A stretch of DNA of 64,000 bases from Alphaproteobacteria bacterium (GTDB taxonomy: Bacteria; Pseudomonadota; Alphaproteobacteria; Micropepsales; Micropepsaceae). Below, one piece after another: positions 1-64,000 of the stretch. Every line of letters begins with the position of its first letter. Positions within the stretch are counted from its first letter, which is position 1. The DNA lies in NCBI GenBank assembly GCA_028865545.1, contig JAGWJY010000002.1, positions 1 through 64,000 on the forward strand. The letters run 5' to 3'. A program made the position numbers and the translations under genes. Below the pieces are notes generated by a model that made no database searches, had not been told where the DNA came from, and saw only the letters and a program-made list of their open reading frames with translations.

Positions 1-446
1 GACTGCGAAAGACCAAGTACAGCCTGGTCGACTATCTGGCGCGACGTTGCTCGCTCGACGAGACACTGAGTTCGGACCCGCACAGCCCTCTTGTCGCATT
101 GACATCATCCCATATTACCGACGCAGGCGACCGCATTCATTCTCCGGAAATGAAAACCTTGATCACGCGTCTGCGTGATATAGCCGATTACGTATTGATT
201 GATTCACCGCCTGTTCTGGCAGTGCACGACGCCAAGTTGCTCGCGCCCATGACGGATGGCGCATTGTTCATTGTGCGCTGGGAGAAAACACCTCGGGAAG
301 CTGTGTCGCTCGCGATCAAGTCTCTGCGCGAGGCCGGTGTCACACTCCTGGGCGCGGCACTCGTCCGCACGAATGCCAAGCAATATCAATATTATACTTA
401 TGGCCACACCGGTGTTCCGACGCTTGCAGGCTACTATGAAAATTGA
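1..446 (+). CDS. Wzc-like exopolysaccharide tyrosine kinase / chain-length regulator, C-terminal part (5' end outside window)
   Basis: The frame is open from the first bases of the window and ends at TGA 444-446, so only the last ~147 residues are present. The fragment carries the Walker-B-like segment YVLIDSPPVL and then LLAPMTDGALFIVRWEKT, as in bacterial tyrosine kinases of the CpsD/Wzc family, which control exopolysaccharide chain length at the inner membrane. It ends with a tyrosine-rich tail (YQYYTYGH, GYYEN), the usual autophosphorylation cluster. It sits directly upstream of a glucanase gene and next to an exopolysaccharide operon, which fits the role. Whether the N-terminal Wzz domain is fused cannot be seen. 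Confidence 0.85.
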   Translation, partial: LRKTKYSLVDYLARRCSLDETLSSDPHSPLVALTSSHITDAGDRIHSPEMKTLITRLRDIADYVLIDSPPVLAVHDAKLLAPMTDGALFIVRWEKTPREAVSLAIKSLREAGVTLLGAALVRTNAKQYQYYTYGHTGVPTLAGYYEN

Positions 447-454
447 CTGAGCAG

Positions 455-1684
455 ATGAAGAGGCTTCCGATTTGTACGGCGGTCGCCGTGTTCGCGGTGA
501 TCAGCACCGCAACCTGCGCGCCAGCTCCGGCACATACGGCGCCGCGCTTCCAACGTGGCATCAATATCACCCGTCTATTCGACGCGCCCATCATTCGCGA
601 TGGCACCTACGCTGATCCAGTTTTCCTGCCCTGGACTCACGAGCTGTCGCAAAACGAGCTGACGCAACTGCGTGACACTGGATTTAATTTTATCCGACTA
701 CCGGTCGATCCCGGCCCATTCATTACGATGGATAACGCGTCGCGTGCGAAGGCGCTGTCGCTCCTGTCGGATTTTCTCAACGCGGCCATGCAGAGCGGCT
801 TTGCTGTCATCGTTGACCTTCACCCACGGCTAGCCACACCATGGAGCCCCGCCGCCATACTGGACGCGCCTGATGGTCCACATTTCGCACAATACGAACA
901 ATTTGCCGAGCAGCTGGCCCACTACCTACAGACCAAAAACACGTCCCAGCTAGCCCTTGAATTGATGAACGAGCCACAATCCAGCTGTGTGCGCACAAAC
1001 GGCGCCGACTGGACAGTATTTCAAAGCAAGTTATATGCAGACATTCGTGCGACGGTGCGAAAATTGCCCTTGGTCGTAACCGGCGGCTGCTATTCATCGG
1101 TTGATGGCCTTTCAAACCTCAACCTACAGGCTTTTCCAGATCGCAATCTCTACGTCATGGTCCATTTCTATGATCCTTTCGACTTTACCCATCAGGGCGC
1201 GAGCTGGAGCCCGTATACAAGGTACATCGCTGGGTTACGCTACCCCGTGAGGCAACAAGATGAGGCGTCCGCCGAGGCTGCCACTCAAGCCTGGATCTCG
1301 CATCTTGGGCTGATCGGAGCGGCCTACGACACGGCCGTGAGCCAGGCTGACGGGCAATTACGGTCTTATTTCTCGATACCCTATGACCGATCAATAATCG
1401 ACCATCGCTTCGACATCGCAGCCCGTTGGGCGGACTCCATGAGACTTTCACACTCTCGCATCATCGTAGGCGAGTTCGGTGTGATGAACGAGGGCGGTGG
1501 CCTGGGTTCCGACGGTGCAGATGTCGCCGCCCGCGCAGACTGGTTGCACGATGTATCGTCGAGCGCCGACGCCCATGGCTTTGGCTGGGCCGTCTGGGGA
1601 TATCACGGCGCCTTCGGCATCGTCTCCGACGATCCCGCGCGCACCTTGGATTCAAGCGTGACCGCGGCCTTATTCAAGCACTAA
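455..1684 (+). CDS. Secreted glycoside hydrolase family 5 (cellulase-like) protein
   Basis: A 409-residue protein with a Sec signal (MKR, then a hydrophobic stretch to about residue 27). The GH5 signature LALELMNEP places the acid/base at E173, and IIVGEFGV places the nucleophile at E340, so both catalytic glutamates are present. GH5 enzymes hydrolyse beta-1,4-glucans and related polymers. ATG 455 was chosen because it gives a clean signal peptide. A TTG at 443 would overlap the upstream kinase by 4 nt and add MTEQ. In exopolysaccharide loci such enzymes often trim or release the polymer; that role is inferred from position. The exact substrate cannot be read from sequence. Confidence 0.85.
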   Translation: MKRLPICTAVAVFAVISTATCAPAPAHTAPRFQRGINITRLFDAPIIRDGTYADPVFLPWTHELSQNELTQLRDTGFNFIRLPVDPGPFITMDNASRAKALSLLSDFLNAAMQSGFAVIVDLHPRLATPWSPAAILDAPDGPHFAQYEQFAEQLAHYLQTKNTSQLALELMNEPQSSCVRTNGADWTVFQSKLYADIRATVRKLPLVVTGGCYSSVDGLSNLNLQAFPDRNLYVMVHFYDPFDFTHQGASWSPYTRYIAGLRYPVRQQDEASAEAATQAWISHLGLIGAAYDTAVSQADGQLRSYFSIPYDRSIIDHRFDIAARWADSMRLSHSRIIVGEFGVMNEGGGLGSDGADVAARADWLHDVSSSADAHGFGWAVWGYHGAFGIVSDDPARTLDSSVTAALFKH

Positions 1685-1686
1685 GG

Positions 1687-2538
1687 CTATTTCCGAATGA
1701 AAAAGAACTGGCTCAGGTAGGGGCTGTCTGTCATTCCCTTCAATATCTCCACGCGCGCTTCGTTACGGTCCATAAATCGGATTTTACCGCGATGGCTTTT
1801 GTCCGTCGAATTTGTGAATGGTGCGTCAAGCAACACGCAGCGATTCCGATCTACGATCGCCGAGATTGCCTCTTCACTGCAAATGTTCATGTCCATAGAT
1901 ACCATTGCCGTAGACGCATCCTTGCCAAACGCACGTTTCACAGACACGATCGCTGATTCCGGCATAACGCGATGCAGAATCTTCTTAGCGCGGCGAAGCC
2001 GCCTGCTCCACGCGCCTTCCAGGTTTGCCGTCGGAATTTGGAAAGCTGCCACGCCTCCGGGTTTCAGTATCCGCAAGAATTCCCCGATGAATTTGCGCTG
2101 ACACGAGGCGGGAATATGTTGGAGAACGATGTGCGAATAGACGAAATCGATTGAACCAGATATGACCATGCCGAGATCGCCGTGTGCGTTGACGATGTAC
2201 CGCGCCTGATGTGGGTCCGCTGCGGCGTATTCTCGAGCCCTATCAATCATGGTTTGCGACACGTCGATGCCGGTGCCGTCAGCGAAGTACTCCATAAGCG
2301 CGCGTGTTACTCTCCCAACGCCACAGCCGAAATCCAGGAAGCAACCCCCAGCGCTTTGGGCCAGACCTAGCTGTTGAAGTCGACGCATAACGATGCGAAC
2401 CTCTTCGCGTCCGGTGGCGAAGAACTCGCCCTCATCCCATGATTGCGCCTTTTTCCGATTATCTGTAAGTACAGCCCACAATGCATTTGATTGCGCGTTG
2501 TTTTCCCATTCTCTTGCACTACGTTGAAGCGACGCCAT
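1687..2538 (-). CDS. Class I SAM-dependent methyltransferase of the exopolysaccharide locus
   Basis: A 283-residue protein with SAM motif I (LDFGCGVGRVTRAL), an acidic ribose-binding segment (GTGIDVSQ) and the later motif FLRILKPGGVAAFQIP, typical of Methyltransf_11/25 proteins. The start at 2538 is preceded by AAGGAG (complement of 2545-2550) at ideal spacing, so the longer in-frame extension to 2655 is rejected. It is the last gene of the minus-strand operon and ends 2 nt from the convergent GH5 gene. The likely role is O-methylation of a sugar in the repeat unit or its lipid-linked precursor. The acceptor is unknown. Confidence 0.8.
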   Translation of the reverse strand: MASLQRSAREWENNAQSNALWAVLTDNRKKAQSWDEGEFFATGREEVRIVMRRLQQLGLAQSAGGCFLDFGCGVGRVTRALMEYFADGTGIDVSQTMIDRAREYAAADPHQARYIVNAHGDLGMVISGSIDFVYSHIVLQHIPASCQRKFIGEFLRILKPGGVAAFQIPTANLEGAWSRRLRRAKKILHRVMPESAIVSVKRAFGKDASTAMVSMDMNICSEEAISAIVDRNRCVLLDAPFTNSTDKSHRGKIRFMDRNEARVEILKGMTDSPYLSQFFFIRK

Positions 2539-2566
2539 ATCGAACTCCTTGCTTAGACGACCCCAA

Positions 2567-3676
2567 TTATGCCGCGCCGCGCGACGTCTCCACGAGCGCA
2601 GCATGCCATTGCCGCACCGCATGCTTTGCGGGAACTTCGAAATATTTCCAAACAAGAAATGCGATTGCCACGATCGCCGGCAAAAAAACCATGCCAGCCC
2701 AAGGCGTCAGTGCGGCAATCTTCTCGCGGAGGAATATCTGCGGCAGCCCGGCATAGAGGATCATTAGTGGCGTCTGCAGGAGGTAAACCGCATAGGAGAT
2801 ATTGCCAAGAAATGCAGAGACGCGCGCATGGTAACCAGGGAACTGCATCTTCGTAAAAGCAATGAGTGTTACCGGAAAAACAAAAACGACTATGCAGATG
2901 TCCAACAGCCACACCATCGACGTCGGTACCGTGTCACGCATGCAGATGGCGAGTAACACTATTCCAAGCCCCACCAGAGACGGCCAAACGCCGTACCGCC
3001 GCCGCCCCTTGAGGCCAGACCTGCAAATCAGGACACCCAAAAAAAAGGAGAACAGGACGCGTGGAATGGCGACGATCAGATCAGCGGTTTTATCGCCGAT
3101 GTCTAACGAGTGTTTTTGGCTGGCAGCGGCGATAAGTAGAATACCGGCAAGACCAACGACAGAACATAATCGGCGCGTGCTCAGCAGCGGCCAGCAGAAA
3201 AAGAACAATACATTGACATAGAACTCGAAGAAAATTGACCACGTCGCGCCGTTGAACGGAAACAACGAGTCCAGACCATAAGGCTTCAGGAAATTTGGGA
3301 TCAGCAGGAGGTTTCCGAAGAGAGTGAGAAGCGCTGGCTTGCTGTCGAGAACATGATGGTCTTGATAGAGTTTAGCCATCACTACGGCGAACCCAGCCAG
3401 AGTCGTTGCCCAAAAGAGCGGATAAAGCCGTGCGAGTCTTTGCGCGCAGAAGGCGCCGACTTTCATGCCTGCGGCGATTCTAGGATCGTAAGTCCTCGCG
3501 ATCACAAAGCCGCTGAGCAGAAAGAACATATCGACACAAAGATAACCGCCGGGCAGCAAGTGAAAACCCGGTTTCAACATGAAGCCCGTATGATATAGAC
3601 ATACCGACAACGCGGCGAACCCGCGCAACAGATCAAGAGAATGGAGATATGGCTCCTTCGTGCGGATTGCCGTCAT
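2567..3676 (-). CDS. Acyltransferase-3 family membrane protein (OafA/ExoZ-like)
   Basis: A 369-residue polytopic protein. It opens with the family signature SLDLLRGFAALSVCLYH, followed by the FFLLSGFVIARTY segment and about ten hydrophobic helices. Acyltransferase-3 proteins move acetyl or succinyl groups onto extracytoplasmic sugars. Its ATG overlaps the stop of the upstream glycosyltransferase by 4 nt (ATGA), indicating translational coupling. It therefore probably decorates the polymer made by this operon. The donor and acceptor are not predictable. Length is normal for the single-domain members; no SGNH domain is present. Confidence 0.87.
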   Translation of the reverse strand: MTAIRTKEPYLHSLDLLRGFAALSVCLYHTGFMLKPGFHLLPGGYLCVDMFFLLSGFVIARTYDPRIAAGMKVGAFCAQRLARLYPLFWATTLAGFAVVMAKLYQDHHVLDSKPALLTLFGNLLLIPNFLKPYGLDSLFPFNGATWSIFFEFYVNVLFFFCWPLLSTRRLCSVVGLAGILLIAAASQKHSLDIGDKTADLIVAIPRVLFSFFLGVLICRSGLKGRRRYGVWPSLVGLGIVLLAICMRDTVPTSMVWLLDICIVVFVFPVTLIAFTKMQFPGYHARVSAFLGNISYAVYLLQTPLMILYAGLPQIFLREKIAALTPWAGMVFLPAIVAIAFLVWKYFEVPAKHAVRQWHAALVETSRGAA

Positions 3677-4914
3677 TGACCGTGCCCGCCGTTACGCTGT
3701 TCCATGATATTAAAAAGTAATTTCCGAAAAGCGCAGAGATGAGGCTCTGGCGCAAAGCGCTCGCGGACGCGCTCGTAATTGCCGAGGAGCGTGTTGCGAT
3801 ATCGCTGCCCGTCCCGTACCAGTGCGTGGAGTCCCTCGGCAATGGCGCGGACGTCACCCATTGGCACCCTGACGCCTACGTCGAGGCCGTCAAGGTATCC
3901 GTCGATGCCTGACTCCGCCGTATAGAGAATTGGCAGGCCAGACAAAAGCGCCTCAACATAGACCATGCCGAAGGTCTCTTTCCTAGCGGGCAGCACGAGT
4001 GCCCCATAACGTGGCATCGCCCTGAGGACCTCCTCATGCGTCATGACTCCAAGAAATCTCACAGAAGACGCGACGCCAGCCCCTTCGACCATTCTCTGGA
4101 GCCTTGCGGTAATTTCAGGTCGGGACCAACCGATTATGTCCAGCCGTATGCCTGAAACCTTTCGGCTTGTCTCCGCCAAGGCGGCAATCAGGTCATGAAG
4201 GCCTTTGCGTCGGTACATATTGAGATCGAGGACGGACACCATCGCGCGATCATCGCGTGGTACGGCCACCGTCGTTGCCGGTCTGGTCGAAAAGTTCGGC
4301 AACAACGCTTGTCGCCGGACGAGCCCCGGGTAGCGCGCCTCTATGCGCTTTCTGAACCAAGCGGACACGAACAGCAGTGCTTCGGCTTGCGCAATAACTT
4401 TACCAAAGAGGGACCGCAATTCCGGCTTGAACCGGAAGAATTTATCTTCAACCTCTCCACGAACGCTGCAGACATAGGGAATGCCGAAAAACTGCCACAA
4501 CCTGTATGCCACGACTCCTTCTATCGTCAGCTTGTGCGCCATGATGAGATCCGGCCGGACTCCAAGATCGGCAATGATGCTACGCACCTGGATTGCGACG
4601 CGGTTCATGGCATTTCGATGGAACACCCCAGCAGGCAGGGACCAATAGCCAAGTGCAAATAATGTTTGTCTCGACTCCCCCTCACATCGCTGCAGGTAGC
4701 ATTGCCCGATGTGCGCCCTGCGCTTTAGCGAGACGATGATATGATCACAGTCGTCAAGCAGATTTATGAAGTTTTTGACCGCCAGAGTGGTACGGTCCCG
4801 CACGGGATCCGGGTAGTCACCGGTTATGTGCAGAATCAGCGGGCGCCGTACAAATTTCGCTGTGCTTGACCCGTCCGGTTCATCCAAAAAGGCGTCTAAT
4901 CCATATGCCGTCAT
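3673..4914 (-). CDS. Glycosyltransferase family 4 (GT-B fold)
   Basis: A 413-residue cytoplasmic GT-B protein. The C-terminal half has the GT4 donor-site pattern: a first conserved strand (SVLDLNMYRRKGLHDLIAAL), then KETFGMVYVEALLSGLPILY with the two glutamates of the E-x7-E motif. The N-terminal acceptor domain is more divergent. It overlaps by 4 nt both the fusion glycosyltransferase upstream and the acyltransferase downstream. It probably adds one sugar of the repeat unit to the undecaprenyl-linked intermediate; which sugar cannot be told. Confidence 0.85.
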   Translation of the reverse strand: MTAYGLDAFLDEPDGSSTAKFVRRPLILHITGDYPDPVRDRTTLAVKNFINLLDDCDHIIVSLKRRAHIGQCYLQRCEGESRQTLFALGYWSLPAGVFHRNAMNRVAIQVRSIIADLGVRPDLIMAHKLTIEGVVAYRLWQFFGIPYVCSVRGEVEDKFFRFKPELRSLFGKVIAQAEALLFVSAWFRKRIEARYPGLVRRQALLPNFSTRPATTVAVPRDDRAMVSVLDLNMYRRKGLHDLIAALAETSRKVSGIRLDIIGWSRPEITARLQRMVEGAGVASSVRFLGVMTHEEVLRAMPRYGALVLPARKETFGMVYVEALLSGLPILYTAESGIDGYLDGLDVGVRVPMGDVRAIAEGLHALVRDGQRYRNTLLGNYERVRERFAPEPHLCAFRKLLFNIMEQRNGGHGQ

Positions 4915-6818
4915 GCCGCTTGAGCCGCACGCCGGCGGGTATCCAGGCTACCATTCACATCCAGAGACCCGGTGAGCGATGGCTCACCGAAACCTTGATT
5001 TAAGACGTTCACCAGAAAGGATGCGTTTCCGATTACGTAGCGACGCCATAGACGGCGAGGCTCAAGTACCAAGCGGAAAAGCCATTCCGCACGACACCAG
5101 CGAACCCATGCGGGAGCACGCGGAATCGTCCCGGAAACAAAGTCAAACAAGGCGCCAACGCCGAAAGCTACCTTGCATCCCGTTTCTGCCAAATGATCGG
5201 CGATCCACATCTCTTGCAAGGGATTGCCGAAGGCAACAAGCAGAATATCCGCGCCACTGCGGCGGATTTTCTTGACGACGTGGCTCGTTTCAGAAGGAGC
5301 AAAGTAGCCGTCGTTATAGCCTACGACGCGGTGCCTTGTGAATTTTGCCGCCAATTTGATTGCCGCTTGTGTCACGACATTTTGACGGGCGCCCAATAGA
5401 TAAATGCCGTACGACCGGTGCGTTCGCTTCAGATATTCAATCGTGAAGTCCGTGCCGTTGAGATTTTCAGGAAACCGACGTCCATAGAGCCAGTAACTGG
5501 CAATATCGACGCCGATGCCGTCGTTCAGCACGAAATAGTTGCGCAAGCAGCGAAGATATTTTCGATCCTTACGGGCAATGTTTGCTCCATGAGCATTCAG
5601 AAAGGCGACCTGAGCCGTATGACCTGCATCGACCTCCGCATCAAGCCGGCCGACGGCCTCCTCCCTGGTCGTCACGCTGACCGGCACACCGAAGATCGTC
5701 CGCTGATGCTCGCCGAGTACCCTGTCGTAGATCATATCGATCTTTCGTGCCACGGCCGGCCAGGCGTACGCCTGCACGGCTTCCCGCCCTAGTCCTCTAA
5801 TAGCCTCATAATTTCGTGAAATCTCCGGAACAATCTCCAGAAATCGTTTCGCCGCGATATCGCAATCGGAAAAATCTGCAAGTAAGCCAAGTCCAGTTTT
5901 CTCATGCAGACGGCGAAATGCCGGAATGTCGTTTACAATCGGAAAAAGCCCTGCCGACATGCCCTCCACGACGGCAATCCCGAAACCTTCATATTCCGAC
6001 GCGCTGACGATGAACGATGCTCTCGCGAGTTCAGCTGCAATGTCGGCATTCGTCAGACTTGTCTGTATAGTTACGGAATCAGTTAGGCCACGTCCCGCCA
6101 CCTGCGCCTGCAAGTCGGTAAGCTTGACATCCCATTCAACGCCAATGATCGCAAGTGACCATCCTGGATCGCGCACCCTCAGCGCTGCAACGAAGTCAAG
6201 CACGCGATCCAACCGCTTATGTGACGAAAAGCGCCCTATAGCGACCAAGTGCTTGCAGAATGTGCCGCTCGAACAATTCGCAAATTTTTTGATGTCGACG
6301 CCGTTTTCAACCAACTCGACCGGTTGGTGTGCAATTTTCGCAAATAAATCACGGTCATTCACACTCGACGCCAAAACCGCCCGGTACGCCCACAACGACG
6401 TTCGCGTCATAGTATGGAAGACCATCTTCTTGACGGTTGCGGCATAAGAGGTATGAAAAAATCCGCCATGTGTTGACACAACCAGCGGCTTCCCATGCCG
6501 CAACCTTGCCCATGCCAAGGCATCAAAAAAGAAATCTATACCATGAACATGGATCAGATCGCAGTCATCCAGATGCCTGAAAACATCAAGGGCAATCGGA
6601 TATCTATGAGATCCGCGGTAAGAAATGCGCTTCACATTACAGGCGCCAACCGTCTCTGATGCTGGAAGTTCGTGCGATGTGTCTGTGAACAGGCGATTAA
6701 GAGTCAGAACGGTGACGGCGTGTCCCAAATTGCTCTGTGCCTGTGCCAAGTTGGCGACGTAGTCTTCAAGTCCGCCTATTCCGGGCTTGAACTGTCGAAC
6801 GACATGCAAAACGCGCAT
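4911..6818 (-). CDS. Bifunctional glycosyltransferase: GT4 domain fused to WecG/TagA/CpsF (GT26) domain
   Basis: A 635-residue protein of two complete enzymes. Residues ~1-365 are a GT4 domain: it starts VLHVVRQFKPGIGGLEDYVANL and has the donor motif ASEYEGFGIAVVEGMSAGLFPI. Residues ~375-610 are a WecG/TagA/CpsF domain starting IFGVPVSVTTREEAV, with LNAHGANI, LNDGIGVDIASYW, and ADILLVAFGNPLQEMWI. These families are usually separate genes acting on consecutive steps; in xanthan synthesis, for example, a GT4 (GumH) and a GT26 (GumM) both work on the same lipid-linked oligosaccharide. The start has GAGGT 4-5 nt upstream. The gene lies 7 nt after the GT2 gene. The two domains are confidently seen; coupling of consecutive additions is inference. 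Confidence 0.88.
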   Translation of the reverse strand: MRVLHVVRQFKPGIGGLEDYVANLAQAQSNLGHAVTVLTLNRLFTDTSHELPASETVGACNVKRISYRGSHRYPIALDVFRHLDDCDLIHVHGIDFFFDALAWARLRHGKPLVVSTHGGFFHTSYAATVKKMVFHTMTRTSLWAYRAVLASSVNDRDLFAKIAHQPVELVENGVDIKKFANCSSGTFCKHLVAIGRFSSHKRLDRVLDFVAALRVRDPGWSLAIIGVEWDVKLTDLQAQVAGRGLTDSVTIQTSLTNADIAAELARASFIVSASEYEGFGIAVVEGMSAGLFPIVNDIPAFRRLHEKTGLGLLADFSDCDIAAKRFLEIVPEISRNYEAIRGLGREAVQAYAWPAVARKIDMIYDRVLGEHQRTIFGVPVSVTTREEAVGRLDAEVDAGHTAQVAFLNAHGANIARKDRKYLRCLRNYFVLNDGIGVDIASYWLYGRRFPENLNGTDFTIEYLKRTHRSYGIYLLGARQNVVTQAAIKLAAKFTRHRVVGYNDGYFAPSETSHVVKKIRRSGADILLVAFGNPLQEMWIADHLAETGCKVAFGVGALFDFVSGTIPRAPAWVRWCRAEWLFRLVLEPRRLWRRYVIGNASFLVNVLNQGFGEPSLTGSLDVNGSLDTRRRAAQAA

Positions 6819-6825
6819 GATGACC

Positions 6826-7719
6826 TCAATACATGTTAGGCAGTGGAGCCCCGATGCAGGCCCGGAGCTTCCCGAAATTCAGCCAACCGCGTATGCGAAA
6901 CTTCAGCGCAATTGCCCGTACCAGCACCAAAAAGATGACGGACGCGCTCACAAAAGCGAGGACCTTCACGGATGTCACGGCGAAGAATCCAAACTGCCCG
7001 ACGGGCGTCAGTGCGCGTAATCTGATCAAGGCATAGGAATGTCCCGCCCGGACTGCGCGGCGGCGTAGGTAGGCGCCATGCAGGCGCTCCGGCATTATGC
7101 GCTCTCGCACAATCGCTTCGTTCGCCACCACGATTTGCAGGCCAGCGAGATGCAGCCGATTGAAGAAATCGGTATCTTCTCCACCGGTTCTTCCAAACGC
7201 CTTGTCGAAGCGCACACCGCCGGTGAGAACGGCATTGCGATTTAGCAACGCGTTGGCAGTCGAGCCGGTTGCTCTAATTGTCCCGGTCGGTCCCCAGTTG
7301 CGTGACAGCGGATCGGCCCTGCGTAGCCACTGCGGGGTTCCGATCGGATAAACCGCCTGAACGCGACCAATAACGACATCGGCACAATAGCTCTGTGCCG
7401 CCGAAAGAAGCGTCGCAAGCCAATTGGGATCCGCCACCTCATCGTCGTCGATGAAGGCCAACCACTCTCCGGCGGCCAAGGCAAGGGCGCGATTCCGAGC
7501 AAGCGCGATGTTCTGCACCGGCTCGACCGCATACTTCACCGATATGAAGGCGGAAGATGCCTGGCGCCCCACCGTCGCTTCCGCAGACCTAACGGCGTCA
7601 TTGTCGACCACAACGATTTCCGTCTGCACGCCCGCCGGCAGCACCTGCGCCGCAATGGACTCCAGCGTGTCGGCCACACTAGGCCTTTTGAACGTGCAGA
7701 TGCAGACCGAAATCAGCAT
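6826..7719 (-). CDS. Glycosyltransferase family 2 (GT-A fold)
   Basis: A 297-residue protein beginning MLISVCICTFKRPS, the standard first strand of GT2. The DxD-like metal/nucleotide motif is FIDDDEVAD, and the acceptor-side motif is FGRTGGEDTDFFNRL (the ED pair of the GT2 active site). A hydrophobic segment near the C terminus (FGFFAVTSVKVLAFVSASVIFLVLV, here only described) suggests membrane attachment. ATG 7719 overlaps the preceding gene's TGA (ATGCTGA), giving translational coupling, so the longer frame to 7812 is rejected. It probably adds a sugar in repeat-unit assembly. Confidence 0.87.
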   Translation of the reverse strand: MLISVCICTFKRPSVADTLESIAAQVLPAGVQTEIVVVDNDAVRSAEATVGRQASSAFISVKYAVEPVQNIALARNRALALAAGEWLAFIDDDEVADPNWLATLLSAAQSYCADVVIGRVQAVYPIGTPQWLRRADPLSRNWGPTGTIRATGSTANALLNRNAVLTGGVRFDKAFGRTGGEDTDFFNRLHLAGLQIVVANEAIVRERIMPERLHGAYLRRRAVRAGHSYALIRLRALTPVGQFGFFAVTSVKVLAFVSASVIFLVLVRAIALKFRIRGWLNFGKLRACIGAPLPNMY

Positions 7720-9080
7720 GCCGGCACCCAAGCGTCGGAAAACGCGAGATTGCGCGTTCGTGTGGGTTTCATGCGCGCGACGGTGACCGCGACTATCAGA
7801 AAAACAATCCACGCCGGCTCGAAGCGACGAAATGCTGACGACTCGAAGAAGTTGTGCAGCACGAAAAACAAAGAGATCGCCAAAAAGAACACACCGCCTC
7901 TTACCCGCAGCGCGCGGCTACAGTGGCCGAACGTTGTCGTGACAAAGCCAATAAAGATCGCTAACCCGACGCCGCCAGTCTCAAGAAGAATGTCGAGGTA
8001 GCCGTCATGCGACTGAAGGATATTCGAAAGAAACGCGTTGTTGGAGAAAGTTGCAGCCGAGTTTGTTCCAACGCCCCAAAATCCGTTGAACCCAAATCCA
8101 GTGATCGGTCGGATTAGAAACTCGGACCAAGCAAACGCCCAGATATCCGTGCGGCCAGTGAAGGTGGCCCCCCCAAACAGTACCTTTAATATATCCTGAT
8201 AACGCACGCCGCTGCCCATCGCGACGAGCGTGACGATAAGCGCCGCAGTTGCGGTTCCCCATACGACATAGACGGGCCTAACGCGTAATCCGCGGGCAAG
8301 AAAGGCCGCCGCATAGGCGACCAACGGAATAGAAAAGGCCAAGATGAACGATGTTTTGGATCGGCTGGCAATAAGCAGGAGGCCAGACATCACAAATCCC
8401 AACCGGCAGACGGTTCTCTCCATGGAAAGGGGAGCGCCGAGTCCGGTCGAAAATCCAATAAAGGCCATTGCAGCAGCCGCGCCGAGTTCATTCTTCTGAC
8501 CGAAGAGTCCGGCGTAACCCAACGCCGTTGGATGTGTAACAGCCGCGGCGGCGACATTGATAAGAACAACGACAAACAACACATAAAGGACAATCCGGCG
8601 CACGCGCCGCGCATTTCCTATCATTGCGACGGAAAGCCATACCGACCCGACGATACAAAACTGCAGGATGAGCCGGCGCCATGCCACATGAGGGTCGACG
8701 GCCCAGAGCATCGTTGCCGTGCTCCAGGCCAAATAAGCGACCAAGGGCCAAAGCGCCCAAGCATGCCGCAATATCGGCGTGCGGCGCATCCCTGCCACTA
8801 TAAGACAGGCGATGAAGAGCATGAGCCAAAAAGCTTGGTTCGCAGTATTGGACGCGTCCGCCGTCACATTAATCGTCGGATCAAGATCTCCACGATTTAG
8901 GAATGTCCCGCTGATGATCTGCGTCAGAAACAACGAATACAGCAGTACTAAGCAAAGAAATACGGACGGGACGAGCGTTCCCGAGGCTGCCTCACATTCC
9001 GTCGCAGCAACGTTATTGTGGAGATCGAACTTTTCCGTATCTATCGACAACTGCTCCGGCTCCCCAATGCGCGACGTCAA
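7713..9080 (-). CDS. O-antigen ligase / Wzy polymerase-like membrane protein
   Basis: A polytopic inner-membrane protein (455 residues from TTG 9080, 488 from ATG 9179) with about ten to twelve hydrophobic helices. A large periplasmic loop near residues 300-360 contains FTGRTDIWAFAWSEFLIRPITG and SHDGYLDILLETG, the pattern of the Wzy_C/WaaL superfamily. In this locus, with a flippase and tyrosine kinase, it is probably the repeat-unit polymerase. The ATG at 9179 would overlap the upstream methyltransferase by 103 nt. A TTG at 9080 gives a TTGA 4-nt overlap. Neither has a strong ribosome binding site, so the start is uncertain. Confidence 0.82.
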   Translation of the reverse strand: MTSRIGEPEQLSIDTEKFDLHNNVAATECEAASGTLVPSVFLCLVLLYSLFLTQIISGTFLNRGDLDPTINVTADASNTANQAFWLMLFIACLIVAGMRRTPILRHAWALWPLVAYLAWSTATMLWAVDPHVAWRRLILQFCIVGSVWLSVAMIGNARRVRRIVLYVLFVVVLINVAAAAVTHPTALGYAGLFGQKNELGAAAAMAFIGFSTGLGAPLSMERTVCRLGFVMSGLLLIASRSKTSFILAFSIPLVAYAAAFLARGLRVRPVYVVWGTATAALIVTLVAMGSGVRYQDILKVLFGGATFTGRTDIWAFAWSEFLIRPITGFGFNGFWGVGTNSAATFSNNAFLSNILQSHDGYLDILLETGGVGLAIFIGFVTTTFGHCSRALRVRGGVFFLAISLFFVLHNFFESSAFRRFEPAWIVFLIVAVTVARMKPTRTRNLAFSDAWVPAC

Positions 9081-10036
9081 TTCGTGTACTCGTTTGGGAT
9101 CACGTGGCTCGGTCGACGTAGACCCGGCGTCCGCAACGGATGATCCATAATGTGGACAAGGTAGATTTGTTCGATCCATCTTGGGTTCTTGAAAAGGCGG
9201 CGGCTGCGCAGCATCGGAAAGGGTGCGATTTTCCGATGTTCGTTTTCATCGTTGAATTCGTTAATGGCTAGCAGCTCGCCGCACCACGGGTTTGCAGTCT
9301 CGATAACCGTGTCATCAAGATAAAGCAGTGCTGCCTGTAGATAGTGTTCGGGGGCGCCATTGAATATTTCGAGCGCGGTCTTTGTTGAAGAGTAGTAGTC
9401 GAGATCCATGGACACGAAGGCCAGCGGCGCTCTCGGCGATAACTTTGCGAGAAATGCGGGCACGGTGTCTGCGACATTACCCAGGACTAAACTGGCGAAG
9501 GGCGGTAGGGCAGCGTTGAGACGTTCAACATCCATCGGGAAGTCGTTCTGCTGGAACATCTCCGGATGATCGCGATAATCGACGGCAGCCGGCATTCCAC
9601 TCCCTGTATCGAAGCCAAAGACTTCGAATTCCACGCCCGTCACCTTGGTTACGGACACGGCAATCCTGCACATGTTGAGCAGTCCGGCGCCGTTTGCCAC
9701 GCCGAATTCGACGAGCGTGAGCTTCTTCAGCCCCGCTTCGCGTGCCTTATCGGCGGCATGGAGAATCGGAAAAGCGAATTGTTGCCGAATAATGAGGTCA
9801 TGATTCACTTTGCTCCGGAAGGAACCAAAAAGAGCCACGAAGGCGGATACCAGATTGAGGTGTAGCGGCTCCGTTAATCGCTCAGCCAAGACACGGCTTC
9901 GGCGAGAAGATCGCGCCAAGCGCTTAAACACGTAGCGATCGATCATTGCTGCGCCGGCCGGAGGAACCTGCTTTGGCTCCAACTCGAGTCCGGATGGCCG
10001 TCGTTCGGTGACAGTGTCAGTCGTTCCTATGGTCAT
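9077..10036 (-). CDS. Class I SAM-dependent methyltransferase (TylF-like fold)
   Basis: A 319-residue protein with LTLVEFGVANGAGLLNM as SAM motif I, an acidic residue in FEVFGFDTGSGMP, and the FVSMDLDYYSSTKTAL segment seen in TylF/MycF-type sugar O-methyltransferases (metal-binding aspartates). AGGAAAG lies about 5 nt before ATG 10036. The gene ends by overlapping the polymerase-like gene. It may methylate a sugar hydroxyl of the exopolysaccharide or a nucleotide-sugar precursor. The first ~60 residues have no recognisable domain. Function beyond methyltransferase is inferred from context. Confidence 0.7.
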   Translation of the reverse strand: MTIGTTDTVTERRPSGLELEPKQVPPAGAAMIDRYVFKRLARSSRRSRVLAERLTEPLHLNLVSAFVALFGSFRSKVNHDLIIRQQFAFPILHAADKAREAGLKKLTLVEFGVANGAGLLNMCRIAVSVTKVTGVEFEVFGFDTGSGMPAAVDYRDHPEMFQQNDFPMDVERLNAALPPFASLVLGNVADTVPAFLAKLSPRAPLAFVSMDLDYYSSTKTALEIFNGAPEHYLQAALLYLDDTVIETANPWCGELLAINEFNDENEHRKIAPFPMLRSRRLFKNPRWIEQIYLVHIMDHPLRTPGLRRPSHVIPNEYTN

Positions 10037-10214
10037 GGCTCTTTCCTATTTCCAGCCCGCAGCCATCTTCGCCAACGCGCGACACGCTGGCGGCGGAACT
10101 TGTGCCACCGGGGCATGCTTTCGAAGCAACGGCAAATGAGAGGCTACAAACCCCAGAACCCCAACGCTGTGATAACGTTGTGAGAAACCTGTGACCCGCT
10201 AGGGCTCATAGGTT

Positions 10215-11504
10215 TTACGGAACTGCGGATGCTTCACACTCGACGTCGCGCTGGCGACGAAACAGCACCACCGTCCACATGGCCGCAGCCATGACGCCAT
10301 GACAGAACATGTTAGCTATCGCCGCGCCAAATACCCCGTATCGAGGAATGAGTACGAAACAGAGCACGATCATTAAGCCTGCCGAGCAAGCTTGCACCCG
10401 TGTTCTGGACGATTGGTGCCCGCTCACGGTCAATGCATCCCCGCCAATGTTATAAGCCGCATGTAACGTCGGAAGAATTCCAAAAATGCGAAGCATTTCG
10501 GCGCTTTCGGCATATTGACGGCCTAATATCTTCGGAAGTACGAAGGAAAAAAGCTCGATACCCACCCCTGCCATCAGCCCATACGCCAAGCCGAAGGGCA
10601 GTAGCCGCAAGGCGAAATCCGAACTGCGTCTTATACCGCGCCGCCCGTGCCGGAAAAATCTGGCGTAGGCCGCATACATCAGGGCACGCACCGGAACAAT
10701 CGAGGCGTCGGCCACACGGAAAGCCGCAGCGTAAATGCCGGCGGCATGTAGCGTCGCAAGCCGACTGAGTAGCGGCTTGTCTATGTCTCGCAGTAGAAAA
10801 TACAGTGTAGACTGCATCGAAGAGTGGAAGCCAAAGTGCAGATCTTCCTTTGCGAAGAACCATTTTGGCATTCCGAAATCACTGACCACCCAGATGCAGG
10901 AGGCAATGGCTGCTGCTGCGGCGCCACCCGCGTAGAAATAGGCCCAGTGCGCGATATCCAGGTTTTTGACTGTAAGCGTCGCCAACAACGCGGCAAGGAG
11001 CCGCCCGGCGCTGAAGCCGATATTGAGAATCGCGGACTTATGTACTCTGTCCAAGGCCTGATAACAGGCCGCGCAAAGCAGATTTACTCGCAGAAAGAAA
11101 AGATCGCCCACCGCAATAATGGCAATAAGTGGCCAACTTATATGCGCACCACTAACGAATGAAACGGCAAAAACCGATACGACGACAAGCACCGGTGTTG
11201 TTAGGGCCAGGCTCAGAAGACCACCGCCGAAATAGGCGGGCAGTTTGCCGGAGTCGCGCGACACATTTTTAACCAGAACGATCTCACAAGACAGACCGGC
11301 AAAGGTCGAGATAATTGCCACCAGCGCCGTAACGCTGATAAAAGCACCATAGTCGGCCGCCCCGAGCATGCGCGCCACGACAATGAACAGCGCACTCTGC
11401 AGCAACAGTCTGCCGGCATTGCCCGCGGCGACGACGCCGGCATTGGTGGCCAATTTGGCTCGTGCAAGCTCAGAAAAACTTTGAATTTTTGCAGCCAACC
11501 GCAC
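10215..11504 (-). CDS. Polysaccharide flippase (Wzx, MOP superfamily)
   Basis: A 429-residue protein with roughly twelve hydrophobic helices. The opening NAGRLLLQSALFIVVARMLGAADYGAF is the MOP/Wzx N-terminal pattern (described; partial quote only). Wzx proteins flip undecaprenyl-pyrophosphate-linked repeat units across the inner membrane. The start is GTG 11504 with a strong GGGGGAG Shine-Dalgarno 4-5 nt upstream. It is the first gene of the minus-strand operon. A 178-nt gap (10037-10214) separates it from the next gene, so an internal promoter there is possible. Confidence 0.86.
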   Translation of the reverse strand: MRLAAKIQSFSELARAKLATNAGVVAAGNAGRLLLQSALFIVVARMLGAADYGAFISVTALVAIISTFAGLSCEIVLVKNVSRDSGKLPAYFGGGLLSLALTTPVLVVVSVFAVSFVSGAHISWPLIAIIAVGDLFFLRVNLLCAACYQALDRVHKSAILNIGFSAGRLLAALLATLTVKNLDIAHWAYFYAGGAAAAAIASCIWVVSDFGMPKWFFAKEDLHFGFHSSMQSTLYFLLRDIDKPLLSRLATLHAAGIYAAAFRVADASIVPVRALMYAAYARFFRHGRRGIRRSSDFALRLLPFGLAYGLMAGVGIELFSFVLPKILGRQYAESAEMLRIFGILPTLHAAYNIGGDALTVSGHQSSRTRVQACSAGLMIVLCFVLIPRYGVFGAAIANMFCHGVMAAAMWTVVLFRRQRDVECEASAVP

Positions 11505-11616
11505 TCGCTCCCCCTTCCGGATCGAGTAAGAAATGGCTGCGCGGGTTCAAACAATACAGAAAGAGTCCGCAAGGGCAACTGCCCGATCATGGGCGATGGA
11601 ACACACCATCGCCTGC

Positions 11617-11647
11617 TTGCAACTTGTCCGGATTGCGTTGCTATAAT
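11617..11647 (+). promoter_or_regulatory. Candidate sigma70 promoter for the APH-like kinase gene
   Basis: A perfect TATAAT at 11642-11647 with TTGCAA at 11617-11622, spacer 19 nt. It lies 31 nt before ATG 11678, in the gap between divergent genes. The spacer is slightly long, so this is a sequence-based suggestion only. Confidence 0.45.
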
Positions 11648-11677
11648 CGCCCGCTTGAAAGAAGAACGAAACGCGGG

Positions 11678-12844
11678 ATGATTTCGTCGCCCATCACCGA
11701 CATCATGCTTGAATCAACGACGCGCAACGATAGACCATTCATTGGTCTAAGCGTTCGCGCCGGCGCTTGGATCGTTGTCCCCCGTGCCAGGCGCATGTCG
11801 TGTGACGGACTTGCTATATACAATCCTCAAAGACTAAAAGGCCTGCTAGCGAAAGCGCTCGTCCAACACGGCCTCTGGTCTCCGCCAACCGTCTACCTCA
11901 GGGACGACGTCGTATCCGAAATCGAGGCGGTTCTCGCTGATTGTCTGAACCACAAGTCCGTTAGTTGTGCTTTTTATTTTCGATCCCCGGGTCTGTTTTC
12001 AAAGACGATCATCCTCGCGCTCGACGGCAATGGCCACGCCGTAGCCTATGCCAAACTCGGCTCGACGGCAGAGAGCAACAAAGCTGTAACGCATGAGGGT
12101 GATGTACTTGAGCGATTGGCGCGGGTACCATCGCTTGCCGGACGAATTCCGCACGTCATTGCGCGAACAGCTTGGCGGAACTTTCCCATGCTACTCCTTT
12201 CGGTTGGTCCGTCACGGCGTCCGCCTCGCGCCTTTGGCGCCGCCCATCACGATTTTCTACGCCACCTCAAGATTGCCACTTTGGACCGCATGCCACTGGT
12301 CAACAGCCTGATGTGGAAAACAATCTCTGCACGCCACTCAGCCGTCGAAAACAGTCTAGAGCCATCTTGGGCAAATCGCTACAAATGGGCCTTGACGGAA
12401 GTGGGCGAACGTGTCGGACGTGGCGCGCTTGAGCTCAACCTTGCGCATCGTGACTTTGTGCCTTGGAACATGCGGCGCGGCGAGGACAATACGCTGTTCG
12501 TATTCGATTGGGAGCTTGCGCAGAAACAATGCACGCCGGGCTGGGACTTTTTCCACTATCATCTTGCAGGCCGCCTGCTGCGCGCGATTAGGATTGGACG
12601 GAGCGACGTAGTGCAACTGCTCCAGAATGCCGAGTGTCGCGGTATTGTGCCGGCCGATGGTTATTTTCTTGCTTATCTCGTGGACGTCGGGCTGTTCCTA
12701 CATGACCGGCTTCTACGATCACCTGCGACGCAGGAAAATAGCTTTCTTAAACTCGTCGAGAGCGCCATCGAAAGCTTCCGGCGTGGGAAAGAGCGCAAAC
12801 CTGCCGTACCCGCCGCCGCACTGGCCCGCGGCATATCTGGATAG
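11678..12844 (+). CDS. APH/choline-kinase-fold phosphotransferase beside the exopolysaccharide operon
   Basis: A 388-residue protein with the kinase landmarks of the aminoglycoside phosphotransferase superfamily. VAYAKLG has the nucleotide-binding lysine K126, with a candidate partner glutamate at E140. The catalytic loop HRDFVPWNM has D259 and N264, and FDWE has the metal-binding D277. The first ~90 residues are unassigned. ATG 11678 follows the TATAAT promoter; the frame is open further upstream but overlaps the divergent flippase. In a polysaccharide locus such kinases can phosphorylate a sugar or lipid precursor. True antibiotic resistance is less likely given the context. The substrate is unknown. 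Confidence 0.72.
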   Translation: MISSPITDIMLESTTRNDRPFIGLSVRAGAWIVVPRARRMSCDGLAIYNPQRLKGLLAKALVQHGLWSPPTVYLRDDVVSEIEAVLADCLNHKSVSCAFYFRSPGLFSKTIILALDGNGHAVAYAKLGSTAESNKAVTHEGDVLERLARVPSLAGRIPHVIARTAWRNFPMLLLSVGPSRRPPRAFGAAHHDFLRHLKIATLDRMPLVNSLMWKTISARHSAVENSLEPSWANRYKWALTEVGERVGRGALELNLAHRDFVPWNMRRGEDNTLFVFDWELAQKQCTPGWDFFHYHLAGRLLRAIRIGRSDVVQLLQNAECRGIVPADGYFLAYLVDVGLFLHDRLLRSPATQENSFLKLVESAIESFRRGKERKPAVPAAALARGISG

Positions 12845-13380
12845 CCGCCGCAGCCGCCATACCCTGCCTTCATGTTTACAAACGGCCCACATCACTTTCG
12901 AGGGGATAGTCTAGGATTTTCCCGGGAGCACATTCGGTATCAGGCGGGCATTTTAGTATTCTTACGATCATCCATCACCGCGAGGCGGTGGCCGGGCTGA
13001 CGGGAGTCATGAGATCATCGCCGTCGCTGGCGAAGCGAAGGCACCAACCGTCGATCCCGGAATCACGCAGATATTGCAGCCGCTCTCCGATGCCACCGCA
13101 CAAAACTGATCCGAGCGTGCGAGGTTCACGCCCTTTCCACGACACTATTGGAAAAAAAAGACGGTATTTTTGACGGTATTTCGATCTTCCAAACAAAAAA
13201 CATCCAATGAAATCAATGAGAGTAAATCCTAGTCCCCCCGCCAGCACCAGCTCCATTATGCATCAAGCCCACCTGCCGGAAGCGCGGCTATTGCCGCGAC
13301 ACCGCACGTGAACAGCCCCCTCAAACAGTGCGCTGCTTGAGATGTCCCGCGTCCGCGGAGCGCCGTGCGGTCCTGCTCTT
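12845..13380. other. Intergenic stretch without a convincing gene
   Basis: 536 nt between the APH-like kinase and the GntR gene. A minus-strand frame at 12975-13256 (93 codons) and one at 13263-13565 overlapping the GntR gene lack recognisable domains and good starts. The segment ERLQYLRDSGIDGW in the first may be a decayed remnant. A short tandem repeat lies at 13160-13181. No tRNA or clear terminator was recognised. It marks the border between the exopolysaccharide locus and the catabolic island. Confidence 0.5.
13160..13181 (+). repeat. Tandem direct repeat GACGGTATTT x2
   Basis: GACGGTATTT occurs at 13160-13169 and again at 13172-13181, separated by TT, just after an A8 run. It is too short to assign a function; it could be a regulator site or the trace of an insertion. 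Confidence 0.6.
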
Positions 13381-14256
13381 TTAGCTCGCCTTCGCCACGC
13401 GCAAAACCCCCGCCGACGGCGTGGCGCTTTTGAGTTCCTTGCGAAGATCTTTGAGCGTGCCCTCAATGTGCCGCGTGCTAAGCATCGCGACTTTGTCGGC
13501 CTCGCGCTTTTTCCAGGCCTTGAGCAATTCGTTGTGCTCGCGGCTGGCCCGCAGGTTCCGCCCACTCGGGCTCAAGTGGACGTGTACATAGCGCTCCGCT
13601 AGAACGTGCAACCTCTCGACCAGCTGTACGGTGATAGGACCGCCAGCGGGACGGATTAAAGCGACATGAAAAGCCCGGTTGAGCGTTTCGCTTTGATGCC
13701 CTCCGTTTTCCATATCGTCGTTGAGCATCCGCAAAGCCACGGTCGCAGCCTCACGCTCCATATCCGTCGCCAAAGCCGCTGATCTGGCTGTGGCTTCCGG
13801 TTCCAGTTTGAGGCGCAAGGCAAAAATCTCTTCGGCCTCGTCGGCAGAGAGCGGCCGCACGACAAAACCGCGGTTGGGCTGCGAGCTGAGGAGGCCTTCC
13901 TGCTCCAACCGGCCGAGGGCTTCGCGCAGGGGAATCTTGCTGACGCCGAGGTCGATTGCGATCGCCTCCTGGCGCACCGGCGTTCCGGGTGCGATCTCAC
14001 CTTTCAAAATCTTGCCACGAATGATCTCAAAGGCCTGATCCGATAAAGTCCGAGCGATGATGCCCATAGGTGCTAGATCGCCTCCCGACGCGAACCGACT
14101 GAAAGCCGGTGTTCTTCCTGCGCCAGCTTTGGTGGTAACCGAAGACATATGAGATGTAAAACCTGCCCGCTTCACGTGCACTTCCGCTCTTTTCTTTGTG
14201 CTGCGGTCCGAAGATTCGACGCCCGCTACGCCGGACGTTTTGGATCGCGCCTTCAT
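13381..14256 (-). CDS. GntR family transcriptional regulator (FCD domain) of the hydroxyproline island
   Basis: A 291-residue protein. Residues ~70-130 form a winged helix (FEIIRGKILKGEIAPGTPV, then LGVSKIPLREALGRLEQEG). Residues ~140-265 form an all-helical FCD effector domain, with EEIFALRLKLEPEATA at its start and histidines in FHVALIRPAGG and REHNELLKAW. FCD GntR proteins are usually repressors released by a pathway substrate. ATG 14256 has GGTGGGA upstream, but the ~60-residue basic N-terminal tail is unusual; ATG 14148 or 14067 are alternatives giving a standard FadR-like size. Its stop-to-start neighbourhood with the epimerase gene suggests co-transcription and autoregulation of the island. 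Confidence 0.82.
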   Translation of the reverse strand: MKARSKTSGVAGVESSDRSTKKRAEVHVKRAGFTSHMSSVTTKAGAGRTPAFSRFASGGDLAPMGIIARTLSDQAFEIIRGKILKGEIAPGTPVRQEAIAIDLGVSKIPLREALGRLEQEGLLSSQPNRGFVVRPLSADEAEEIFALRLKLEPEATARSAALATDMEREAATVALRMLNDDMENGGHQSETLNRAFHVALIRPAGGPITVQLVERLHVLAERYVHVHLSPSGRNLRASREHNELLKAWKKREADKVAMLSTRHIEGTLKDLRKELKSATPSAGVLRVAKAS

Positions 14257-14270
14257 GCATTCCCACCCAT

Positions 14271-15272
14271 CTACACCACCTGAAACCCGCGCCAGAACGG
14301 ATCGGCTTGGTCTATCCAAATGGTACTGGTTCCTGTCGAAATCGCCGAACCCTCTATCGAGGGGATGATCGCCGCCCGGCCGGCCAGATCGATCGAGGCT
14401 TCAACCCGGCCAATGAACCGGCTGCCGATGTAACTTTCATGGACGAATCGCTCGCCAACCTTCAATCGCCCCTTCGCAGCCAGTTGCGCCAAGCGCGCCG
14501 ACGTGCCCGTGCCGCATGGACTGCGGTCAATGGCACGCTCGCCATAAAAAACGGCGTTACGGCCGTCTGCATCCGCCGCCTTCGGGACATCCGCCCACAA
14601 CACATGACTGACGCCGTGGATGGTAGAATCAAGCGGATGAACCGGCTCGACCGCTTCCCGCATCAGCCGCCGCACGATGGGGCTCAATTCCAGCAAGCGC
14701 GCAACCCCCAACGAATCCAAGTCAGTATAACCGCCCTGCGGCTCGATAATGGCATAATAATTACCGCCATATGCGACATCGACCGTCAAAGGACCCAGCC
14801 CCGGCACGTCGATCTTCACACCCTCGGCCGCCAGGTAGCTCGCGACGTTGCGCAGCCGCACTGATGTGACCCGGCCGCCGTCTTCTGAATATTCCGCCTG
14901 GATCAGGCCGGCAGGCGTTTCGATGGAAAGCCGGCCAAGCTGGCGCGGCTGGATCAAGCCGTTTTCCAAACCGAAAGTGACCATGCCGATGGTGCCGTGC
15001 CCGCACATCGGCAAACAGCCGCTGGTTTCGATGAAGAGGATGCCGATGTCGGCCCGCTCGTCCGTCGGGGGATAAAGAAAACCGCCAGACATCAGATCGT
15101 GGCCGCGAGGCTCGAACATCAGCCCAGTCCGGATCCAATCGAAGCGAGCCAGAAAATCCTGACGCCGCTCGCTCATCGAATTGCCGTGCAGCAACGGGGC
15201 GCCGCCGACTACCAACCTCACCGGATTACCTGCCGTATGTCCATCGATGCAGAAAAATGTATGACGCATCAT
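14271..15272 (-). CDS. 4-hydroxyproline 2-epimerase (proline racemase family)
   Basis: A 333-residue protein with both catalytic cysteines of the proline racemase/epimerase family: C90 in MCGHGTIGM and C253 in DRSPCGTGTSAR. Presence of both thiols argues for an epimerase; trans-3-hydroxyproline dehydratases of this family have the first cysteine replaced. The enzyme would convert trans-4-hydroxy-L-proline to cis-4-hydroxy-D-proline, the entry step of bacterial hydroxyproline catabolism. Its neighbours supply the next two steps, which strongly supports the call. It overlaps the DapA-like gene by 4 nt, so the two are translationally coupled. Confidence 0.9.
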   Translation of the reverse strand: MMRHTFFCIDGHTAGNPVRLVVGGAPLLHGNSMSERRQDFLARFDWIRTGLMFEPRGHDLMSGGFLYPPTDERADIGILFIETSGCLPMCGHGTIGMVTFGLENGLIQPRQLGRLSIETPAGLIQAEYSEDGGRVTSVRLRNVASYLAAEGVKIDVPGLGPLTVDVAYGGNYYAIIEPQGGYTDLDSLGVARLLELSPIVRRLMREAVEPVHPLDSTIHGVSHVLWADVPKAADADGRNAVFYGERAIDRSPCGTGTSARLAQLAAKGRLKVGERFVHESYIGSRFIGRVEASIDLAGRAAIIPSIEGSAISTGTSTIWIDQADPFWRGFQVV

Positions 15273-16174
15273 GCGCTCATGGGGCGCGTAGCGGCTGCCT
15301 TTTCGACCATTGCGATAACCTCCTTGCGACGATCGCCACTCAGGGATAAACGCGGCGGCCGAACGCGCTCAGACCCGCGGCCCATCACGCATTCGGCGAG
15401 TTTGATTGATTGTACCAAATCATGTTGCGCGTCCAAATGCAGAAGCGGCATGAACCAGCTATATATCGCAAGCGCGGTTTTCAAATCCCCTTTGCGAACT
15501 GCTTCCACCAAAGCCAATGATTCCTTCGGAAACGCGTTGGTGAGCCCGGAGACCCACCCGCGCGCGCCGAGAAGCATCCCTTCGAGGGCGACATCATCGA
15601 GTCCTGCGAACAGCGTGAAGCGGTCCCCGAACAAATTGGGCAAATCGACGAAGCGGCGCGTATTCGGCGCGCTTTCCTTGATCGCGACGATATTTTTCAC
15701 GTCAGCCAGTCGCGCCAGCACGTCCGTGGAAATGTCGACGCGATAAGCCGGCGGATTGTTGTAGAGCATGATCGGCAAGTTCGTTGCAGCGGCGATCGTG
15801 CGGAAGTGATACTCGAGTTCATTGTCGGTTGGCACATAGACCATTGCCGGCAGAACCATCAGACCATCGACGCCCAATTTCTCGGCCTCCCGGGCGACAA
15901 CAACCGCTTGCGCGGTCGTAAATTCGGAAATGCCGGCAATCACCGGGACGCGGCCGGCCGAGACATCGCGTGTGGCCGCCATGACAGCGAGCTTTTCTTT
16001 GAAATCGAGCGTATTGCCCTCGCCGACGGTACCCAAAATCACCAACCCGTGGACACCATCGCGAACCAGCGCCTCTTGAACTTTCTGCGTGGCATCGATG
16101 TCTAAAGAAAGATCCTCTGTGAATTGTGTGGTGGCGGCGGGAAAAACTCCGGACCAGCCGGGAGAAGTCGTCAT
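15269..16174 (-). CDS. DapA-family lyase, probable 1-pyrroline-4-hydroxy-2-carboxylate deaminase
   Basis: A 301-residue (beta/alpha)8 protein of the DHDPS/NAL family. Visible landmarks are LVILGTVGEGNTLD (the GTxGE loop), Y138 in PIMLYNNPP and the Schiff-base lysine K166 in IVAIKES. Family members include lysine biosynthesis DapA, but position next to the hydroxyproline epimerase and D-hydroxyproline oxidase points to the deaminase that converts pyrroline-4-hydroxy-2-carboxylate to alpha-ketoglutarate semialdehyde. Substrate assignment is by context. The gene is divergent from the oxidase across a 62-nt region holding a GTATAC site. Confidence 0.83.
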   Translation of the reverse strand: MTTSPGWSGVFPAATTQFTEDLSLDIDATQKVQEALVRDGVHGLVILGTVGEGNTLDFKEKLAVMAATRDVSAGRVPVIAGISEFTTAQAVVVAREAEKLGVDGLMVLPAMVYVPTDNELEYHFRTIAAATNLPIMLYNNPPAYRVDISTDVLARLADVKNIVAIKESAPNTRRFVDLPNLFGDRFTLFAGLDDVALEGMLLGARGWVSGLTNAFPKESLALVEAVRKGDLKTALAIYSWFMPLLHLDAQHDLVQSIKLAECVMGRGSERVRPPRLSLSGDRRKEVIAMVEKAAATRPMSA

Positions 16175-16203
16175 ATGATATTGTACCTACCTTATTTTCG
16201 TCT

Positions 16204-16215
16204 ACTGTATACGAT
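16204..16215. promoter_or_regulatory. Candidate GntR operator (ACTGTATACGAT)
   Basis: GTATAC at 16207-16212 in the short divergent region between the deaminase and oxidase genes. A second half-like element, ATTGTAC, lies at 16179-16185. Related sites precede two other transcription units of the island, which supports a regulator site. Assignment to the local GntR protein is inference. Confidence 0.4.
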
Positions 16216-16236
16216 CCTGAGATCGAGAAGACAAGA

Positions 16237-17502
16237 ATGTCCGGATCGCAAAACACAAAATCCGCGATCGTGGTCGGCGGCGGTGTGATCGGCGCGGCCT
16301 GCGCATATCGCCTGCAGGAAGCGGGCATTCCGACTACGGTGTTGGACGAAGAAAGCGAGATTCCATCGGCTTCTTGGGGCAACGCTGGGCACATTGCGAC
16401 GGAACAGATCAGCCCGATGGCCTCGCCCGACATCATCCGTACGATTCCGCAGCGAATGTTCGCAGCCGGCGGCCCACTCGACTTCTGCTGGCAGGACATT
16501 GCGATCTGGATGCCCTGGGCGGTGCGGTTCCTGCGGGCTTGCACTCCGACGCGACATGCGCGCGGGCGCTCGGCATTGACCGCCATGCTCGAACACGCCC
16601 TGCCCGCGTGGCGCCGGCTCGCAGCGGCCTCGGGCAAACCGGACTTACTGATGGAACACGGACACTTTGTCTTGTGGGAAACCCCATCGTCCGCCGCCCG
16701 CGGCCGCGCCGCATGGACCAGATTGGATGCAGCCCGCATTGGCGACATCGACCGCGGACAATTGGCTGGGCTTTGTGATCGCCTTGCCATTCCGATCGAA
16801 GACGGCGTGGCCTTCAAGGGCACCGGCCAAGTCTGCGATCCCGCCTTGGCGATGGACGCCATCAAGCAGGCACATCGACGGGCGGGCGGCGACTGGCGAC
16901 GCTGCACCGTCAACGCTCTAGTCCGGCGCGGAGACGCGGCGGCGCTTGTCCTCGACGACGGCGGACGGATTGGTGCCGATCTCATCGTTATTGCAGCCGG
17001 TGTCGGTTCTCGTGCTCTGATGGCCGGGATCGGCGTCTATGCGCCCGTCATCGCCGAGCGCGGCTATCACGTCGAAGGTGCTGTGGCGGACGATTGGCCG
17101 GCCGGCCTGCCGCCACTTGTGTTCGAGGACCGTTCGCTTATTGCCACCCGTTTTGGCTCCCGGCTGCGGGTATCCAGCTTCGTGGAGTTTGGGCGCCGGG
17201 ACACGCCGCCTGATCCCCGCAAATGGGCCCGGATCGAACATCACATTCGCAAAATCGGATTGCCGATTAAAAAGCCGTTCTCGCGCTGGATGGGCGCACG
17301 CCCCACGCTGCCGGACTATCTGCCCGCAATCGGCATACACCCGGATATGAACAACCTTCTCTACGCCTTCGGCCATCAGCATCTGGGCCTGACTCTGGCA
17401 GCCCTTACAGCCGAGATCGTGACGGATCTGGCCTGCCGGCGTGCCCCTGCCGTGGATCTTACGCCCTTCGATGTCGGACGCTTCGCGGCGCGAAGCGCAT
17501 AG
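16237..17502 (+). CDS. FAD-dependent D-amino-acid oxidase/dehydrogenase, probable cis-4-hydroxy-D-proline oxidase
   Basis: A 421-residue protein of the DAO family. The Rossmann FAD-binding segment is at the N terminus (SAIVVGGGVIGAACAYRLQ). It has the DadA-like stretch IPSASWGNAGHIA, and the C-terminal flavin-contact motif is PDYLPAIGIHPDMNNLLYAFGH (start and end only indicated). ATG 16237 gives the normal distance to the GxGxxG loop and has GAGAAG upstream, so the longer frame from 16126, which overlaps the divergent gene, is rejected. It would oxidise cis-4-hydroxy-D-proline to the pyrroline substrate of the adjacent deaminase. General D-amino-acid dehydrogenase activity is the alternative. 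Confidence 0.86.
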   Translation: MSGSQNTKSAIVVGGGVIGAACAYRLQEAGIPTTVLDEESEIPSASWGNAGHIATEQISPMASPDIIRTIPQRMFAAGGPLDFCWQDIAIWMPWAVRFLRACTPTRHARGRSALTAMLEHALPAWRRLAAASGKPDLLMEHGHFVLWETPSSAARGRAAWTRLDAARIGDIDRGQLAGLCDRLAIPIEDGVAFKGTGQVCDPALAMDAIKQAHRRAGGDWRRCTVNALVRRGDAAALVLDDGGRIGADLIVIAAGVGSRALMAGIGVYAPVIAERGYHVEGAVADDWPAGLPPLVFEDRSLIATRFGSRLRVSSFVEFGRRDTPPDPRKWARIEHHIRKIGLPIKKPFSRWMGARPTLPDYLPAIGIHPDMNNLLYAFGHQHLGLTLAALTAEIVTDLACRRAPAVDLTPFDVGRFAARSA

Positions 17503-17548
17503 CGGCACCCGTCGCCGCAATCTCTTGCCATCCTCGTTGCGCGTCATA

Positions 17549-17566
17549 TTGTATCTTGTATACTAT
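17549..17566. promoter_or_regulatory. Candidate GntR operator/promoter region (TTGTATCTTGTATACTAT)
   Basis: TTGTATACTA with GTATAC at 17558-17563, preceded by a second TTGTAT at 17549-17554, about 40 nt before the Asp-box lipoprotein start. It matches the site found between the deaminase and oxidase genes. The AT-rich TACTATATTC that follows may include a -10 element. Confidence 0.4.
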
Positions 17567-17604
17567 ATTCTCATGTTACGCTGACGAAGGGGTTAGGACC
17601 GGCG

Positions 17605-20600
17605 ATGCTTTCCAAACTTGCGAATGCTTTTGCCTGCGGGCTGTGCCTGGTGACTGCAGTGGCACTTACTGCGTGTTCGCAGGAGCAACATCATCGCCCC
17701 AAACCTGCAAAGCTTGTTGCGAAGAAGGATCACAAGAACGACACGCGCATGTCGTTCCGCTTCATCGGACCGGAACACGGAAATCGCATCGCCTCTATCG
17801 CGGGCGTTCCCGGCAACACCACGACCTATTATGCCGGCGCATCCTCCGGCGGATTGTGGAAGTCCAGCGACGGCGGCAATGACTGGAAGCCGATCTTCGA
17901 AAAGAAAGGCGCCGCCGCAATCGGTGCGATTGCCGTAGCACCCTCCAGCGCCAACATCGTATGGCTCGGCACCGGTGAGCCTTGGGCCATCCGCGACATC
18001 GATATCGGTGGCAATGGTGTCTACAAGTCGACGGACGGCGGCACCAATTGGCGCCACATGGGCCTGACCAAGACAGGCCGCATCGCGCGTATCATCGTCG
18101 ATCCGCAGGACCCACAAACCGTGTTCGTCTGCGCCGAAGGAAGGCTGACCGGCCCGCAGCAAGAACGCGGCGTCTTCCTGACCCACGACGGCGGCAAAAC
18201 CTGGACGCGCTCCCTATTCGTCGATCCCAACACGGGCTGCTCCGGCCTTTCGATGGATGCCCACGATCACAACACGCTGTTCGCGGGCGCGTGGCAGATC
18301 GTCATGCATAGCTGGGGCGAATTCAGCGGCGGCCCGGGCAGTGGCGTTTACGTCACCCATGACGGCGGCAAAAGCTGGAACCGCATCACCGGTCACGGCC
18401 TACCGCATTCTCCAGTCGGCAAGATCGACGTTGCGGTTGCACCATCCGATTCGAACCGCGTCTATGCGCTGATCGAAACACACGACCAAGGATCTTTCTG
18501 GCGATCGGACGATGGTGGCCAGAGTTGGCGGACGACCAGTTGGGATCGCACGCTCATCGGGCGCGCGGGCTATTACATCCGCATAGCGGTTTCGCCCAGC
18601 GACGAAAACAAGATTTATCTAGCGAATAGCAGCTTCCATGTCTCCACGGATGGCGGCGAGACCTGGCCCGAAAAGAAGTGGGGTGGCGACAACCACGACA
18701 TCTGGATAGACGCCAAAGACGCCAGCCACTTCGCAATCACGTATGACGGTGGGTTCTCCATCACGACCACAGGCGGCAAAGGCTTCCATAACGTCTACCT
18801 GCCGGTGGGCCAGATGTATCACGTCGCAGTCGACGACCAAATTCCCTACTATCTCTACAGCAACATGCAGGACGACAGCACAATGCGTGCGCCCAGCATT
18901 CCGATCGGCGGCGGCGCTTGGGGCATCGGCAACCAACAAGGCTGGGACTACAAGCTGGGCGGCTGCGAATCAGGATTTACGCTGCCAGATATCACGAACC
19001 CGAACATCGTTTGGGCGAGCTGCTATGCCGACGAAGTGACGCGCTGGGACGCGAAAACGCATGAAGCACGCTCCGTCAGTCCATGGTTTCACACGCTCGA
19101 CTCCATGCCAAACCAGACCAAATACCGCTGTCATTGGACCTCACCGCTGGCCATCGATCCGTTCGACCACAACACCGTCTATTACGGTTGCCAGGTCGTA
19201 TTCAAAACCAGCAACGGTGGACAAAGCTGGAGCGTGATCAGCCCCGACCTGTCGACGCACGATCCCAGCCGGATTGTTTCTTCGGGCGGACTGATCGGCG
19301 ACAATCTCGGCCAGTTCTATGGCGAAGTCGTGTTCGCGCTGGCGCCCTCCGCGATTCAAAAGGGCCTGCTGTGGGCCGGCACGAATGACGGCAAGGTCTG
19401 GTACACGCCCGATTCCGGTGGGCATTGGGTCGATGTCTCCGCGAGTATCGGCATGAAGCCATGGGGAACCATCACCAGCATTCAGCCCTCATTCTTTAAA
19501 CCCGGCACGGCTTACGTCTCGGTCGATTATCATCTGGAAGACGACCGCGATCCCTACATCTACAGGACCGCGGATTTTGGAAAGACGTGGACACGGATCA
19601 GCACCAACCTGCCGAGGGGTGAGCTCGCCTACGTCCGCAACGTATCCGAAGACCCCAATTGCGAGGGCCTTCTGTTCGCCGGCACGGGTGAAGCGCTTTA
19701 CTACTCCCTCGATGACGGCGGCCACTGGGCAGAACTGGACGACGAACTACCGCACTCGCCCGTCACGTGGACTGTGGTGCAGAAGCGCTTCCACGATCTC
19801 GTCGTCTCGACCTGGGGACGCGGTCTCTATGTTCTCGATGACATCACACCGCTCGAACAGATGGCCGAGCATCCCACGGCGGACGATGTACGGTTGTTCA
19901 TACCGCGACAAACCTATCGCCTGACGCGCGATCCACACGCCTACCTCAATTTCGCCTTGAAAAAAGCGCCGAAAGGCAAGGTCGAAATCCAGATCGCGGA
20001 TGCAAGCGGTCATGTGATTCGCACGATGCGCCAAGACGGCCACCCCGGCCTCAACCGCGCCAACTGGAACATGTTCTATGACGAACTGACGCCGATTGTG
20101 TTGCGCACAATCCCGCCGGAGGATCCGCACATCTGGCAGGAATCCCGCTTCAAGGGGAAAGACTTCCGCCCGGTGACGCATTGGGGCATGCCTGCCGTGG
20201 TCCACGGTCCGCTGGCGGTGCCGGGAAAGTATCAAGTGCGCCTGATCGTCGACGGGAAAACCGAAACCGCGCCGTTGGAAATCCTTCGCGATCCCAATAG
20301 CGAAACGGATGCCGCCGGAATGGAAGCGACGCTGAAGCTACAACTGCGCATCTCCGACGACATCCACAAAGTCGCCGACATGGTCAATCTGGCCGAGCAG
20401 ATGCGGGCGAGCCTGGAGAAGCTGAAAAGTAAGTATGCCAACGATCCGCAAATGAAGCGGGCCGTGGCGGGGCTGGACGGGAAAATACAGGGCGTCGAGT
20501 ACCAACTCTTCTCGCGCGATCTCGCGCCCAGCGACGACAAATATTACGAGTCAGCCTACAAGGATTATTACAATCTGCTCTGGCTTAATGCGGAGATCGG

Positions 20601-20856
20601 CACAGGCGCCGGCGACGTGGCAGGCGGCGCCGATTTCGGGCCGACGGACACCGAAGCGACACTCCTATCGACCATCGAAACGCAGATGGCGAAAGACGTT
20701 GGCGATTATCAGACAGTGATGACGAATGCCGTGCCGGCATTCAATCGGATGCTCCAGGCCAAGGGCGAGAAGCCGCTAGATATGAATTTGCGGCCACTGC
20801 CCGATCTGGAGAAGGCGTATCCGCACGTGATGACCGACGCGGCCGATTCAGATTGA
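17605..20856 (+). CDS. Large Asp-box (BNR/VPS10-like) beta-propeller lipoprotein
   Basis: A 1083-residue protein with a lipoprotein signal: LTAC lipobox with C24. About ten Asp-box repeats follow, among them SSDGGNDW, STDGGTNW, THDGGKTW, THDGGKSW, SDDGGQSW, STDGGETW, TSNGGQSW, TADFGKTW and SLDDGGHW. These form sortilin/sialidase-like beta-propellers in roughly residues 45-740. The last ~330 residues form an Ig-like and helical tail. Such proteins are often labelled glycosyl hydrolase, but no catalytic motif is visible here. AGGA precedes ATG 17605. The gene lies inside the hydroxyproline island, after a GTATAC site. A role in binding glycoprotein or peptide substrate at the cell surface is inference. 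Confidence 0.8.
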   Translation: MLSKLANAFACGLCLVTAVALTACSQEQHHRPKPAKLVAKKDHKNDTRMSFRFIGPEHGNRIASIAGVPGNTTTYYAGASSGGLWKSSDGGNDWKPIFEKKGAAAIGAIAVAPSSANIVWLGTGEPWAIRDIDIGGNGVYKSTDGGTNWRHMGLTKTGRIARIIVDPQDPQTVFVCAEGRLTGPQQERGVFLTHDGGKTWTRSLFVDPNTGCSGLSMDAHDHNTLFAGAWQIVMHSWGEFSGGPGSGVYVTHDGGKSWNRITGHGLPHSPVGKIDVAVAPSDSNRVYALIETHDQGSFWRSDDGGQSWRTTSWDRTLIGRAGYYIRIAVSPSDENKIYLANSSFHVSTDGGETWPEKKWGGDNHDIWIDAKDASHFAITYDGGFSITTTGGKGFHNVYLPVGQMYHVAVDDQIPYYLYSNMQDDSTMRAPSIPIGGGAWGIGNQQGWDYKLGGCESGFTLPDITNPNIVWASCYADEVTRWDAKTHEARSVSPWFHTLDSMPNQTKYRCHWTSPLAIDPFDHNTVYYGCQVVFKTSNGGQSWSVISPDLSTHDPSRIVSSGGLIGDNLGQFYGEVVFALAPSAIQKGLLWAGTNDGKVWYTPDSGGHWVDVSASIGMKPWGTITSIQPSFFKPGTAYVSVDYHLEDDRDPYIYRTADFGKTWTRISTNLPRGELAYVRNVSEDPNCEGLLFAGTGEALYYSLDDGGHWAELDDELPHSPVTWTVVQKRFHDLVVSTWGRGLYVLDDITPLEQMAEHPTADDVRLFIPRQTYRLTRDPHAYLNFALKKAPKGKVEIQIADASGHVIRTMRQDGHPGLNRANWNMFYDELTPIVLRTIPPEDPHIWQESRFKGKDFRPVTHWGMPAVVHGPLAVPGKYQVRLIVDGKTETAPLEILRDPNSETDAAGMEATLKLQLRISDDIHKVADMVNLAEQMRASLEKLKSKYANDPQMKRAVAGLDGKIQGVEYQLFSRDLAPSDDKYYESAYKDYYNLLWLNAEIGTGAGDVAGGADFGPTDTEATLLSTIETQMAKDVGDYQTVMTNAVPAFNRMLQAKGEKPLDMNLRPLPDLEKAYPHVMTDAADSD

Positions 20857-21167
20857 TGCATACGATGGGCGCGCGGGATTTGTGTATAGCACTATCGAGC
20901 CCGGCAATTGGCAGTGCCTTTTGCAGGATTCACCGGCACTCGCTTTTGCCGACCGCGACCGTCCAACTGTTCCTCGTCAACGCTACCTGGGGTCAGACCG
21001 CGGCCTCCAGCAGTGACGACCGGAAAAAACTCGGGCAGATTGACGTCTGTGGCAGCAGCCTCCGGGACAATACGGCCGCCAAGCTTCAGCGCAGCATGCC
21101 CGAGGCGGAAGCCTCTTTGCCCCGCAAACGATTCCATGCTTTTGTTCAAGCATAGGAAGGATATGCC
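20857..21167. other. Intergenic stretch without a convincing gene
   Basis: 311 nt between the Asp-box lipoprotein and the M24 peptidase. A 100-codon plus-strand frame (20853-21155) overlaps the upstream stop but shows no domain, signal peptide or Shine-Dalgarno. GAAGGATATGCC just before ATG 21168 provides the ribosome binding site of the peptidase gene. No terminator hairpin with a T-run was seen, so read-through from the lipoprotein gene is possible. Confidence 0.5.
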
Positions 21168-22370
21168 ATGACGCACGGCATAGGCGGTTCCTCGGCCGGC
21201 GAAGAGTTAGCATCGATCAAGCCTTTGGCGGGCCGGCCGCCGACGATGCAGCCTAGTGTGTTCGAAGAACGACTGGAACGCGTGCGCGGCCTCATGCATG
21301 CCGCCGGAGCAGATGCCCTATTAGTCGGCGCCGGCGCCAATCTTCGCTATTTCGCGAATGTAGGCTGGGAAGCGACCGAACGGCTCGTGGCCATGGTTGT
21401 GCCACGCAATGGGCGACCTATCATCGTCTGTCCCACGTTTGAACTTAGCTCCCTTCATGCAAGCCTCGCGATCGAAGGAGATATCCGGTCCTGGCAGGAG
21501 GACGAAAGCCCAGCCGCTCTAGTCGGACACGCGCTGCGAGAGGTGGATGCCGATACGCTCGCACTCGACCCTGCTTTGCCTTTCGGCGTGTTCCATGCGT
21601 TACGGGAGATCGCGCCGTCGCTGGCCGTGATCAACGCAACGGCCCTGATCGACGCCTGCCGCAGCGTGAAATCCTCTTCGGAATTGACTTGCCTCTCCTA
21701 TGCCAAATCCTTGACCTTGGCGGTACATCGCGCGGCAGCACGCATCCTACATGATGGCATCACGACGGGTGAACTACGGACGTTTATCGATGCCATGCAC
21801 CGCAAGATGGGCGCCGACGGTGGGTCGACATTTTGCGCCGTACAGTTCGGGCAGGCGACGGCGTATCCGCACGGCATTCCCGGCGAGCAGACCCTGCACG
21901 AAAATGAACTGGTGTTGATCGATACAGGCTGCCAGATCCTCGGCTATCACTCCGACATCACCCGAACCTATATCTTCGGCGAACCGTCCCCCGAACAGCG
22001 GCGCGTCTGGGATATCGAGCACGAAGCGCAGGCCGCCGCCTTCGCCGCGGTCCGGCCGGGGATCCAATGCGAAGCAATCGATCGCGCGGCGCGCGACGTG
22101 TTGGAACGACATGGTTTCGGGCCCGGCTTTGTGACTCCAGGTCTGCCCCACCGCACCGGTCACGGTATCGGCCTCTCTATCCATGAAGCGCCATATCTGG
22201 TGCCCGGCGACCGTACGTCTCTCTTGCCAGGTATGTGTTTCTCGAATGAGCCGATGATCGTAGTGCCGGGCCGGTTCGGTATCCGCCTCGAGGACCATTT
22301 CCATGTTACCGAGAGCGGCGCGGCTTGGTTCACGCAACCATCGCCCTCGATCGATGCGCCGTTCGGCTGA
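21168..22370 (+). CDS. M24 family metallopeptidase (Xaa-Pro dipeptidase/aminopeptidase-like)
   Basis: A 400-residue protein with a creatinase-type N-terminal domain (residues ~20-165) and a pita-bread catalytic domain. All five metal ligands are present: D252 (VLIDTG), D263 (HSDITRT), H332 (HRTGHGIG), E361 (SNEP) and E375 (RLED). H328 in the same loop is also conserved. Prolidase-class members cleave X-Pro bonds. Position in a hydroxyproline island suggests it frees proline or hydroxyproline from imino-acid dipeptides. No signal peptide is visible, so it probably acts in the cytoplasm on imported peptides. The start is supported by AAGGATATGCC upstream. Confidence 0.87.
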   Translation: MTHGIGGSSAGEELASIKPLAGRPPTMQPSVFEERLERVRGLMHAAGADALLVGAGANLRYFANVGWEATERLVAMVVPRNGRPIIVCPTFELSSLHASLAIEGDIRSWQEDESPAALVGHALREVDADTLALDPALPFGVFHALREIAPSLAVINATALIDACRSVKSSSELTCLSYAKSLTLAVHRAAARILHDGITTGELRTFIDAMHRKMGADGGSTFCAVQFGQATAYPHGIPGEQTLHENELVLIDTGCQILGYHSDITRTYIFGEPSPEQRRVWDIEHEAQAAAFAAVRPGIQCEAIDRAARDVLERHGFGPGFVTPGLPHRTGHGIGLSIHEAPYLVPGDRTSLLPGMCFSNEPMIVVPGRFGIRLEDHFHVTESGAAWFTQPSPSIDAPFG

Positions 22371-22409
22371 ACAAACCGCGGAGCAAATACGGATGCAAGG
22401 ACGGAAGAG

Positions 22410-24803
22410 ATGACACCATTCGCCGATCTGTGCACTTCCGTCATTTCCCGCCGCCGTCTGCTGCAGAGCGCTTCCGGGGCGGCCCTGATGGCTGCTTCAA
22501 CGCCAGCCATCACTGCTTCGCCCGCCACACCGCGGGTGCGGGCAAAGAGCTTTCCCCTCGAATCCGTGCGTCTTCTCCCATCGCCTTATCGTACGGCAAT
22601 GGAAGCCGATCTGAACTATCTCCATCTCCTCGAGCCAGATCGGCTGCTACACAATTACCGGATCCAAGCCGGCCTGCCGCCTAAAGGTGAAGCGTATGGC
22701 GGCTGGGAGAGCGAAAGCATCTCCGGTCATACCTTGGGCCATTACCTCAGCGCATGCTCGCATATGCACGCCCAAACAGGCGACGACGAATGCAGGAAAA
22801 AGGTCGTCTATATAGTCGACGAATTGGTGTTGTGTCAGGCGCAGTCGCCGGACGGCTATGTCGCCGGATTCACACGGAAGAAGGACGATAAAATCGAATA
22901 TGGCAAGGTGGTGTTCGAGGAAATCCGGCGTGGCGAAATCCAGTCATCTGGATTCGATCTCAACGGCGCATGGTCGCCGCTCTACAATTGGCATAAGCTG
23001 CTGGCTGGCCTGTTGGACGCGGATCGCCATTGCGGCGCCGGAAAAGCCGTCACGGTTGCCGAACGGCTCGGAGGATATATCGAGGGTGTATTCGCCACTC
23101 TGAAACCAGTCCAGATCCAAACGGTTCTCGCCTGCGAATATGGAGGCATCAACGAGTCCTTCGCCGAGCTTTATGCCCGCACGGGTAATCGCCGCTGGCT
23201 ACGGTTGAGCGAGACCATCTATGACCAGAAGGTTCTCGATCCACTGACGCTCCGGCACGACGATATCGCTTATCTTCATTCCAATACCCAGATTCCGAAG
23301 GTGGTCGGTCTCGCGCGGCTATACGAGCTGACAGGTGACGAGCGCTATGGTGTCGCGTCATCCTTCTTCTGGAGCGATGTGACGGAGCGATACACATACG
23401 TCATCGGCGGCAACGGCGACCGCGAATATTTCCAGGCTCCGATGACGATCTCCAAGCATATCACCGAGCAGACCTGCGAAACCTGCTCGAGCTACAACAT
23501 GTTGAAGCTTACGCGACACCTATACGCACGCCAGCCGTCCGCGGCCTATTTTGACTATTTCGAACGAACCCATCTGAACCACATCCTGGCGCAACAGAAC
23601 CCGCAGACCGGTATGTTCGCGTACATGACGCCGCTGATGTCCGGCACACACCGGAATTATTCCACGCCATTCGACGATTTCTGGTGTTGCGTCGGAACCG
23701 GAATGGAAAGCCATGCCAAGCATGGCGAGTCCATATATTGGCACACACGGGACACTTTGCTGGTCAATCTCTACATCCCGTCAACGTTGGATTGGACAGC
23801 CCAGAAGACAATGCTCGAGCTGACGACGAATTATCCCTTCGCGGACACGATACAGCTGAAATTTACGGCGCGGGACTGCCATTCGCCGCTAACCTTAGCC
23901 TTGCGCGTTCCGAGTTGGTGCACAGAGCCAGCTCTACAGATCAATAGTCAAGTCGTCGACATACGTGTCGACGCGGGCTATCTGCACGTGCGCCGTGCAT
24001 GGAAAGCGGGCGATGTCCTGTCGCTCACGCTGCCACGTCGTCTCCGGCTAGAGCCGACGCTGGACGACGAGACCACCGTCGCGATGCTCTATGGACCGCT
24101 GGTGATGGCCGGCGATCTCGGACCGGCAACCGGCGAATGGAACGGCACAGCGCCCGTCTTCGTCGGGGAACAGCTATTGGAAAGTGTCGCTCCAGCAAAC
24201 GAACTTGGCCAGGCAGCATTCCGTACGAGTGGTGTCGTGCGTCCGAGCGATCTCACGGTGAAACCTTTCGCCTTCCAGCATGAACGCAATACCGCAATCT
24301 ATTTTCGGCGCTTCACGCAGGCGGGTTGGGTCGAAGAACAGGCGCGGTATCAAGCCGAACAGGAGCAGTTGAAAGACCTCGCAGCGCGTTCGTCCGACGT
24401 CATATATCTGGGTGAAATGCAGGCGGAGCACGATCACGATTTACGTTCCAAGAACTCCTATCCCGTAGTTTATCGCGGCAAACACGGACGCGATGCCCGT
24501 GCTGGCGGTTATTTCGAGTTCATTATGAAGACGCAACCTGGTCCGCTCGTCCTCGCGGCAACCTACTGGGGCGAGGAACGCAATCGCCGCTTTAAAATCT
24601 TGGTGGACGGCATTGTGATCGGCCGGGATGAACTGAACGGCGAACATCCCAGCAAATTCTTCGAGCGCGATTATCCGGTTCCCGCGGCACTGACGGCGGG
24701 CAGGAACAGCATCACGGTGCGTTTCGAACCAGAGACAGGTGCGTCAGCCGGCCCCGCCTTCGGCGTGCGGTTGTTTTGTCCAAAGACGGACAGCGCCGAG
24801 TAA
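22410..24803 (+). CDS. Tat-exported glycoside hydrolase family 127 (beta-L-arabinofuranosidase, DUF1680)
   Basis: A 797-residue protein with a twin-arginine signal (ISRRRLLQSASGAALMAAS), so it is exported folded. Residues ~50-640 match GH127: SGHTLGHYLSACSHMHAQTGD, FDLNGAWSPLYNWHKLLAGL and GGINESFAELYARTG are family landmarks (each only partly quoted). The zinc/cysteine catalytic centre known from Bifidobacterium HypBA1 is present as E357-T-C359 and the adjacent pair C426-C427 in FWCCVGTGMESH. In that enzyme the second region supplies the nucleophile. The C-terminal ~150 residues form a carbohydrate-binding-like beta domain. GH127 founders cleave beta-L-arabinofuranosides of hydroxyproline-rich plant proteins, fitting the hydroxyproline genes around it. 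Confidence 0.88.
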   Translation: MTPFADLCTSVISRRRLLQSASGAALMAASTPAITASPATPRVRAKSFPLESVRLLPSPYRTAMEADLNYLHLLEPDRLLHNYRIQAGLPPKGEAYGGWESESISGHTLGHYLSACSHMHAQTGDDECRKKVVYIVDELVLCQAQSPDGYVAGFTRKKDDKIEYGKVVFEEIRRGEIQSSGFDLNGAWSPLYNWHKLLAGLLDADRHCGAGKAVTVAERLGGYIEGVFATLKPVQIQTVLACEYGGINESFAELYARTGNRRWLRLSETIYDQKVLDPLTLRHDDIAYLHSNTQIPKVVGLARLYELTGDERYGVASSFFWSDVTERYTYVIGGNGDREYFQAPMTISKHITEQTCETCSSYNMLKLTRHLYARQPSAAYFDYFERTHLNHILAQQNPQTGMFAYMTPLMSGTHRNYSTPFDDFWCCVGTGMESHAKHGESIYWHTRDTLLVNLYIPSTLDWTAQKTMLELTTNYPFADTIQLKFTARDCHSPLTLALRVPSWCTEPALQINSQVVDIRVDAGYLHVRRAWKAGDVLSLTLPRRLRLEPTLDDETTVAMLYGPLVMAGDLGPATGEWNGTAPVFVGEQLLESVAPANELGQAAFRTSGVVRPSDLTVKPFAFQHERNTAIYFRRFTQAGWVEEQARYQAEQEQLKDLAARSSDVIYLGEMQAEHDHDLRSKNSYPVVYRGKHGRDARAGGYFEFIMKTQPGPLVLAATYWGEERNRRFKILVDGIVIGRDELNGEHPSKFFERDYPVPAALTAGRNSITVRFEPETGASAGPAFGVRLFCPKTDSAE

Positions 24804-24810
24804 TAACGCT

Positions 24811-24857
24811 GTGCTTGTATATCATTATAAATCGTCTACAATATACATTATTATATC
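24811..24857. promoter_or_regulatory. AT-rich regulatory region with TTGTATAT and ACAATATAC elements
   Basis: TTGTATAT at 24815-24822 and ACAATATAC at 24838-24846 form an imperfect inverted pair, like the TTGTATAC elements upstream of the oxidase and lipoprotein genes. It lies 110-150 nt before the permease start, between it and GH127. Probably another operator of the island regulator. Confidence 0.35.
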
Positions 24858-24966
24858 TGAAACCGACGAGAGCGGCGGGGTCTCGCACTCTCCACGTAAG
24901 GCGCTGCGATAACATTCTGTACACGAATCATATGGGTCGTGAACGGCGATAAGGTGAGCCAGGGGA

Positions 24967-26424
24967 ATGAAGTTTCTGACACGCCGTAAAGCGCTCAATG
25001 CAATACACGGCGTGGACGTAAGCCGCCGCCTCAAGCCAACCTTGAGCTGGCCACACCTTGTTGCACTTGGCATCGGAGCCATCATCGGCACCGGCATCTA
25101 CACCTTGACCGGCATTGGAGCGGAACGCGCCGGCCCCGCCGTCATATTAGCATTCGCAGCCTGCGGCGCGCTGTGCATTTTCGCAGCGCTTACCTACGCG
25201 GAGATGGCGACCGCCATTCCGGCCGCGGGCAGTGCCTATACTTATGCCTATTCCGTGTTGGGCGAAGGTGTGGCCTGGATCATCGGCTGGAGTTTGATCC
25301 TAGAATATTCCGTGACCTGCAGTGCCGTGGCTGTCGGATGGTCGGGTTATATGACTGGCCTGTTGACGAGTACGGGAATCCATTTGCCTGTGGTCATTCT
25401 AGCGGGGCCGGACGATGGAGGCTTCATCAACCTGCCCGCTGTGCTGATCGTCGCGGCGGTCACCGCCCTACTCGCGCGAGGCGCTAGAGAAAGTGCAACC
25501 GTCAATATATTCCTGGTTGCAATCAAGATCACTGCTCTGGTGGCTTTCGTCTGCCTGACGGTCTCCGCGATCCGACCAGAACATTTCACGCCTTTCATGC
25601 CTTACGGCTTCACATCCCATACCACCAACGGCGAGACCAAGGGTGTGATGGCGGCGGCGGCAATCGTCTTCTTCGCCTTTTTCGGCTTTGATGCCGTTTC
25701 GACCTCGGCCGAAGAGGTCAAAAATCCAAGGCGCGATCTCACAATCGGGATCATTGGGTCTATGGTGGTTAGTACCATCGTGTATATGGCAGTGGCGGCG
25801 TGCGCGGTTGGCGCATGGCCCTATACGGAATTTGCCCGCAGCGGAGAGCCGTTGGCCTTCATTCTGCGCTCCTTAAACCATCCCTTCGCGGCTTTCGCGG
25901 TGGGAGCTGCCGCCGTGATTGCGCTGCCGAGCGTCATTCTGGTGATGATGTTTGGTCAGACGCGTGTCTTCTTCGTTATGGCACGTGACGGTCTGCTGCC
26001 GCATTGGCTGAGTCGCCTTAGCGGGGAGCGACGGGCGCCGCTCAATATTACTCTGATCGTGGGAACATTCGTGGCGATCATCGGCGGGATGTTCCGTCTC
26101 GATCAAATTGCGGAATTATCCAACGCCGGCACGCTTCTGGCGTTCATATCCGTCGCCGTCTGCGTCATGGTCTTGCGCATTTCCAACCCGAACTTGTCCC
26201 GGCCGTTTCGCTGTCCCGCCGTTTGGGTGGTAGCCCCTCTGTCCGTCATAGGCTGTGCCTATTTCATGTCTAGCCTACCACCGATGACGCTGGTTCGCTT
26301 CGCAATTTGGAACGCGGTCGGGGTGACCGTCTATCTCGCTTATGGCCGCCGGAAAAGCCACTTGGCCGCCAAGCCTCTTGTGCTCGACAAGGTCGACGTC
26401 ATCGAAGCGGAATTCGGCTCATGA
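24967..26424 (+). CDS. APC superfamily amino acid permease
   Basis: A 485-residue protein with about twelve membrane helices. It has the APC helix-1 signature LVALGIGAIIGTGIYTLTG and the helix-6 segment IVFFAFFGFDAVSTSAEEVKNP, typical of the cationic-amino-acid-type APC subgroup (YfnA/CAT-like). AAGGTGAG lies about 10 nt before ATG 24967. As the last gene of the hydroxyproline island, with its own candidate operator, it is the likely importer of hydroxyproline, proline or a related amino acid. The substrate is inferred from position only. Confidence 0.85.
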   Translation: MKFLTRRKALNAIHGVDVSRRLKPTLSWPHLVALGIGAIIGTGIYTLTGIGAERAGPAVILAFAACGALCIFAALTYAEMATAIPAAGSAYTYAYSVLGEGVAWIIGWSLILEYSVTCSAVAVGWSGYMTGLLTSTGIHLPVVILAGPDDGGFINLPAVLIVAAVTALLARGARESATVNIFLVAIKITALVAFVCLTVSAIRPEHFTPFMPYGFTSHTTNGETKGVMAAAAIVFFAFFGFDAVSTSAEEVKNPRRDLTIGIIGSMVVSTIVYMAVAACAVGAWPYTEFARSGEPLAFILRSLNHPFAAFAVGAAAVIALPSVILVMMFGQTRVFFVMARDGLLPHWLSRLSGERRAPLNITLIVGTFVAIIGGMFRLDQIAELSNAGTLLAFISVAVCVMVLRISNPNLSRPFRCPAVWVVAPLSVIGCAYFMSSLPPMTLVRFAIWNAVGVTVYLAYGRRKSHLAAKPLVLDKVDVIEAEFGS

Positions 26425-26782
26425 ATATCGGATTTTAGGAAAATCCTGCTACAACGTTGCGAATATCACCCAGATCGTCGCACGAGCATCTTGGTATGAG
26501 CGGCCCAGCTGCGCCCAAAAATTTGGAGCGCCCGTAACAAATCGATTTTGCTTAGAAATTACTGGTGCCAAAGGCCCTCACCAAATTTGCAGTGCCTCGT
26601 AGATATTCTCGGTATGGGCGTTAACGCGTCCGCCCATCGGTTTTCCACAAGTCCGCAAGATCAGTTGTGCAGAAAAGTTGTCACTCACTGACGTTGATGT
26701 GATCCGAGCGGCGGAATGGCGGCATTGCAGGGCCGCACCCGATGTAGCATAGACTCACGGAGCTCTGTCGATTGCGGGTTTC
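26425..26782. other. Intergenic stretch; small hairpin after the permease
   Basis: 358 nt with no convincing gene. GGATTTT-AGG-AAAATCC at 26430-26446 forms a perfect 7-bp stem just after the permease stop but lacks a following T-run, so it is at best a weak terminator. The rest probably holds the promoter of the metal-efflux operon, though no clear -35/-10 pair stands out. Confidence 0.45.
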
Positions 26783-27169
26783 ATGAAGGCTGCCGCAGCG
26801 GGACATTCGAGAATTCGGCGCAAGGGTTCGGCGTCGCGGTTAGGCATGTTCATTGTTGTCCTCGCCTTTTTGCTGCAGTCCTATATCACCCAAACTCACA
26901 TCCACATCGGGTCTCAGGGCTTTAGCGGCATTATCAAAATCGCCGCAACACAGTCTCCCGCGCAAGGCAAAACGCCGCTCGACAATGGCCGGGCGGATTG
27001 CCCGTTCTGCCAAGCCATCGGCATGGCCGGGCTCTTCGTCACCTCCGCAACGCCGCCTCTCTCTCTGCCCTTCATGTGGGTTAAAGCCGATGTGCTCGTT
27101 TTCACCGCATGGGCGGCTTCCGATGCGCCGGCCCATGACTGGCAAAGCCGCGCGCCACCGCGCCGCTAA
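26783..27169 (+). CDS. DUF2946-like small exported protein at the head of the metal-efflux operon
   Basis: A 128-residue protein: a basic N terminus, one hydrophobic segment (LGMFIVVLAFLLQSYIT, ~20-36), a THIHIG stretch (H39, H41), then C73-P-F-C76, and a second hydrophobic region around residues 78-110. The CPxC and His arrangement resembles DUF2946 proteins, which often accompany copper and heavy-metal transport genes. A metal-binding or assembly role is inference. The first seven residues are weakly supported and ATG 26846 is an alternative start, but that would remove most of the basic region. Confidence 0.6.
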   Translation: MKAAAAGHSRIRRKGSASRLGMFIVVLAFLLQSYITQTHIHIGSQGFSGIIKIAATQSPAQGKTPLDNGRADCPFCQAIGMAGLFVTSATPPLSLPFMWVKADVLVFTAWAASDAPAHDWQSRAPPRR

Positions 27170-27434
27170 ATCCACATTCTCCTGATGAAGCACGGCTTCG
27201 TAGGGGCGTGACCGCGATCCAGTTATCGCAATCGGGACGCCGGGTGTCGGATTCTCCGCGCCAAGGCAGATCAGTAAATCGAGCAAAGAATGGCCTGACC
27301 AAATGATCATCAGCGGCGTCGAGGGATATTTTCCGCTCGACTTCAAGCGGACCAAATTGCGTGCCGCGACCCAGGCAGAAAATGACGAGATCAGAAACGC
27401 GGTCTCATCGCTTGCCAATTCGTCGCCGTCGCGT

Positions 27435-28919
27435 ATGCCGTCTTTCCTCGCGGCGCTGGCGTTGTCGCTGCTCGCCGGTTGCGCGGTAGGACCCGATTTC
27501 AAGAAGCCTGCCGCCCCGGCTGTCAAGGATTATACAGCCAACTCGCTAACAACCACGGTTGCCAGCGACAACGTCGCCGGCGGGGAAGCCCAGCGCTTTG
27601 TCAAAGGAAGCGACATTTCAGGAGACTGGTGGACCTTGTTTCATTCCAAGGTCCTCAACGATCTGATCGACCAGTCGCTCAAGAACAATTCTGACCTCAA
27701 GGCTGCGCAGGCGGCGTTGTCGGAGGCAAGGGAAAATGTCTTGGCGCAGCGTGGCGCTTTCTTTCCCAGCGTCACCGGCGGTTTTTCCGCGAGCCGCCAG
27801 AAGGCATCGGAATTACTCGCGCCAGTGCCCAATTACCCAGTTGTGCCGAACGAGTTTCAATACGATCTTTTCACACCCCAGGTCAGCGTTTCGTACGCGC
27901 CCGATGTGTTCGGCTTGAATCGCCGCACCATGGAGTCATTGGAAGCGCAAGAGCAGGCTGTTCGCTTCCAGATGATCGCGACCTATACGACGCTGACCTC
28001 CAATGTGGTGGTGACGGCGATCCAGGAGGCTTCGATCGAGACGCAGATCGAGGCAACCCGTCAGATAATTGATATCGACACCAAGATGCTTCAAATCCTC
28101 AAGTACCAGCTGGCCAAAGGCTATGCCAGCGGACTTGACGTTGCCGCGCAGGAATCGCAGCTCGCACAAATCGCCGCCACTCTGCCGCCGCTTCTAAAGC
28201 AATCAGCCCAACTGCACGATCTTCTGGCGGTTCTGACCGGCCGGTTTCCGAGTCAGGCGCTGGCGGAGAAATTTGATCTTGCGAGTCTGCAATTGCCAGA
28301 GGATCTGCCGGTGAGCGTTCCCTCCGAACTCGTGGCGCAGCGCCCAGATGTCCGCCAGGCCGAGGCGAATATGCACGCCGCCAGTGCGCAAATCGGAGTC
28401 GCCATAGCGAACCGGCTGCCGAATATTGAATTGACCGCAAATGCCGGCAGCACTGCGTTGGCCATTGATCAGGTGTTTACATCGGGCACGGGCTTTTGGG
28501 GCCTGGGTGCGGCCATAACGGCACCCATCTTCGAAGGCGGGACACTGCTGCACCAGGAGCGCGCTGCAAGGGCAGCCTACGTTCAAGCGGCACAGCAATA
28601 CCGCAGCACGGTCCTGACCGCCTTTCAGAATGTCGCTGACACATTGGCGGCGCTCGAACAGGACGCCGACGGTTTGAAGGCCGCCGCGACCGCCACGGAC
28701 GCCGCCAAGGTGACGCTGGATTTGTCGCGACGACAATTGCAGGACGGCTACGCCAGCTATCTTTCGCTATTGGGCGCTGAGCAAGCCTATCAGCAAGCTC
28801 GCATCAATCTCGTGCAGGCTCAGGCCAATCGCTACGCCGATACGGCGGCATTGTTTCAGGCGCTTGGCGGCGGTTGGTGGCATCGCGCGGAATTAGCCGA
28901 GGACAAACATGAAAAATAG
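27435..28919 (+). CDS. NodT-type RND outer membrane factor lipoprotein
   Basis: A 494-residue TolC-like protein. From ATG 27435 it has a compact lipoprotein signal (LLAGC, lipid-anchored C16), then CAVGPDFKKP, the standard start of mature NodT-family proteins. Two outer-membrane-efflux repeats follow; the phrase PSELVAQRPDVRQAEANMHAASAQIGVA is the hallmark of the second (mentioned, not fully needed). The frame is open back to ATG 27303, which would add 44 residues ahead of the signal. Neither start has an obvious Shine-Dalgarno. It forms the outer-membrane duct of the efflux system encoded by the next two genes; the stop overlaps the adaptor gene by 11 nt. Confidence 0.86.
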   Translation: MPSFLAALALSLLAGCAVGPDFKKPAAPAVKDYTANSLTTTVASDNVAGGEAQRFVKGSDISGDWWTLFHSKVLNDLIDQSLKNNSDLKAAQAALSEARENVLAQRGAFFPSVTGGFSASRQKASELLAPVPNYPVVPNEFQYDLFTPQVSVSYAPDVFGLNRRTMESLEAQEQAVRFQMIATYTTLTSNVVVTAIQEASIETQIEATRQIIDIDTKMLQILKYQLAKGYASGLDVAAQESQLAQIAATLPPLLKQSAQLHDLLAVLTGRFPSQALAEKFDLASLQLPEDLPVSVPSELVAQRPDVRQAEANMHAASAQIGVAIANRLPNIELTANAGSTALAIDQVFTSGTGFWGLGAAITAPIFEGGTLLHQERAARAAYVQAAQQYRSTVLTAFQNVADTLAALEQDADGLKAAATATDAAKVTLDLSRRQLQDGYASYLSLLGAEQAYQQARINLVQAQANRYADTAALFQALGGGWWHRAELAEDKHEK

Positions 28920-30090
28920 ATCGCTTTACGGGATGGCTGCAAGGCCCTCGGGAAAATTTCCGCACGCAGTTGCGATTGCCACAGTGGCGGTGGTGACGGC
29001 GATGTCGTTTGTCGGCTGTTCACGAAAAACGGCCAACGCCCCTTCATCCGAGACGGCCAGCAATGTGACGCTGACGCCGGCCCAGCGACAGCACATTAAC
29101 CTCTACAACGTCGCATTGTCCAAGTTCGGCAAGACGATTGAGACCACCGGAGTGGTTAGCTTCGACAATGATAAGGCCACAAGCGTGTTGGCACCCTTCT
29201 CCGGTCCGGTGTCGCGCCTCCTTGTCACGCTTGGCGAAAGGGTGAGGAGAGGTCAGCCCTTGGCGGTCGTGTACTCGCCCGATTTTGCAACGGCCGTCAG
29301 CACCTATCGCAAGGCGCTCACCACGGCGCGAACTGACCGCCGGCTCGCCGACCTGGACAAGGACCTTCTCCAGCATCAAGGAGTATCTAGGCGGGAAGAA
29401 GAACAGGCGGAAACCGACGCTGTCAGCGCCGAAGCCGACCGGGACGCCGCGTGGCAGGCGCTTATCTCGCTGAATGTTGATCCGCAGACCATCAAGGACG
29501 TAAAGGCCGGCCGACCGATTTCGCGCATCGAAGGGATAATTCGATCGCCGATCGCAGGAACCGTCGTAGAAAAACTCATAACGCCAGGAGAGCTGCTATC
29601 GGCGGGCACCACGCCATGTTTCACGGTCGCCGATCTGTCCCGCGTTTGGGTCATGGCACAGGTGTTTGGCTCTGACGTCGCTTCGATCTCTCCGGGTGAC
29701 CCGGCCGAAGTGGAGACGGGAGACTCTAAAAATCTTTCCGGGATCGTCGACAACATCTCTGCTGTCGTGGATCCGGATACGCGTTCGGTGGCCGTGCGTG
29801 TTGTCGTCGACAACCCGGGTGATCTTCTCAAGAGGCAGATGTATGTCCGCGTTGCCATTCACTCCCGGCGGCAAAGCGCCGGATTTCTGGTTCCGGCCGC
29901 AGCGGTTCTGCGCGACGACGAGAATCTGCCGTTCGTCTATGTCCTCCAGCATGACGGCAGCTTCGCCCGACGGCACGTGACTTTGGGGTATCCGGTCGGA
30001 GATCGCTTCGATGTCACCCAGGGTTTGCGAACCGGCGATCGTGTTGTGGCTGACGGTGCGCTCTTCATTCAATTCATGCAAAACCAATGA
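28909..30090 (+). CDS. RND efflux periplasmic adaptor (CusB/CzcB family)
   Basis: A 393-residue membrane-fusion protein with a lipoprotein-type signal (FVGC, C37). The order is beta-barrel start (ETTGVVSFDND), lipoyl half (APFSGPVSRLLVTLGERVRRGQPL), alpha-hairpin (~130-185), second lipoyl half (IRSPIAGTVVEKLITPGELL), then DLSRVWVMAQVF and PDTRSVAVRVVVDNP. These match heavy-metal adaptors and not drug-pump AcrA types. No N-terminal histidine-rich or methionine-rich metal-binding extension is visible. It bridges the outer membrane factor and the permease; its stop overlaps the permease start by 4 nt. Confidence 0.88.
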   Translation: MKNRSLYGMAARPSGKFPHAVAIATVAVVTAMSFVGCSRKTANAPSSETASNVTLTPAQRQHINLYNVALSKFGKTIETTGVVSFDNDKATSVLAPFSGPVSRLLVTLGERVRRGQPLAVVYSPDFATAVSTYRKALTTARTDRRLADLDKDLLQHQGVSRREEEQAETDAVSAEADRDAAWQALISLNVDPQTIKDVKAGRPISRIEGIIRSPIAGTVVEKLITPGELLSAGTTPCFTVADLSRVWVMAQVFGSDVASISPGDPAEVETGDSKNLSGIVDNISAVVDPDTRSVAVRVVVDNPGDLLKRQMYVRVAIHSRRQSAGFLVPAAAVLRDDENLPFVYVLQHDGSFARRHVTLGYPVGDRFDVTQGLRTGDRVVADGALFIQFMQNQ

Positions 30091-33000
30091 GCGATCACAC
30101 ACCGCCGACAGAACCCGCGCCACGGACTGCTTCGATCATGAACCGGATCGTGGCCTCTTCGCTGAGCCAGCGCCTCCTCATTATCCTCATGACGCTCGTG
30201 TTGATTGGCGCGGGAACGCGGTCGCTCGACCGCCTGCCGGTGGACGCCTATCCCGATCTTTCTCCGCCGATGGTCGAGATCATCACGCAATGGCCTGGTC
30301 ACGCCGCGGAGGAAGTGGAACGGCTCATCACGGTACCCATCGAAAGGGGCATGAACGGCATTCCGCGAACGGCGACCATCCGTTCGATTTCGCTGTACGG
30401 ATTGTCTGACGTCATTCTCACTTTTGACGATGGCACGGGCAACTACTTCGCCCGCCAGCGCGTCTTCAACCGGCTGTCCGGTCTCGGTTTGCCGGACGGC
30501 GTGGCTCCCTCGGTGTCGCCGTTGTCCTCGCCTTCGGGGCTCATTTATCGCTATGTGCTGCAAAGTCCAGATCGGTCGGCGATGGAACTCAAGACCATCG
30601 AAGACTGGATCGTTGAACCGCAATACAAATCCGTTCCCGGCGTCGCCGACGATTCGGGATTCGGCGGCGGCACCATGCAATACCAGGTGCTGCTTGATCC
30701 GGCGAAGGTCGCCGGGGCGGGCTTGTCGGTGGCGCAGGTGGAGAGTGCGCTCGCGGCCAACAACGCCAATGCTGGCGGCGGTTTCTATTCGCAGGGTGCC
30801 CAATTCTATTATGTGCGCGGTACCGGTCGCCTGAAATCGCTGGAGGACATCGGGAACGTGGTTCTGGCGGTGCATAACGGCACGCCGGTGCTGGTGAAGG
30901 ACGTGGGCCGCGTCGTCATCGGCATTGCTCCGCGTCTGGGCGAATTTGGCTACGAGAAGCAGAACGACGCCGTAGAAGGCGTCATCCTGATGCGCACGGG
31001 CGAAAAGACCCAGAACGTCCTCAAGCAGGTCGAGGCGAAGACCAAGGAACTCAACGAGAGTATTCTGCCCAAGGATGTCAAAGTTCATCCGTTCTACGAT
31101 CGCAGCGATTTGATCGCGCTGACGACGCAGGTCGTGACGCAGAACCTGTTGCGAGGCATGTTTCTCGTCGTCGTTGTCCTCATATTCTTTCTCTACGACT
31201 TTCGCGCCGGGATGATTGTCGCAATCACCATACCGCTGGCGCTGTTGTTCGCCTTTATCTGCCTGGATTTCCAGAACGCGTCCGCCAATCTGCTCTCCAT
31301 CGGTGCGGTCGATTTCGGCATTCTTGTGGATGGCGCTGTGTTCATGGTCGAGAACATCTTCCGTCAGATCGCCTTGCATCAGGAACGGCCGCTCAACGTC
31401 ATCGAAATCATCAAGGAAGCAGCGGCGGAGGTGGACCGTCCGCTGTTCTACGCGGTCGCCGTGATCGTGGTCAGCTTTCTGCCGATCTACGTGTTGTCCG
31501 GCCCCTCCGGGACGCTGTTCAAGCCGATGGCGGACACCATGGTCTTCGCGCTGGTCGGCTCCTTGATTGTTACCTTGACGCTGCTGCCGGTGCTGTGCTC
31601 GTGGTTCATGCGCAACGGCGTGCAGGAACGTCGCAACGCGGCGCTCGAAGCCGTCAAAACGGCTTACGTCAAAGGGCTCGACTATTGCCTCGCCCGTCCT
31701 TGGAAGACGACCTTTGCGTCGACCGTTTTGCTGGCCGTCTCGCTGCTGCTCATTCCATTCATCGGCGCCGAGTTCATGCCGAATCTGGACGAAGGCGCGC
31801 TGTGGGTGCGCGCAACCATGCCCTACACGATTTCCTTCGACGAGGCCGCGAAGATTTCTCCGAAGGTAAGAGAAATCTTGAGCTCTTTTCCCCAGGTCAC
31901 CACAGTGACTTCGGAATTGGGGCGACCTGACGACGGCACGGATTCGACGGGCTTCTTCAACGACGAATTTTACGTCGGCCTCAAGCCATATGCGCAATGG
32001 ACCGGCCCTTATCGCACCAAACCGGAACTGATTAAGGCCATAAACCACAAGCTCGAGCAGTTTCCCGGGATCGTTTTCAACTACACGCAGCCGGCCGAGG
32101 ACGCGGTGGATGAGGCGGAAACGGGCTTAAAAAGTGCTCTGGCGGTCAAAATTTTCGGACCTGGCCTGGAAACGCTTCAGCAAAAAGGCAAAGCCATCAA
32201 ACATGTCTTGGAAGGGGTGCGCGGAATCCGGGATGTGACACTGGTGCAGGAGCTTGGGCAGCCGAGTCTCACCATCGACATCAATCGCGCCCGGATTGCG
32301 CGTTACGGATTGAACGTCTCCGACGTCAACAGCCTGATCCAGACGGCTATCGGCGGGGACGTGGCGACCCAAGTCGTGCAAGGGGAAAAGGAGTTCGATC
32401 TCGTCGTTCGCCTTGACCGCCGATATCGGGATAACGCCCAGAAGATCGAAAATATCCCGGTGATGACGCCGGCTGGGCAGGAAATCCCACTCAAGCAACT
32501 GGCGGACATCCAGGTGACAAACGGCGCCTCCTTCATTTATCGCCAGAACAACTCGCGCTACATCGGCGTCCAGTTCTCGGTGCAAGGGCGCGATCTTGCG
32601 TCTGCGGTCGGGGATGCCATTCGGCAAGTCAAACAGAAAATTAGCTTGCCGCAGGGTTACCGTTTGGATTGGGGCGGAGAATACACGGAGTATACGGCGT
32701 CGAGCCGGCAGCTGAGCGTCATTCTTCCGCTTACTCTGTCCCTCATCTTCCTTCTTCTCTTCGTGCTCTACAGCAATTTCAAATTCCCGTTCATCACCTT
32801 GGTCGGTGTTCTGCTGTCGGCGCCGGTGGGCGGCATCGTGGCGCTTTGGGTCACAGGCACGCCGTTTTCGGTATCGTCCGGTGTGGGTTTTCTGGCCTTG
32901 TTTGGCGTCTCGGTGCTGACCGCCGTCGTCTACATATCTTATGTCAACGAACTTCGCCGCAGCGGGGCGCCACTCGCCGAGGCCATTCGTCAAGGTGCGA

Positions 33001-33212
33001 TACTGCGGCTTCGCCCAATCATGATGACGGCGCTGGTTGCGTCGCTGGGGCTGTTGCCGGCGGCTCTGGCCACCGGCGTCGGCACGGATTCCCAAAGGCC
33101 GTTTGCCCTGGTGATCGTCGGTGGTCTGCTCACCCGCCTTTTGATCAGCATTTTCCTGATGCCGGCGCTCTATGCCCTCGTGGCGCGTTCGGGCGATCGG
33201 TTGGAAGTGTAA
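30087..33212 (+). CDS. Heavy-metal RND efflux permease (HME family, CzcA-like)
   Basis: A 1041-residue RND transporter with twelve helices and two large periplasmic loops. The helix-4 signature DFGILVDGAVFMVEN (D409, D415, E422) fits the DFG-x3-DGA-x3-VEN form assigned to Co/Zn/Cd and Ni/Co exporters (HME1/HME2), not the A-x4-D-x6-EN form of Cu/Ag CusA. The protein is a proton antiporter in the inner membrane. ATG 30087 overlaps the adaptor stop (ATGA). The internal start at M18 (MNRIVASSLSQR) is an alternative, since many HME proteins begin there. Exact metal specificity needs experiment. Confidence 0.9.
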   Translation: MSDHTPPTEPAPRTASIMNRIVASSLSQRLLIILMTLVLIGAGTRSLDRLPVDAYPDLSPPMVEIITQWPGHAAEEVERLITVPIERGMNGIPRTATIRSISLYGLSDVILTFDDGTGNYFARQRVFNRLSGLGLPDGVAPSVSPLSSPSGLIYRYVLQSPDRSAMELKTIEDWIVEPQYKSVPGVADDSGFGGGTMQYQVLLDPAKVAGAGLSVAQVESALAANNANAGGGFYSQGAQFYYVRGTGRLKSLEDIGNVVLAVHNGTPVLVKDVGRVVIGIAPRLGEFGYEKQNDAVEGVILMRTGEKTQNVLKQVEAKTKELNESILPKDVKVHPFYDRSDLIALTTQVVTQNLLRGMFLVVVVLIFFLYDFRAGMIVAITIPLALLFAFICLDFQNASANLLSIGAVDFGILVDGAVFMVENIFRQIALHQERPLNVIEIIKEAAAEVDRPLFYAVAVIVVSFLPIYVLSGPSGTLFKPMADTMVFALVGSLIVTLTLLPVLCSWFMRNGVQERRNAALEAVKTAYVKGLDYCLARPWKTTFASTVLLAVSLLLIPFIGAEFMPNLDEGALWVRATMPYTISFDEAAKISPKVREILSSFPQVTTVTSELGRPDDGTDSTGFFNDEFYVGLKPYAQWTGPYRTKPELIKAINHKLEQFPGIVFNYTQPAEDAVDEAETGLKSALAVKIFGPGLETLQQKGKAIKHVLEGVRGIRDVTLVQELGQPSLTIDINRARIARYGLNVSDVNSLIQTAIGGDVATQVVQGEKEFDLVVRLDRRYRDNAQKIENIPVMTPAGQEIPLKQLADIQVTNGASFIYRQNNSRYIGVQFSVQGRDLASAVGDAIRQVKQKISLPQGYRLDWGGEYTEYTASSRQLSVILPLTLSLIFLLLFVLYSNFKFPFITLVGVLLSAPVGGIVALWVTGTPFSVSSGVGFLALFGVSVLTAVVYISYVNELRRSGAPLAEAIRQGAILRLRPIMMTALVASLGLLPAALATGVGTDSQRPFALVIVGGLLTRLLISIFLMPALYALVARSGDRLEV

Positions 33213-33325
33213 CGCCGCTCAGGGGCGACCTTTGAGGAATCTCGTACCGCGCCTGATTCGATAACATCGCGCCATCGGGATGAGACTGTCGATTGCATAA
33301 AAGCGATGATCCAAAGGCTTCGACG

Positions 33326-33517
33326 ATGAAAGCGCAGCAGTCACGCTCACGGATGCTGCAAAGAGCGAAAACCAAAGAGAGCCAAACGCACATTGGGCCG
33401 CGCGTTTTCGTCTTCTTTGTCGTGGTTGCACTGGTCACGGGCATTATCGGCATTTCAGTAAATGCGAATTTTGAGAAATGGGAAAATGCACATGATGTTG
33501 ATCTAGACAACCGATAG
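33326..33517 (+). CDS. Small single-pass membrane protein after the metal-efflux operon
   Basis: A 63-residue protein with a basic N-terminal half (six Lys/Arg among the first 19), one clear hydrophobic helix (VFVFFVVVALVTGIIGISV, ~28-46) and an acidic tail. AAAGG lies about 9 nt before ATG 33326; a TTG at 33293 would extend it by 11 residues. It follows the RND permease by 113 nt on the same strand. No family recognised. It could be an accessory subunit of the pump or an unrelated small membrane protein. Confidence 0.5.
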   Translation: MKAQQSRSRMLQRAKTKESQTHIGPRVFVFFVVVALVTGIIGISVNANFEKWENAHDVDLDNR

Positions 33518-33612
33518 ATCGACAAGCGGTTATAGGCCTGAGCTTTTCTTGGGCCAGTTTGTCAACGATATGGCGCATTTGTGCGCACTCCGTCAGTCAA
33601 CTTTACGCTCGC

Positions 33613-33624
33613 GTGTCCGGACAC
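33613..33624. repeat. Perfect 12-bp palindrome GTGTCCGGACAC
   Basis: An uninterrupted inverted repeat between the small membrane protein and the two gene remnants. It could be a regulator site or the relic end of a mobile element. No matching copy was found on the other side of the remnants. Confidence 0.4.
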
Positions 33625-33679
33625 ACTGGCAAACGTCCGTGCGGAATAGGGGGCGCCAAAAAAATGGCTGCCAGCGCGA

Positions 33680-33808
33680 CTATTTAGGCTGGCCCCACGG
33701 CACGTAATTCTTGCCGCTCAGGAACTTGAGCGCTCTTTCGCGCGGCGTGTCGACCGGCAGGTAAACGGCATGGGGATTGGCGAAGCCTTTGTCCATCAGA
33801 CCGCCTTG
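33680..33808 (-). pseudogene. C-terminal remnant of an unidentified gene
   Basis: About 42 sense codons in the minus strand, closed by a stop on the upstream side and ending at TAG 33680-33682. The peptide contains KGFANPHAVYLPVDTPRERA and ends KNYVPWGQPK. It looks like genuine protein, not chance, with a proline- and aromatic-rich end, but it has no start or upstream part. I do not recognise the parent family. Its broken 5' end faces the broken 5' end of the remnant on the other strand. Confidence 0.45.
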
Positions 33809-33833
33809 ATCTCACCGATGCGCCCCGAAACAC

Positions 33834-34022
33834 TGGCCGGGGCTCGAGCTTACCTATCGACACGGCACCACGCGCTACGACATCGTCGTCGAGAACCCAC
33901 ACGGCGTCAGTCGCGGGATCGCCGCGGCAGACATGGATGGTCATCCCTTCCCCGGTTTTCCCGTACGCTTGCATCTTGTTGACGACGGAAAAACCCACCG
34001 GGTCAGTGTGCTTCTTGGCTAA
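33834..34022 (+). pseudogene. C-terminal remnant resembling GH94 / cyclic beta-1,2-glucan synthase tail
   Basis: The plus-strand frame ending TAA 34020-34022 reads WPGLELTYRHGTTRYDIVVE, then NPHGVSRG, and closes with LVDDGKTHRVSVLLG. This pattern (xYRxGxTxYxIxVENPxGVxxG, then VDDGxxHxVxVxLG) is the C-terminal beta-sandwich end of GH94 phosphorylases and cyclic beta-1,2-glucan synthases. A stop at 33807-33809 closes the frame upstream, so over 95% of the parent gene is missing. Family assignment is from memory of the motif and needs a search. Confidence 0.5.
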
Positions 34023-34186
34023 AGAAAAAATATCTTCGGAATATAGCGGAGAAAAATTTGCCCATAAACGCCGGTCTCTGCGTTCAAAGCTACGTACTTA
34101 TGCTGTATTACGGCGCAACTCGGTAATTGCATTACAGTGCCAACGCCTCTCTATTTTTATGTTCTGATGGTTGGCGCGCGGGCGAT

Positions 34187-34963
34187 TCAACGCCAAGCCT
34201 TGAACCAGCCAAGGCCAGCGCTAGTTTTGCCGGCGGGACGATATTCACAGCCGATCCAGCCAGGATAGCCGAGCTCGTCGATCAACTTGAACAGATAAGG
34301 ATAATTGACCTCCCCATCATCCGGTTCATGGCGTGCCGGAACGCTGGCAACCTGGATATGGCCGATGGAAGCCAAGTCACGCTTAAGGCGCGTGGCGAGA
34401 TCACCATCATTGATCTGGGTGTGATAGGCATCAAACATGACCTTGAGATTGACACGGTCGAGTTCAGCACATATGTCGCGAGCCGTGTCGTGGTGATTGA
34501 GAAAATAGCCGGGCATGTCACGACGGTTGATCGCTTCGAGCACAATCGTGATGCCGTGCGCGGCAGCCTGGTCGGCCGCGTAGGCGACATTCTCCTTGTA
34601 GAGCGCGAGCTGTCGCGCGGGATCCTCGCCGTCTACCAACTTTCCCGACATGACATGCAGCAGCTTGTTACCAATCACCTGTGCGTAGGACAATGCTTGA
34701 TCGATCGAACGCCGAAATGTCTCTTCATAACCGGGCATCGATGCGTAGCCACGCCAACCTGCCGCCCAATCACCCGCCGAAGCGTTGAATAATGCCTGCT
34801 CAAGACCGTTCGCCTGAAGTCTCTCACGAATGGTTGCAGCGGGATGTTCATAAGGGAACAGGTATTCCACGGCTTTAAATCCGTCAGCGGTCGCAGCGCC
34901 GAAGCGATCGAGGAAGGAATGCTCATTATACATCATGCTCAAATTTGCGGCGAAGCGGGGCAC
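34187..34963 (-). CDS. hyi: Hydroxypyruvate isomerase family protein
   Basis: A 258-residue TIM-barrel isomerase (AP-endonuclease-2 superfamily) matching Hyi/Otn[20 protein letters not shown] at the N terminus, then [15 protein letters not shown] with the metal-binding glutamate, MFDAYHTQI with D and H, and GCEYRPAG with the second glutamate. Hyi interconverts hydroxypyruvate and tartronate semialdehyde; OtnI acts on 2-oxo-tetronates. The nearby tartronate semialdehyde reductase favours the Hyi role. The start is GTG 34963 with GGAG 7 nt upstream. It is the last gene of a minus-strand group with the transporter and aldolase that follow. Confidence 0.87.
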
Positions 34964-35014
34964 ATCATTTCTCCATTGTTTTGCGGCTGGCTGGTGGAAG
35001 AAATCTAGACATGG

Positions 35015-36286
35015 CTAGGCCACCTGCCGGGCTGGCAAAGCCTCGTCGAACACCTCGGCCCATTGCTGGTTCAGGCTGGGCACGGCGAACAAGAGAAACA
35101 CGGAGGCAACGAGGATGATGCTACCGCCAATCGTGAGCGCAAGTTCGAAGCTGCCCGTAACCTGTGCGATTACGCCGGTCAGGATCGGCGAGATGATACC
35201 CGCGATAGCACCCAGCGCGTTAATTAGTCCGCCGACAGAGCCCATATATTTGCTAGGGATGACGTCCGCGATGATCGTCCATATATGTCCGGCGCAGGTC
35301 GATTCCGCAGTGATCGCTACAACCATGAAGAACATGGCGATATCCTTGCTCTGCGAAAAGCCGGTAACAATGATAGTAGCGGAAAAGACCTGTAGCGCCA
35401 CCTGCACTGTCTTGCGAGCGCGATTGATACTCCAGCCGCGCCGAATCAACCAATCAGAAATGAAGCCGATGCCAGGCTGCGCGACGGAGGCAACGCCGAA
35501 GGCAAGCGACGTATAGAAACCCATTTCGATCACCGAAAAGTGGCGGCCCGTGATGAGATAGCCTGGCACCCATGTCAGGAATTGCCACTGTAGGAAATCC
35601 TGGCTGAATTTCACGACGATGAGCGCCAAGATAGCCTTGCTGGTGAGAATGCGTCGCCACGGCACACGTACCTGCTGTTCTGGCGTGCCCAGCGAAGCCT
35701 GTTTCGATCTGGCAAGATCGGTGAAGAAGAAATGCCAGCACACAACCCAAATGAGGGAGATCAAGCCTGTCACCAGAAACGCGACTCGCCAGCCGAATTG
35801 AGTGATCAGCACCGCCATGATGATTGGGCAGAGCGCCAGACCTACGCGATTGCCCGCGGAGTTGATGCCAATCACGGTGCCGCGTTCCTTAGCAGGAAAA
35901 TTCCCTGCGAAGATTTTGGCGCAGACTGGGAACGCCGGTCCTTCGCTAAATCCTACACCGAGGCGCGTGACAATGACCTGAGCAATGTTCTGTGCGAGTC
36001 CGGTAAACGCCGAAAAGACTGACCAAGCTGCAAACGAGACGCCCAGTACAATCTTCGTGCCATAACGATCTGCCAGCCTGCCGCCTATCAAGTTTCCCGG
36101 GACATAGCTCCAAAAGAAAGCGGAAAGCGCGACGCCCATGACGGCGCTGTTGACGTCGAACTCTTTCATGATGAAGGGCGCAGCTACCGAGAGGCTAGCC
36201 CTGTAGAACGAATTGATGATGGTTGCCGTGGTCAGCAGGGCGACCACCGTAACTCGATATCCCCCGGTGTTCTTCCGAAACATCAT
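35015..36286 (-). CDS. MFS transporter, anion:cation symporter (ACS) type
   Basis: A 423-residue protein with twelve helices. The helix-2/3 signature is FFWSYVPGNLIGGRLADRYG, and the helix-4/5 region is LGVGFSEGPAFPVCAKIFAGNFPAKERG (start and end only). This fits the ACS family, which imports sugar acids such as glucarate, galactonate and tartrate. It sits between hydroxypyruvate isomerase and an HpcH/HpaI aldolase, all on the minus strand, so it is probably a sugar-acid importer of this mini-operon. The substrate may differ from that of the GudP-type transporter at 47.6-49.0 kb. Confidence 0.85.
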   Translation of the reverse strand: MMFRKNTGGYRVTVVALLTTATIINSFYRASLSVAAPFIMKEFDVNSAVMGVALSAFFWSYVPGNLIGGRLADRYGTKIVLGVSFAAWSVFSAFTGLAQNIAQVIVTRLGVGFSEGPAFPVCAKIFAGNFPAKERGTVIGINSAGNRVGLALCPIIMAVLITQFGWRVAFLVTGLISLIWVVCWHFFFTDLARSKQASLGTPEQQVRVPWRRILTSKAILALIVVKFSQDFLQWQFLTWVPGYLITGRHFSVIEMGFYTSLAFGVASVAQPGIGFISDWLIRRGWSINRARKTVQVALQVFSATIIVTGFSQSKDIAMFFMVVAITAESTCAGHIWTIIADVIPSKYMGSVGGLINALGAIAGIISPILTGVIAQVTGSFELALTIGGSIILVASVFLLFAVPSLNQQWAEVFDEALPARQVA

Positions 36287-36332
36287 ACCGCCTTTATATG
36301 ATCACGTATCGCGGCGGGTGACGGTTTTGGCA

Positions 36333-37100
36333 TCAGCCTCTCAACTCCTTCATATAAGCCTTACCCATACCCTGAATGAAAGCTTGGTCAGAGCCCATGA
36401 TCACGTACTGAAAACCCTGCTCGTGAAACCGCTTGGTCTCCGCCGGATTCGGCGAGATGATGCCAGCCGCTTTGCCCGCCGCGCGAACTTTCCTTACCAC
36501 CACATCGATGGTCTCCAACACTTTGGGATGCTTGGGTTGACCGATCACTCCAAGGGCCTGAGTTAAGTCAAAGGGGCCGACAAACATCACATCAACACCG
36601 TCCACGGCCAGCATGTCATCGAGATTCTCAAGTGCGGCAGCCGTCTCGCAATAAGCTATGACCATAGTGTTGGCATTGGAGAATTCAGCATATTCACGCG
36701 GATCCATATTGCTGTAATTCGCGGAGCGCTGGCTGGCGGAATAACCGCGCTTGCCCATCGGCGCGTATTTGGTGCGCTCCACGACAAGCTCAACTTCGCG
36801 CCTTGTGCTCGTCTCTGGCACCATGACGCCGTAGCTGCCAGCATCAAGCGCCTGCAGAATTTGCGCGCGATCGTTCTCGCGCACGCGCACTGTCGAAACG
36901 ATACCATACGCCTCGGATGTGCGGATCAGATTGACGACCGTCTCGCGGTTCATCGATGTGTGTTCGTTGTCGATAGCGATGAAATCGAAACCGGCATTGG
37001 CGATCATTTCCACGGAGCTCGGATCCGTCATCTTTACAAAGGTGCCGACGACGTTTTCTCCACGTTGAAGCCTTTGCTTGATTTTGTTTTCCTTGATCAT
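36333..37100 (-). CDS. HpcH/HpaI family aldolase
   Basis: A 255-residue class II pyruvate aldolase. H47 in FIAIDNEHTSMN is the catalytic base; an arginine follows in VSTVRVREND; metal ligands are in AYCETAAALENLDD and DVMFVGPFDLTQALG. It differs from the true GarL copy at 46.8 kb (DNEHTSMN in place of DGEHAPND), so it probably uses another 2-keto-3-deoxy acid. It would release pyruvate plus an aldehyde, plausibly glycolaldehyde or tartronate semialdehyde feeding the isomerase and reductase next door. The substrate is inferred. Confidence 0.86.
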   Translation of the reverse strand: MIKENKIKQRLQRGENVVGTFVKMTDPSSVEMIANAGFDFIAIDNEHTSMNRETVVNLIRTSEAYGIVSTVRVRENDRAQILQALDAGSYGVMVPETSTRREVELVVERTKYAPMGKRGYSASQRSANYSNMDPREYAEFSNANTMVIAYCETAAALENLDDMLAVDGVDVMFVGPFDLTQALGVIGQPKHPKVLETIDVVVRKVRAAGKAAGIISPNPAETKRFHEQGFQYVIMGSDQAFIQGMGKAYMKELRG

Positions 37101-37447
37101 CTCATACTCCGTTCATGATACAGATAAGATTATGCCACATCGCTGCCTTTCTGATTATCGTAGAACGTGAAGCGACACCAGCGCTGCACGAACGTGTCAC
37201 AGAACATGCGATGTGACTGCCGCTCTCGTTCATTGCGTGATGAGAATGGTCGCCGCCATGCAAAATGATTATGGCGCAATGCCTCAGCGGCATCATGTAC
37301 GCCGTTCTGCGTCTGCCATGCCCCAAGTCGCCGCACCCATAGCGCGTACGAGCACACACAGGAATGCACTGTTACGATTGCGCTTCATCTGGTTCGTGAT
37401 AGGAAAGCATCCCGGCATCGAGCGTAGAATCTACAAGGAGAAACGTC
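37101..37447. other. Divergent intergenic region between the aldolase and garR
   Basis: 347 nt with no convincing gene; minus-strand frames of 79-85 codons here lack domains and good starts. It must hold promoters for both divergent units. CATGATACAGATAAGATTATG near 37114-37134 is AT-rich and a candidate promoter or regulator site for the aldolase side. AAGGAGAAACGTC directly before ATG 37448 is a strong ribosome binding site. Confidence 0.5.
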
Positions 37448-38338
37448 ATGAGTAAGTTGGGATTTGTCGGATTGGGGATCATGGGCGCGCCAATGGCTGG
37501 TCATTTGCTGGCCGCTGGTCATGAGGTGTTTGGCTTTGACGTGAACCCGCTGCCGGTCGATCTCGCTGCGAAGGGGCTCAAGGCGTGCACATCGAGCAAG
37601 GACGTGGCGCAGAAATGCGACATTCTTTTCATCATGGTCCCCGATACGCCTCACGTGGGCGCAGTTCTGTTCGGCGAGAACGGCGCAGCGGAAGCGCTTA
37701 CCAAGGGCAAGATTGTGGTCGACATGAGTTCCATTTCGCCAATCGAGACCAAGGATTATGCGGCAAAGGTCGTGGCGAAGGGTTGCGACTATCTGGATGC
37801 ACCGGTATCCGGCGGTGAAGTCGGCGCCAAAGCTGCGACGCTGTCGATCATGGTGGGCGGCAAGGAAGAGGTCTTTGCCAAGGTAAAGCCGCTGTTCGAG
37901 TTGATGGGGAAAAATATCACACTCGTGGGCGACGTCGGCGCCGGCCAAACGGCAAAGGTCGCCAACCAGATGATCGTGGCAATGACGATTGAGGCCGTCG
38001 GTGAAGCACTGCTCTTCGCGTCCAAGGCCGGTGCCGATCCGGCGCGCGTTCGTCAAGCGCTGATGGGCGGCTTTGCGTCCTCGAAGATCCTGGAAGTTCA
38101 TGGCGATCGCATGGTAAAACGCACATTCGATCCCGGCTTCCGCATCGCGCTACACCAGAAGGACTTGAACCTCGCCCTCAACGCGGCACGGCAGATGGGA
38201 ATTTCGCTGCCCAATACCGCCACCTGCCAGGAGTTGTTCAACGCCTGTGCGGCCCATGGCGGCAGTGGCTGGGACCATTCTGCAATGGTCAAGGCGCTTG
38301 AGACATTGGCGAATTTCGAAGTTGGCCAGAAGGGTTGA
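37448..38338 (+). CDS. garR: Tartronate semialdehyde reductase (2-hydroxy-3-oxopropionate reductase)
   Basis: A 296-residue beta-hydroxyacid dehydrogenase. The NAD(P) loop is GFVGLGIMGAPMAGHLLAAG, the substrate loop DAPVSGGEVGA, the catalytic lysine K170 with N173 in GAGQTAKVANQ, and the C-terminal KDLNLAL. Length and motifs match E. coli GarR/GlxR. It would reduce tartronate semialdehyde (from GarL or hydroxypyruvate isomerase) to D-glycerate. AAGGAG lies 8 nt before ATG. It is a single plus-strand gene convergent with the LysR gene, 4 nt apart, and separate from the main gar operon. Confidence 0.87.
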   Translation: MSKLGFVGLGIMGAPMAGHLLAAGHEVFGFDVNPLPVDLAAKGLKACTSSKDVAQKCDILFIMVPDTPHVGAVLFGENGAAEALTKGKIVVDMSSISPIETKDYAAKVVAKGCDYLDAPVSGGEVGAKAATLSIMVGGKEEVFAKVKPLFELMGKNITLVGDVGAGQTAKVANQMIVAMTIEAVGEALLFASKAGADPARVRQALMGGFASSKILEVHGDRMVKRTFDPGFRIALHQKDLNLALNAARQMGISLPNTATCQELFNACAAHGGSGWDHSAMVKALETLANFEVGQKG

Positions 38339-38342
38339 GATC

Positions 38343-39278
38343 TCAGCCTCGCACTTTGACTGCCGGCTTTACCGGTGGCCAAAGCGCATTGGGTTTCGAG
38401 AAGTCCGCGACTTGTTCCACCATGCCGCGTAGTCTTGCAACTAGCGGGCGGGTGTCATCTCTCCGCCAGTGCAGGTAATAGCGTAGCGGCGGCAGCGGTG
38501 GATCGCTCGTCATGCGAACCAATGCCTGATGTCCCTGCCCCTCGCGCAGCCAACTTTCCGGGAAAAGGCCGATCCCCACACCGGCAATCACCAATCCCGC
38601 AATCGCGGCCAAGCTGTTGCAGGTCAGGCGCCGTGCCACCTCGAAGTTGTTCTCGGTCAACCAGAGATCGGCCATACGGGTCGCGCCTGCACCGACAGGC
38701 ATGGTTATGATGGCGACCTCGCGCAACATTGCGGCAGTTAGCTTTTTTTGTTTTCCAACCAACGATGGCGCACCCGCCCAGTGAAAACGAACATCCGCCA
38801 GTGGCTTCGTTGCGATCGCGCTACATGACGAAAGCCCCGCAATGACCGCAAAATCAAACACGCCATGGTCGACATGCTGTTCCAAAGCCGAACCGATATC
38901 AACGCTGGGTTCGAGGATCAGATTCGGATAGGTCTTGCGCGCCAGCGCCACGAAATCGGGCAGCCAGGTGAGTGACGTATGCTCACCAACGCCGAAGCGG
39001 CAGTGGCCGCTGGCACGACTATCATCGGCCATCGTGGTGTGCAGCTCATCGGCAGTGTTGAGGAGCCGCCGCGCCAGAGGCAACAGGATCACGCCCGCTT
39101 CGGTTAGCGTTGCCTTATGCCCGGAGCGATCGAAAAGCTGACGGCCGAATTGCCCTTCCAACTCGCTGATGCGCTTGGAAAGCGAGGACTGCGACACATG
39201 CAAACGCTGCGCCGCGATCAGGAAGCTGGCCGAGGTCGCCGCCCAGTAAAATGCCTCAAGCTGCTTGAGCGTCGTCAT
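38343..39278 (-). CDS. LysR family transcriptional regulator
   Basis: A 311-residue LysR protein. The winged helix spans residues 1-60 (LKQLEAFYWAATSASFLIAA, then LHVSQSSLSKRISELEGQ). The periplasmic-binding-like effector domain spans ~90-295. It is divergent from the Ldh-type dehydrogenase operon with 118 nt between the starts, the classic arrangement in which a LysR protein controls the opposite operon. The CACTTTATTG...AATAAAGTG pair near 39291-39324 (AATAAAGTG and CACTTTATTG) forms an inverted repeat in that gap and is a good operator candidate. The effector is probably the substrate of that operon. Confidence 0.88.
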   Translation of the reverse strand: MTTLKQLEAFYWAATSASFLIAAQRLHVSQSSLSKRISELEGQFGRQLFDRSGHKATLTEAGVILLPLARRLLNTADELHTTMADDSRASGHCRFGVGEHTSLTWLPDFVALARKTYPNLILEPSVDIGSALEQHVDHGVFDFAVIAGLSSCSAIATKPLADVRFHWAGAPSLVGKQKKLTAAMLREVAIITMPVGAGATRMADLWLTENNFEVARRLTCNSLAAIAGLVIAGVGIGLFPESWLREGQGHQALVRMTSDPPLPPLRYYLHWRRDDTRPLVARLRGMVEQVADFSKPNALWPPVKPAVKVRG

Positions 39279-39290
39279 TCGCTTTATCTC

Positions 39291-39324
39291 AATAAAGTGC
39301 TTCGAGTTAAATCACTTTATTGCA
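39291..39324. promoter_or_regulatory. Inverted repeat AATAAAGTG / CACTTTATT between divergent LysR and Ldh genes
   Basis: AATAAAGTG at 39292-39300 and CACTTTATT at 39315-39323 are exact reverse complements, centre-to-centre distance 23 nt. They lie in the gap between the LysR gene and the operon it faces, where a LysR recognition/activation site is expected. The arms are seen directly; binding is inference. Confidence 0.5.
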
Positions 39325-39396
39325 AGTTACGAGTTCGCTAAAGAGCCTTATCGGCATTCCAATACGCGCCGGAATTCATGCCGTGGAGGTCGTCGG

Positions 39397-40449
39397 ATGT
39401 CGTATTCGGTCAACGTCGTCAAAACCTTTTCCCGCAACTGTTTCATCGCAGCCCGGGTCAATTCCGAGCATGCAGAACAAATCTCGGACAACCTCGTTCA
39501 TGCTGATCTGCGCGGTATTGCGTCACATGGCTTAACCCGCATCCCGATCTACGTGGAGCGCATTCTGCGCGGTGTCGTCAAAGCGGCGCCGCAGATGAAA
39601 GTTCTGACCGACAAGGGACCTCTGAAACTGGTGGACGGCGATAACGCCTCCGGCGCTGTGGCGAGCTGCTTCGCCAATGCTCTTGCCATCCGTAGCGCCA
39701 AAGAATTTGGAATCTGCTTGGTCACCGTACGCAACAGTAACCACAACGGCATCGCTGCCGCCTACACCATCGAGATGGCCAGGGCCGGCCTCCTCGGCAT
39801 ATGCGCCACCAATGTCTCCAAATCGATGGCAATTGCGGGCAGCATGGTGCCGGTCTTGGGCACCAATCCCATTTCCTTTTCCGTGCCGCGCAAGGGGCAC
39901 GAGCCGATCGTCCTGGATATGGCGAGTTCCGTCGTGGCGCGCGGCAAGATCGTCGAAGCTGCAAAGCGCGGTGATCCCATTCCTGAAGGCTGGGCGCTCG
40001 ATTCCGAAGGCCAACCAACCACTGACTCCGTCGCTGCAGAGAAAGGTGTGATCCTGCCCTTCTCCGGCGTGAAGGGCTCCGGCATGGCGCTCATGGTCGA
40101 TATGTTCTCGGGCGTGCTGGCCAACAGTCTGTTTGGTGCTCTGATACCAAACCTCTACAGCAATTTCACCGATCCACAGCGCATCGGTCATTTCTTCCTC
40201 GCCATTGATCCGCACGCACTCGAAGATGGTGCCGCTTTCGAGGACCGCGTCGAAACATTCGTCGGGATGATCAAATCCGCCAAGCGCGCCGCGGGCGTCG
40301 ACGAAATTCTCTTACCAGGTGAGCCGGAAATGCGGCTGGAGGCGCGGCGACGCGTCGAAGGCATTACGCTTCCACCCAATGTCATTGCCGATCTGAACGA
40401 AACAGCCAAATCGCTGGGCGTGCCCCCACTCGACCGAACAAAGCCTTGA
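39397..40449 (+). CDS. Ldh family oxidoreductase (malate/L-lactate/ureidoglycolate dehydrogenase type)
   Basis: A 350-residue NAD(P)-dependent dehydrogenase of the LDH2/MDH2 fold, unrelated to classical lactate dehydrogenase. H44 in RGIASHGLTRIPIYV is the catalytic histidine; the segments VRNSNHNGIAAAYT and GICATNVSKSMA, and GTNPISFSVP, are family landmarks. ATG 39397 has GGAGGT 7-8 nt upstream, so the longer frame from 39265 is rejected. Family substrates include malate, sulfolactate, ureidoglycolate and 2,3-diketogulonate. It heads a four-gene plus-strand operon (39.4-43.1 kb) probably controlled by the divergent LysR protein. Confidence 0.87.
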   Translation: MSYSVNVVKTFSRNCFIAARVNSEHAEQISDNLVHADLRGIASHGLTRIPIYVERILRGVVKAAPQMKVLTDKGPLKLVDGDNASGAVASCFANALAIRSAKEFGICLVTVRNSNHNGIAAAYTIEMARAGLLGICATNVSKSMAIAGSMVPVLGTNPISFSVPRKGHEPIVLDMASSVVARGKIVEAAKRGDPIPEGWALDSEGQPTTDSVAAEKGVILPFSGVKGSGMALMVDMFSGVLANSLFGALIPNLYSNFTDPQRIGHFFLAIDPHALEDGAAFEDRVETFVGMIKSAKRAAGVDEILLPGEPEMRLEARRRVEGITLPPNVIADLNETAKSLGVPPLDRTKP

Positions 40450-40466
40450 GTGCAATGGAGGCGATA

Positions 40467-41375
40467 ATGCAGAGCTACGACCGCAAAACGCCCATCGCCT
40501 TTGTCGGCCTTGGAGTGATGGGGGCAGGAATGGCGCGCCGACTGCTCGACGCCGGCTACGCCCTCACTGTCTGCGATCTCAGCGAGGAGCATACGCGGGC
40601 CTTTGCCGCACTCGGAGCGACTGTCGCCGCGAGCCCGAGCGAGGCTGTCGCAAAAAGCCGCATTCTTTTCCTCAGCTTACCCGAGACGACACATGTCGAG
40701 TCGGTACTGTTCGGCACGGACGGTGCGGTCGGCGCCCTCGCGCCGGGAAGCTGCGTCTTCGACACCAGCACGATCTCGGCAACAGCAGTACGCGAATTCG
40801 CGCGCAGACTTAAGGAAAGCGGCATCGAGATGCTCGATGCACCAGTTTCCGGCGGCAAGGATGCCGCGGCGAAAGGTACGCTGACCTGCATGGTCGGCGG
40901 TCCAAAAGATGTTTTTGAAGCCTGCCGCGAGATCGCGTCGTTCATCGCCACACGGTATCTGCACATGGGCGAACATGGCGCCGGCCAGATCGCGAAGTGC
41001 TGTAACCAAGTCGCCGTCGCCAACGCGATGATGGGCGTCGCCGAAGCTTTAACGCTGGCACGCAAGCAAGGCGTGGATTCAACGCTGGTGCGTGAAGCAC
41101 TTCTGGGCGGCGCCGCAAAGAGTTTTTCGCTCGAGAAGCATGGCCAACGCATCATCGACCACGATTTCGTTCCCGGCTTCAGCGTCAAGCTGATGCGTAA
41201 GGACTTGAACTTGGCGACCCAAGCAGGTCACGACCGCGGTGCAGTGATGCTGGGCGCGCATGTCGCGCTGCAATTGCTCGAGACACTTTACGCACAAGGC
41301 GAAGGCGATCGGGATTGGAGCGTGCTGGGTGCGCTTGTCGAACGCCTATCCGGTATCGACGACAATAAAAGCTGA
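40467..41375 (+). CDS. NAD(P)-binding beta-hydroxyacid dehydrogenase (3-hydroxyisobutyrate dehydrogenase family)
   Basis: A 302-residue protein with the Rossmann loop FVGLGVMGAGMARRLLDAG, DAPVSGGKDAA, catalytic K177 and N180 in GAGQIAKCCNQ, and C-terminal MRKDLNLA. It is a paralogue of garR at 37.4 kb but clearly diverged (about a third of residues alike in the segments compared), so a different substrate is likely. ATG 40467 has GGAGG 5-6 nt upstream; TTG 40446 and ATG 40455 are less likely starts. It is the second gene of the LysR-linked operon, 17 nt after the Ldh-type gene. Confidence 0.86.
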   Translation: MQSYDRKTPIAFVGLGVMGAGMARRLLDAGYALTVCDLSEEHTRAFAALGATVAASPSEAVAKSRILFLSLPETTHVESVLFGTDGAVGALAPGSCVFDTSTISATAVREFARRLKESGIEMLDAPVSGGKDAAAKGTLTCMVGGPKDVFEACREIASFIATRYLHMGEHGAGQIAKCCNQVAVANAMMGVAEALTLARKQGVDSTLVREALLGGAAKSFSLEKHGQRIIDHDFVPGFSVKLMRKDLNLATQAGHDRGAVMLGAHVALQLLETLYAQGEGDRDWSVLGALVERLSGIDDNKS

Positions 41376-41412
41376 AACCGACAGACAGCACTTAACTATA
41401 ACGGAGCATCCC

Positions 41413-42126
41413 ATGAGGATCAGAGATTATTTGGCGACCGCTGAATTCGAGCGGGTGTCCCCCAATCTGGTTGCCCAGGCCGCAAAATGCCCAGTGGCGG
41501 TGTTCGGCGATATGGCTGGACGGCGCAATGCGATGAATGCCCGTATACAGGGGCTCGGTCGTCACATGAAGGTCGCGGGACCGGCGTTCACGGTGGAATG
41601 TCGTGCTGGCGACAATCTCATGATGCATGTGGCGTTGGCGTTGGCGAAGCCCGGCGATATCATCGTAGTAGACGGCAAGAACGACCAATCAGGCGCACTC
41701 TGCGGTGAGCTGATGGCGACCCAGGCACGCGCTGCAGGGCTTGGCGGCTTTGTGGTCGACGCCGCCGTGCGCGACACCGCGGAGCTCGCGGATGGGCCAT
41801 TCCCCATCTTTGCCTCCGGACGTAATCCGTGCGGGCCGACCAAGAATATCCCCGGCAAGCTGTGCATTCCGCTCTCAGTCGGCGGGGCAATGGTGGAGCC
41901 CGGCGATCTCGTGCTTGGCGATGCCGACGGAGTGATGGTCTTCCCGAGAAAAGAAGTAACGAAAATCCTCGCCTTGATCGACGGTAAACTGAAGGATGAG
42001 TCACAGCGCATCAAGGAGATCAGCGAGAATAAGCTGATCTCGCCGTGGCTCGATGCCGCGATGCATCAGGCGGGTATCCTCGATGCGGACGAATCCATCG
42101 TGGCGAGTTGCGACGGGCGTAAGTAA
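41413..42126 (+). CDS. RraA-like aldolase/decarboxylase family protein
   Basis: A 237-residue protein of the RraA/HMG-aldolase fold. The Mg-binding signature is GLGGFVVDAAVRDTAEL with R120 and D121; IIVVDGKNDQSGALCGEL holds the substrate loop. Enzymatic members are 4-hydroxy-4-methyl-2-oxoglutarate or 4-carboxy-4-hydroxy-2-oxoadipate aldolases; others are RNase E regulators. Membership in a dehydrogenase operon favours an aldolase or oxaloacetate-type decarboxylase. CGGAG lies before ATG 41413; the longer frame from 41260 overlaps the upstream gene and is rejected. The extended C terminus (~50 residues) is helical. Confidence 0.8.
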   Translation: MRIRDYLATAEFERVSPNLVAQAAKCPVAVFGDMAGRRNAMNARIQGLGRHMKVAGPAFTVECRAGDNLMMHVALALAKPGDIIVVDGKNDQSGALCGELMATQARAAGLGGFVVDAAVRDTAELADGPFPIFASGRNPCGPTKNIPGKLCIPLSVGGAMVEPGDLVLGDADGVMVFPRKEVTKILALIDGKLKDESQRIKEISENKLISPWLDAAMHQAGILDADESIVASCDGRK

Positions 42127-42170
42127 CGTCGATATGCTGCATAGATGCGGCAGCAACGAAGGAAACGGCT

Positions 42171-43148
42171 ATGAAAAAGGTTTTCATCACGCGAATGCTG
42201 CCGCAGGAAAACATGGAGGAGCTACATCGCCATTTCGATGTCTCCGTCAATCCGCATGACCGCCCACTGACACGCGACGAGCTGAAAAATGGCATCAAAG
42301 ACTGCGATGCCGCCATCACACTCCTTACCGATACGATAGATGGAGAAATCCTCGACGCCGCAGGACACAAGCTCAAGATCGTCGCGAACTACGCGGTGGG
42401 CTACAATAACTTCGATCTAAAGGCCGCCACGATGCGCGGCGTGATACTGACCAACACACCTGGTGTTCTTGACGACGCAACCGCGGACCTCTCGTTCGCA
42501 CTTCTGTTGGCCGTGGCAAGGCGCGTGGTGGAGGCAGACCTCTATTTGCGCAATAGCAAGTGGAAGACCGGTTGGGCACCGACTTTCTTTGTCGGTCTTG
42601 ACGTCACCGGAAAAACGCTCGGCATCGCGGGTCTCGGGCGCATCGGCAAGAACCTGGCGCGCAAGGCGTGCGGATTCGACATGCGAATTCTCTACAGCGA
42701 CATGCACCGCGACGAGGAGTTCGAACGTCAGACCGCCGCGCGCCATGTCAGTAAGGAGACACTGCTGAAAGAATCCGACTTCCTAAGCCTGCATGTCCCG
42801 CTTCTCCCCGAGACGCGGCACTACATCGGCGAGACCGAACTGGCGTTGATGAAGCGGACAGCTGTACTGATCAATGCCAGCCGCGGCCCCGTCGTCGACG
42901 AGAAGGCACTTGTCAAAGCGCTTAAGGAAAGACGCATTTGGGGTGCGGGCCTAGATGTCTTCGAAAACGAGCCCGCACTGGAACCTGGCCTAGCCGAACT
43001 CGACAATGTGGTGATCGTGCCCCACATCGCCTCGGCGACAGTTGTCACCCGGCGCGCTATGGGCGAAATCGCCATCGGCAATGTCATCGAGGTGCTAAAC
43101 GGAAGATCGCCCGACACATGCGTCAACCCGGATGTGCTGCAGAAATAA
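42171..43148 (+). CDS. D-isomer-specific 2-hydroxyacid dehydrogenase (glyoxylate/hydroxypyruvate reductase-like)
   Basis: A 325-residue protein of the GyaR type. The NAD loop is LGIAGLGRIGKNLARK; the catalytic arginine is in LINASRGPVVDE, the glutamate in DVFENEPALEPGL and the histidine in VIVPHIASAT. GyaR-like enzymes reduce glyoxylate or hydroxypyruvate to glycolate or D-glycerate. It closes the LysR-linked operon, 44 nt after the RraA-like gene, and is convergent with garD (2 nt between stops). The product may join the glycerate pool used by the MOFRL kinase in the same region. Confidence 0.87.
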   Translation: MKKVFITRMLPQENMEELHRHFDVSVNPHDRPLTRDELKNGIKDCDAAITLLTDTIDGEILDAAGHKLKIVANYAVGYNNFDLKAATMRGVILTNTPGVLDDATADLSFALLLAVARRVVEADLYLRNSKWKTGWAPTFFVGLDVTGKTLGIAGLGRIGKNLARKACGFDMRILYSDMHRDEEFERQTAARHVSKETLLKESDFLSLHVPLLPETRHYIGETELALMKRTAVLINASRGPVVDEKALVKALKERRIWGAGLDVFENEPALEPGLAELDNVVIVPHIASATVVTRRAMGEIAIGNVIEVLNGRSPDTCVNPDVLQK

Positions 43149-43150
43149 AC

Positions 43151-44677
43151 TCAGGTCACCGGCGCGGGGTTGAAAACAGCCAGCGCGTTGTAGAGGCCCC
43201 AGCGGTCCGACCATGGTCGGACGCGGCCGCTGGCAGTATCAAGGATGAGTTGAAAAAGTTCCCAGCCCACCTCTTCCACCGTTTTTTCCCCGGATGCAAT
43301 CCGCCCCGCATCGATGTCGATCAGGTCATGCCAGCGAGCGGAAAGCTCCTTGCGCGTCGCCATCTTGATGACCGGAACCATCGAAAGACCGTAGGGCGTC
43401 CCGCGGCCTGTCGTGAAAACTTGCAGCGTGATTCCAGAAGCCACTTGCATCGTGCCGCAGACGAAATCCGAGGCCGGTGTGGCCGCAAAGATAAGTCCTC
43501 TCCTGCGAACGCGCTCGCCCGGCGCGAGCACATCGACGATGGCGGTCGTTCCCGACTTGGCGATTGAACCCATGGCCTTTTCAACGACATTGGCGAGGCC
43601 ACCCGTCTTGTTGCCAGGAGACGGGTTGGCCGCACGATCCGCGCCACCGGACTGAAGATAGCGGTCATACCAATCCATTTCCCTGATCAGCGCCCTGGCA
43701 ACATCCGGCGTGGCGCAACGCGGCGTGAGCAAATGCACGGCGTCGCGTACCTCGGTGACTTCCGAGAACATAACCGTTGCACCGGCCCGCACCAGCAGAT
43801 CGGAGCAGAAGCCAACGGCCGGGTTGGCGGTGACGCCGGAAAAAGAATCCGAACCGCCACATTGCGTACCGACCACCAGATCAGAAGCAGGACAGGTCTG
43901 CCGTTTGCGAGTATTAAGCTGCGCCAGACGGTTGTCGGCCATAACGAGAATTTCCTCGATCATCGCCTCGAAACCTTGGAAGCGTTCGTCCTGCATGCGA
44001 AGCACCGAGCCATCGCCGTTGACGCCTTGCGGCAGCAAACGTTCCGGCAGGAGTTTCTCGCAACCTAGCCCGATCACCATGATCTCGCCGCCGAAATTCG
44101 GATTGAGCGCCAAATTCTGCAAACTGCGGATCGGAATCACCGCAGCGGGCGCATTGATTGCAACGCCGCATCCATACAGGTGATTGAGACCAACAACATC
44201 ATCGACATTGGGATATTTCGGCAGCAAACGTTCTCTGATCAGCCGCACGACAACATCGACAGTGCCTGCCACGCATTGCACGCTTGTCGAGATACCGAGC
44301 ACGTTGCGCGTGCCCACTGTGCCATCTGCATTGCGATAACCATCGAAACTGAAGCCTTCAAGGGGGGGCAACGGTTGTGGAACCCTGGTCGCCAACGGCA
44401 AAGCGTCAAGCGCCGGCGGTGCAGGCACGCGAATCTTGAACTCGTCGATCCAGCTGCCCCTGGGCAAATCGCGGTCTGCCGCACCAATCATCTCACCATA
44501 GCGGATGACGGGCGCACCCGCGGCTATGTCCTCCAATGCCACCTTGTGCCCCTGCGGCACCCTTTCGGTGAGGACAAGTCCGTCCTCGAACTCGGTTCCC
44601 GCAGGAAGTCCGCCAGCATTCACCACGATAGCTACATTATCGTCAGCGTGCAGTTGGATTCGGCGTGGCGCGTCCAT
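43151..44677 (-). CDS. garD: Galactarate dehydratase
   Basis: A 508-residue protein that follows E. coli GarD along its length: an N-terminal SAF domain ([31 protein letters not shown]), then [57 protein letters not shown] and the terminal [11 protein letters not shown]. GarD removes water from galactarate to give 5-dehydro-4-deoxy-D-glucarate. These landmarks are GarD-specific and distinguish it from altronate dehydratase UxaA. ATG 44677 has GGAG 8 nt upstream; GTG 44680 is the alternative. It overlaps the aldo/keto reductase stop, so it is coupled within the gar operon. Confidence 0.94.
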
Positions 44678-45525
44678 CACAACATCTCCAGCGGTACAGG
44701 TCGCTTGGGCGGTGGAAACAATTTATCCAATTCCGCCTCGATTTGCGGCGTGACTGTCGTCTCAACGGCGCGGACATTATCTTCCAGATGCCGGCTGTTC
44801 GAAGTTTTGGGAATGGCGACAACACCGTCGCGCCGCAACACCCATGCCAGTGACAGTTGCGACGGCGTCTGACCAAGTTCCGCGGCAAGATGCATGAGCC
44901 CCGCGTGGCGGAGCAATCGTGCCTGCTCGATGGGCGAATAGGCCATCACCGGCAAGCGATGTTTCTCACACCAGGGAAGAAGATCGAATTCGATGCCGCG
45001 GCGTGTCAAATTGTAGAGTAATTGATTGGTGGCAACCTGGCCGCCGCCGGGTACGGCCGCAAGCTCCAGCATGTCTCCGAGATCGAGATTGGAGACGCCC
45101 CAGTAGCGGATTTTGCCCGCGCGCTGCAACGTCTCAAAACCCGAAACCGTTTCGCTAAAGGGAACGCCGCCGCGCCAATGCAGCAAATACAAATCGATCC
45201 GATCCGTCTTGAGCCGCCTGAGCGATCGTTCGCAGGCCGCCAAAACGCCTTCACGTGAAGCATTGTGGGGATAGACTTTAGACACCAGGAAGACGTCATT
45301 CCTCCGTCCAACGATCGCCTCGCCGACCAATTCTTCGGAACGCCCGTCGCCATACATTTCCGCGGTGTCGATCAGGCCGAGACCGATGTCGACACCGCGC
45401 CGCAGCGTGGCGATCTCTTCTTTTCGGCGACCGCTGTCCTCGCCCATGAACCAAGTACCCTGGCCGAGTGCCGGAATTTTTTCGCCTGATGGAAGGGTGA
45501 CGGTCTTCATTCCTTCCCGCTGCAT
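44677..45525 (-). CDS. Aldo/keto reductase inside the gar operon
   Basis: A 282-residue AKR with an (alpha/beta)8 barrel. The tetrad can be traced: D in [14 protein letters not shown] (with catalytic Y), K in [11 protein letters not shown], and H in [10 protein letters not shown]. The C-terminal NADPH segment is [19 protein letters not shown] 45525 overlaps the kinase gene by 19 nt; ATG 45510 (MKTVTLPSG) overlaps by 4 nt and is an alternative. AKRs are not part of the standard galactarate pathway, so it may act on uronates, their lactones or an aldehyde by-product. Confidence 0.87.
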
Positions 45526-46781
45526 ATCAAGATTGCCCTGAAATCGTTGACGTTGGTCAGCGTCGGTCCGGTTACCACGGCATCTCCCAGCGCGCCGAAA
45601 AAGCCGTGGCCATCATTATTGGCGAGTGCGTCTCTCGGGCGGATGCCCTTGGCCCAGGCGCGCGCCAGCGTGTCGGGTGTTAGGATTGCTCCGGCAATCT
45701 CTTCAAGACCGTCGACCCCGTCGGTGTCTCCCGCGAGCGCCCACAGCCCGGCGCGTCCATCGAGCGCAATACCGAGCGAAAGCAGGAATTCCACATTACG
45801 CCCACCGCGCCCCGTGCCACGAACGGTTACCGTGGTTTCTCCCCCTGAGAGCAGAACACACGGCGGCACGAAAGGCTGTCCACGCACGGCCACCTGCGCC
45901 GTGATCCCAGCCATTACCTTGCCAACATCGCGCGCCTCGCCTTCGATGGAATCTCCCAAGATATGCACGGGTAATCCCGCGGCGTGTGCCATTTTTGCTG
46001 CCGCCTCCAGAGCCATTTGCGGCGTGGCAACCATCCGTGTCGTGGCAGGGGCAAAGCGCGGATCACCCGGCTTTATGGACTCACCACGTCCGCTGGTCAG
46101 CGCCGCAAGCACAGCAGCGGGAAGCACGATGCCGTAGCGCCGCACGATCGCCAGCGCGTCGGCACAGGTCGTCGAGTCGGCCACGGTGGGACCTGAGGCA
46201 ATATCCGTAAGCGCATCACCCGGAACGTCGGATATAAGAAGGGTCACTAATTTTGCAGGATACACGGCTGCACCCAGTCGACCGCCTTTTATGGCGGAGA
46301 GATGACGGCGTACGACGTTCATTTCGGAAATCGTCGCCCCCGAAGCAAGCAACGCCCGATTAACGATCTGCTTGTCTTCAAGCGTAATGCCTTCAAGTGG
46401 CAATGGCAGCAGAGCCGAACCGCCACCTGATATCAGACAGAGCACCGTATCGTCGGACCCCGCGGCTTCTGCGACGGCAAGAATTCTCTTCGCAGCGTCC
46501 AAGCCAGCCGAGTCTGGTACCGGATGTGCCGCTTCAACAATTTCGATGCGTTCGCATGGCACTGCATAACCGTAACGCGTCACCACCAAGCCCTGCAGCG
46601 GACCGGGCCAGTGGTCTTCTACGGCGCGCGCCATCGCCGCTGACGCTTTGCCCGCACCGATCACAATCAGACGCCCCTTGGGTGGTGCGGGCAGATGCGG
46701 CGGAACGCAATAAGACGGCTGCGCCGCCAAGATAGCAGCATCAAACATCTGACGCAGGAGAACACGCGGTTCGAAATTCAT
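45507..46781 (-). CDS. Glycerate 2-kinase (MOFRL / GckA family)
   Basis: A 424-residue protein of the DUF4147-MOFRL type. The N-terminal domain has GRLIVIGAGKASAAMARAVE and LCLISGGGSALLPLP; the C-terminal MOFRL domain has PCVLLSGGETTVTVRGTGRGGRN and LWALAGDTDGVDG. The family phosphorylates D-glycerate, normally to 2-phosphoglycerate. This takes the place of the unrelated GarK of enterobacteria and completes galactarate breakdown to glycolysis. ATG 46781 aligns with family N termini; the frame is open for 105 more codons upstream into garL but these are rejected. Only a weak GAG ribosome site is seen. Confidence 0.88.
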   Translation of the reverse strand: MNFEPRVLLRQMFDAAILAAQPSYCVPPHLPAPPKGRLIVIGAGKASAAMARAVEDHWPGPLQGLVVTRYGYAVPCERIEIVEAAHPVPDSAGLDAAKRILAVAEAAGSDDTVLCLISGGGSALLPLPLEGITLEDKQIVNRALLASGATISEMNVVRRHLSAIKGGRLGAAVYPAKLVTLLISDVPGDALTDIASGPTVADSTTCADALAIVRRYGIVLPAAVLAALTSGRGESIKPGDPRFAPATTRMVATPQMALEAAAKMAHAAGLPVHILGDSIEGEARDVGKVMAGITAQVAVRGQPFVPPCVLLSGGETTVTVRGTGRGGRNVEFLLSLGIALDGRAGLWALAGDTDGVDGLEEIAGAILTPDTLARAWAKGIRPRDALANNDGHGFFGALGDAVVTGPTLTNVNDFRAILICSGKE

Positions 46782-46833
46782 TATGCTTTGTAGCTCATTT
46801 CGGTGAATCGGCCGAACAGGATTTCGGTCGTTC

Positions 46834-47598
46834 TCAGCGGAATTTATCGTGCAGCGCTTGCGTGGCAGCGCGGAATACGCCGCTATCGGCGCCAACCGCC
46901 ACGAAGTTGAAGCCCATCGCGATATAGCGCCGGGCGTCGGCTTCCACCGGAGCGAGGATGCCGGCCGACTTTCCTGCCGCCGCCGCAGCACCCAAGACGT
47001 GCGTGATTGCTGCTTGTACATCCGGGTGACCAGGGTTGCCGAGATGATCCATGCCAGCCGACAGGTCCGACGGTCCGACAAATACACCGTCCACACCCGG
47101 CACTGCGACGATTTCGTCCACGGCTCTCACTGCGGTGGTGCTCTCGATTTGTACCAGCACCGTGATGTTGTCGTTCACCTCTTTCAAATAATCTTGCACG
47201 GTGCCGAAACGATTGGAACGGTGGGACACGGCGACGCCGCGAATGCCTTCAGGCGGATATCGAGTAGCCGCGACCGCACGACGCGCCTCATCGGCCGATT
47301 GCACAAAAGGTATGAGGAAGTTGTAGAATCCAATATCAAGTAACCGCTTGATCACGACGGCATCGTTCCAGGGTGGGCGCACCACCGGTGCGGAGACACT
47401 ATCCTTTAATGCCATCAGCTGCGGAATGAAGCTCAATACGTCATTCGGGGCATGTTCGCCATCAAGTAGAAGCCAGTCAAAGCCCGCAAGGCCGAGAATT
47501 TCGGTGGTGATGGGATTACCAAGAGCACACCAACAACCGATCACCTGTTCGCGCGCTAGAATTTTCTGGCGAAAGCGGTTTGGAAATGGACTGCTCAT
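46834..47598 (-). CDS. garL: 2-dehydro-3-deoxyglucarate aldolase
   Basis: A 254-residue HpcH/HpaI aldolase closely following E. coli Gar[15 protein letters not shown] with catalytic H49, [58 protein letters not shown] and [12 protein letters not shown]. It splits 5-dehydro-4-deoxyglucarate into pyruvate and tartronate semialdehyde. ATG 47598 has AAAGGT about 9 nt upstream; the in-frame TTG at 47619 is rejected because it would run into the transporter gene. It lies between the transporter (7-nt gap) and the glycerate kinase, in pathway order. Confidence 0.93.
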
Positions 47599-47605
47599 TT
47601 TGTGC

Positions 47606-48991
47606 TTACCTTTCTTCAAGAACCGTATCTCGTAACGTGAGATCGTTCAGTTCAAAGCGCTGAATCTTGCCGACAACGAACACCATCGCGACAATCGCAA
47701 TGGCCGCGTTGACACCGACAAACAAAAGAGCGCCGGAAAAATCCCCGGTAGCCTCCAGAATATAACCGATGACGATCGGCGTGATGATCCCGGCGGAATT
47801 ACCGAAGGTGTTGAATAACGCGCCAGAGAGACCGGCTGCTTCCTTGGGCGACGTGTCGGAAACCACGGCCCAACCGAGCGCACCCACGCCTTTGCCGAAA
47901 AAAGACAGCGACATAAACATCACAATGAGCGTGTTGGAGGTGACGTAATTGCAGGCGATCATCGACATGGCCAGGAGCATGCCGACAACGATGGGAATTT
48001 TTCGGGCAGCAGAAAGGCTCAGTCCGGCCTCCAGCAAGCGATCAGAAATCCATCCGCCGAGCAGGCCTCCGGCAAAACCGCATATCGCGGGCAGTGAGAC
48101 GACAAACCCTGCTTTCAAGATCGTCATATGACGCTCGATAACGAGGTACATCGGAAACCAAGTGAGGAAGAAATAGGTCAAGACGTTGATGCAATACTGA
48201 AAAATGTAGACGCCGAGCAGCATACGCGAGGCAAGCAGCTGACGTATGCAGGCCGCAGTAGAGAATTGCTTTTTCGTCTCGGGTGTGCCGCGTGCATCAA
48301 GGTCGATGAGGGCGCCGCCGTCGCGGATATATTCGAGTTCAGCTTGGTTGATGAGGGGATGCTCAGACGGAGAGTACACGGCCTTGTTCCAAGCGAATGC
48401 GAGGAAGAGACCAACACAACCCAGAGCGACAAAGGCGTATTGCCAACCGAAATCATGAACGGTCCAGCCGATCAGCGGCGCAAAGAAGGCCGTGGCGGCA
48501 TATTGCGCAGCATTGAAGACAGCCGATGCGAAGCCGCGCTCCTGCGCCGGAAACCATGCGGCGGTGATCCGACCGTTGGCCGGAAAAGCGGGGGCCTCCG
48601 CTGCCCCGAGTGCGAGGCGCAGAACGAAGAACGCTGCCACCGCTGCCCCGCCAGTAAAAAAACCCACGCCGCCCTGCAGCAGCGTGAAGAGGGACCATAG
48701 CGTAAGCGCAACGGCATAAGTTGTTTTGGAGCCGAAACGATCGAGCAGCCAGCCTCCGGGAATCTGCGCGATGACATAAGACCAAGCAAAGGCCGAAAAG
48801 ATGAACCCCATCTCGATGGAGGATAGATGCAGCGTCTTCTCGATCGCGGGCCCCGCAACGGACACGACTGCCCGGCAGGCGAAATTGGTCGCGGTAACGA
48901 CGAACAGCATCCCCAGGACAAGCCAGCGAGCCTGGCTGCGCGGTGCCGCAAGCACCGGCGCCGCCCGCCCGCTAGTTTGGAGAATTCTCAT
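47606..48991 (-). CDS. Galactarate/glucarate MFS transporter (GarP/GudP-like)
   Basis: A 461-residue ACS-family transporter with twelve helices and a large central loop. [20 protein letters not shown] and [20 protein letters not shown] parallel E. coli GudP, as does the [17 protein letters not shown] loop region. Together with GarD and GarL it provides uptake of galactarate or glucarate by proton symport. AGGG precedes ATG 48991. It heads the five-gene gar operon (48991 down to 43151), and its promoter region faces the FadR-type regulator gene. GarP and GudP cannot be separated by sequence alone. Confidence 0.88.
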
Positions 48992-49043
48992 GGTGCCCTG
49001 CTTCGCGAACGTCTGCTAAGCCGTTCGCGCAAAAATTCATAAG

Positions 49044-49212
49044 TCGTCATATGTCATTTGCGAGAGCTTCGTCTACTCTAAAAGTTGAACCAGACCATCA
49101 AGTGGCGACAGGAGTGCCATAACGTACCACATTTTATGGAAATTCGTGCAGACACGTCGAGCAACAATCGAGCAAAACGGGATCACTAGACATAGGACGT
49201 AGTATGTCATAG
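49044..49212. promoter_or_regulatory. Divergent gar control region with repeated ATGTCAT elements
   Basis: Between the transporter and the GntR gene, TCGTCATATGTCAT (49044-49057) and TATGTCATAG (49203-49212) share ATGTCAT. They are 150 nt apart, near the two divergent starts. FadR-type repressors use short dyads of this kind. Candidate operators only. Confidence 0.35.
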
Positions 49213-49227
49213 CGTCACGTGGAAGCC

Positions 49228-49968
49228 ATGCACATCGGCAAGATGCCCGCATTATCCGCACTACCCCGAAGGCGCAGCCTCGTCCAAAGCGCCATGGACG
49301 CCTTGATGGCGAGAATCCGTGTTGGCGACTTTCAGGTCGGCGACAGGTTACCGACCGAGCCGGAGGTAATGGCCGAACTGGGCGTCAGTCGCACTGTTGT
49401 CCGGGAGGCGGTATCGCGGTTGCAGGCGTCTGGCGTGGTGGAGACACGGCACGGCATAGGCACGTTCGTGGTCGCTTCGCCATCCGGCATGAATCTCGAT
49501 ACCAGCGTTGTGACCACTCTTCACGACCTGATTGCGATGCTCGAATTGCGGATCAGTCTGGAGACAGACGCGGCGGCGCTTGCCGCATCACGGCGAACAG
49601 ATGGCCATATCGCTGCGATGCGCGGGGCTCTCGACGACCTTCAGCGAGACCTCAACGAAGGGCGTGATGGTGCTGGTTCGGATTTCCAGTTTCACCTTCA
49701 GATCGCGCTAGCGACCGGCAACCCTTATTTTGAAAATGTCTTTCGATATCTCGGAACCGCCACTATTCCGCGTACGCATATCGACACTGCGGCATTTGCC
49801 GCCGAGCCAGGCTCGGCCTATTTGCGGCGCACCAACAGCGAGCACGAATATATTTTCGAAGCCATAAAACGACAGGAACCTGAGACCGCACGTGCGGCCA
49901 TGCGGATGCATTTGAGCAGTAGTCAGGAAAGGCTCCGACGCGCGAGCGATGCAAAGGCGAGCCTTTAA
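49228..49968 (+). CDS. GntR family regulator (FadR subfamily), probable regulator of the gar operon
   Basis: A 246-residue protein. The winged helix covers residues ~15-85 (SAMDALMARIRVGDFQVGDR, LPTEPEVMAELGVSRTVVRE, GIGTFVV). The FCD domain covers ~95-235, with EHEYIFEAIKRQEPETARAA and FQFHLQIALATGNPYF holding the usual metal-site histidines. ATG 49228 has GGA 5-6 nt upstream; GTG 49219 is an alternative. It is divergent from the galactarate transporter and 21 nt before the lactonase gene, so it probably senses a galactarate-pathway metabolite and controls both. Confidence 0.86.
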   Translation: MHIGKMPALSALPRRRSLVQSAMDALMARIRVGDFQVGDRLPTEPEVMAELGVSRTVVREAVSRLQASGVVETRHGIGTFVVASPSGMNLDTSVVTTLHDLIAMLELRISLETDAAALAASRRTDGHIAAMRGALDDLQRDLNEGRDGAGSDFQFHLQIALATGNPYFENVFRYLGTATIPRTHIDTAAFAAEPGSAYLRRTNSEHEYIFEAIKRQEPETARAAMRMHLSSSQERLRRASDAKASL

Positions 49969-49989
49969 CCGGCCATGGAGGGCCGACAA

Positions 49990-51141
49990 ATGACGGAAAT
50001 AAATGTTGCGCCGACTTTGTCCCGTCGCACCATGCTCGCGGGAACCGGGGCCGTGGCGCTGAGTCCATTATCGGCGACGGCGCGCGGCGCCTCCAAGAAG
50101 GTGCTGCAGCTGTTTGTCGGCACGTTCAACACATCGACGACGCGTGGCCTTACGCCGTTTACCCTTCGTCCGTCGGATGATTCCTGGGCGCTCGGCACCA
50201 CGCTCCCCGATATCCAGAACGCCAGCTTCGGCGTCTACGGCCTCCGCCACGGATTGCAGTACCTGGTTGACGAACAGGATAAGGGCCGCCTTGCCGCTTA
50301 TCGCGTCAGTGCGCATGGCACGGCATGGGAACGCCTCGCAGATGTCCCGAGCATGGGCTCTAATCCCGCCTTTATCACCCTCGACGAAGCGGAGACCTGC
50401 CTGGTGACCGCGAATTACAACAGCGGCACCGTTGCGCTGTATCGCCTTGATCCCAACACCGGCCTGCCGCTGGAACCGCCCGACGTGATGCAGGATGCGG
50501 GTCATGGGCCCAACACCGACCGACAGCAAGGCCCCCACGCCCATTGCGCGCGCTTCAGTCCAGACCAGCGCTTCCTCTACACTGTTGATCTCGGGACGGA
50601 CGAAGTCGTCGGTTATCCCTTCGATACGGCAAAGCCGGCGCTGAACGGGCGTTTCACGGCGTTTCATGCCACGCCTGGTTCGGGACCGCGTCATATCATT
50701 TTCCACCCGCATCGGCCCTTTGCCTATCTGGTGGCTGAGATCGGCAGTCTCGTTACGGCATTGCGCCGGTATCCCGATGGGCGTCTCGAACAGATGCAGA
50801 TTCTTTCCACGCTTCCGCCTGACTTCACAGCCCATAACCAGGCGGCGCATATAGCTATGAACCGCGCGGGCAGCCGACTCTATATCTCGAACCGCGGCCA
50901 TAACAGCATCGCGGTATTCGCCATCGCCCCTTCGGGAAAACTCACGCTGTTGCAGCACAGTTCCACCGGCGGGGATTGGCCGCGTTTCTTCCTGCTTCTA
51001 GAAGATCATAAGCGTCTCATCGTTGCTAACGAACGTTCCGGCACGCTGGTGCTGTTCCATGCCGCGGCTGACGGCACCTTGCAGCCCACCGGCAAGAGCC
51101 TTTCCATGACGGAAGCGGTCTATGTCGGGCGGACTGCCTGA
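49990..51141 (+). CDS. Tat-exported lactonase family beta-propeller protein
   Basis: A 383-residue seven-bladed propeller of the YbhE/6-phosphogluconolactonase (3-carboxymuconate cyclase) family. A twin-arginine signal (LSRRTMLAGTGAVALSPLSA) indicates export. Landmarks are LVTANYNSGTVALYRLD, PHAHCARFSPDQRFLYTVDLG, PGSGPRHIIFHP and LYISNRGHNSIAVF. GGAGGG lies 7 nt before ATG 49990. Next to the gar regulator it could open an aldarolactone, such as galactarolactone from oxidised galacturonate, in the periplasm. That substrate is inferred. The family also includes cytoplasmic phosphogluconolactonases, which have no Tat signal. Confidence 0.85.
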   Translation: MTEINVAPTLSRRTMLAGTGAVALSPLSATARGASKKVLQLFVGTFNTSTTRGLTPFTLRPSDDSWALGTTLPDIQNASFGVYGLRHGLQYLVDEQDKGRLAAYRVSAHGTAWERLADVPSMGSNPAFITLDEAETCLVTANYNSGTVALYRLDPNTGLPLEPPDVMQDAGHGPNTDRQQGPHAHCARFSPDQRFLYTVDLGTDEVVGYPFDTAKPALNGRFTAFHATPGSGPRHIIFHPHRPFAYLVAEIGSLVTALRRYPDGRLEQMQILSTLPPDFTAHNQAAHIAMNRAGSRLYISNRGHNSIAVFAIAPSGKLTLLQHSSTGGDWPRFFLLLEDHKRLIVANERSGTLVLFHAAADGTLQPTGKSLSMTEAVYVGRTA

Positions 51142-51230
51142 GGCGTACCTTTCGTCGACGACGCCTCGATCGTTGCCGACGACAACGACACTTTTGATGA
51201 GTGTTACGCGTCCGAGGAACGCCGCTCGCA

Positions 51231-51605
51231 CTAGTAAACGGTACGCGCCCACGTCATGTATCGTTCGAGTTCTTCCTTCGTAACACGAAGGTCGACGAAA
51301 CGCGGCTGCTCTTCTCCGGGTGCGACGAGGGCCGACATATCGTCGGCAAGCTTCAGGCCGCTGGTGATCTCGCGGGTAAGACGTCCATGGTCTGCCTCAT
51401 CCGGCGGTTTTCCATAAACATCGATGACCTGGACGATATTGTTCGCAAACCAAAACTGCGGGCGCTCCGACTGCTCCGCGATATGGGCTAACGGAAGGCG
51501 TTCGTTCAAAGCTTTCTGATATGCGGTGCGGGCTGCATCGGATAGCGTCTCAGCGCCCTGAAGCGTGACGGATGAAGCCGTGCGGTGAAAACGCTGCAAC
51601 AACAT
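51231..51605 (-). CDS. Hypothetical protein, 124 residues
   Basis: A minus-strand frame of credible composition: helical N-terminal half (ETLSDAARTAYQKALNERLP), then FWFANNIVQVIDVYGKPP, GLKLADDMSALVAPGEEQPRF and an amphipathic C-terminal helix KEELERYMTWAR. There is no signal peptide, membrane helix or recognised domain. AAGG is 11 nt before ATG 51605. It stands alone, convergent with the lactonase gene and next to the AT-rich segment. It may be a complete orphan gene or the end of a larger one; no continuation was found upstream. Confidence 0.55.
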   Translation of the reverse strand: MLLQRFHRTASSVTLQGAETLSDAARTAYQKALNERLPLAHIAEQSERPQFWFANNIVQVIDVYGKPPDEADHGRLTREITSGLKLADDMSALVAPGEEQPRFVDLRVTKEELERYMTWARTVY

Positions 51606-51750
51606 CTAGGCGTTCGCCTTCATAAGACTGCGATGATCCCGTGCCGCGAACCCACGTCCAATTTGCAAATTAGGCCGCGCCCCACGCTCCATCGCAGCGC
51701 ATGGGCCATTACCGTCTTTCTGACTACTGCATAATAATTATATATTATAC

Positions 51751-51785
51751 ATCGTTATGCATGTATCAACATTTCATATAACGAT
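51751..51785. repeat. Inverted pair ATCGTTAT / ATAACGAT (distal operator candidate)
   Basis: ATCGTTAT at 51751-51758 and ATAACGAT at 51778-51785, exact reverse complements, 27 nt start to start. The same word occurs twice more directly upstream of the XRE gene, which suggests binding sites of one regulator, perhaps looping. Confidence 0.5.
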
Positions 51786-51982
51786 ACACAATCGTCATTA
51801 TGGTGGCAATAACATGCCAAAAACGATCTGCGGCAATATCGACGGGCTAACTTCGCGGCCTTACGGACAGGGTCTCAATTGCCACTGAAAATATACAGTT
51901 TTTGCCGTTTTTGCTTACCTTTTAGCCGCCTATTGTCTATGTTCCAGCGTCAAAATTAAGCATATTCTCTAGTTATTAACTA

Positions 51983-52009
51983 TTGTATATATTTACTTCT
52001 TTCTATAAT
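51983..52009 (+). promoter_or_regulatory. Candidate promoter of the XRE-hyf operon
   Basis: TTGTAT at 51983-51988 and TATAAT at 52004-52009 with a 15-nt spacer. The perfect -10 box lies 46 nt before the XRE start codon, and an ATAACGAT copy begins 5 nt after it, where the transcription start would be. The spacer is short, so strength may depend on a regulator. Confidence 0.42.
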
Positions 52010-52013
52010 GCCA

Positions 52014-52045
52014 ATAACGATAATTTAAATATCATATATAACGAT
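52014..52045. promoter_or_regulatory. Direct repeat ATAACGAT x2, operator candidate of the XRE regulator
   Basis: ATAACGAT at 52014-52021 and 52038-52045, 24 nt apart (about two helical turns plus). They lie between the -10 box and the XRE start, an ideal place for autorepression. Confidence 0.5.
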
Positions 52046-52054
52046 TGAAACGTC

Positions 52055-52375
52055 ATGACGCACACCTTGTACCTCATCACGGCCTCCCAACTTCGGGCTG
52101 CCAGAGCCCTGCTCGGGCTCGACCAACGCGCGCTGGCGGAACGGGCCGGGCTGTCTCACCCGACCGTCCAGCGCATGGAGGCCAGCGAGGGCGTGATTAG
52201 GGGCAACATCGATTCGCTCGGCAAGCTCGTTTCGGCGCTGGAAGCCGCAGGTATCGAACTGCTCGGTGACGGCTTGGCGAGCAATGGTCTGGGGCGCGGT
52301 GTGCGCTTGAGGGCGCGCGACGCGACATCCGAAGGCGAAAGTCCCACCGCTTCAACACTTCTTCGGCGTCAGTAG
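52055..52375 (+). CDS. Small XRE-family HTH regulator upstream of the Hyf-like operon
   Basis: A 106-residue protein with one helix-turn-helix at residues ~8-65: ITASQLRAARALLGLDQRAL, then AERAGLSHPTVQRMEASEG. The C-terminal ~35 residues are probably disordered. This is the compact XRE type found singly in alphaproteobacteria, usually an autorepressor. It is 10 nt ahead of hyfB on the same strand and is therefore probably co-transcribed. Repeated ATAACGAT words upstream are its likely targets. No strong Shine-Dalgarno is visible before ATG 52055. Confidence 0.82.
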   Translation: MTHTLYLITASQLRAARALLGLDQRALAERAGLSHPTVQRMEASEGVIRGNIDSLGKLVSALEAAGIELLGDGLASNGLGRGVRLRARDATSEGESPTASTLLRRQ

Positions 52376-52385
52376 GAAGGCTGCG

Positions 52386-54395
52386 ATGATCGTCGTCGGT
52401 GTGCTGTCGTGCGTCGCCGCGTTGACTGCTCTTGCCTGCCTTGCCGTAAGCGCCAATCAGAAGCGTCAGGCGAATACCCTGATCTATGGCGCCAGCGCAG
52501 CGATTTGCGGTGTCGGCCTCGCCTGCGCCCTAGCGGCTCTCTATAGCGGCGCAGCGTCGACCGTAATTCTGCCGCTGGGCTTGCCCTGGCTCGGCATGCA
52601 TTTTCGGGTGGATGCTCTGGCGGCGGCCTTCCTATGCGTCGTCAACGTGGGAGGAGTCGCGGCAAGCGTCTTCGCCCTCGGCTACGGCCGCCATGAAGCC
52701 GCACCACAGCGTGTCCTGCCTTTTTTTCCGGCCTTTCTGGCTGCAATGAACCTTGTCGTCATCGCCGATGACGCCTTCACCTTTCTCTTATCGTGGGAAC
52801 TCATGTCACTGATGTCGTGGGCGCTGGTGATCAGCCACGACCGCACCGCTGAAAACATGCGTGCAGGCCTCATCTATATCGTGATGGCGAGCTTCGGAAC
52901 TCTGGCTCTGTTGCTGGCGTTCGGTATTCTGGCCGGCCCGGACGGGTTGTACGCGTTCTCATCCATGCGCGCGCACGGCCTGAATTCAAACTACACGATG
53001 ATCGTGATGCTTCTGACCCTGATCGGCGCGGGATCAAAAGCCGGGATATTTCCGCTGCATACCTGGCTGCCCTTGGCGCACCCGGCGGCGCCCAGCCATG
53101 CCTCCGCGCTGATGAGCGGCGTCATGACGAAGGTGGCCGTCTACGCCTTCATCCGGATCGTCTTCGATCTCCTGGGGCCGATCGATTGGCGCCTTGCCAT
53201 GATCGTCATCGGCGTCGGGGCCGTCACGGCGTTGATGGGCGTGCTCTATGCGCTGATGCAGCATGATTTGAAACGCCTGCTTGCCTATCACACCGTCGAA
53301 AACATCGGCATCATCTTCGTAGGATTGGGCCTGGCGTTGGCGTTCCGCGCAAACGGCCTGGCCGCAGCCGCGGCGCTCGCCGCCACCGCGGCGCTGTTTC
53401 ACGTCTTCAATCACTCGCTGTTCAAAAGCCTATTGTTCTTTGGCGCCGGCGCCGTCCAGACCGCCACGGGTGAACGCGACATGGACCATCTGGGCGGTCT
53501 CATCCACACCATGCCGCGGACCGCCATCGCTTTTCTCGTCGGCGCTGCGGCGATTTCCGCCCTGCCGCCGCTGAACGGATTCGCATCGGAATGGCTGACG
53601 TTTCAGGCCGTCTTTCTCAGTTCCACCTTTCCACAGTGGGGCCTGCGCCTCCTGGCCCCGGCGGCGGGCGCGCTTCTGGCGTTGTCTGCGGCGCTGGCGG
53701 CGGCCTGTTTCGTCAAGGCGTTCGGCATCAGTTTTCTGGGCCGCGCCCGCAGCAACGCAGCGCAAAACGCCAAGGAGACCGATAAGGCGTCGCTCACCGC
53801 AATGCTCGGTCTCGCCGCGGCTTGCGGTTTCGCCGGCATTTTTCCGGGCCTTTTCACCAATCTGCTTGCGCCCGCCACACAATTTCTGACGACAAGCCGG
53901 ATGCCGGTGCAGGCGATGGCCGCACCCTGGACCCCATTGTTGCCGGTGGCTGCGAGCCACAATTCCTACAGTGGCTTTGTCATCGCCACCTGTCTGGTCA
54001 TCGCGACGGCGCTAACTGCATCCGTCGTTCGCGCGTTCGCGAACAATGCTACGCGTCGTAGCGCCGCCTGGGACTGCGGATATCCGGAGGCAAGTCCAAC
54101 AACGCAGTATACCGCCGGGAGCTTTGCCCAACCCATACGCCGGGTATTCGCCACGATTGCGTTTCGTGCGCGCGAGCAGGTTACCATGCCGGCGCCTACG
54201 GACACCGGCGCGGCACAGTTTCTGCTGACGCTGCGCGATCCTGCTTGGGACTTTCTTTACACGCCTATCGGGAGGAGTGTCGATTTTCTGGCGGATCATT
54301 TCAATCGGTTCCAATTTCTTACCATTCGTCGTTACCTCGGCTTGGTGTTCCTGACGCTTGTCTTCCTGCTCACGGTGTTGGTGCTATGGGCATAA
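52386..54395 (+). CDS. hyfB: Hyf-like complex antiporter-type subunit B (HyfB / NuoL-like)
   Basis: A 669-residue membrane protein with about sixteen helices. The Mrp/NuoL-type core contains DDAFTFLLSWELMSLMSWAL (with the channel glutamate), GAGSKAGIFPLHTWLPLAHP (channel lysine) and LLAYHTVENIGIIFVGLGLA. HyfB-type subunits form a proton- or sodium-translocating half-channel in energy-converting hydrogenases and related complexes. AGGAAGG lies about 5 nt before ATG 52386. Its stop overlaps hyfC by 10 nt. The C-terminal ~150 residues include a long soluble stretch as in other HyfB proteins. Confidence 0.9.
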   Translation: MIVVGVLSCVAALTALACLAVSANQKRQANTLIYGASAAICGVGLACALAALYSGAASTVILPLGLPWLGMHFRVDALAAAFLCVVNVGGVAASVFALGYGRHEAAPQRVLPFFPAFLAAMNLVVIADDAFTFLLSWELMSLMSWALVISHDRTAENMRAGLIYIVMASFGTLALLLAFGILAGPDGLYAFSSMRAHGLNSNYTMIVMLLTLIGAGSKAGIFPLHTWLPLAHPAAPSHASALMSGVMTKVAVYAFIRIVFDLLGPIDWRLAMIVIGVGAVTALMGVLYALMQHDLKRLLAYHTVENIGIIFVGLGLALAFRANGLAAAAALAATAALFHVFNHSLFKSLLFFGAGAVQTATGERDMDHLGGLIHTMPRTAIAFLVGAAAISALPPLNGFASEWLTFQAVFLSSTFPQWGLRLLAPAAGALLALSAALAAACFVKAFGISFLGRARSNAAQNAKETDKASLTAMLGLAAACGFAGIFPGLFTNLLAPATQFLTTSRMPVQAMAAPWTPLLPVAASHNSYSGFVIATCLVIATALTASVVRAFANNATRRSAAWDCGYPEASPTTQYTAGSFAQPIRRVFATIAFRAREQVTMPAPTDTGAAQFLLTLRDPAWDFLYTPIGRSVDFLADHFNRFQFLTIRRYLGLVFLTLVFLLTVLVLWA

Positions 54396-55342
54396 CCGGC
54401 ACATTGGCCTTGCAGGCCGTTCAAGCGATATTGGCAGTGGCGCTGGCGCCGCTCCTTACGGGCCTCGTCCGCAAAATGAAGGCCAGGCTGCTATGCCGCC
54501 TCGGCGCGAGCATCTTTCAGCCTTATCGCGATATTTTCCGCCTGCTGCGCAAGGAAGTCGTGCTCGCACCCAACGCTTCCTGGCTGTTCTCAGGCGTTCC
54601 ATATTTTGTCTGCGCCGCCACATGGGTCGCGGCCATGCTCGTGCCCACTTTCACATTCGACGTGAGGCTGGCACCGGCGGCCGATCTCATCGCCATTGTC
54701 GGGCTTTTGGCGAGTGCCCGCTTCGCGCTGGCGCTTGCCGGCCTCGACGTCGGTACCAGTTTTGGCGGCATCGGAGCCAGTCGGGAAATGATGATCGCCT
54801 CAGTCGCCGAGCCGGCCATGCTGATGCTCATTTTCTCGCTGGCGTTGGTCGCCGGAACGACACGGCTTCCGGACATTGCGGCCTTCGTGCAATCGCCAGC
54901 CCTGGGGCTGCATATCTCCTTGATGTTGGCGTTTGTCGGTCTCGTCATGATCGCGGTCGCCGAGAACGGCCGCATACCGATCGACAATCCCGCAACCCAT
55001 CTCGAACTGACCATGGTGCACGAAGCCATGGTGCTCGAATATTCCGGCCGGCATCTGGCGCTGATAGAGCTCGCCAGCTCAATGAAGCTCTTGCTTTACG
55101 TCTCTCTTGTTTCCGCAGTCTTTCTGCCATGGGGAATCGCGTCCGACGGCGCGAGCGCAGCGCAGTATGGTGTGGGGACCCTGCTCTATCTGGCCAAACT
55201 GTTTGTCGCCGCCAATCTACTCGGCTTCTTCGAAGTGACCGTCGCGAAGATGCGCGTCTTCCGAGTGCCGCAGTTCATCGGCGCGGCGCTCATGCTCGGA
55301 CTGTTGGCGGCGCTGCTCCGCATCGTTTCGGAGAGCCTGTAG
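54386..55342 (+). CDS. hyfC: Hyf-like complex subunit C (HyfC / NuoH-like)
   Basis: A 318-residue protein with about eight helices, matching the NuoH/HyfC family. GLVRKMKARLLCRLGASIFQPYRDIFRLLRKE is the quinone- or membrane-arm contact loop (start and end only); ENGRIPIDNPATHLELTMVHEA holds the conserved glutamates. It anchors the soluble module to the membrane arm. ATG 54386 overlaps the hyfB stop and gives the family-standard N terminus, so the frame from 54245 is rejected. Confidence 0.9.
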   Translation: MGITGTLALQAVQAILAVALAPLLTGLVRKMKARLLCRLGASIFQPYRDIFRLLRKEVVLAPNASWLFSGVPYFVCAATWVAAMLVPTFTFDVRLAPAADLIAIVGLLASARFALALAGLDVGTSFGGIGASREMMIASVAEPAMLMLIFSLALVAGTTRLPDIAAFVQSPALGLHISLMLAFVGLVMIAVAENGRIPIDNPATHLELTMVHEAMVLEYSGRHLALIELASSMKLLLYVSLVSAVFLPWGIASDGASAAQYGVGTLLYLAKLFVAANLLGFFEVTVAKMRVFRVPQFIGAALMLGLLAALLRIVSESL

Positions 55343-56005
55343 ATGACCGTCTTCGCTTTGGATATGTCCCATTTCCTTGCCGGCGGTCTGGTGCTGCTGA
55401 GTTTCACGCTGCTTTATCAGGACAGATTGCCGCCGTTGATCAACGCCTATGCGATCCAGTCGCTGTTCCTTTCTCTGTCCGTCGCATGGCAAGCCCAGAT
55501 TCAGCACGCACCGCATCTCCTCGTCACGGCGGGGATCGCGCTGTGCTTCAAGGCGATCGTGATTCCACTCGTCCTGCACCGGTTGATCCGAAATTTGCGC
55601 ATTCACCGCACTGTCGAAACCGTGGTCGACATCGGCCCGACCATGATCGCGGGAATGGCGCTGGTCGGGCTGTCGATGGCGCTCATGATGCGCGCCACGT
55701 CCGGCATCGATGTCCTGGCGCGCGAAGATTTGGCATTCGCTTTGTCCGTCATCCTGCTCGGCCTGCTGATCATGGTCACCAGACGCAACGCCGTCAGCCA
55801 GGTGATCGGCTTCATGTCGGTTGAAAACGGCCTCATCCTGGCGGCCACGGGCGCAAAGGGCATGCCGTTCGTCGTGGAGACCAGCGTCGCCTTCTCGATC
55901 CTGATCGCGTTCATCGTCATCGGGATATTCCTTTTCCGCATTCGCGAACGCTTCGACACCGTCGACGTCGCAATCCTGGACCGCTTCAGGGGCGAGCGTT
56001 TATGA
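55343..56005 (+). CDS. hyfE: Hyf-like complex subunit E (HyfE, NuoK-containing)
   Basis: A 220-residue protein with six to seven helices; the central part resembles NuoK fused to extra helices, as in E. coli HyfE. Landmarks are HFLAGGLVLLSFTLLYQDRL, VVDIGPTMIAGMALVG and GFMSVENGLILAATGA with the NuoK-type glutamate. It follows hyfC without a gap (TAG then ATG) and overlaps hyfF by 4 nt. It is a structural and probably ion-channel part of the membrane arm. Confidence 0.88.
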   Translation: MTVFALDMSHFLAGGLVLLSFTLLYQDRLPPLINAYAIQSLFLSLSVAWQAQIQHAPHLLVTAGIALCFKAIVIPLVLHRLIRNLRIHRTVETVVDIGPTMIAGMALVGLSMALMMRATSGIDVLAREDLAFALSVILLGLLIMVTRRNAVSQVIGFMSVENGLILAATGAKGMPFVVETSVAFSILIAFIVIGIFLFRIRERFDTVDVAILDRFRGERL

Positions 56006-57450
56006 CCGAGCTTCTGAACCCCGCAACCGCCATATTGATTATTCCGACGGCAGCAGCGTTGCTGCTAACGCTGATATCCAGTTATCGGATCGCGGCGTGG
56101 ATCAACGTCGCTGCGGCCTTCCTGACATTCACCTGCGCTCTCAGCTTGCTGGTGTGGCGGCCGACTGGGCTTGGGCACCTGCTGCAAGTCGACGATCTGA
56201 ACATCGTATTCATCGTTCTCAACACGCTTGTCGGCTTCACCACAAGCCTCTTCAGCCGGGGTTACATCGCGCACGAACTGGAAGCCGGACGCCTGAAGCC
56301 GGCGCATCTGCGTTTCTATCATGCCATGTATCAGGTGTTGATGGGAGCGATGAACCTTGCGCTTCTCACCAGCATCACCGGACTGATGTGGGTGGCCATC
56401 GAACTTGCGACACTGACCACCATCCTGATGGTCGGCATCTACCGCACGCATGAAGCGCTCGAGGCCGCGTGGAAATATTTCATCCTGGGCAGCGTTGGCA
56501 TTGCGCTCGCTCTGTTCGGTACGATCCTGATTTATTCGGTTGCGCAGCCTGTCGTCGGCAACGGCCTTCCCGCCATGACGTGGAGCACGTTGACGGCGCA
56601 CGCGGCGCATTTCGACCCCATGATCCTCAACATCGCGTTTGTCTTCCTCCTCCTGGGCTACGGCACCAAGGCCGGGCTGGTCCCACTCCACGCCTGGCTG
56701 CCGGATGCCCACGCGGAGGGACCGACGCCGATCTCGGCGGTGCTGTCCGGGTTGCTGTTGAACGTCGCGATCTACGCAATCTTGCGCTTCAAAATGGTGC
56801 TTGCCCGCAATCCCGAGACGATCGCACCAGGACCCATAATGATGACCATGGGTCTTGTCTCCATTATTTTCGCCGGGCTGATGCTGTACCGCCGCCGCGA
56901 CATAAAGCGCTTTTTCGCGTTCTCCTCGATCGAGCATATGGGCATCATTGCGTTCGCCTTCGGCCTGGGCGGTCCCTTGGCGAATTTCGCCGGCCTTTTG
57001 CATATGGCCATGCATAGCCTTACGAAGTCCGGCATATTCTTCGCGGTCGGCCACATCACCCGCATCAAAAATACGCAAAAGATCAGCGAGATCACGGGCC
57101 TCACGACGAGCCATCCGATGCTGGGATGGATCCTCGTGGCAAGCGTCGTCGCCATCGCGGGCCTTCCGCCTTTCGGCGTATTCACCAGCGAGTTCCTCGT
57201 CGTGAGCTCGGCGTTTGCACACCGCCCTCTGCTGGCGTTGCCACTGGTTATCGGCCTCCTTATCGCGCTTGGAGCGCTCTTTCTGAGATTGAACAGCATC
57301 GCTTTCGGCGAACCCAGCGGCAGCATGGCACCCGACCGCATGTCTCCCTTGCCGATCCTGTTCCATCTGGGACTCGTGCTGATGATCGGCATTTTCATTC
57401 CCGGGCCCATCGTCAGTTGGTTCCAGCACATCGCAGCGTTGTTGGGCTAG
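56002..57450 (+). CDS. hyfF: Hyf-like complex antiporter-type subunit F (HyfF / NuoN-like)
   Basis: A 482-residue protein with about fourteen helices. The antiporter core is visible: GLMWVAIELATLTTILMVGI (channel glutamate), GYGTKAGLVPLHAWLPDAHA (channel lysine) and RFFAFSSIEHMGIIAFAFGL. Together with HyfB this gives two ion-translocating subunits; HyfD, a third in E. coli hydrogenase 4, is absent from the operon. The start overlaps hyfE (ATGA). The length is normal for HyfF. Confidence 0.9.
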   Translation: MTELLNPATAILIIPTAAALLLTLISSYRIAAWINVAAAFLTFTCALSLLVWRPTGLGHLLQVDDLNIVFIVLNTLVGFTTSLFSRGYIAHELEAGRLKPAHLRFYHAMYQVLMGAMNLALLTSITGLMWVAIELATLTTILMVGIYRTHEALEAAWKYFILGSVGIALALFGTILIYSVAQPVVGNGLPAMTWSTLTAHAAHFDPMILNIAFVFLLLGYGTKAGLVPLHAWLPDAHAEGPTPISAVLSGLLLNVAIYAILRFKMVLARNPETIAPGPIMMTMGLVSIIFAGLMLYRRRDIKRFFAFSSIEHMGIIAFAFGLGGPLANFAGLLHMAMHSLTKSGIFFAVGHITRIKNTQKISEITGLTTSHPMLGWILVASVVAIAGLPPFGVFTSEFLVVSSAFAHRPLLALPLVIGLLIALGALFLRLNSIAFGEPSGSMAPDRMSPLPILFHLGLVLMIGIFIPGPIVSWFQHIAALLG

Positions 57451-57456
57451 ACGCAT

Positions 57457-58950
57457 ATGATCACGCTCGCCGACATCATTGTTGACGCCGCCGCCGGCCA
57501 ATGGCCGCGCGTGCCGGTTTCAGCCGATCTCTGGGATCTTGCCGGCCAACAACTTGCCGCGGGCACATGGACGCTGGTCGCTCATTGGGGCGAACCCACC
57601 ACGGTGCACGCAGCGTTGCGCGAGCCGGCAACCGGCACGACGGGCATCTTGAGTCTCGACGCGACCAACGGACACTTTCCATCACTGGGCCGCTATGCCC
57701 CAGCCGCACGGCGGCTTGAGCGCACCATCCGTGACCTCGTCGGTCTGGAACCGGAGGGCGCACCAGACCTTCGCTCCTGGCTCGATCATGGCCGCTGGGA
57801 CGTGCGTCACCCGCTTGGTGTACAGGTGCCAGCCGTAGCACCGGAACCCTATCGTTTTCTCCCTGTCGACGGAGAAGGTTTGCATCAGATCCCCGTCGGA
57901 CCCGTCCATGCTGGTATTATCGAACCGGGGCATTTCCGCTTCACCGCGAGCGGCGAAACCGTGGTCCGCCTGGAAGAACGCCTCGGCTATGTGCATAAGG
58001 GGATCGAAGGCCTTCTGCTCGGCGCACCGTTGGATCGTGCCGCGAAGCTGGCCGGGCGCGCATCCGGAGACAGCACGGTCGCCTACGCCATCGCCTTCGC
58101 GCAAGCGGTAGAAGCGGCGTGTGGCGTGTCGGTTCCCTTGAGGGCCGCCTATTTGCGCGCGATCATGCTTGAGCTCGAGCGCATCGCCAACCATGTCGGC
58201 GATATCGGCGCCGTCTGCAACGACGCCGCCTTCAGCCTCATGCATGCGCACTGTGCGATCATGCGCGAGCGCGTGCTGCGCGCGGCGGATCTCGCCTTCG
58301 GTCATCGCCTGATGATGGATCGCGTCGTACCGGGCGGCATCGCAAAAGATATTGACCAGAAGGGCAAGAGCCATATCTCCAAATTGCTCGCCCAAATCGG
58401 CAAACAATTTCCGGCGCTGATCACAATTTACGAGGACACGGCGTCGCTGCAGGACCGTACCGTGCGGACGGGCATGGTACGGCACGATCTTGTGGCGCAG
58501 TTCGGTGCCGGCGGCTATGTGGGACGTGCGTCCGGTCGCAGCTTCGATGCGCGCAAGAATTTTCCATGCCAACCCTACGAGACACTTGATTTCGAGGTTC
58601 CGACCCTGGAGCGCGGCGACGTCGACGCCCGCGTCCGCATTCGCATTCGCGAAGTCGAGCAGAGCCTTTCACTTTTGCGACAGTTGCTGGCACAGCTGCC
58701 CGAAGGCGACATTTGGGTGCCTATCATTCCGCGGCTGGCCGAAGGCTCAACACTCGTCGAGGGTTTCCGCGGCGATATTTTCGCGTGGGTGCGCATGAAC
58801 GAGGATGGCACGATCGCGCGTTGCCATCTGCGCGACCCGTCGTGCTTCCAATGGCCGCTCCTCGAGGTAGCGATTGATGGCAACATCGTCGCGGACTTCC
58901 CGCTCTGCAACAAGTCGTTCAACTGTTCCTATGCGGGGCACGACCTCTGA
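57457..58950 (+). CDS. Hyf-like large subunit (HyfG-like) lacking the NiFe-site cysteines
   Basis: A 497-residue protein: a NuoC-like domain at ~1-140 and a hydrogenase large subunit/NuoD-like domain at ~145-497 (PVHAGIIEPGHFRF, RLEERLGYVHKGIE, LELERIANHVGDIG). In true group-4 hydrogenases the L1 motif reads RxCGxCG; here it is R201-A-S203-G-D-S206-T, so both NiFe ligands are serine. The C-terminal DPCxxC is also absent; the protein ends FPLCNKSFNCSYAGHDL with cysteines five residues apart (C484, C490). Hence it cannot bind a NiFe centre and belongs to the energy-converting-hydrogenase-related (Ehr) class. It overlaps hyfI by 1 nt (TGATG). Confidence 0.88.
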   Translation: MITLADIIVDAAAGQWPRVPVSADLWDLAGQQLAAGTWTLVAHWGEPTTVHAALREPATGTTGILSLDATNGHFPSLGRYAPAARRLERTIRDLVGLEPEGAPDLRSWLDHGRWDVRHPLGVQVPAVAPEPYRFLPVDGEGLHQIPVGPVHAGIIEPGHFRFTASGETVVRLEERLGYVHKGIEGLLLGAPLDRAAKLAGRASGDSTVAYAIAFAQAVEAACGVSVPLRAAYLRAIMLELERIANHVGDIGAVCNDAAFSLMHAHCAIMRERVLRAADLAFGHRLMMDRVVPGGIAKDIDQKGKSHISKLLAQIGKQFPALITIYEDTASLQDRTVRTGMVRHDLVAQFGAGGYVGRASGRSFDARKNFPCQPYETLDFEVPTLERGDVDARVRIRIREVEQSLSLLRQLLAQLPEGDIWVPIIPRLAEGSTLVEGFRGDIFAWVRMNEDGTIARCHLRDPSCFQWPLLEVAIDGNIVADFPLCNKSFNCSYAGHDL

Positions 58951-59498
58951 TGCGCAAACTTCTGTTCAAAAGTGTTCTTGCGCTGCCGCTTACAGAGCGC
59001 GCGCCCCCTGTCGACGATCGCGCGCTCGCCGAACTGGCAGAGAAAGTCCAAGCCACGGCGCGAAGGCGCTTGGGCAGAAGTCTTTCCATACGCCAGGTCG
59101 ACGCAGGCTCATGCAATGGTTGCGAGCTCGAAATCCATGCCCTCAGCAATGCATTCTACGATCTGGAGCGGTTCGGCTTTCACTTCGTCGCCTCGCCGCG
59201 CCACGCCGACGTTCTGCTTGTAACTGGGCCAGTCACCGCCAACATGCGGGAGGCGCTCGAGCGGACTTATGCCGCGACCCCGGATCCAAAATGGGTGGTG
59301 GCCGTGGGTGCCTGCGCGCTCGACGGCGGCCTCTTTTCCGGAAGCTACGGCGTCGTCGGTGGCGTGAGCGCCGTCGTACCGGTGGACCTGCACATCCGTG
59401 GGTGTCCGCCAAGCCCCCGAGACCTGCTGGCAGGACTCCTTGCGCTCATGAAGCGGAAGATTCCGCGACGCATCCTCAAGGCCCAAGCCGGGCGCTAG
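58950..59498 (+). CDS. hyfI: Hyf-like small subunit (HyfI / NuoB-like), one 4Fe-4S cluster
   Basis: A 182-residue protein with all four ligands of the NuoB/small-subunit [4Fe-4S] cluster: C55 and C58 in GSCNGCELE, C122 in VGACAL and C152 in IRGCPP. It would pass electrons between the HyfG-like site and a quinone or membrane interface. It is the last gene of the operon. No HyfA/HyfH-type 2x[4Fe-4S] ferredoxin subunit is encoded in the operon or nearby, so the electron entry path differs from hydrogenase 4. Confidence 0.9.
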   Translation: MRKLLFKSVLALPLTERAPPVDDRALAELAEKVQATARRRLGRSLSIRQVDAGSCNGCELEIHALSNAFYDLERFGFHFVASPRHADVLLVTGPVTANMREALERTYAATPDPKWVVAVGACALDGGLFSGSYGVVGGVSAVVPVDLHIRGCPPSPRDLLAGLLALMKRKIPRRILKAQAGR

Positions 59499-59771
59499 AG
59501 AGTGTTGCCTTCGCTCTCGCAAAGTCTGCGGCTCATCAGATGCCGTACAACTGTGGGGATATAATACATGTGGTAAATCGACCGTGTTGGTTCAAGAGGT
59601 ACGAGAAGATATTTTTCAGATCGCCCAAAATTCACGATTTTCTTTTTGCATCAGCAGATTGAGCAGCGACGACGCACTGCGATAACGAGATTCCATTCAG
59701 TCTCATTTGCAGATACTTTCCTGTGCGCCCGGAATGGCAGTGCATTGGAATAGAGAAACCCACTGGCGCCT

Positions 59772-60851
59772 TCAAAGCCCCAAATCAAGTTGCTCAACCG
59801 CATGTTCGTCGGCCGTCTCAAAATTCGATAACGTCACACCAACCAACCGGACGCCAGTGCCAAGAGGAAACACTGTCCGCACAAGATCAACGCTGACCTG
59901 CCGCAAGGTGTCATGAGACATAACGGCCGAGGGGAATGTCCGGCTGCGCGTTGCCTGCCGGAAATCCGCGTACTTGATCTTCACTGTCACGGTGCGACCG
60001 AAAGCCTGGGCTTTCTCGCACCACGCCCAGACATCATCTGCCATCGCCTGCACGCCGGTTTCGACGGCAACCGGATCGGTGAGGTCGTCGGAAAATGTCG
60101 TTTCCGATCCGGAAGATTTGCGCGGGCGGTCCGGCACGACAGGACGATCGTCCTCGCCATGGGCAATGGCATGATACCAGGGACCGGCCTTGCCGAAGTG
60201 CTGCCTGAGGAAGGTCAAGGACTGCTGCCGCAGATCGGCGCCAGTAAAAATACCGAGCCGGTTCATTTTGTCGGCAGTGACCGGTCCGACGCCATGGAAC
60301 TTGCGGACCGGCAAACTTTCGACGAAGGCCGCGCCCATCGCCGGCGTGACGACGAACTGCCCGTTGGGCTTTCGATGATCCGAGGCCAATTTGGCGAGGA
60401 ACTTGTTGTAGGAGATGCCCGCTGACGCGGTGAGACCGGTTTCTGTGAAGATGCGGGCGCGGATTTCTGCTGCGGTGGCCGAGGCGCTGGTAAGACCGCG
60501 GAGATTTTCGGTGACATCAAGATAGGCTTCGTCGAGCGAAAGCGGTTCGATGAGAGAGGTATAGTCGGCAAAGATCGCACGAATCTGGCGCGACACGGCG
60601 CGGTAGACCTCGAAACGCGGCGGCACGAATACAAGTTCGGGGCATTTTCGCAGCGCCGTCGTCGACGGCATGGCCGAGCGCACGCCGAAGGCGCGCGCCT
60701 CATAGCTGGCCGCGGCAACCACGCCACGCTTTGCCGCGTACCCAACGGCGACTGGGCGCCCCTTCAGGCCGGGATCGTCGCGTTGCTCGACCGACGCGTA
60801 GAAGGCGTCCATGTCGACATGGATGATCTTGCGGGTCGCGGACTCGCTCAT
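59772..60851 (-). CDS. dinB: DNA polymerase IV (Y family)
   Basis: A 359-residue translesion polymerase. Catalytic carboxylates are D13 in IIHVDMDAFYASVE, and D107 and E108 in PLSLDEAYLDV; Y18 is the steric-gate position. The helix-hairpin-helix thumb region is FHGVGPVTADKMNRLGIFTG and the C-terminal little-finger domain starts near residue 235. The extreme C terminus (DEHAVEQLDLGL) carries a QLDLGL beta-clamp-binding peptide. It is a single gene on the minus strand, convergent with the Hyf-like operon. No LexA box was clearly seen upstream. Confidence 0.94.
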   Translation of the reverse strand: MSESATRKIIHVDMDAFYASVEQRDDPGLKGRPVAVGYAAKRGVVAAASYEARAFGVRSAMPSTTALRKCPELVFVPPRFEVYRAVSRQIRAIFADYTSLIEPLSLDEAYLDVTENLRGLTSASATAAEIRARIFTETGLTASAGISYNKFLAKLASDHRKPNGQFVVTPAMGAAFVESLPVRKFHGVGPVTADKMNRLGIFTGADLRQQSLTFLRQHFGKAGPWYHAIAHGEDDRPVVPDRPRKSSGSETTFSDDLTDPVAVETGVQAMADDVWAWCEKAQAFGRTVTVKIKYADFRQATRSRTFPSAVMSHDTLRQVSVDLVRTVFPLGTGVRLVGVTLSNFETADEHAVEQLDLGL

Positions 60852-61067
60852 GATATAGGCAGTTTAGCAGAGCGGAATGGCAACCTGTCAGCACGCCCGG
60901 CCGCCTCATTCGGCCGTGTTGCCGCACACATCCCACGCCGCCGGTCCCATTATACGAATTTTCAATGACACCACAGCGTAGTTTTCGTGCGGCGCGATTG
61001 ACATCAATTCCGCTTCCAGGATTGTTCTGCTGGTATCATATCCACGCACCATGGGAACCTGTAACGG

Positions 61068-61529
61068 ATGAAGACCTTAGGTTTGGCTGCTGTTGTCGTA
61101 TTCACGCTCTGTACCGCAACGGCCGGAATTTTGGCGGCAGAAACATCCTTGGGGAACGTGGTCAAGGCGCGCCAGGCGAGCCTTCACAAACTCGGCCGCG
61201 ACTTCAAAATCATTGCGGATCAGCTCAAAGCCGACAAACCGGACATGGCAACCGTCCAGTCGTCGGCCCAAGATATCAAGGCACTGTCAGCCGCGATGGG
61301 CAATTGGTTCCCGGCCGGAAGCGGCGCCGAGGCCAGCCTGAAGACGAAGGCGAAACCCGAAATCTGGACCGACGCGTCGGGCTTCGCGGCCAAGCTGGCA
61401 GGCTTCCGCAGCGAAGCCGCCAAACTGCAGCAGGTTGCTGCGAGCGGCGATGTCGATGCCTTGAAGACTCAATTCAAGGCGACGGGCGAAACTTGCCGTG
61501 CTTGCCATACTGATTACCGCAGCAGGTAA
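61068..61529 (+). CDS. Cytochrome c' (class II, monohaem)
   Basis: A 153-residue periplasmic protein: a Sec signal (MKTLGLAAVVVFTLCTATAGILAAE, ~24 residues, only outlined), a four-helix bundle, and the haem motif C143-R-A-C146-H147 six residues from the C terminus, as is typical for class II cytochromes c. Such proteins bind NO or carry electrons. The cytochrome b561 gene follows after 6 nt, so the two form an electron-transfer pair between the quinone pool and the periplasm. ATG 61068 gives the proper signal peptide. Confidence 0.9.
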   Translation: MKTLGLAAVVVFTLCTATAGILAAETSLGNVVKARQASLHKLGRDFKIIADQLKADKPDMATVQSSAQDIKALSAAMGNWFPAGSGAEASLKTKAKPEIWTDASGFAAKLAGFRSEAAKLQQVAASGDVDALKTQFKATGETCRACHTDYRSR

Positions 61530-61535
61530 CCCTTC

Positions 61536-62228
61536 GTGACGCTGCTCCACAAATCCAGTTCCGCGATGCCAGAGGGGCAGCGGACGCGCGTCTGGGACGT
61601 GCCGACGCGCGCATTCCATTGGCTGTTCGTGGCCGCTATCGCGTTCGCCTGGTGGACGGCCGAAACGGACCGGATGGATTGGCATCTCGACGCCGGATAC
61701 GTCGTACTGGGCCTGCTGGTGTTCCGGATTTATTGGGGCTTCGTCGGCAGCTCCACAGCCCGCTTTGCCAGCTTCGTTCGCGGGCCGCAGGCGACGCTGG
61801 CCTATATCCGTACCCTGCCCGGCTGCCTGGTCTCAGCCAAAGCGGGCCACAACCCGCTGGGCGCCTGGAGCATCCTAGCGATGCTGGCGCTGGTCATCGC
61901 CCAGGTGACCCTTGGCCTCTTCGCAGTGGACGTCGATGGAATATCGTCGGGGCCGCTGTCGGACCGCGTGAGCTTCGATACCGGACGGCTCTGTGCGGAG
62001 TATCACGACGCGCTGTTCAACGTCCTGCTGGGCCTCATCGCGCTGCACGTGGCCGCCGTCCTTTTCTACCTGCTGTACAAGGGCGACGATCTGATAGGCC
62101 CGATGGTTCACGGCAAACGGCGGGTCGCCGATGCGACGGTGACTATCGCTCCATTGTGGCGCGCCGTGATCGGCGTCCTGCTGGCCGCAGGGTTCACTTG
62201 GTTCGTCACCAATGGGCTGAAATTTTGA
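61536..62228 (+). CDS. Cytochrome b561 family membrane protein
   Basis: A 230-residue protein with four to five helices and haem-ligand histidines: H in PTRAFHWLFVAAIAFAWW, H in AKAGHNPLGAWS, H in CAEYHDALFNV and H in LIALHVAAVLFYLLYKG. The pattern VWDVPTRAFHW is the standard start of NiFe-hydrogenase-b-type/b561 cytochromes. The start is GTG 61536 with AGGT about 9 nt upstream; ATG 61566 is an alternative without a ribosome site. It accompanies the cytochrome c' gene and probably links it to the quinone pool. Confidence 0.88.
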   Translation: MTLLHKSSSAMPEGQRTRVWDVPTRAFHWLFVAAIAFAWWTAETDRMDWHLDAGYVVLGLLVFRIYWGFVGSSTARFASFVRGPQATLAYIRTLPGCLVSAKAGHNPLGAWSILAMLALVIAQVTLGLFAVDVDGISSGPLSDRVSFDTGRLCAEYHDALFNVLLGLIALHVAAVLFYLLYKGDDLIGPMVHGKRRVADATVTIAPLWRAVIGVLLAAGFTWFVTNGLKF

Positions 62229-62232
62229 CCGC

Positions 62233-62700
62233 CTAACGCGGCAGCGCCATCCGCTCGCCGAATTTCAGTATCATCAGCCGAAGCTCCGGTTCCGCCACGG
62301 CGGCAGCGGCGTCTGCGACCGTGCACCAGCGCCGCTCGCGATCGTTCTTTTCCGCCCAAGCATTCCGCTCGCGCGTGACTTTCAGTGCAAAGACATCGAC
62401 TTTGCACGACATGCCGGCGCCGTTCCTAAGGTGCTTGAAGTAGCGAAAATGGCCGATGGCACGCTTTTCCATCTCGCCGCTGATGCCCGCTTCCTCCAAC
62501 GCCTCGCGCGCGGCACAGGCCGGCGGCTGCAGTCCATCGACCGGCCAGCCTTTGGGAATGATCCAACGCCGCGTCCGCCGCGAGGTGATGAGCAGGATTT
62601 CGACGGTCCCTTCGGACACGCGATAGGGCAGCGCGGCATATTGAATGCCGGAGGTCTTCTTCGCCGCGGCCGTACGCGGGGATGCTGCGCTCGCTTTCAT
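62233..62700 (-). CDS. Nudix hydrolase with a variant Nudix box
   Basis: A 155-residue Nudix protein. The box reads GWPVDGLQPPACAAREALEE then AGI: the REUxEExGU core is intact, but the first glutamate of the GX5EX7 part is leucine. The preceding WIIPKGWP is typical of the diphosphoinositol-polyphosphate-like alphaproteobacterial subgroup, which often has this change. Substrates could be nucleoside or inositol diphosphates. ATG 62700 overlaps the PiT stop by 4 nt (ATGA), indicating an operon with phosphate transport, so a role in phosphate metabolism is plausible. Confidence 0.84.
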   Translation of the reverse strand: MKASAASPRTAAAKKTSGIQYAALPYRVSEGTVEILLITSRRTRRWIIPKGWPVDGLQPPACAAREALEEAGISGEMEKRAIGHFRYFKHLRNGAGMSCKVDVFALKVTRERNAWAEKNDRERRWCTVADAAAAVAEPELRLMILKFGERMALPR

Positions 62701-63692
62701 CTTAACAGGCCATACAGGCAATAAGACGCGGCGCCCATGACGCCGGCCGCAGGCATCGTAACAATCCAGGCGATAACAATGTCTTTAGCAACGTTCCAGC
62801 GTACCGCCGACGTCCGTTTGGCGGCTCCTACCCCCACGATGGCACCGGTGATCGTGTGCGTCGTCGAGACGGGAATGCCGAAGCCGGTCGCCAGGAATAG
62901 CGTAATGGATCCAGCCGTTTCCGCACAGACGCCTTGCAGCGGCGAGAGACGCGTGATGCGCGAACCCATCGTGCGCACGATCCGCCAGCCACCGCATAGC
63001 GTACCGAGGGCCATCGCCGCCTGGCAGCTTAGGACAACCCATAGAGGAACGTAGAAACCACCCTTAAGAGCTCCGTGAGCGAAAAGCAGAGCCGCAATGA
63101 TACCCATCGTCTTCTGCGCATCGTTGCCGCCATGCCCAAGCGAGTAGAGAGAAGCCGAGAGGAACTGCACGCGTCGGAAAATGCCGTCGACGCGCGCCGG
63201 GGTCTTGTGCACAACGGCCCACGAGACCCCGAGCACGAGCAGCAGGGCAAGCACGAGTCCGAGGCCCGGTGAAAGGAAGATTGCGCCGATGGTCTTTCCC
63301 AAGCCACTCCACTCGATCACATGCCATCCCGAATGCGCGACACCCGCGCCCACCAGACCGCCAATCAGAGCGTGCGAGCTGCTTGACGGGATGCCCAGCA
63401 GCCACGTGACGATATTCCAGACGATCGCGCCCATCAGCGCGCCGAAGATCACCTGATCGGTGATGACACTCGGCGTTACGATACCGGTACCGATGGTCCG
63501 TGCCACGTGCAGACCGAAGACCAGAAAGGCGATGAAATTGAAGAATGCGGCCCAAGCCACCGCGTAGCGCGGAGCAAGAACCCGCGTCGACACGATGGTC
63601 GCAATAGAGTTCGCCGCATCGTGCAGACCGTTCAAGAAGTCGAACAGCAGCGCAACGCCAATTAGGGCAGCCAGCAGGAGTTCGTTCACCAA
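62697..63692 (-). CDS. Low-affinity inorganic phosphate transporter (PiT family)
   Basis: A 331-residue protein with about ten helices in two inverted PiT repeats. The signatures are FDFLNGLHDAANSIATIVST in the first repeat and YSLGHGGNDAQKTMGII in the second; GIPSSSSHALIGGLVG and GIPVSTTHTITGAIVG are the paired substrate loops. It imports phosphate (or metal-phosphate) by cation symport. It lies 12 nt after the DUF47 gene, its usual regulatory partner. Confidence 0.92.
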   Translation of the reverse strand: MVNELLLAALIGVALLFDFLNGLHDAANSIATIVSTRVLAPRYAVAWAAFFNFIAFLVFGLHVARTIGTGIVTPSVITDQVIFGALMGAIVWNIVTWLLGIPSSSSHALIGGLVGAGVAHSGWHVIEWSGLGKTIGAIFLSPGLGLVLALLLVLGVSWAVVHKTPARVDGIFRRVQFLSASLYSLGHGGNDAQKTMGIIAALLFAHGALKGGFYVPLWVVLSCQAAMALGTLCGGWRIVRTMGSRITRLSPLQGVCAETAGSITLFLATGFGIPVSTTHTITGAIVGVGAAKRTSAVRWNVAKDIVIAWIVTMPAAGVMGAASYCLYGLLR

Positions 63693-63704
63693 TGGCGCTC
63701 CTGC

Positions 63705-64000
63705 CTAAGCTTGTTCAATGACGATGCCGCTGATGCAGTTGGCCACGTCCTCGAAACGGTCCATGACCTTCTCCAGGTGATCGTAGATTTCAGTGCCTAC
63801 GATGAAAGCCATCGCGTTGCCGTCGCGATGCTTGGTATAAAGCGCCTTGATGCCCGTGTTTTGCAGCCCGTCGGCGACCTCTTCGAGGCGAATGATCTCT
63901 TCCGTTATGCCATTTAGCCGCGAAGCTTGCTGGCGAAAGAGACCGAGAAGAGCCGCCGCATCGGCCGTCAGCTTCGCTGCCTGCACAATGATGTCGCCCA
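63705..64000 (-). CDS. DUF47 / PhoU-like Pit accessory protein (5' end outside window)
   Basis: The last ~97 codons of a DUF47 (TIGR00153-type) protein; the frame stays open to the window edge (GDIIVQAAKL precedes). Helical segments LLGLFRQQASRLNGI, EIIRLEEVADGL and the motif IYDHLEKVMDRFEDVANCIS match this all-helical PhoU-like family. It ends 12 nt before the PiT gene and is the typical partner of PiT transporters. The missing 5' half holds the first helical bundle. Confidence 0.87.
   Translation of the reverse strand, partial: GDIIVQAAKLTADAAALLGLFRQQASRLNGITEEIIRLEEVADGLQNTGIKALYTKHRDGNAMAFIVGTEIYDHLEKVMDRFEDVANCISGIVIEQA

Follow-up and report, generated by a model that had tools for sequence, protein, structure and literature searches.

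Introduction

The C proteins of restriction-modification systems are small autoregulatory HTH dimers, and the Ni-Fe ligands of hydrogenases are the CxxC cysteine motifs of the large subunit. What triggers Ehr complexes under physiological conditions is poorly known. In PMC6349859, several of the cited Ehr examples adjoin formate dehydrogenase genes, and experimental tests of these complexes are called for. For E. coli hipBA, PMC3920265 describes four HipB sites, of consensus TATCC-N8-GGATA, in the operon's own promoter.

Here we analyze a 330-base intergenic segment (51725-52054; 66% A+T) in front of a small XRE-family regulator gene and a hydrogenase-4-like (hyf) operon, which a first-pass annotation had flagged for four copies of the word ATAACGAT. 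We consider it likely, from comparison of sequences, that the segment is a divergent promoter with two palindromic operators (O1 and O2), and that the adjacent XRE protein would repress its own hyf operon through O2 and a divergent gene, X, through O1.

Results

The XRE-hyf locus and its relatives

In the window (the whole 64-kb stretch of DNA that was analyzed), the XRE gene is followed by six hydrogenase-4/complex-I-like genes that reach as far as 59498 (Table 1), which bears out the first-pass view that it stands at the head of a hyf-type operon. The XRE protein scored 31.1 bits against the Y4mF/HipB-type model TIGR03070, below the cut-off of 71.65. Its recognition helix reads SHPTV, as it does in G031 (L084) and G021 (L085); the other aligned family members carry SVPTI/SVPTV, SLPTI or close variants, and operator specificity may be shifting in the SHPTV clade. 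The same genome encodes a paralogue, 70% identical, on contig C49. Tandem XRE pairs stand in front of hyfB at L132, L135 and L146 (G067, G078 and G013, respectively).

Table 1. Genes, predicted promoter elements, predicted operators and ATAACGAT words at the XRE-hyf locus, by position in the window.
Feature	Position	Strand	Evidence or remark
Gene X, 124 aa, divergent	51231..51605	-	Window protein unmatched in Pfam, NCBIfam and PADLOC
O1, distal operator (predicted), TTATATATTATACATCG	51738..51754		In promoter region of divergent gene X; 17.1 bits
Word 1, ATAACGAT	51751-51758	minus (ATCGTTAT on plus)	ATCG part is outer arm of O1
Word 2, ATAACGAT	51778-51785	+	Over most of the predicted X -10 hexamer
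Predicted X promoter, TTGCCA-N17-TATCGT	-10 hexamer 51786-51781	minus	Consensus scan
TATAAT, probable -10 of XRE-hyf promoter, weak -35	52004..52009	+	Sequence; box not listed by consensus scan
Word 3, ATAACGAT	52014-52021	+	CGAT part is outer left arm of O2
O2, proximal operator (predicted), CGATAATTTAAATATCA	52018..52034		Just 3' of XRE-hyf TATAAT box; 16.2 bits
Word 4, ATAACGAT	52038-52045	+	O2 on one side, ATG on the other
XRE-family HTH regulator, 106 aa	52055..52375	+	Pfam HTH_3, 29.9 bits (cut-off 23)
HyfB-like antiporter-type membrane subunit	52386..54395	+	NF005086, 827 bits (cut-off 667)
HyfC/NuoH-like membrane subunit, start uncertain	54389..55342	+	Pfam NADHdh
HyfE-like membrane subunit	55343..56005	+	NF008556, 79.4 bits (below cut-off 136)
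HyfF-like antiporter-type membrane subunit	56002..57450	+	NF005043, 808 bits (cut-off 533)
HyfG/NuoD-like large subunit	57457..58950	+	Cysteine scan: no CxxC pair in 497 aa
HyfI/NuoB-like small subunit	58950..59498	+	NF005012, 137.8 bits (cut-off 116)

Gene X lies upstream of the XRE gene and is divergent, which makes the flagged segment a promoter region for both directions. The X family is small (about 110-130 aa) and its members adjoin XRE or hyf genes: homologues are found next to XRE-hyf in G031, G021 and G083, next to hyf without XRE in G061, G032, G064, G007 and G026, and next to the XRE paralogue on C49 in the same genome. DUF6668 was reached by 2 of 11 X homologues (best E 9e-5), and the best E of an X profile against PDB sequences was 0.44. 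With the AlphaFold model of X (pLDDT 89.4), Foldseek returned 0 PDB matches at E 0.001 and the best VIA-align Z was 2.4. Among the 40 loci of the XRE family, 22 have hyf and 11 have a SulP anion transporter as neighbour (L015, L016, L021-L024, L043, L046-L048 and L050), both being present in one locus and neither in the fetched flanks of 8; X accompanies the XRE family in 10 of the 40.

A conserved palindrome with two sites in the flagged segment

A palindrome was first suggested by side-by-side reading of the upstream regions. We then ran de novo palindromic EM on 36 upstreams, with the window left out, at widths of 15, 17 and 19. At width 17 this returned the palindrome TGATGTtTnAaACATCA with a log-likelihood of 229.7 (same EM on four shuffled sets: 43.2, 43.7, 53.6, and 45.7); the core was unchanged at widths 15 and 19. 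When the whole 64-kb window was scored with a PWM trained without it, O1 ranked first and O2 second (scores in Table 1), and the best match outside the flagged segment reached 11.2 bits. The same two ranks were obtained when the PWM was built from 11 named loci outside the genus; a PWM from eight Hyf-linked non-genus sites placed O1 first and O2 fourth, and with one from six SulP-linked sites O2 came first while O1 was not among the best five. Shuffling the intergenic region (n = 5,000) gave two sites of at least 16 bits in 0 cases and any one such site in 33.

Across the XRE family, a site of at least 12 bits is present in 31 of 43 upstreams versus 8 of 2,150 shuffles, the leave-one-out scoring being mildly circular for every row except the window because site positions were taken from a common EM. 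The 12 upstreams lacking such a site include those of G003, G004, G078 and L051, as well as that of G024, an upstream region truncated where its contig ends. Also among the 12 are G023 and G034, whose site is found before X, the gene that there precedes XRE in tandem. A looser pattern, TGATRTTTNAAAYATCA with at most 2 mismatches, occurs at 2 places in 3.4 Mb (reversed control: 0), one of which is O2; the other, on C74, we set aside as an operator, as it is inside an unrelated 242-aa ORF.

A strict form of the pattern, which misses the degenerate O1 and O2 of the window, was found genus-wide in 19 of 69 genomes (reversed-pattern control: 3 of 69), and 13 of its 21 loci coincide with the group's XRE, X, hyf or SulP genes. 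The remaining 8 have none of these in the fetched flank (L152, L154, L156, L157, L158, L163, L168 and L169), and these outlying matches are either chance sites or further targets. No paper was found with exact spellings of the palindrome, nor any title or abstract opening describing this regulator; both results are weak evidence, as most subscription papers and supplements were outside the search.

Layout of the two sites and of the predicted promoters

All nine X-hyf loci have a site next to X and another next to XRE or hyfB, though weakly in one locus, and in eight of the nine the two sites are the top two matches of the entire locus; the exception is G032, whose distal (second) site scores 4.1 bits. 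Five of these loci have no linked XRE gene and were outside the motif training set. Counterparts of O1 are present in G031, G021 and G083, and in G000, G031 and G021 the centre of the proximal site is exactly 29 bases upstream of the position that aligns with the ATG of the window. The two sites are separated by 280, 280, 470, 301, 200, 180, 267, 158, and 140 bases in the nine loci; a helical phasing common to all nine was not found when worked by hand over these distances (140 to 470 bases), and looping between the operators is possible. That conserved twin sites lie in the flagged segment and recur in 9 of 9 X-hyf loci supports the first-pass proposal of a regulatory region here. What had been overlooked is that the distal pair of words falls within the promoter of gene X, which is divergent, co-conserved and 124 aa long.

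At the place of the TATAAT box, G031 has TGTAAT and G021 has TGCAAT. The -35 hexamer of the predicted X promoter and its 17-base spacing are kept in G021 (-10 TATCAT) and G083 (-10 TATAGC), and not in G031, as judged by alignment. Applying the usual distance from -10 box to transcription start, we estimate that XRE-hyf transcripts would start near 52016, so that O2 would lie at or just past the start, and that X transcripts would start near 51774, which puts O1 ~27 bases downstream. Rfam gave 0 RNA element matches in the window, and 0 intrinsic terminators were found near the region.

The repeated word as a probable shoulder of the predicted operators

All four copies of ATAACGAT are indeed present, and words 3 and 4 fall between the TATAAT box and the start of the XRE gene as had been described, since the box is at 52004-52009 and the ATG at 52055. 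Dinucleotide shuffles of 51725-52054 (n = 10,000) contained a mean of 0.05 copies of the word, and four copies in none. At the same time, some 8-mer reached at least four copies in 111 of the 10,000 shuffles, so the odds are ~1% when the choice of word is free, which is unusual but not extreme. No 8-mer occurs four times in the other 330-base stretches of the window (step 10). Genome-wide, there are 49 copies of ATAACGAT in 3.4 Mb (reversed-word control: 12) against an expectation of ~63, extrapolated from the 1.19 copies that dinucleotide shuffles of the 64-kb window contained on average, and we rejected the word as a genome-wide element on this comparison. The sole pair elsewhere in the genome with members <500 bases apart is on contig C71, at a spacing of 445 bases.

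Conservation was examined in 43 upstream regions from 40 XRE-family loci, three loci having a second XRE copy. A search upstream of homologous XRE-hyf operons, which the first-pass annotation had offered as a check, went against it: the exact word was found in 1 of the 42 upstreams outside the window and in none of the 13 hyf loci checked over the whole fetched stretch. The one other carrier, G007x, has it on its own operator with the register unchanged. The word is missing in the closest orthologue, despite an XRE protein that is 86% identical and has an identical recognition helix. In a four-genome alignment the sequence differs at all four word positions, and a three-genome alignment likewise shows words 3 and 4 replaced; the counterparts of word 4 in the two nearest orthologues are ATGATGAT and ATGATAAT.

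We weighed the first-pass proposal that ATAACGAT itself is the operator, its four copies being half-sites for XRE with looping between the pairs. Its copy number beats chance, and words 1 and 3 (as well as the copy in G007x) overlap operator arms in one register. The window and the two nearest orthologues moreover share SHPTV where most of the family has SVPTI or SLPTI, so some shift in specificity is possible. Nevertheless, orthologues with that same helix lack the word, as do all but one of the other upstreams, and the pairs are arranged unequally, words 1 and 2 being inverted at 27 bases and words 3 and 4 direct at 24, which fits one symmetric dimer poorly. Taken together, we regard the word as a very unlikely operator. 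On present sequence comparisons, words 1 and 3 are best explained as the outer arms of the predicted operators plus flanking bases, and word 2 as the predicted -10 box of X. That all four are functionless repeats in AT-rich intergenic DNA would agree with the 1.1% of shuffles in which some 8-mer reaches four copies, but the conserved twin operators within the same segment contradict chance as far as the operators are concerned, and we give this explanation hardly any credence; for words 2 and 4 a chance origin is possible.

In G021, the proximal operator shares its right arm with a perfect palindrome, TATCATATATGATA (L085, about 13,320-13,335), which overlaps it there; in the window this palindrome is lost at word 4. 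The G021 sequences that correspond to words 2 and 4, ATATGATGAT and ATATGATAAT, are also alike, and because of this resemblance there may be a second element.

Proposed regulation by the XRE protein

From the operators, their conservation and their placement, all of which were computed, we infer binding and repression by XRE, as well as any role of X. An XRE dimer on O2 would overlap the expected transcription start and repress its own gene together with the hyf operon, and a second dimer on O1, downstream of the expected X start, would repress X. A signal, perhaps acting via X, would relieve this repression, and both XRE-hyf and X would be turned on. The small regulator is a probable switch for both its own energy-complex operon and the gene next to it. 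Autoregulation, as put forward in the first-pass annotation, gains support from conserved XRE-family sites at two places ~280 bases apart, but not with ATAACGAT as the recognition sequence.

The sign of control is less certain than the predicted sites. In the Mesorhizobium loci L040-L042 and in L049, the site is immediately 5' of a TTGACN box, its centre 83 to 88 bases upstream of the start codon, as might be expected if the palindrome were an activator site through which XRE activates hyf, X and SulP genes. Against this, neither site in the window lies upstream of its expected transcription start, and in five upstreams (G013, G067, G078_b, G080, and G029) the XRE start codon falls within the site, whose centre is at -5, a placement that fits a repressor. 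We consequently favor autorepression plus repression of X on account of the repressor-like places of O1 and O2 and the start-codon sites, and think activation unlikely.

A further question is which protein reads the palindrome. It might be read by another regulator of the family, such as the C49 paralogue, or by an unrelated regulator, in which case the adjacent XRE gene would be a target only. The five X-hyf loci without a linked XRE gene keep their sites, though each of their genomes has a family member elsewhere, and the C49 paralogue has a similar site of its own. On the other hand, the site tracks the XRE family, which is present in 15 of the 19 genomes with a strict site versus 15 of the 50 others (Fisher p 3e-4), and it precedes the XRE gene in named genomes from several groups. 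We think it unlikely that another regulator is responsible, and retain the adjacent XRE protein as the probable repressor.

Discussion

As this locus illustrates, a word spotted by eye may turn out to flank another site, and it may be the latter that is conserved. The pairing of one XRE family with both hyf and SulP is the most interesting lead. Tentatively, and with rather low confidence, XRE and X could form a two-gene sensing module that has been attached repeatedly to Ehr-type ion-pumping complexes and to SulP anion transporters, with one signal over both. If so, X would be a sensor or an anti-repressor and the O1/O2 set a double switch, and the signal might be, for instance, bicarbonate, pH or membrane energy; the SulP link (11 of 40 loci) narrows the candidates. 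The operator, the regulator and the partner gene also provide a handle on the Ehr trigger, e.g., through a reporter on 51606-52055.

Like HipB, the XRE protein is a small single-domain XRE-type HTH protein with several palindromic sites (predicted here) in its own promoter and a partner gene nearby. It differs in its predicted operator, which is TGATGTtTnAaACATCA and not TATCC-N8-GGATA, and in a TIGR03070 score far under the cut-off; moreover, no HipA-like gene is present among the neighbours examined, and the operon encodes a membrane redox complex. The closest solved sequence is that of a restriction-modification C protein (PDB 4yba; E 0.0006), although the operon and neighbour genes examined include no restriction-modification genes.

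The operon itself shares with Ehr complexes a hydrogenase-4-like subunit set with antiporter-like subunits, the HyfB and HyfF models being above cut-off, and a large subunit without CxxC pairs. This lack of CxxC agrees with the Ehr type as PMC6349859 describes it. Unlike several of the Ehr examples cited there, which adjoin formate dehydrogenase genes, the operon here has an XRE gene in front of it and gene X opposite.
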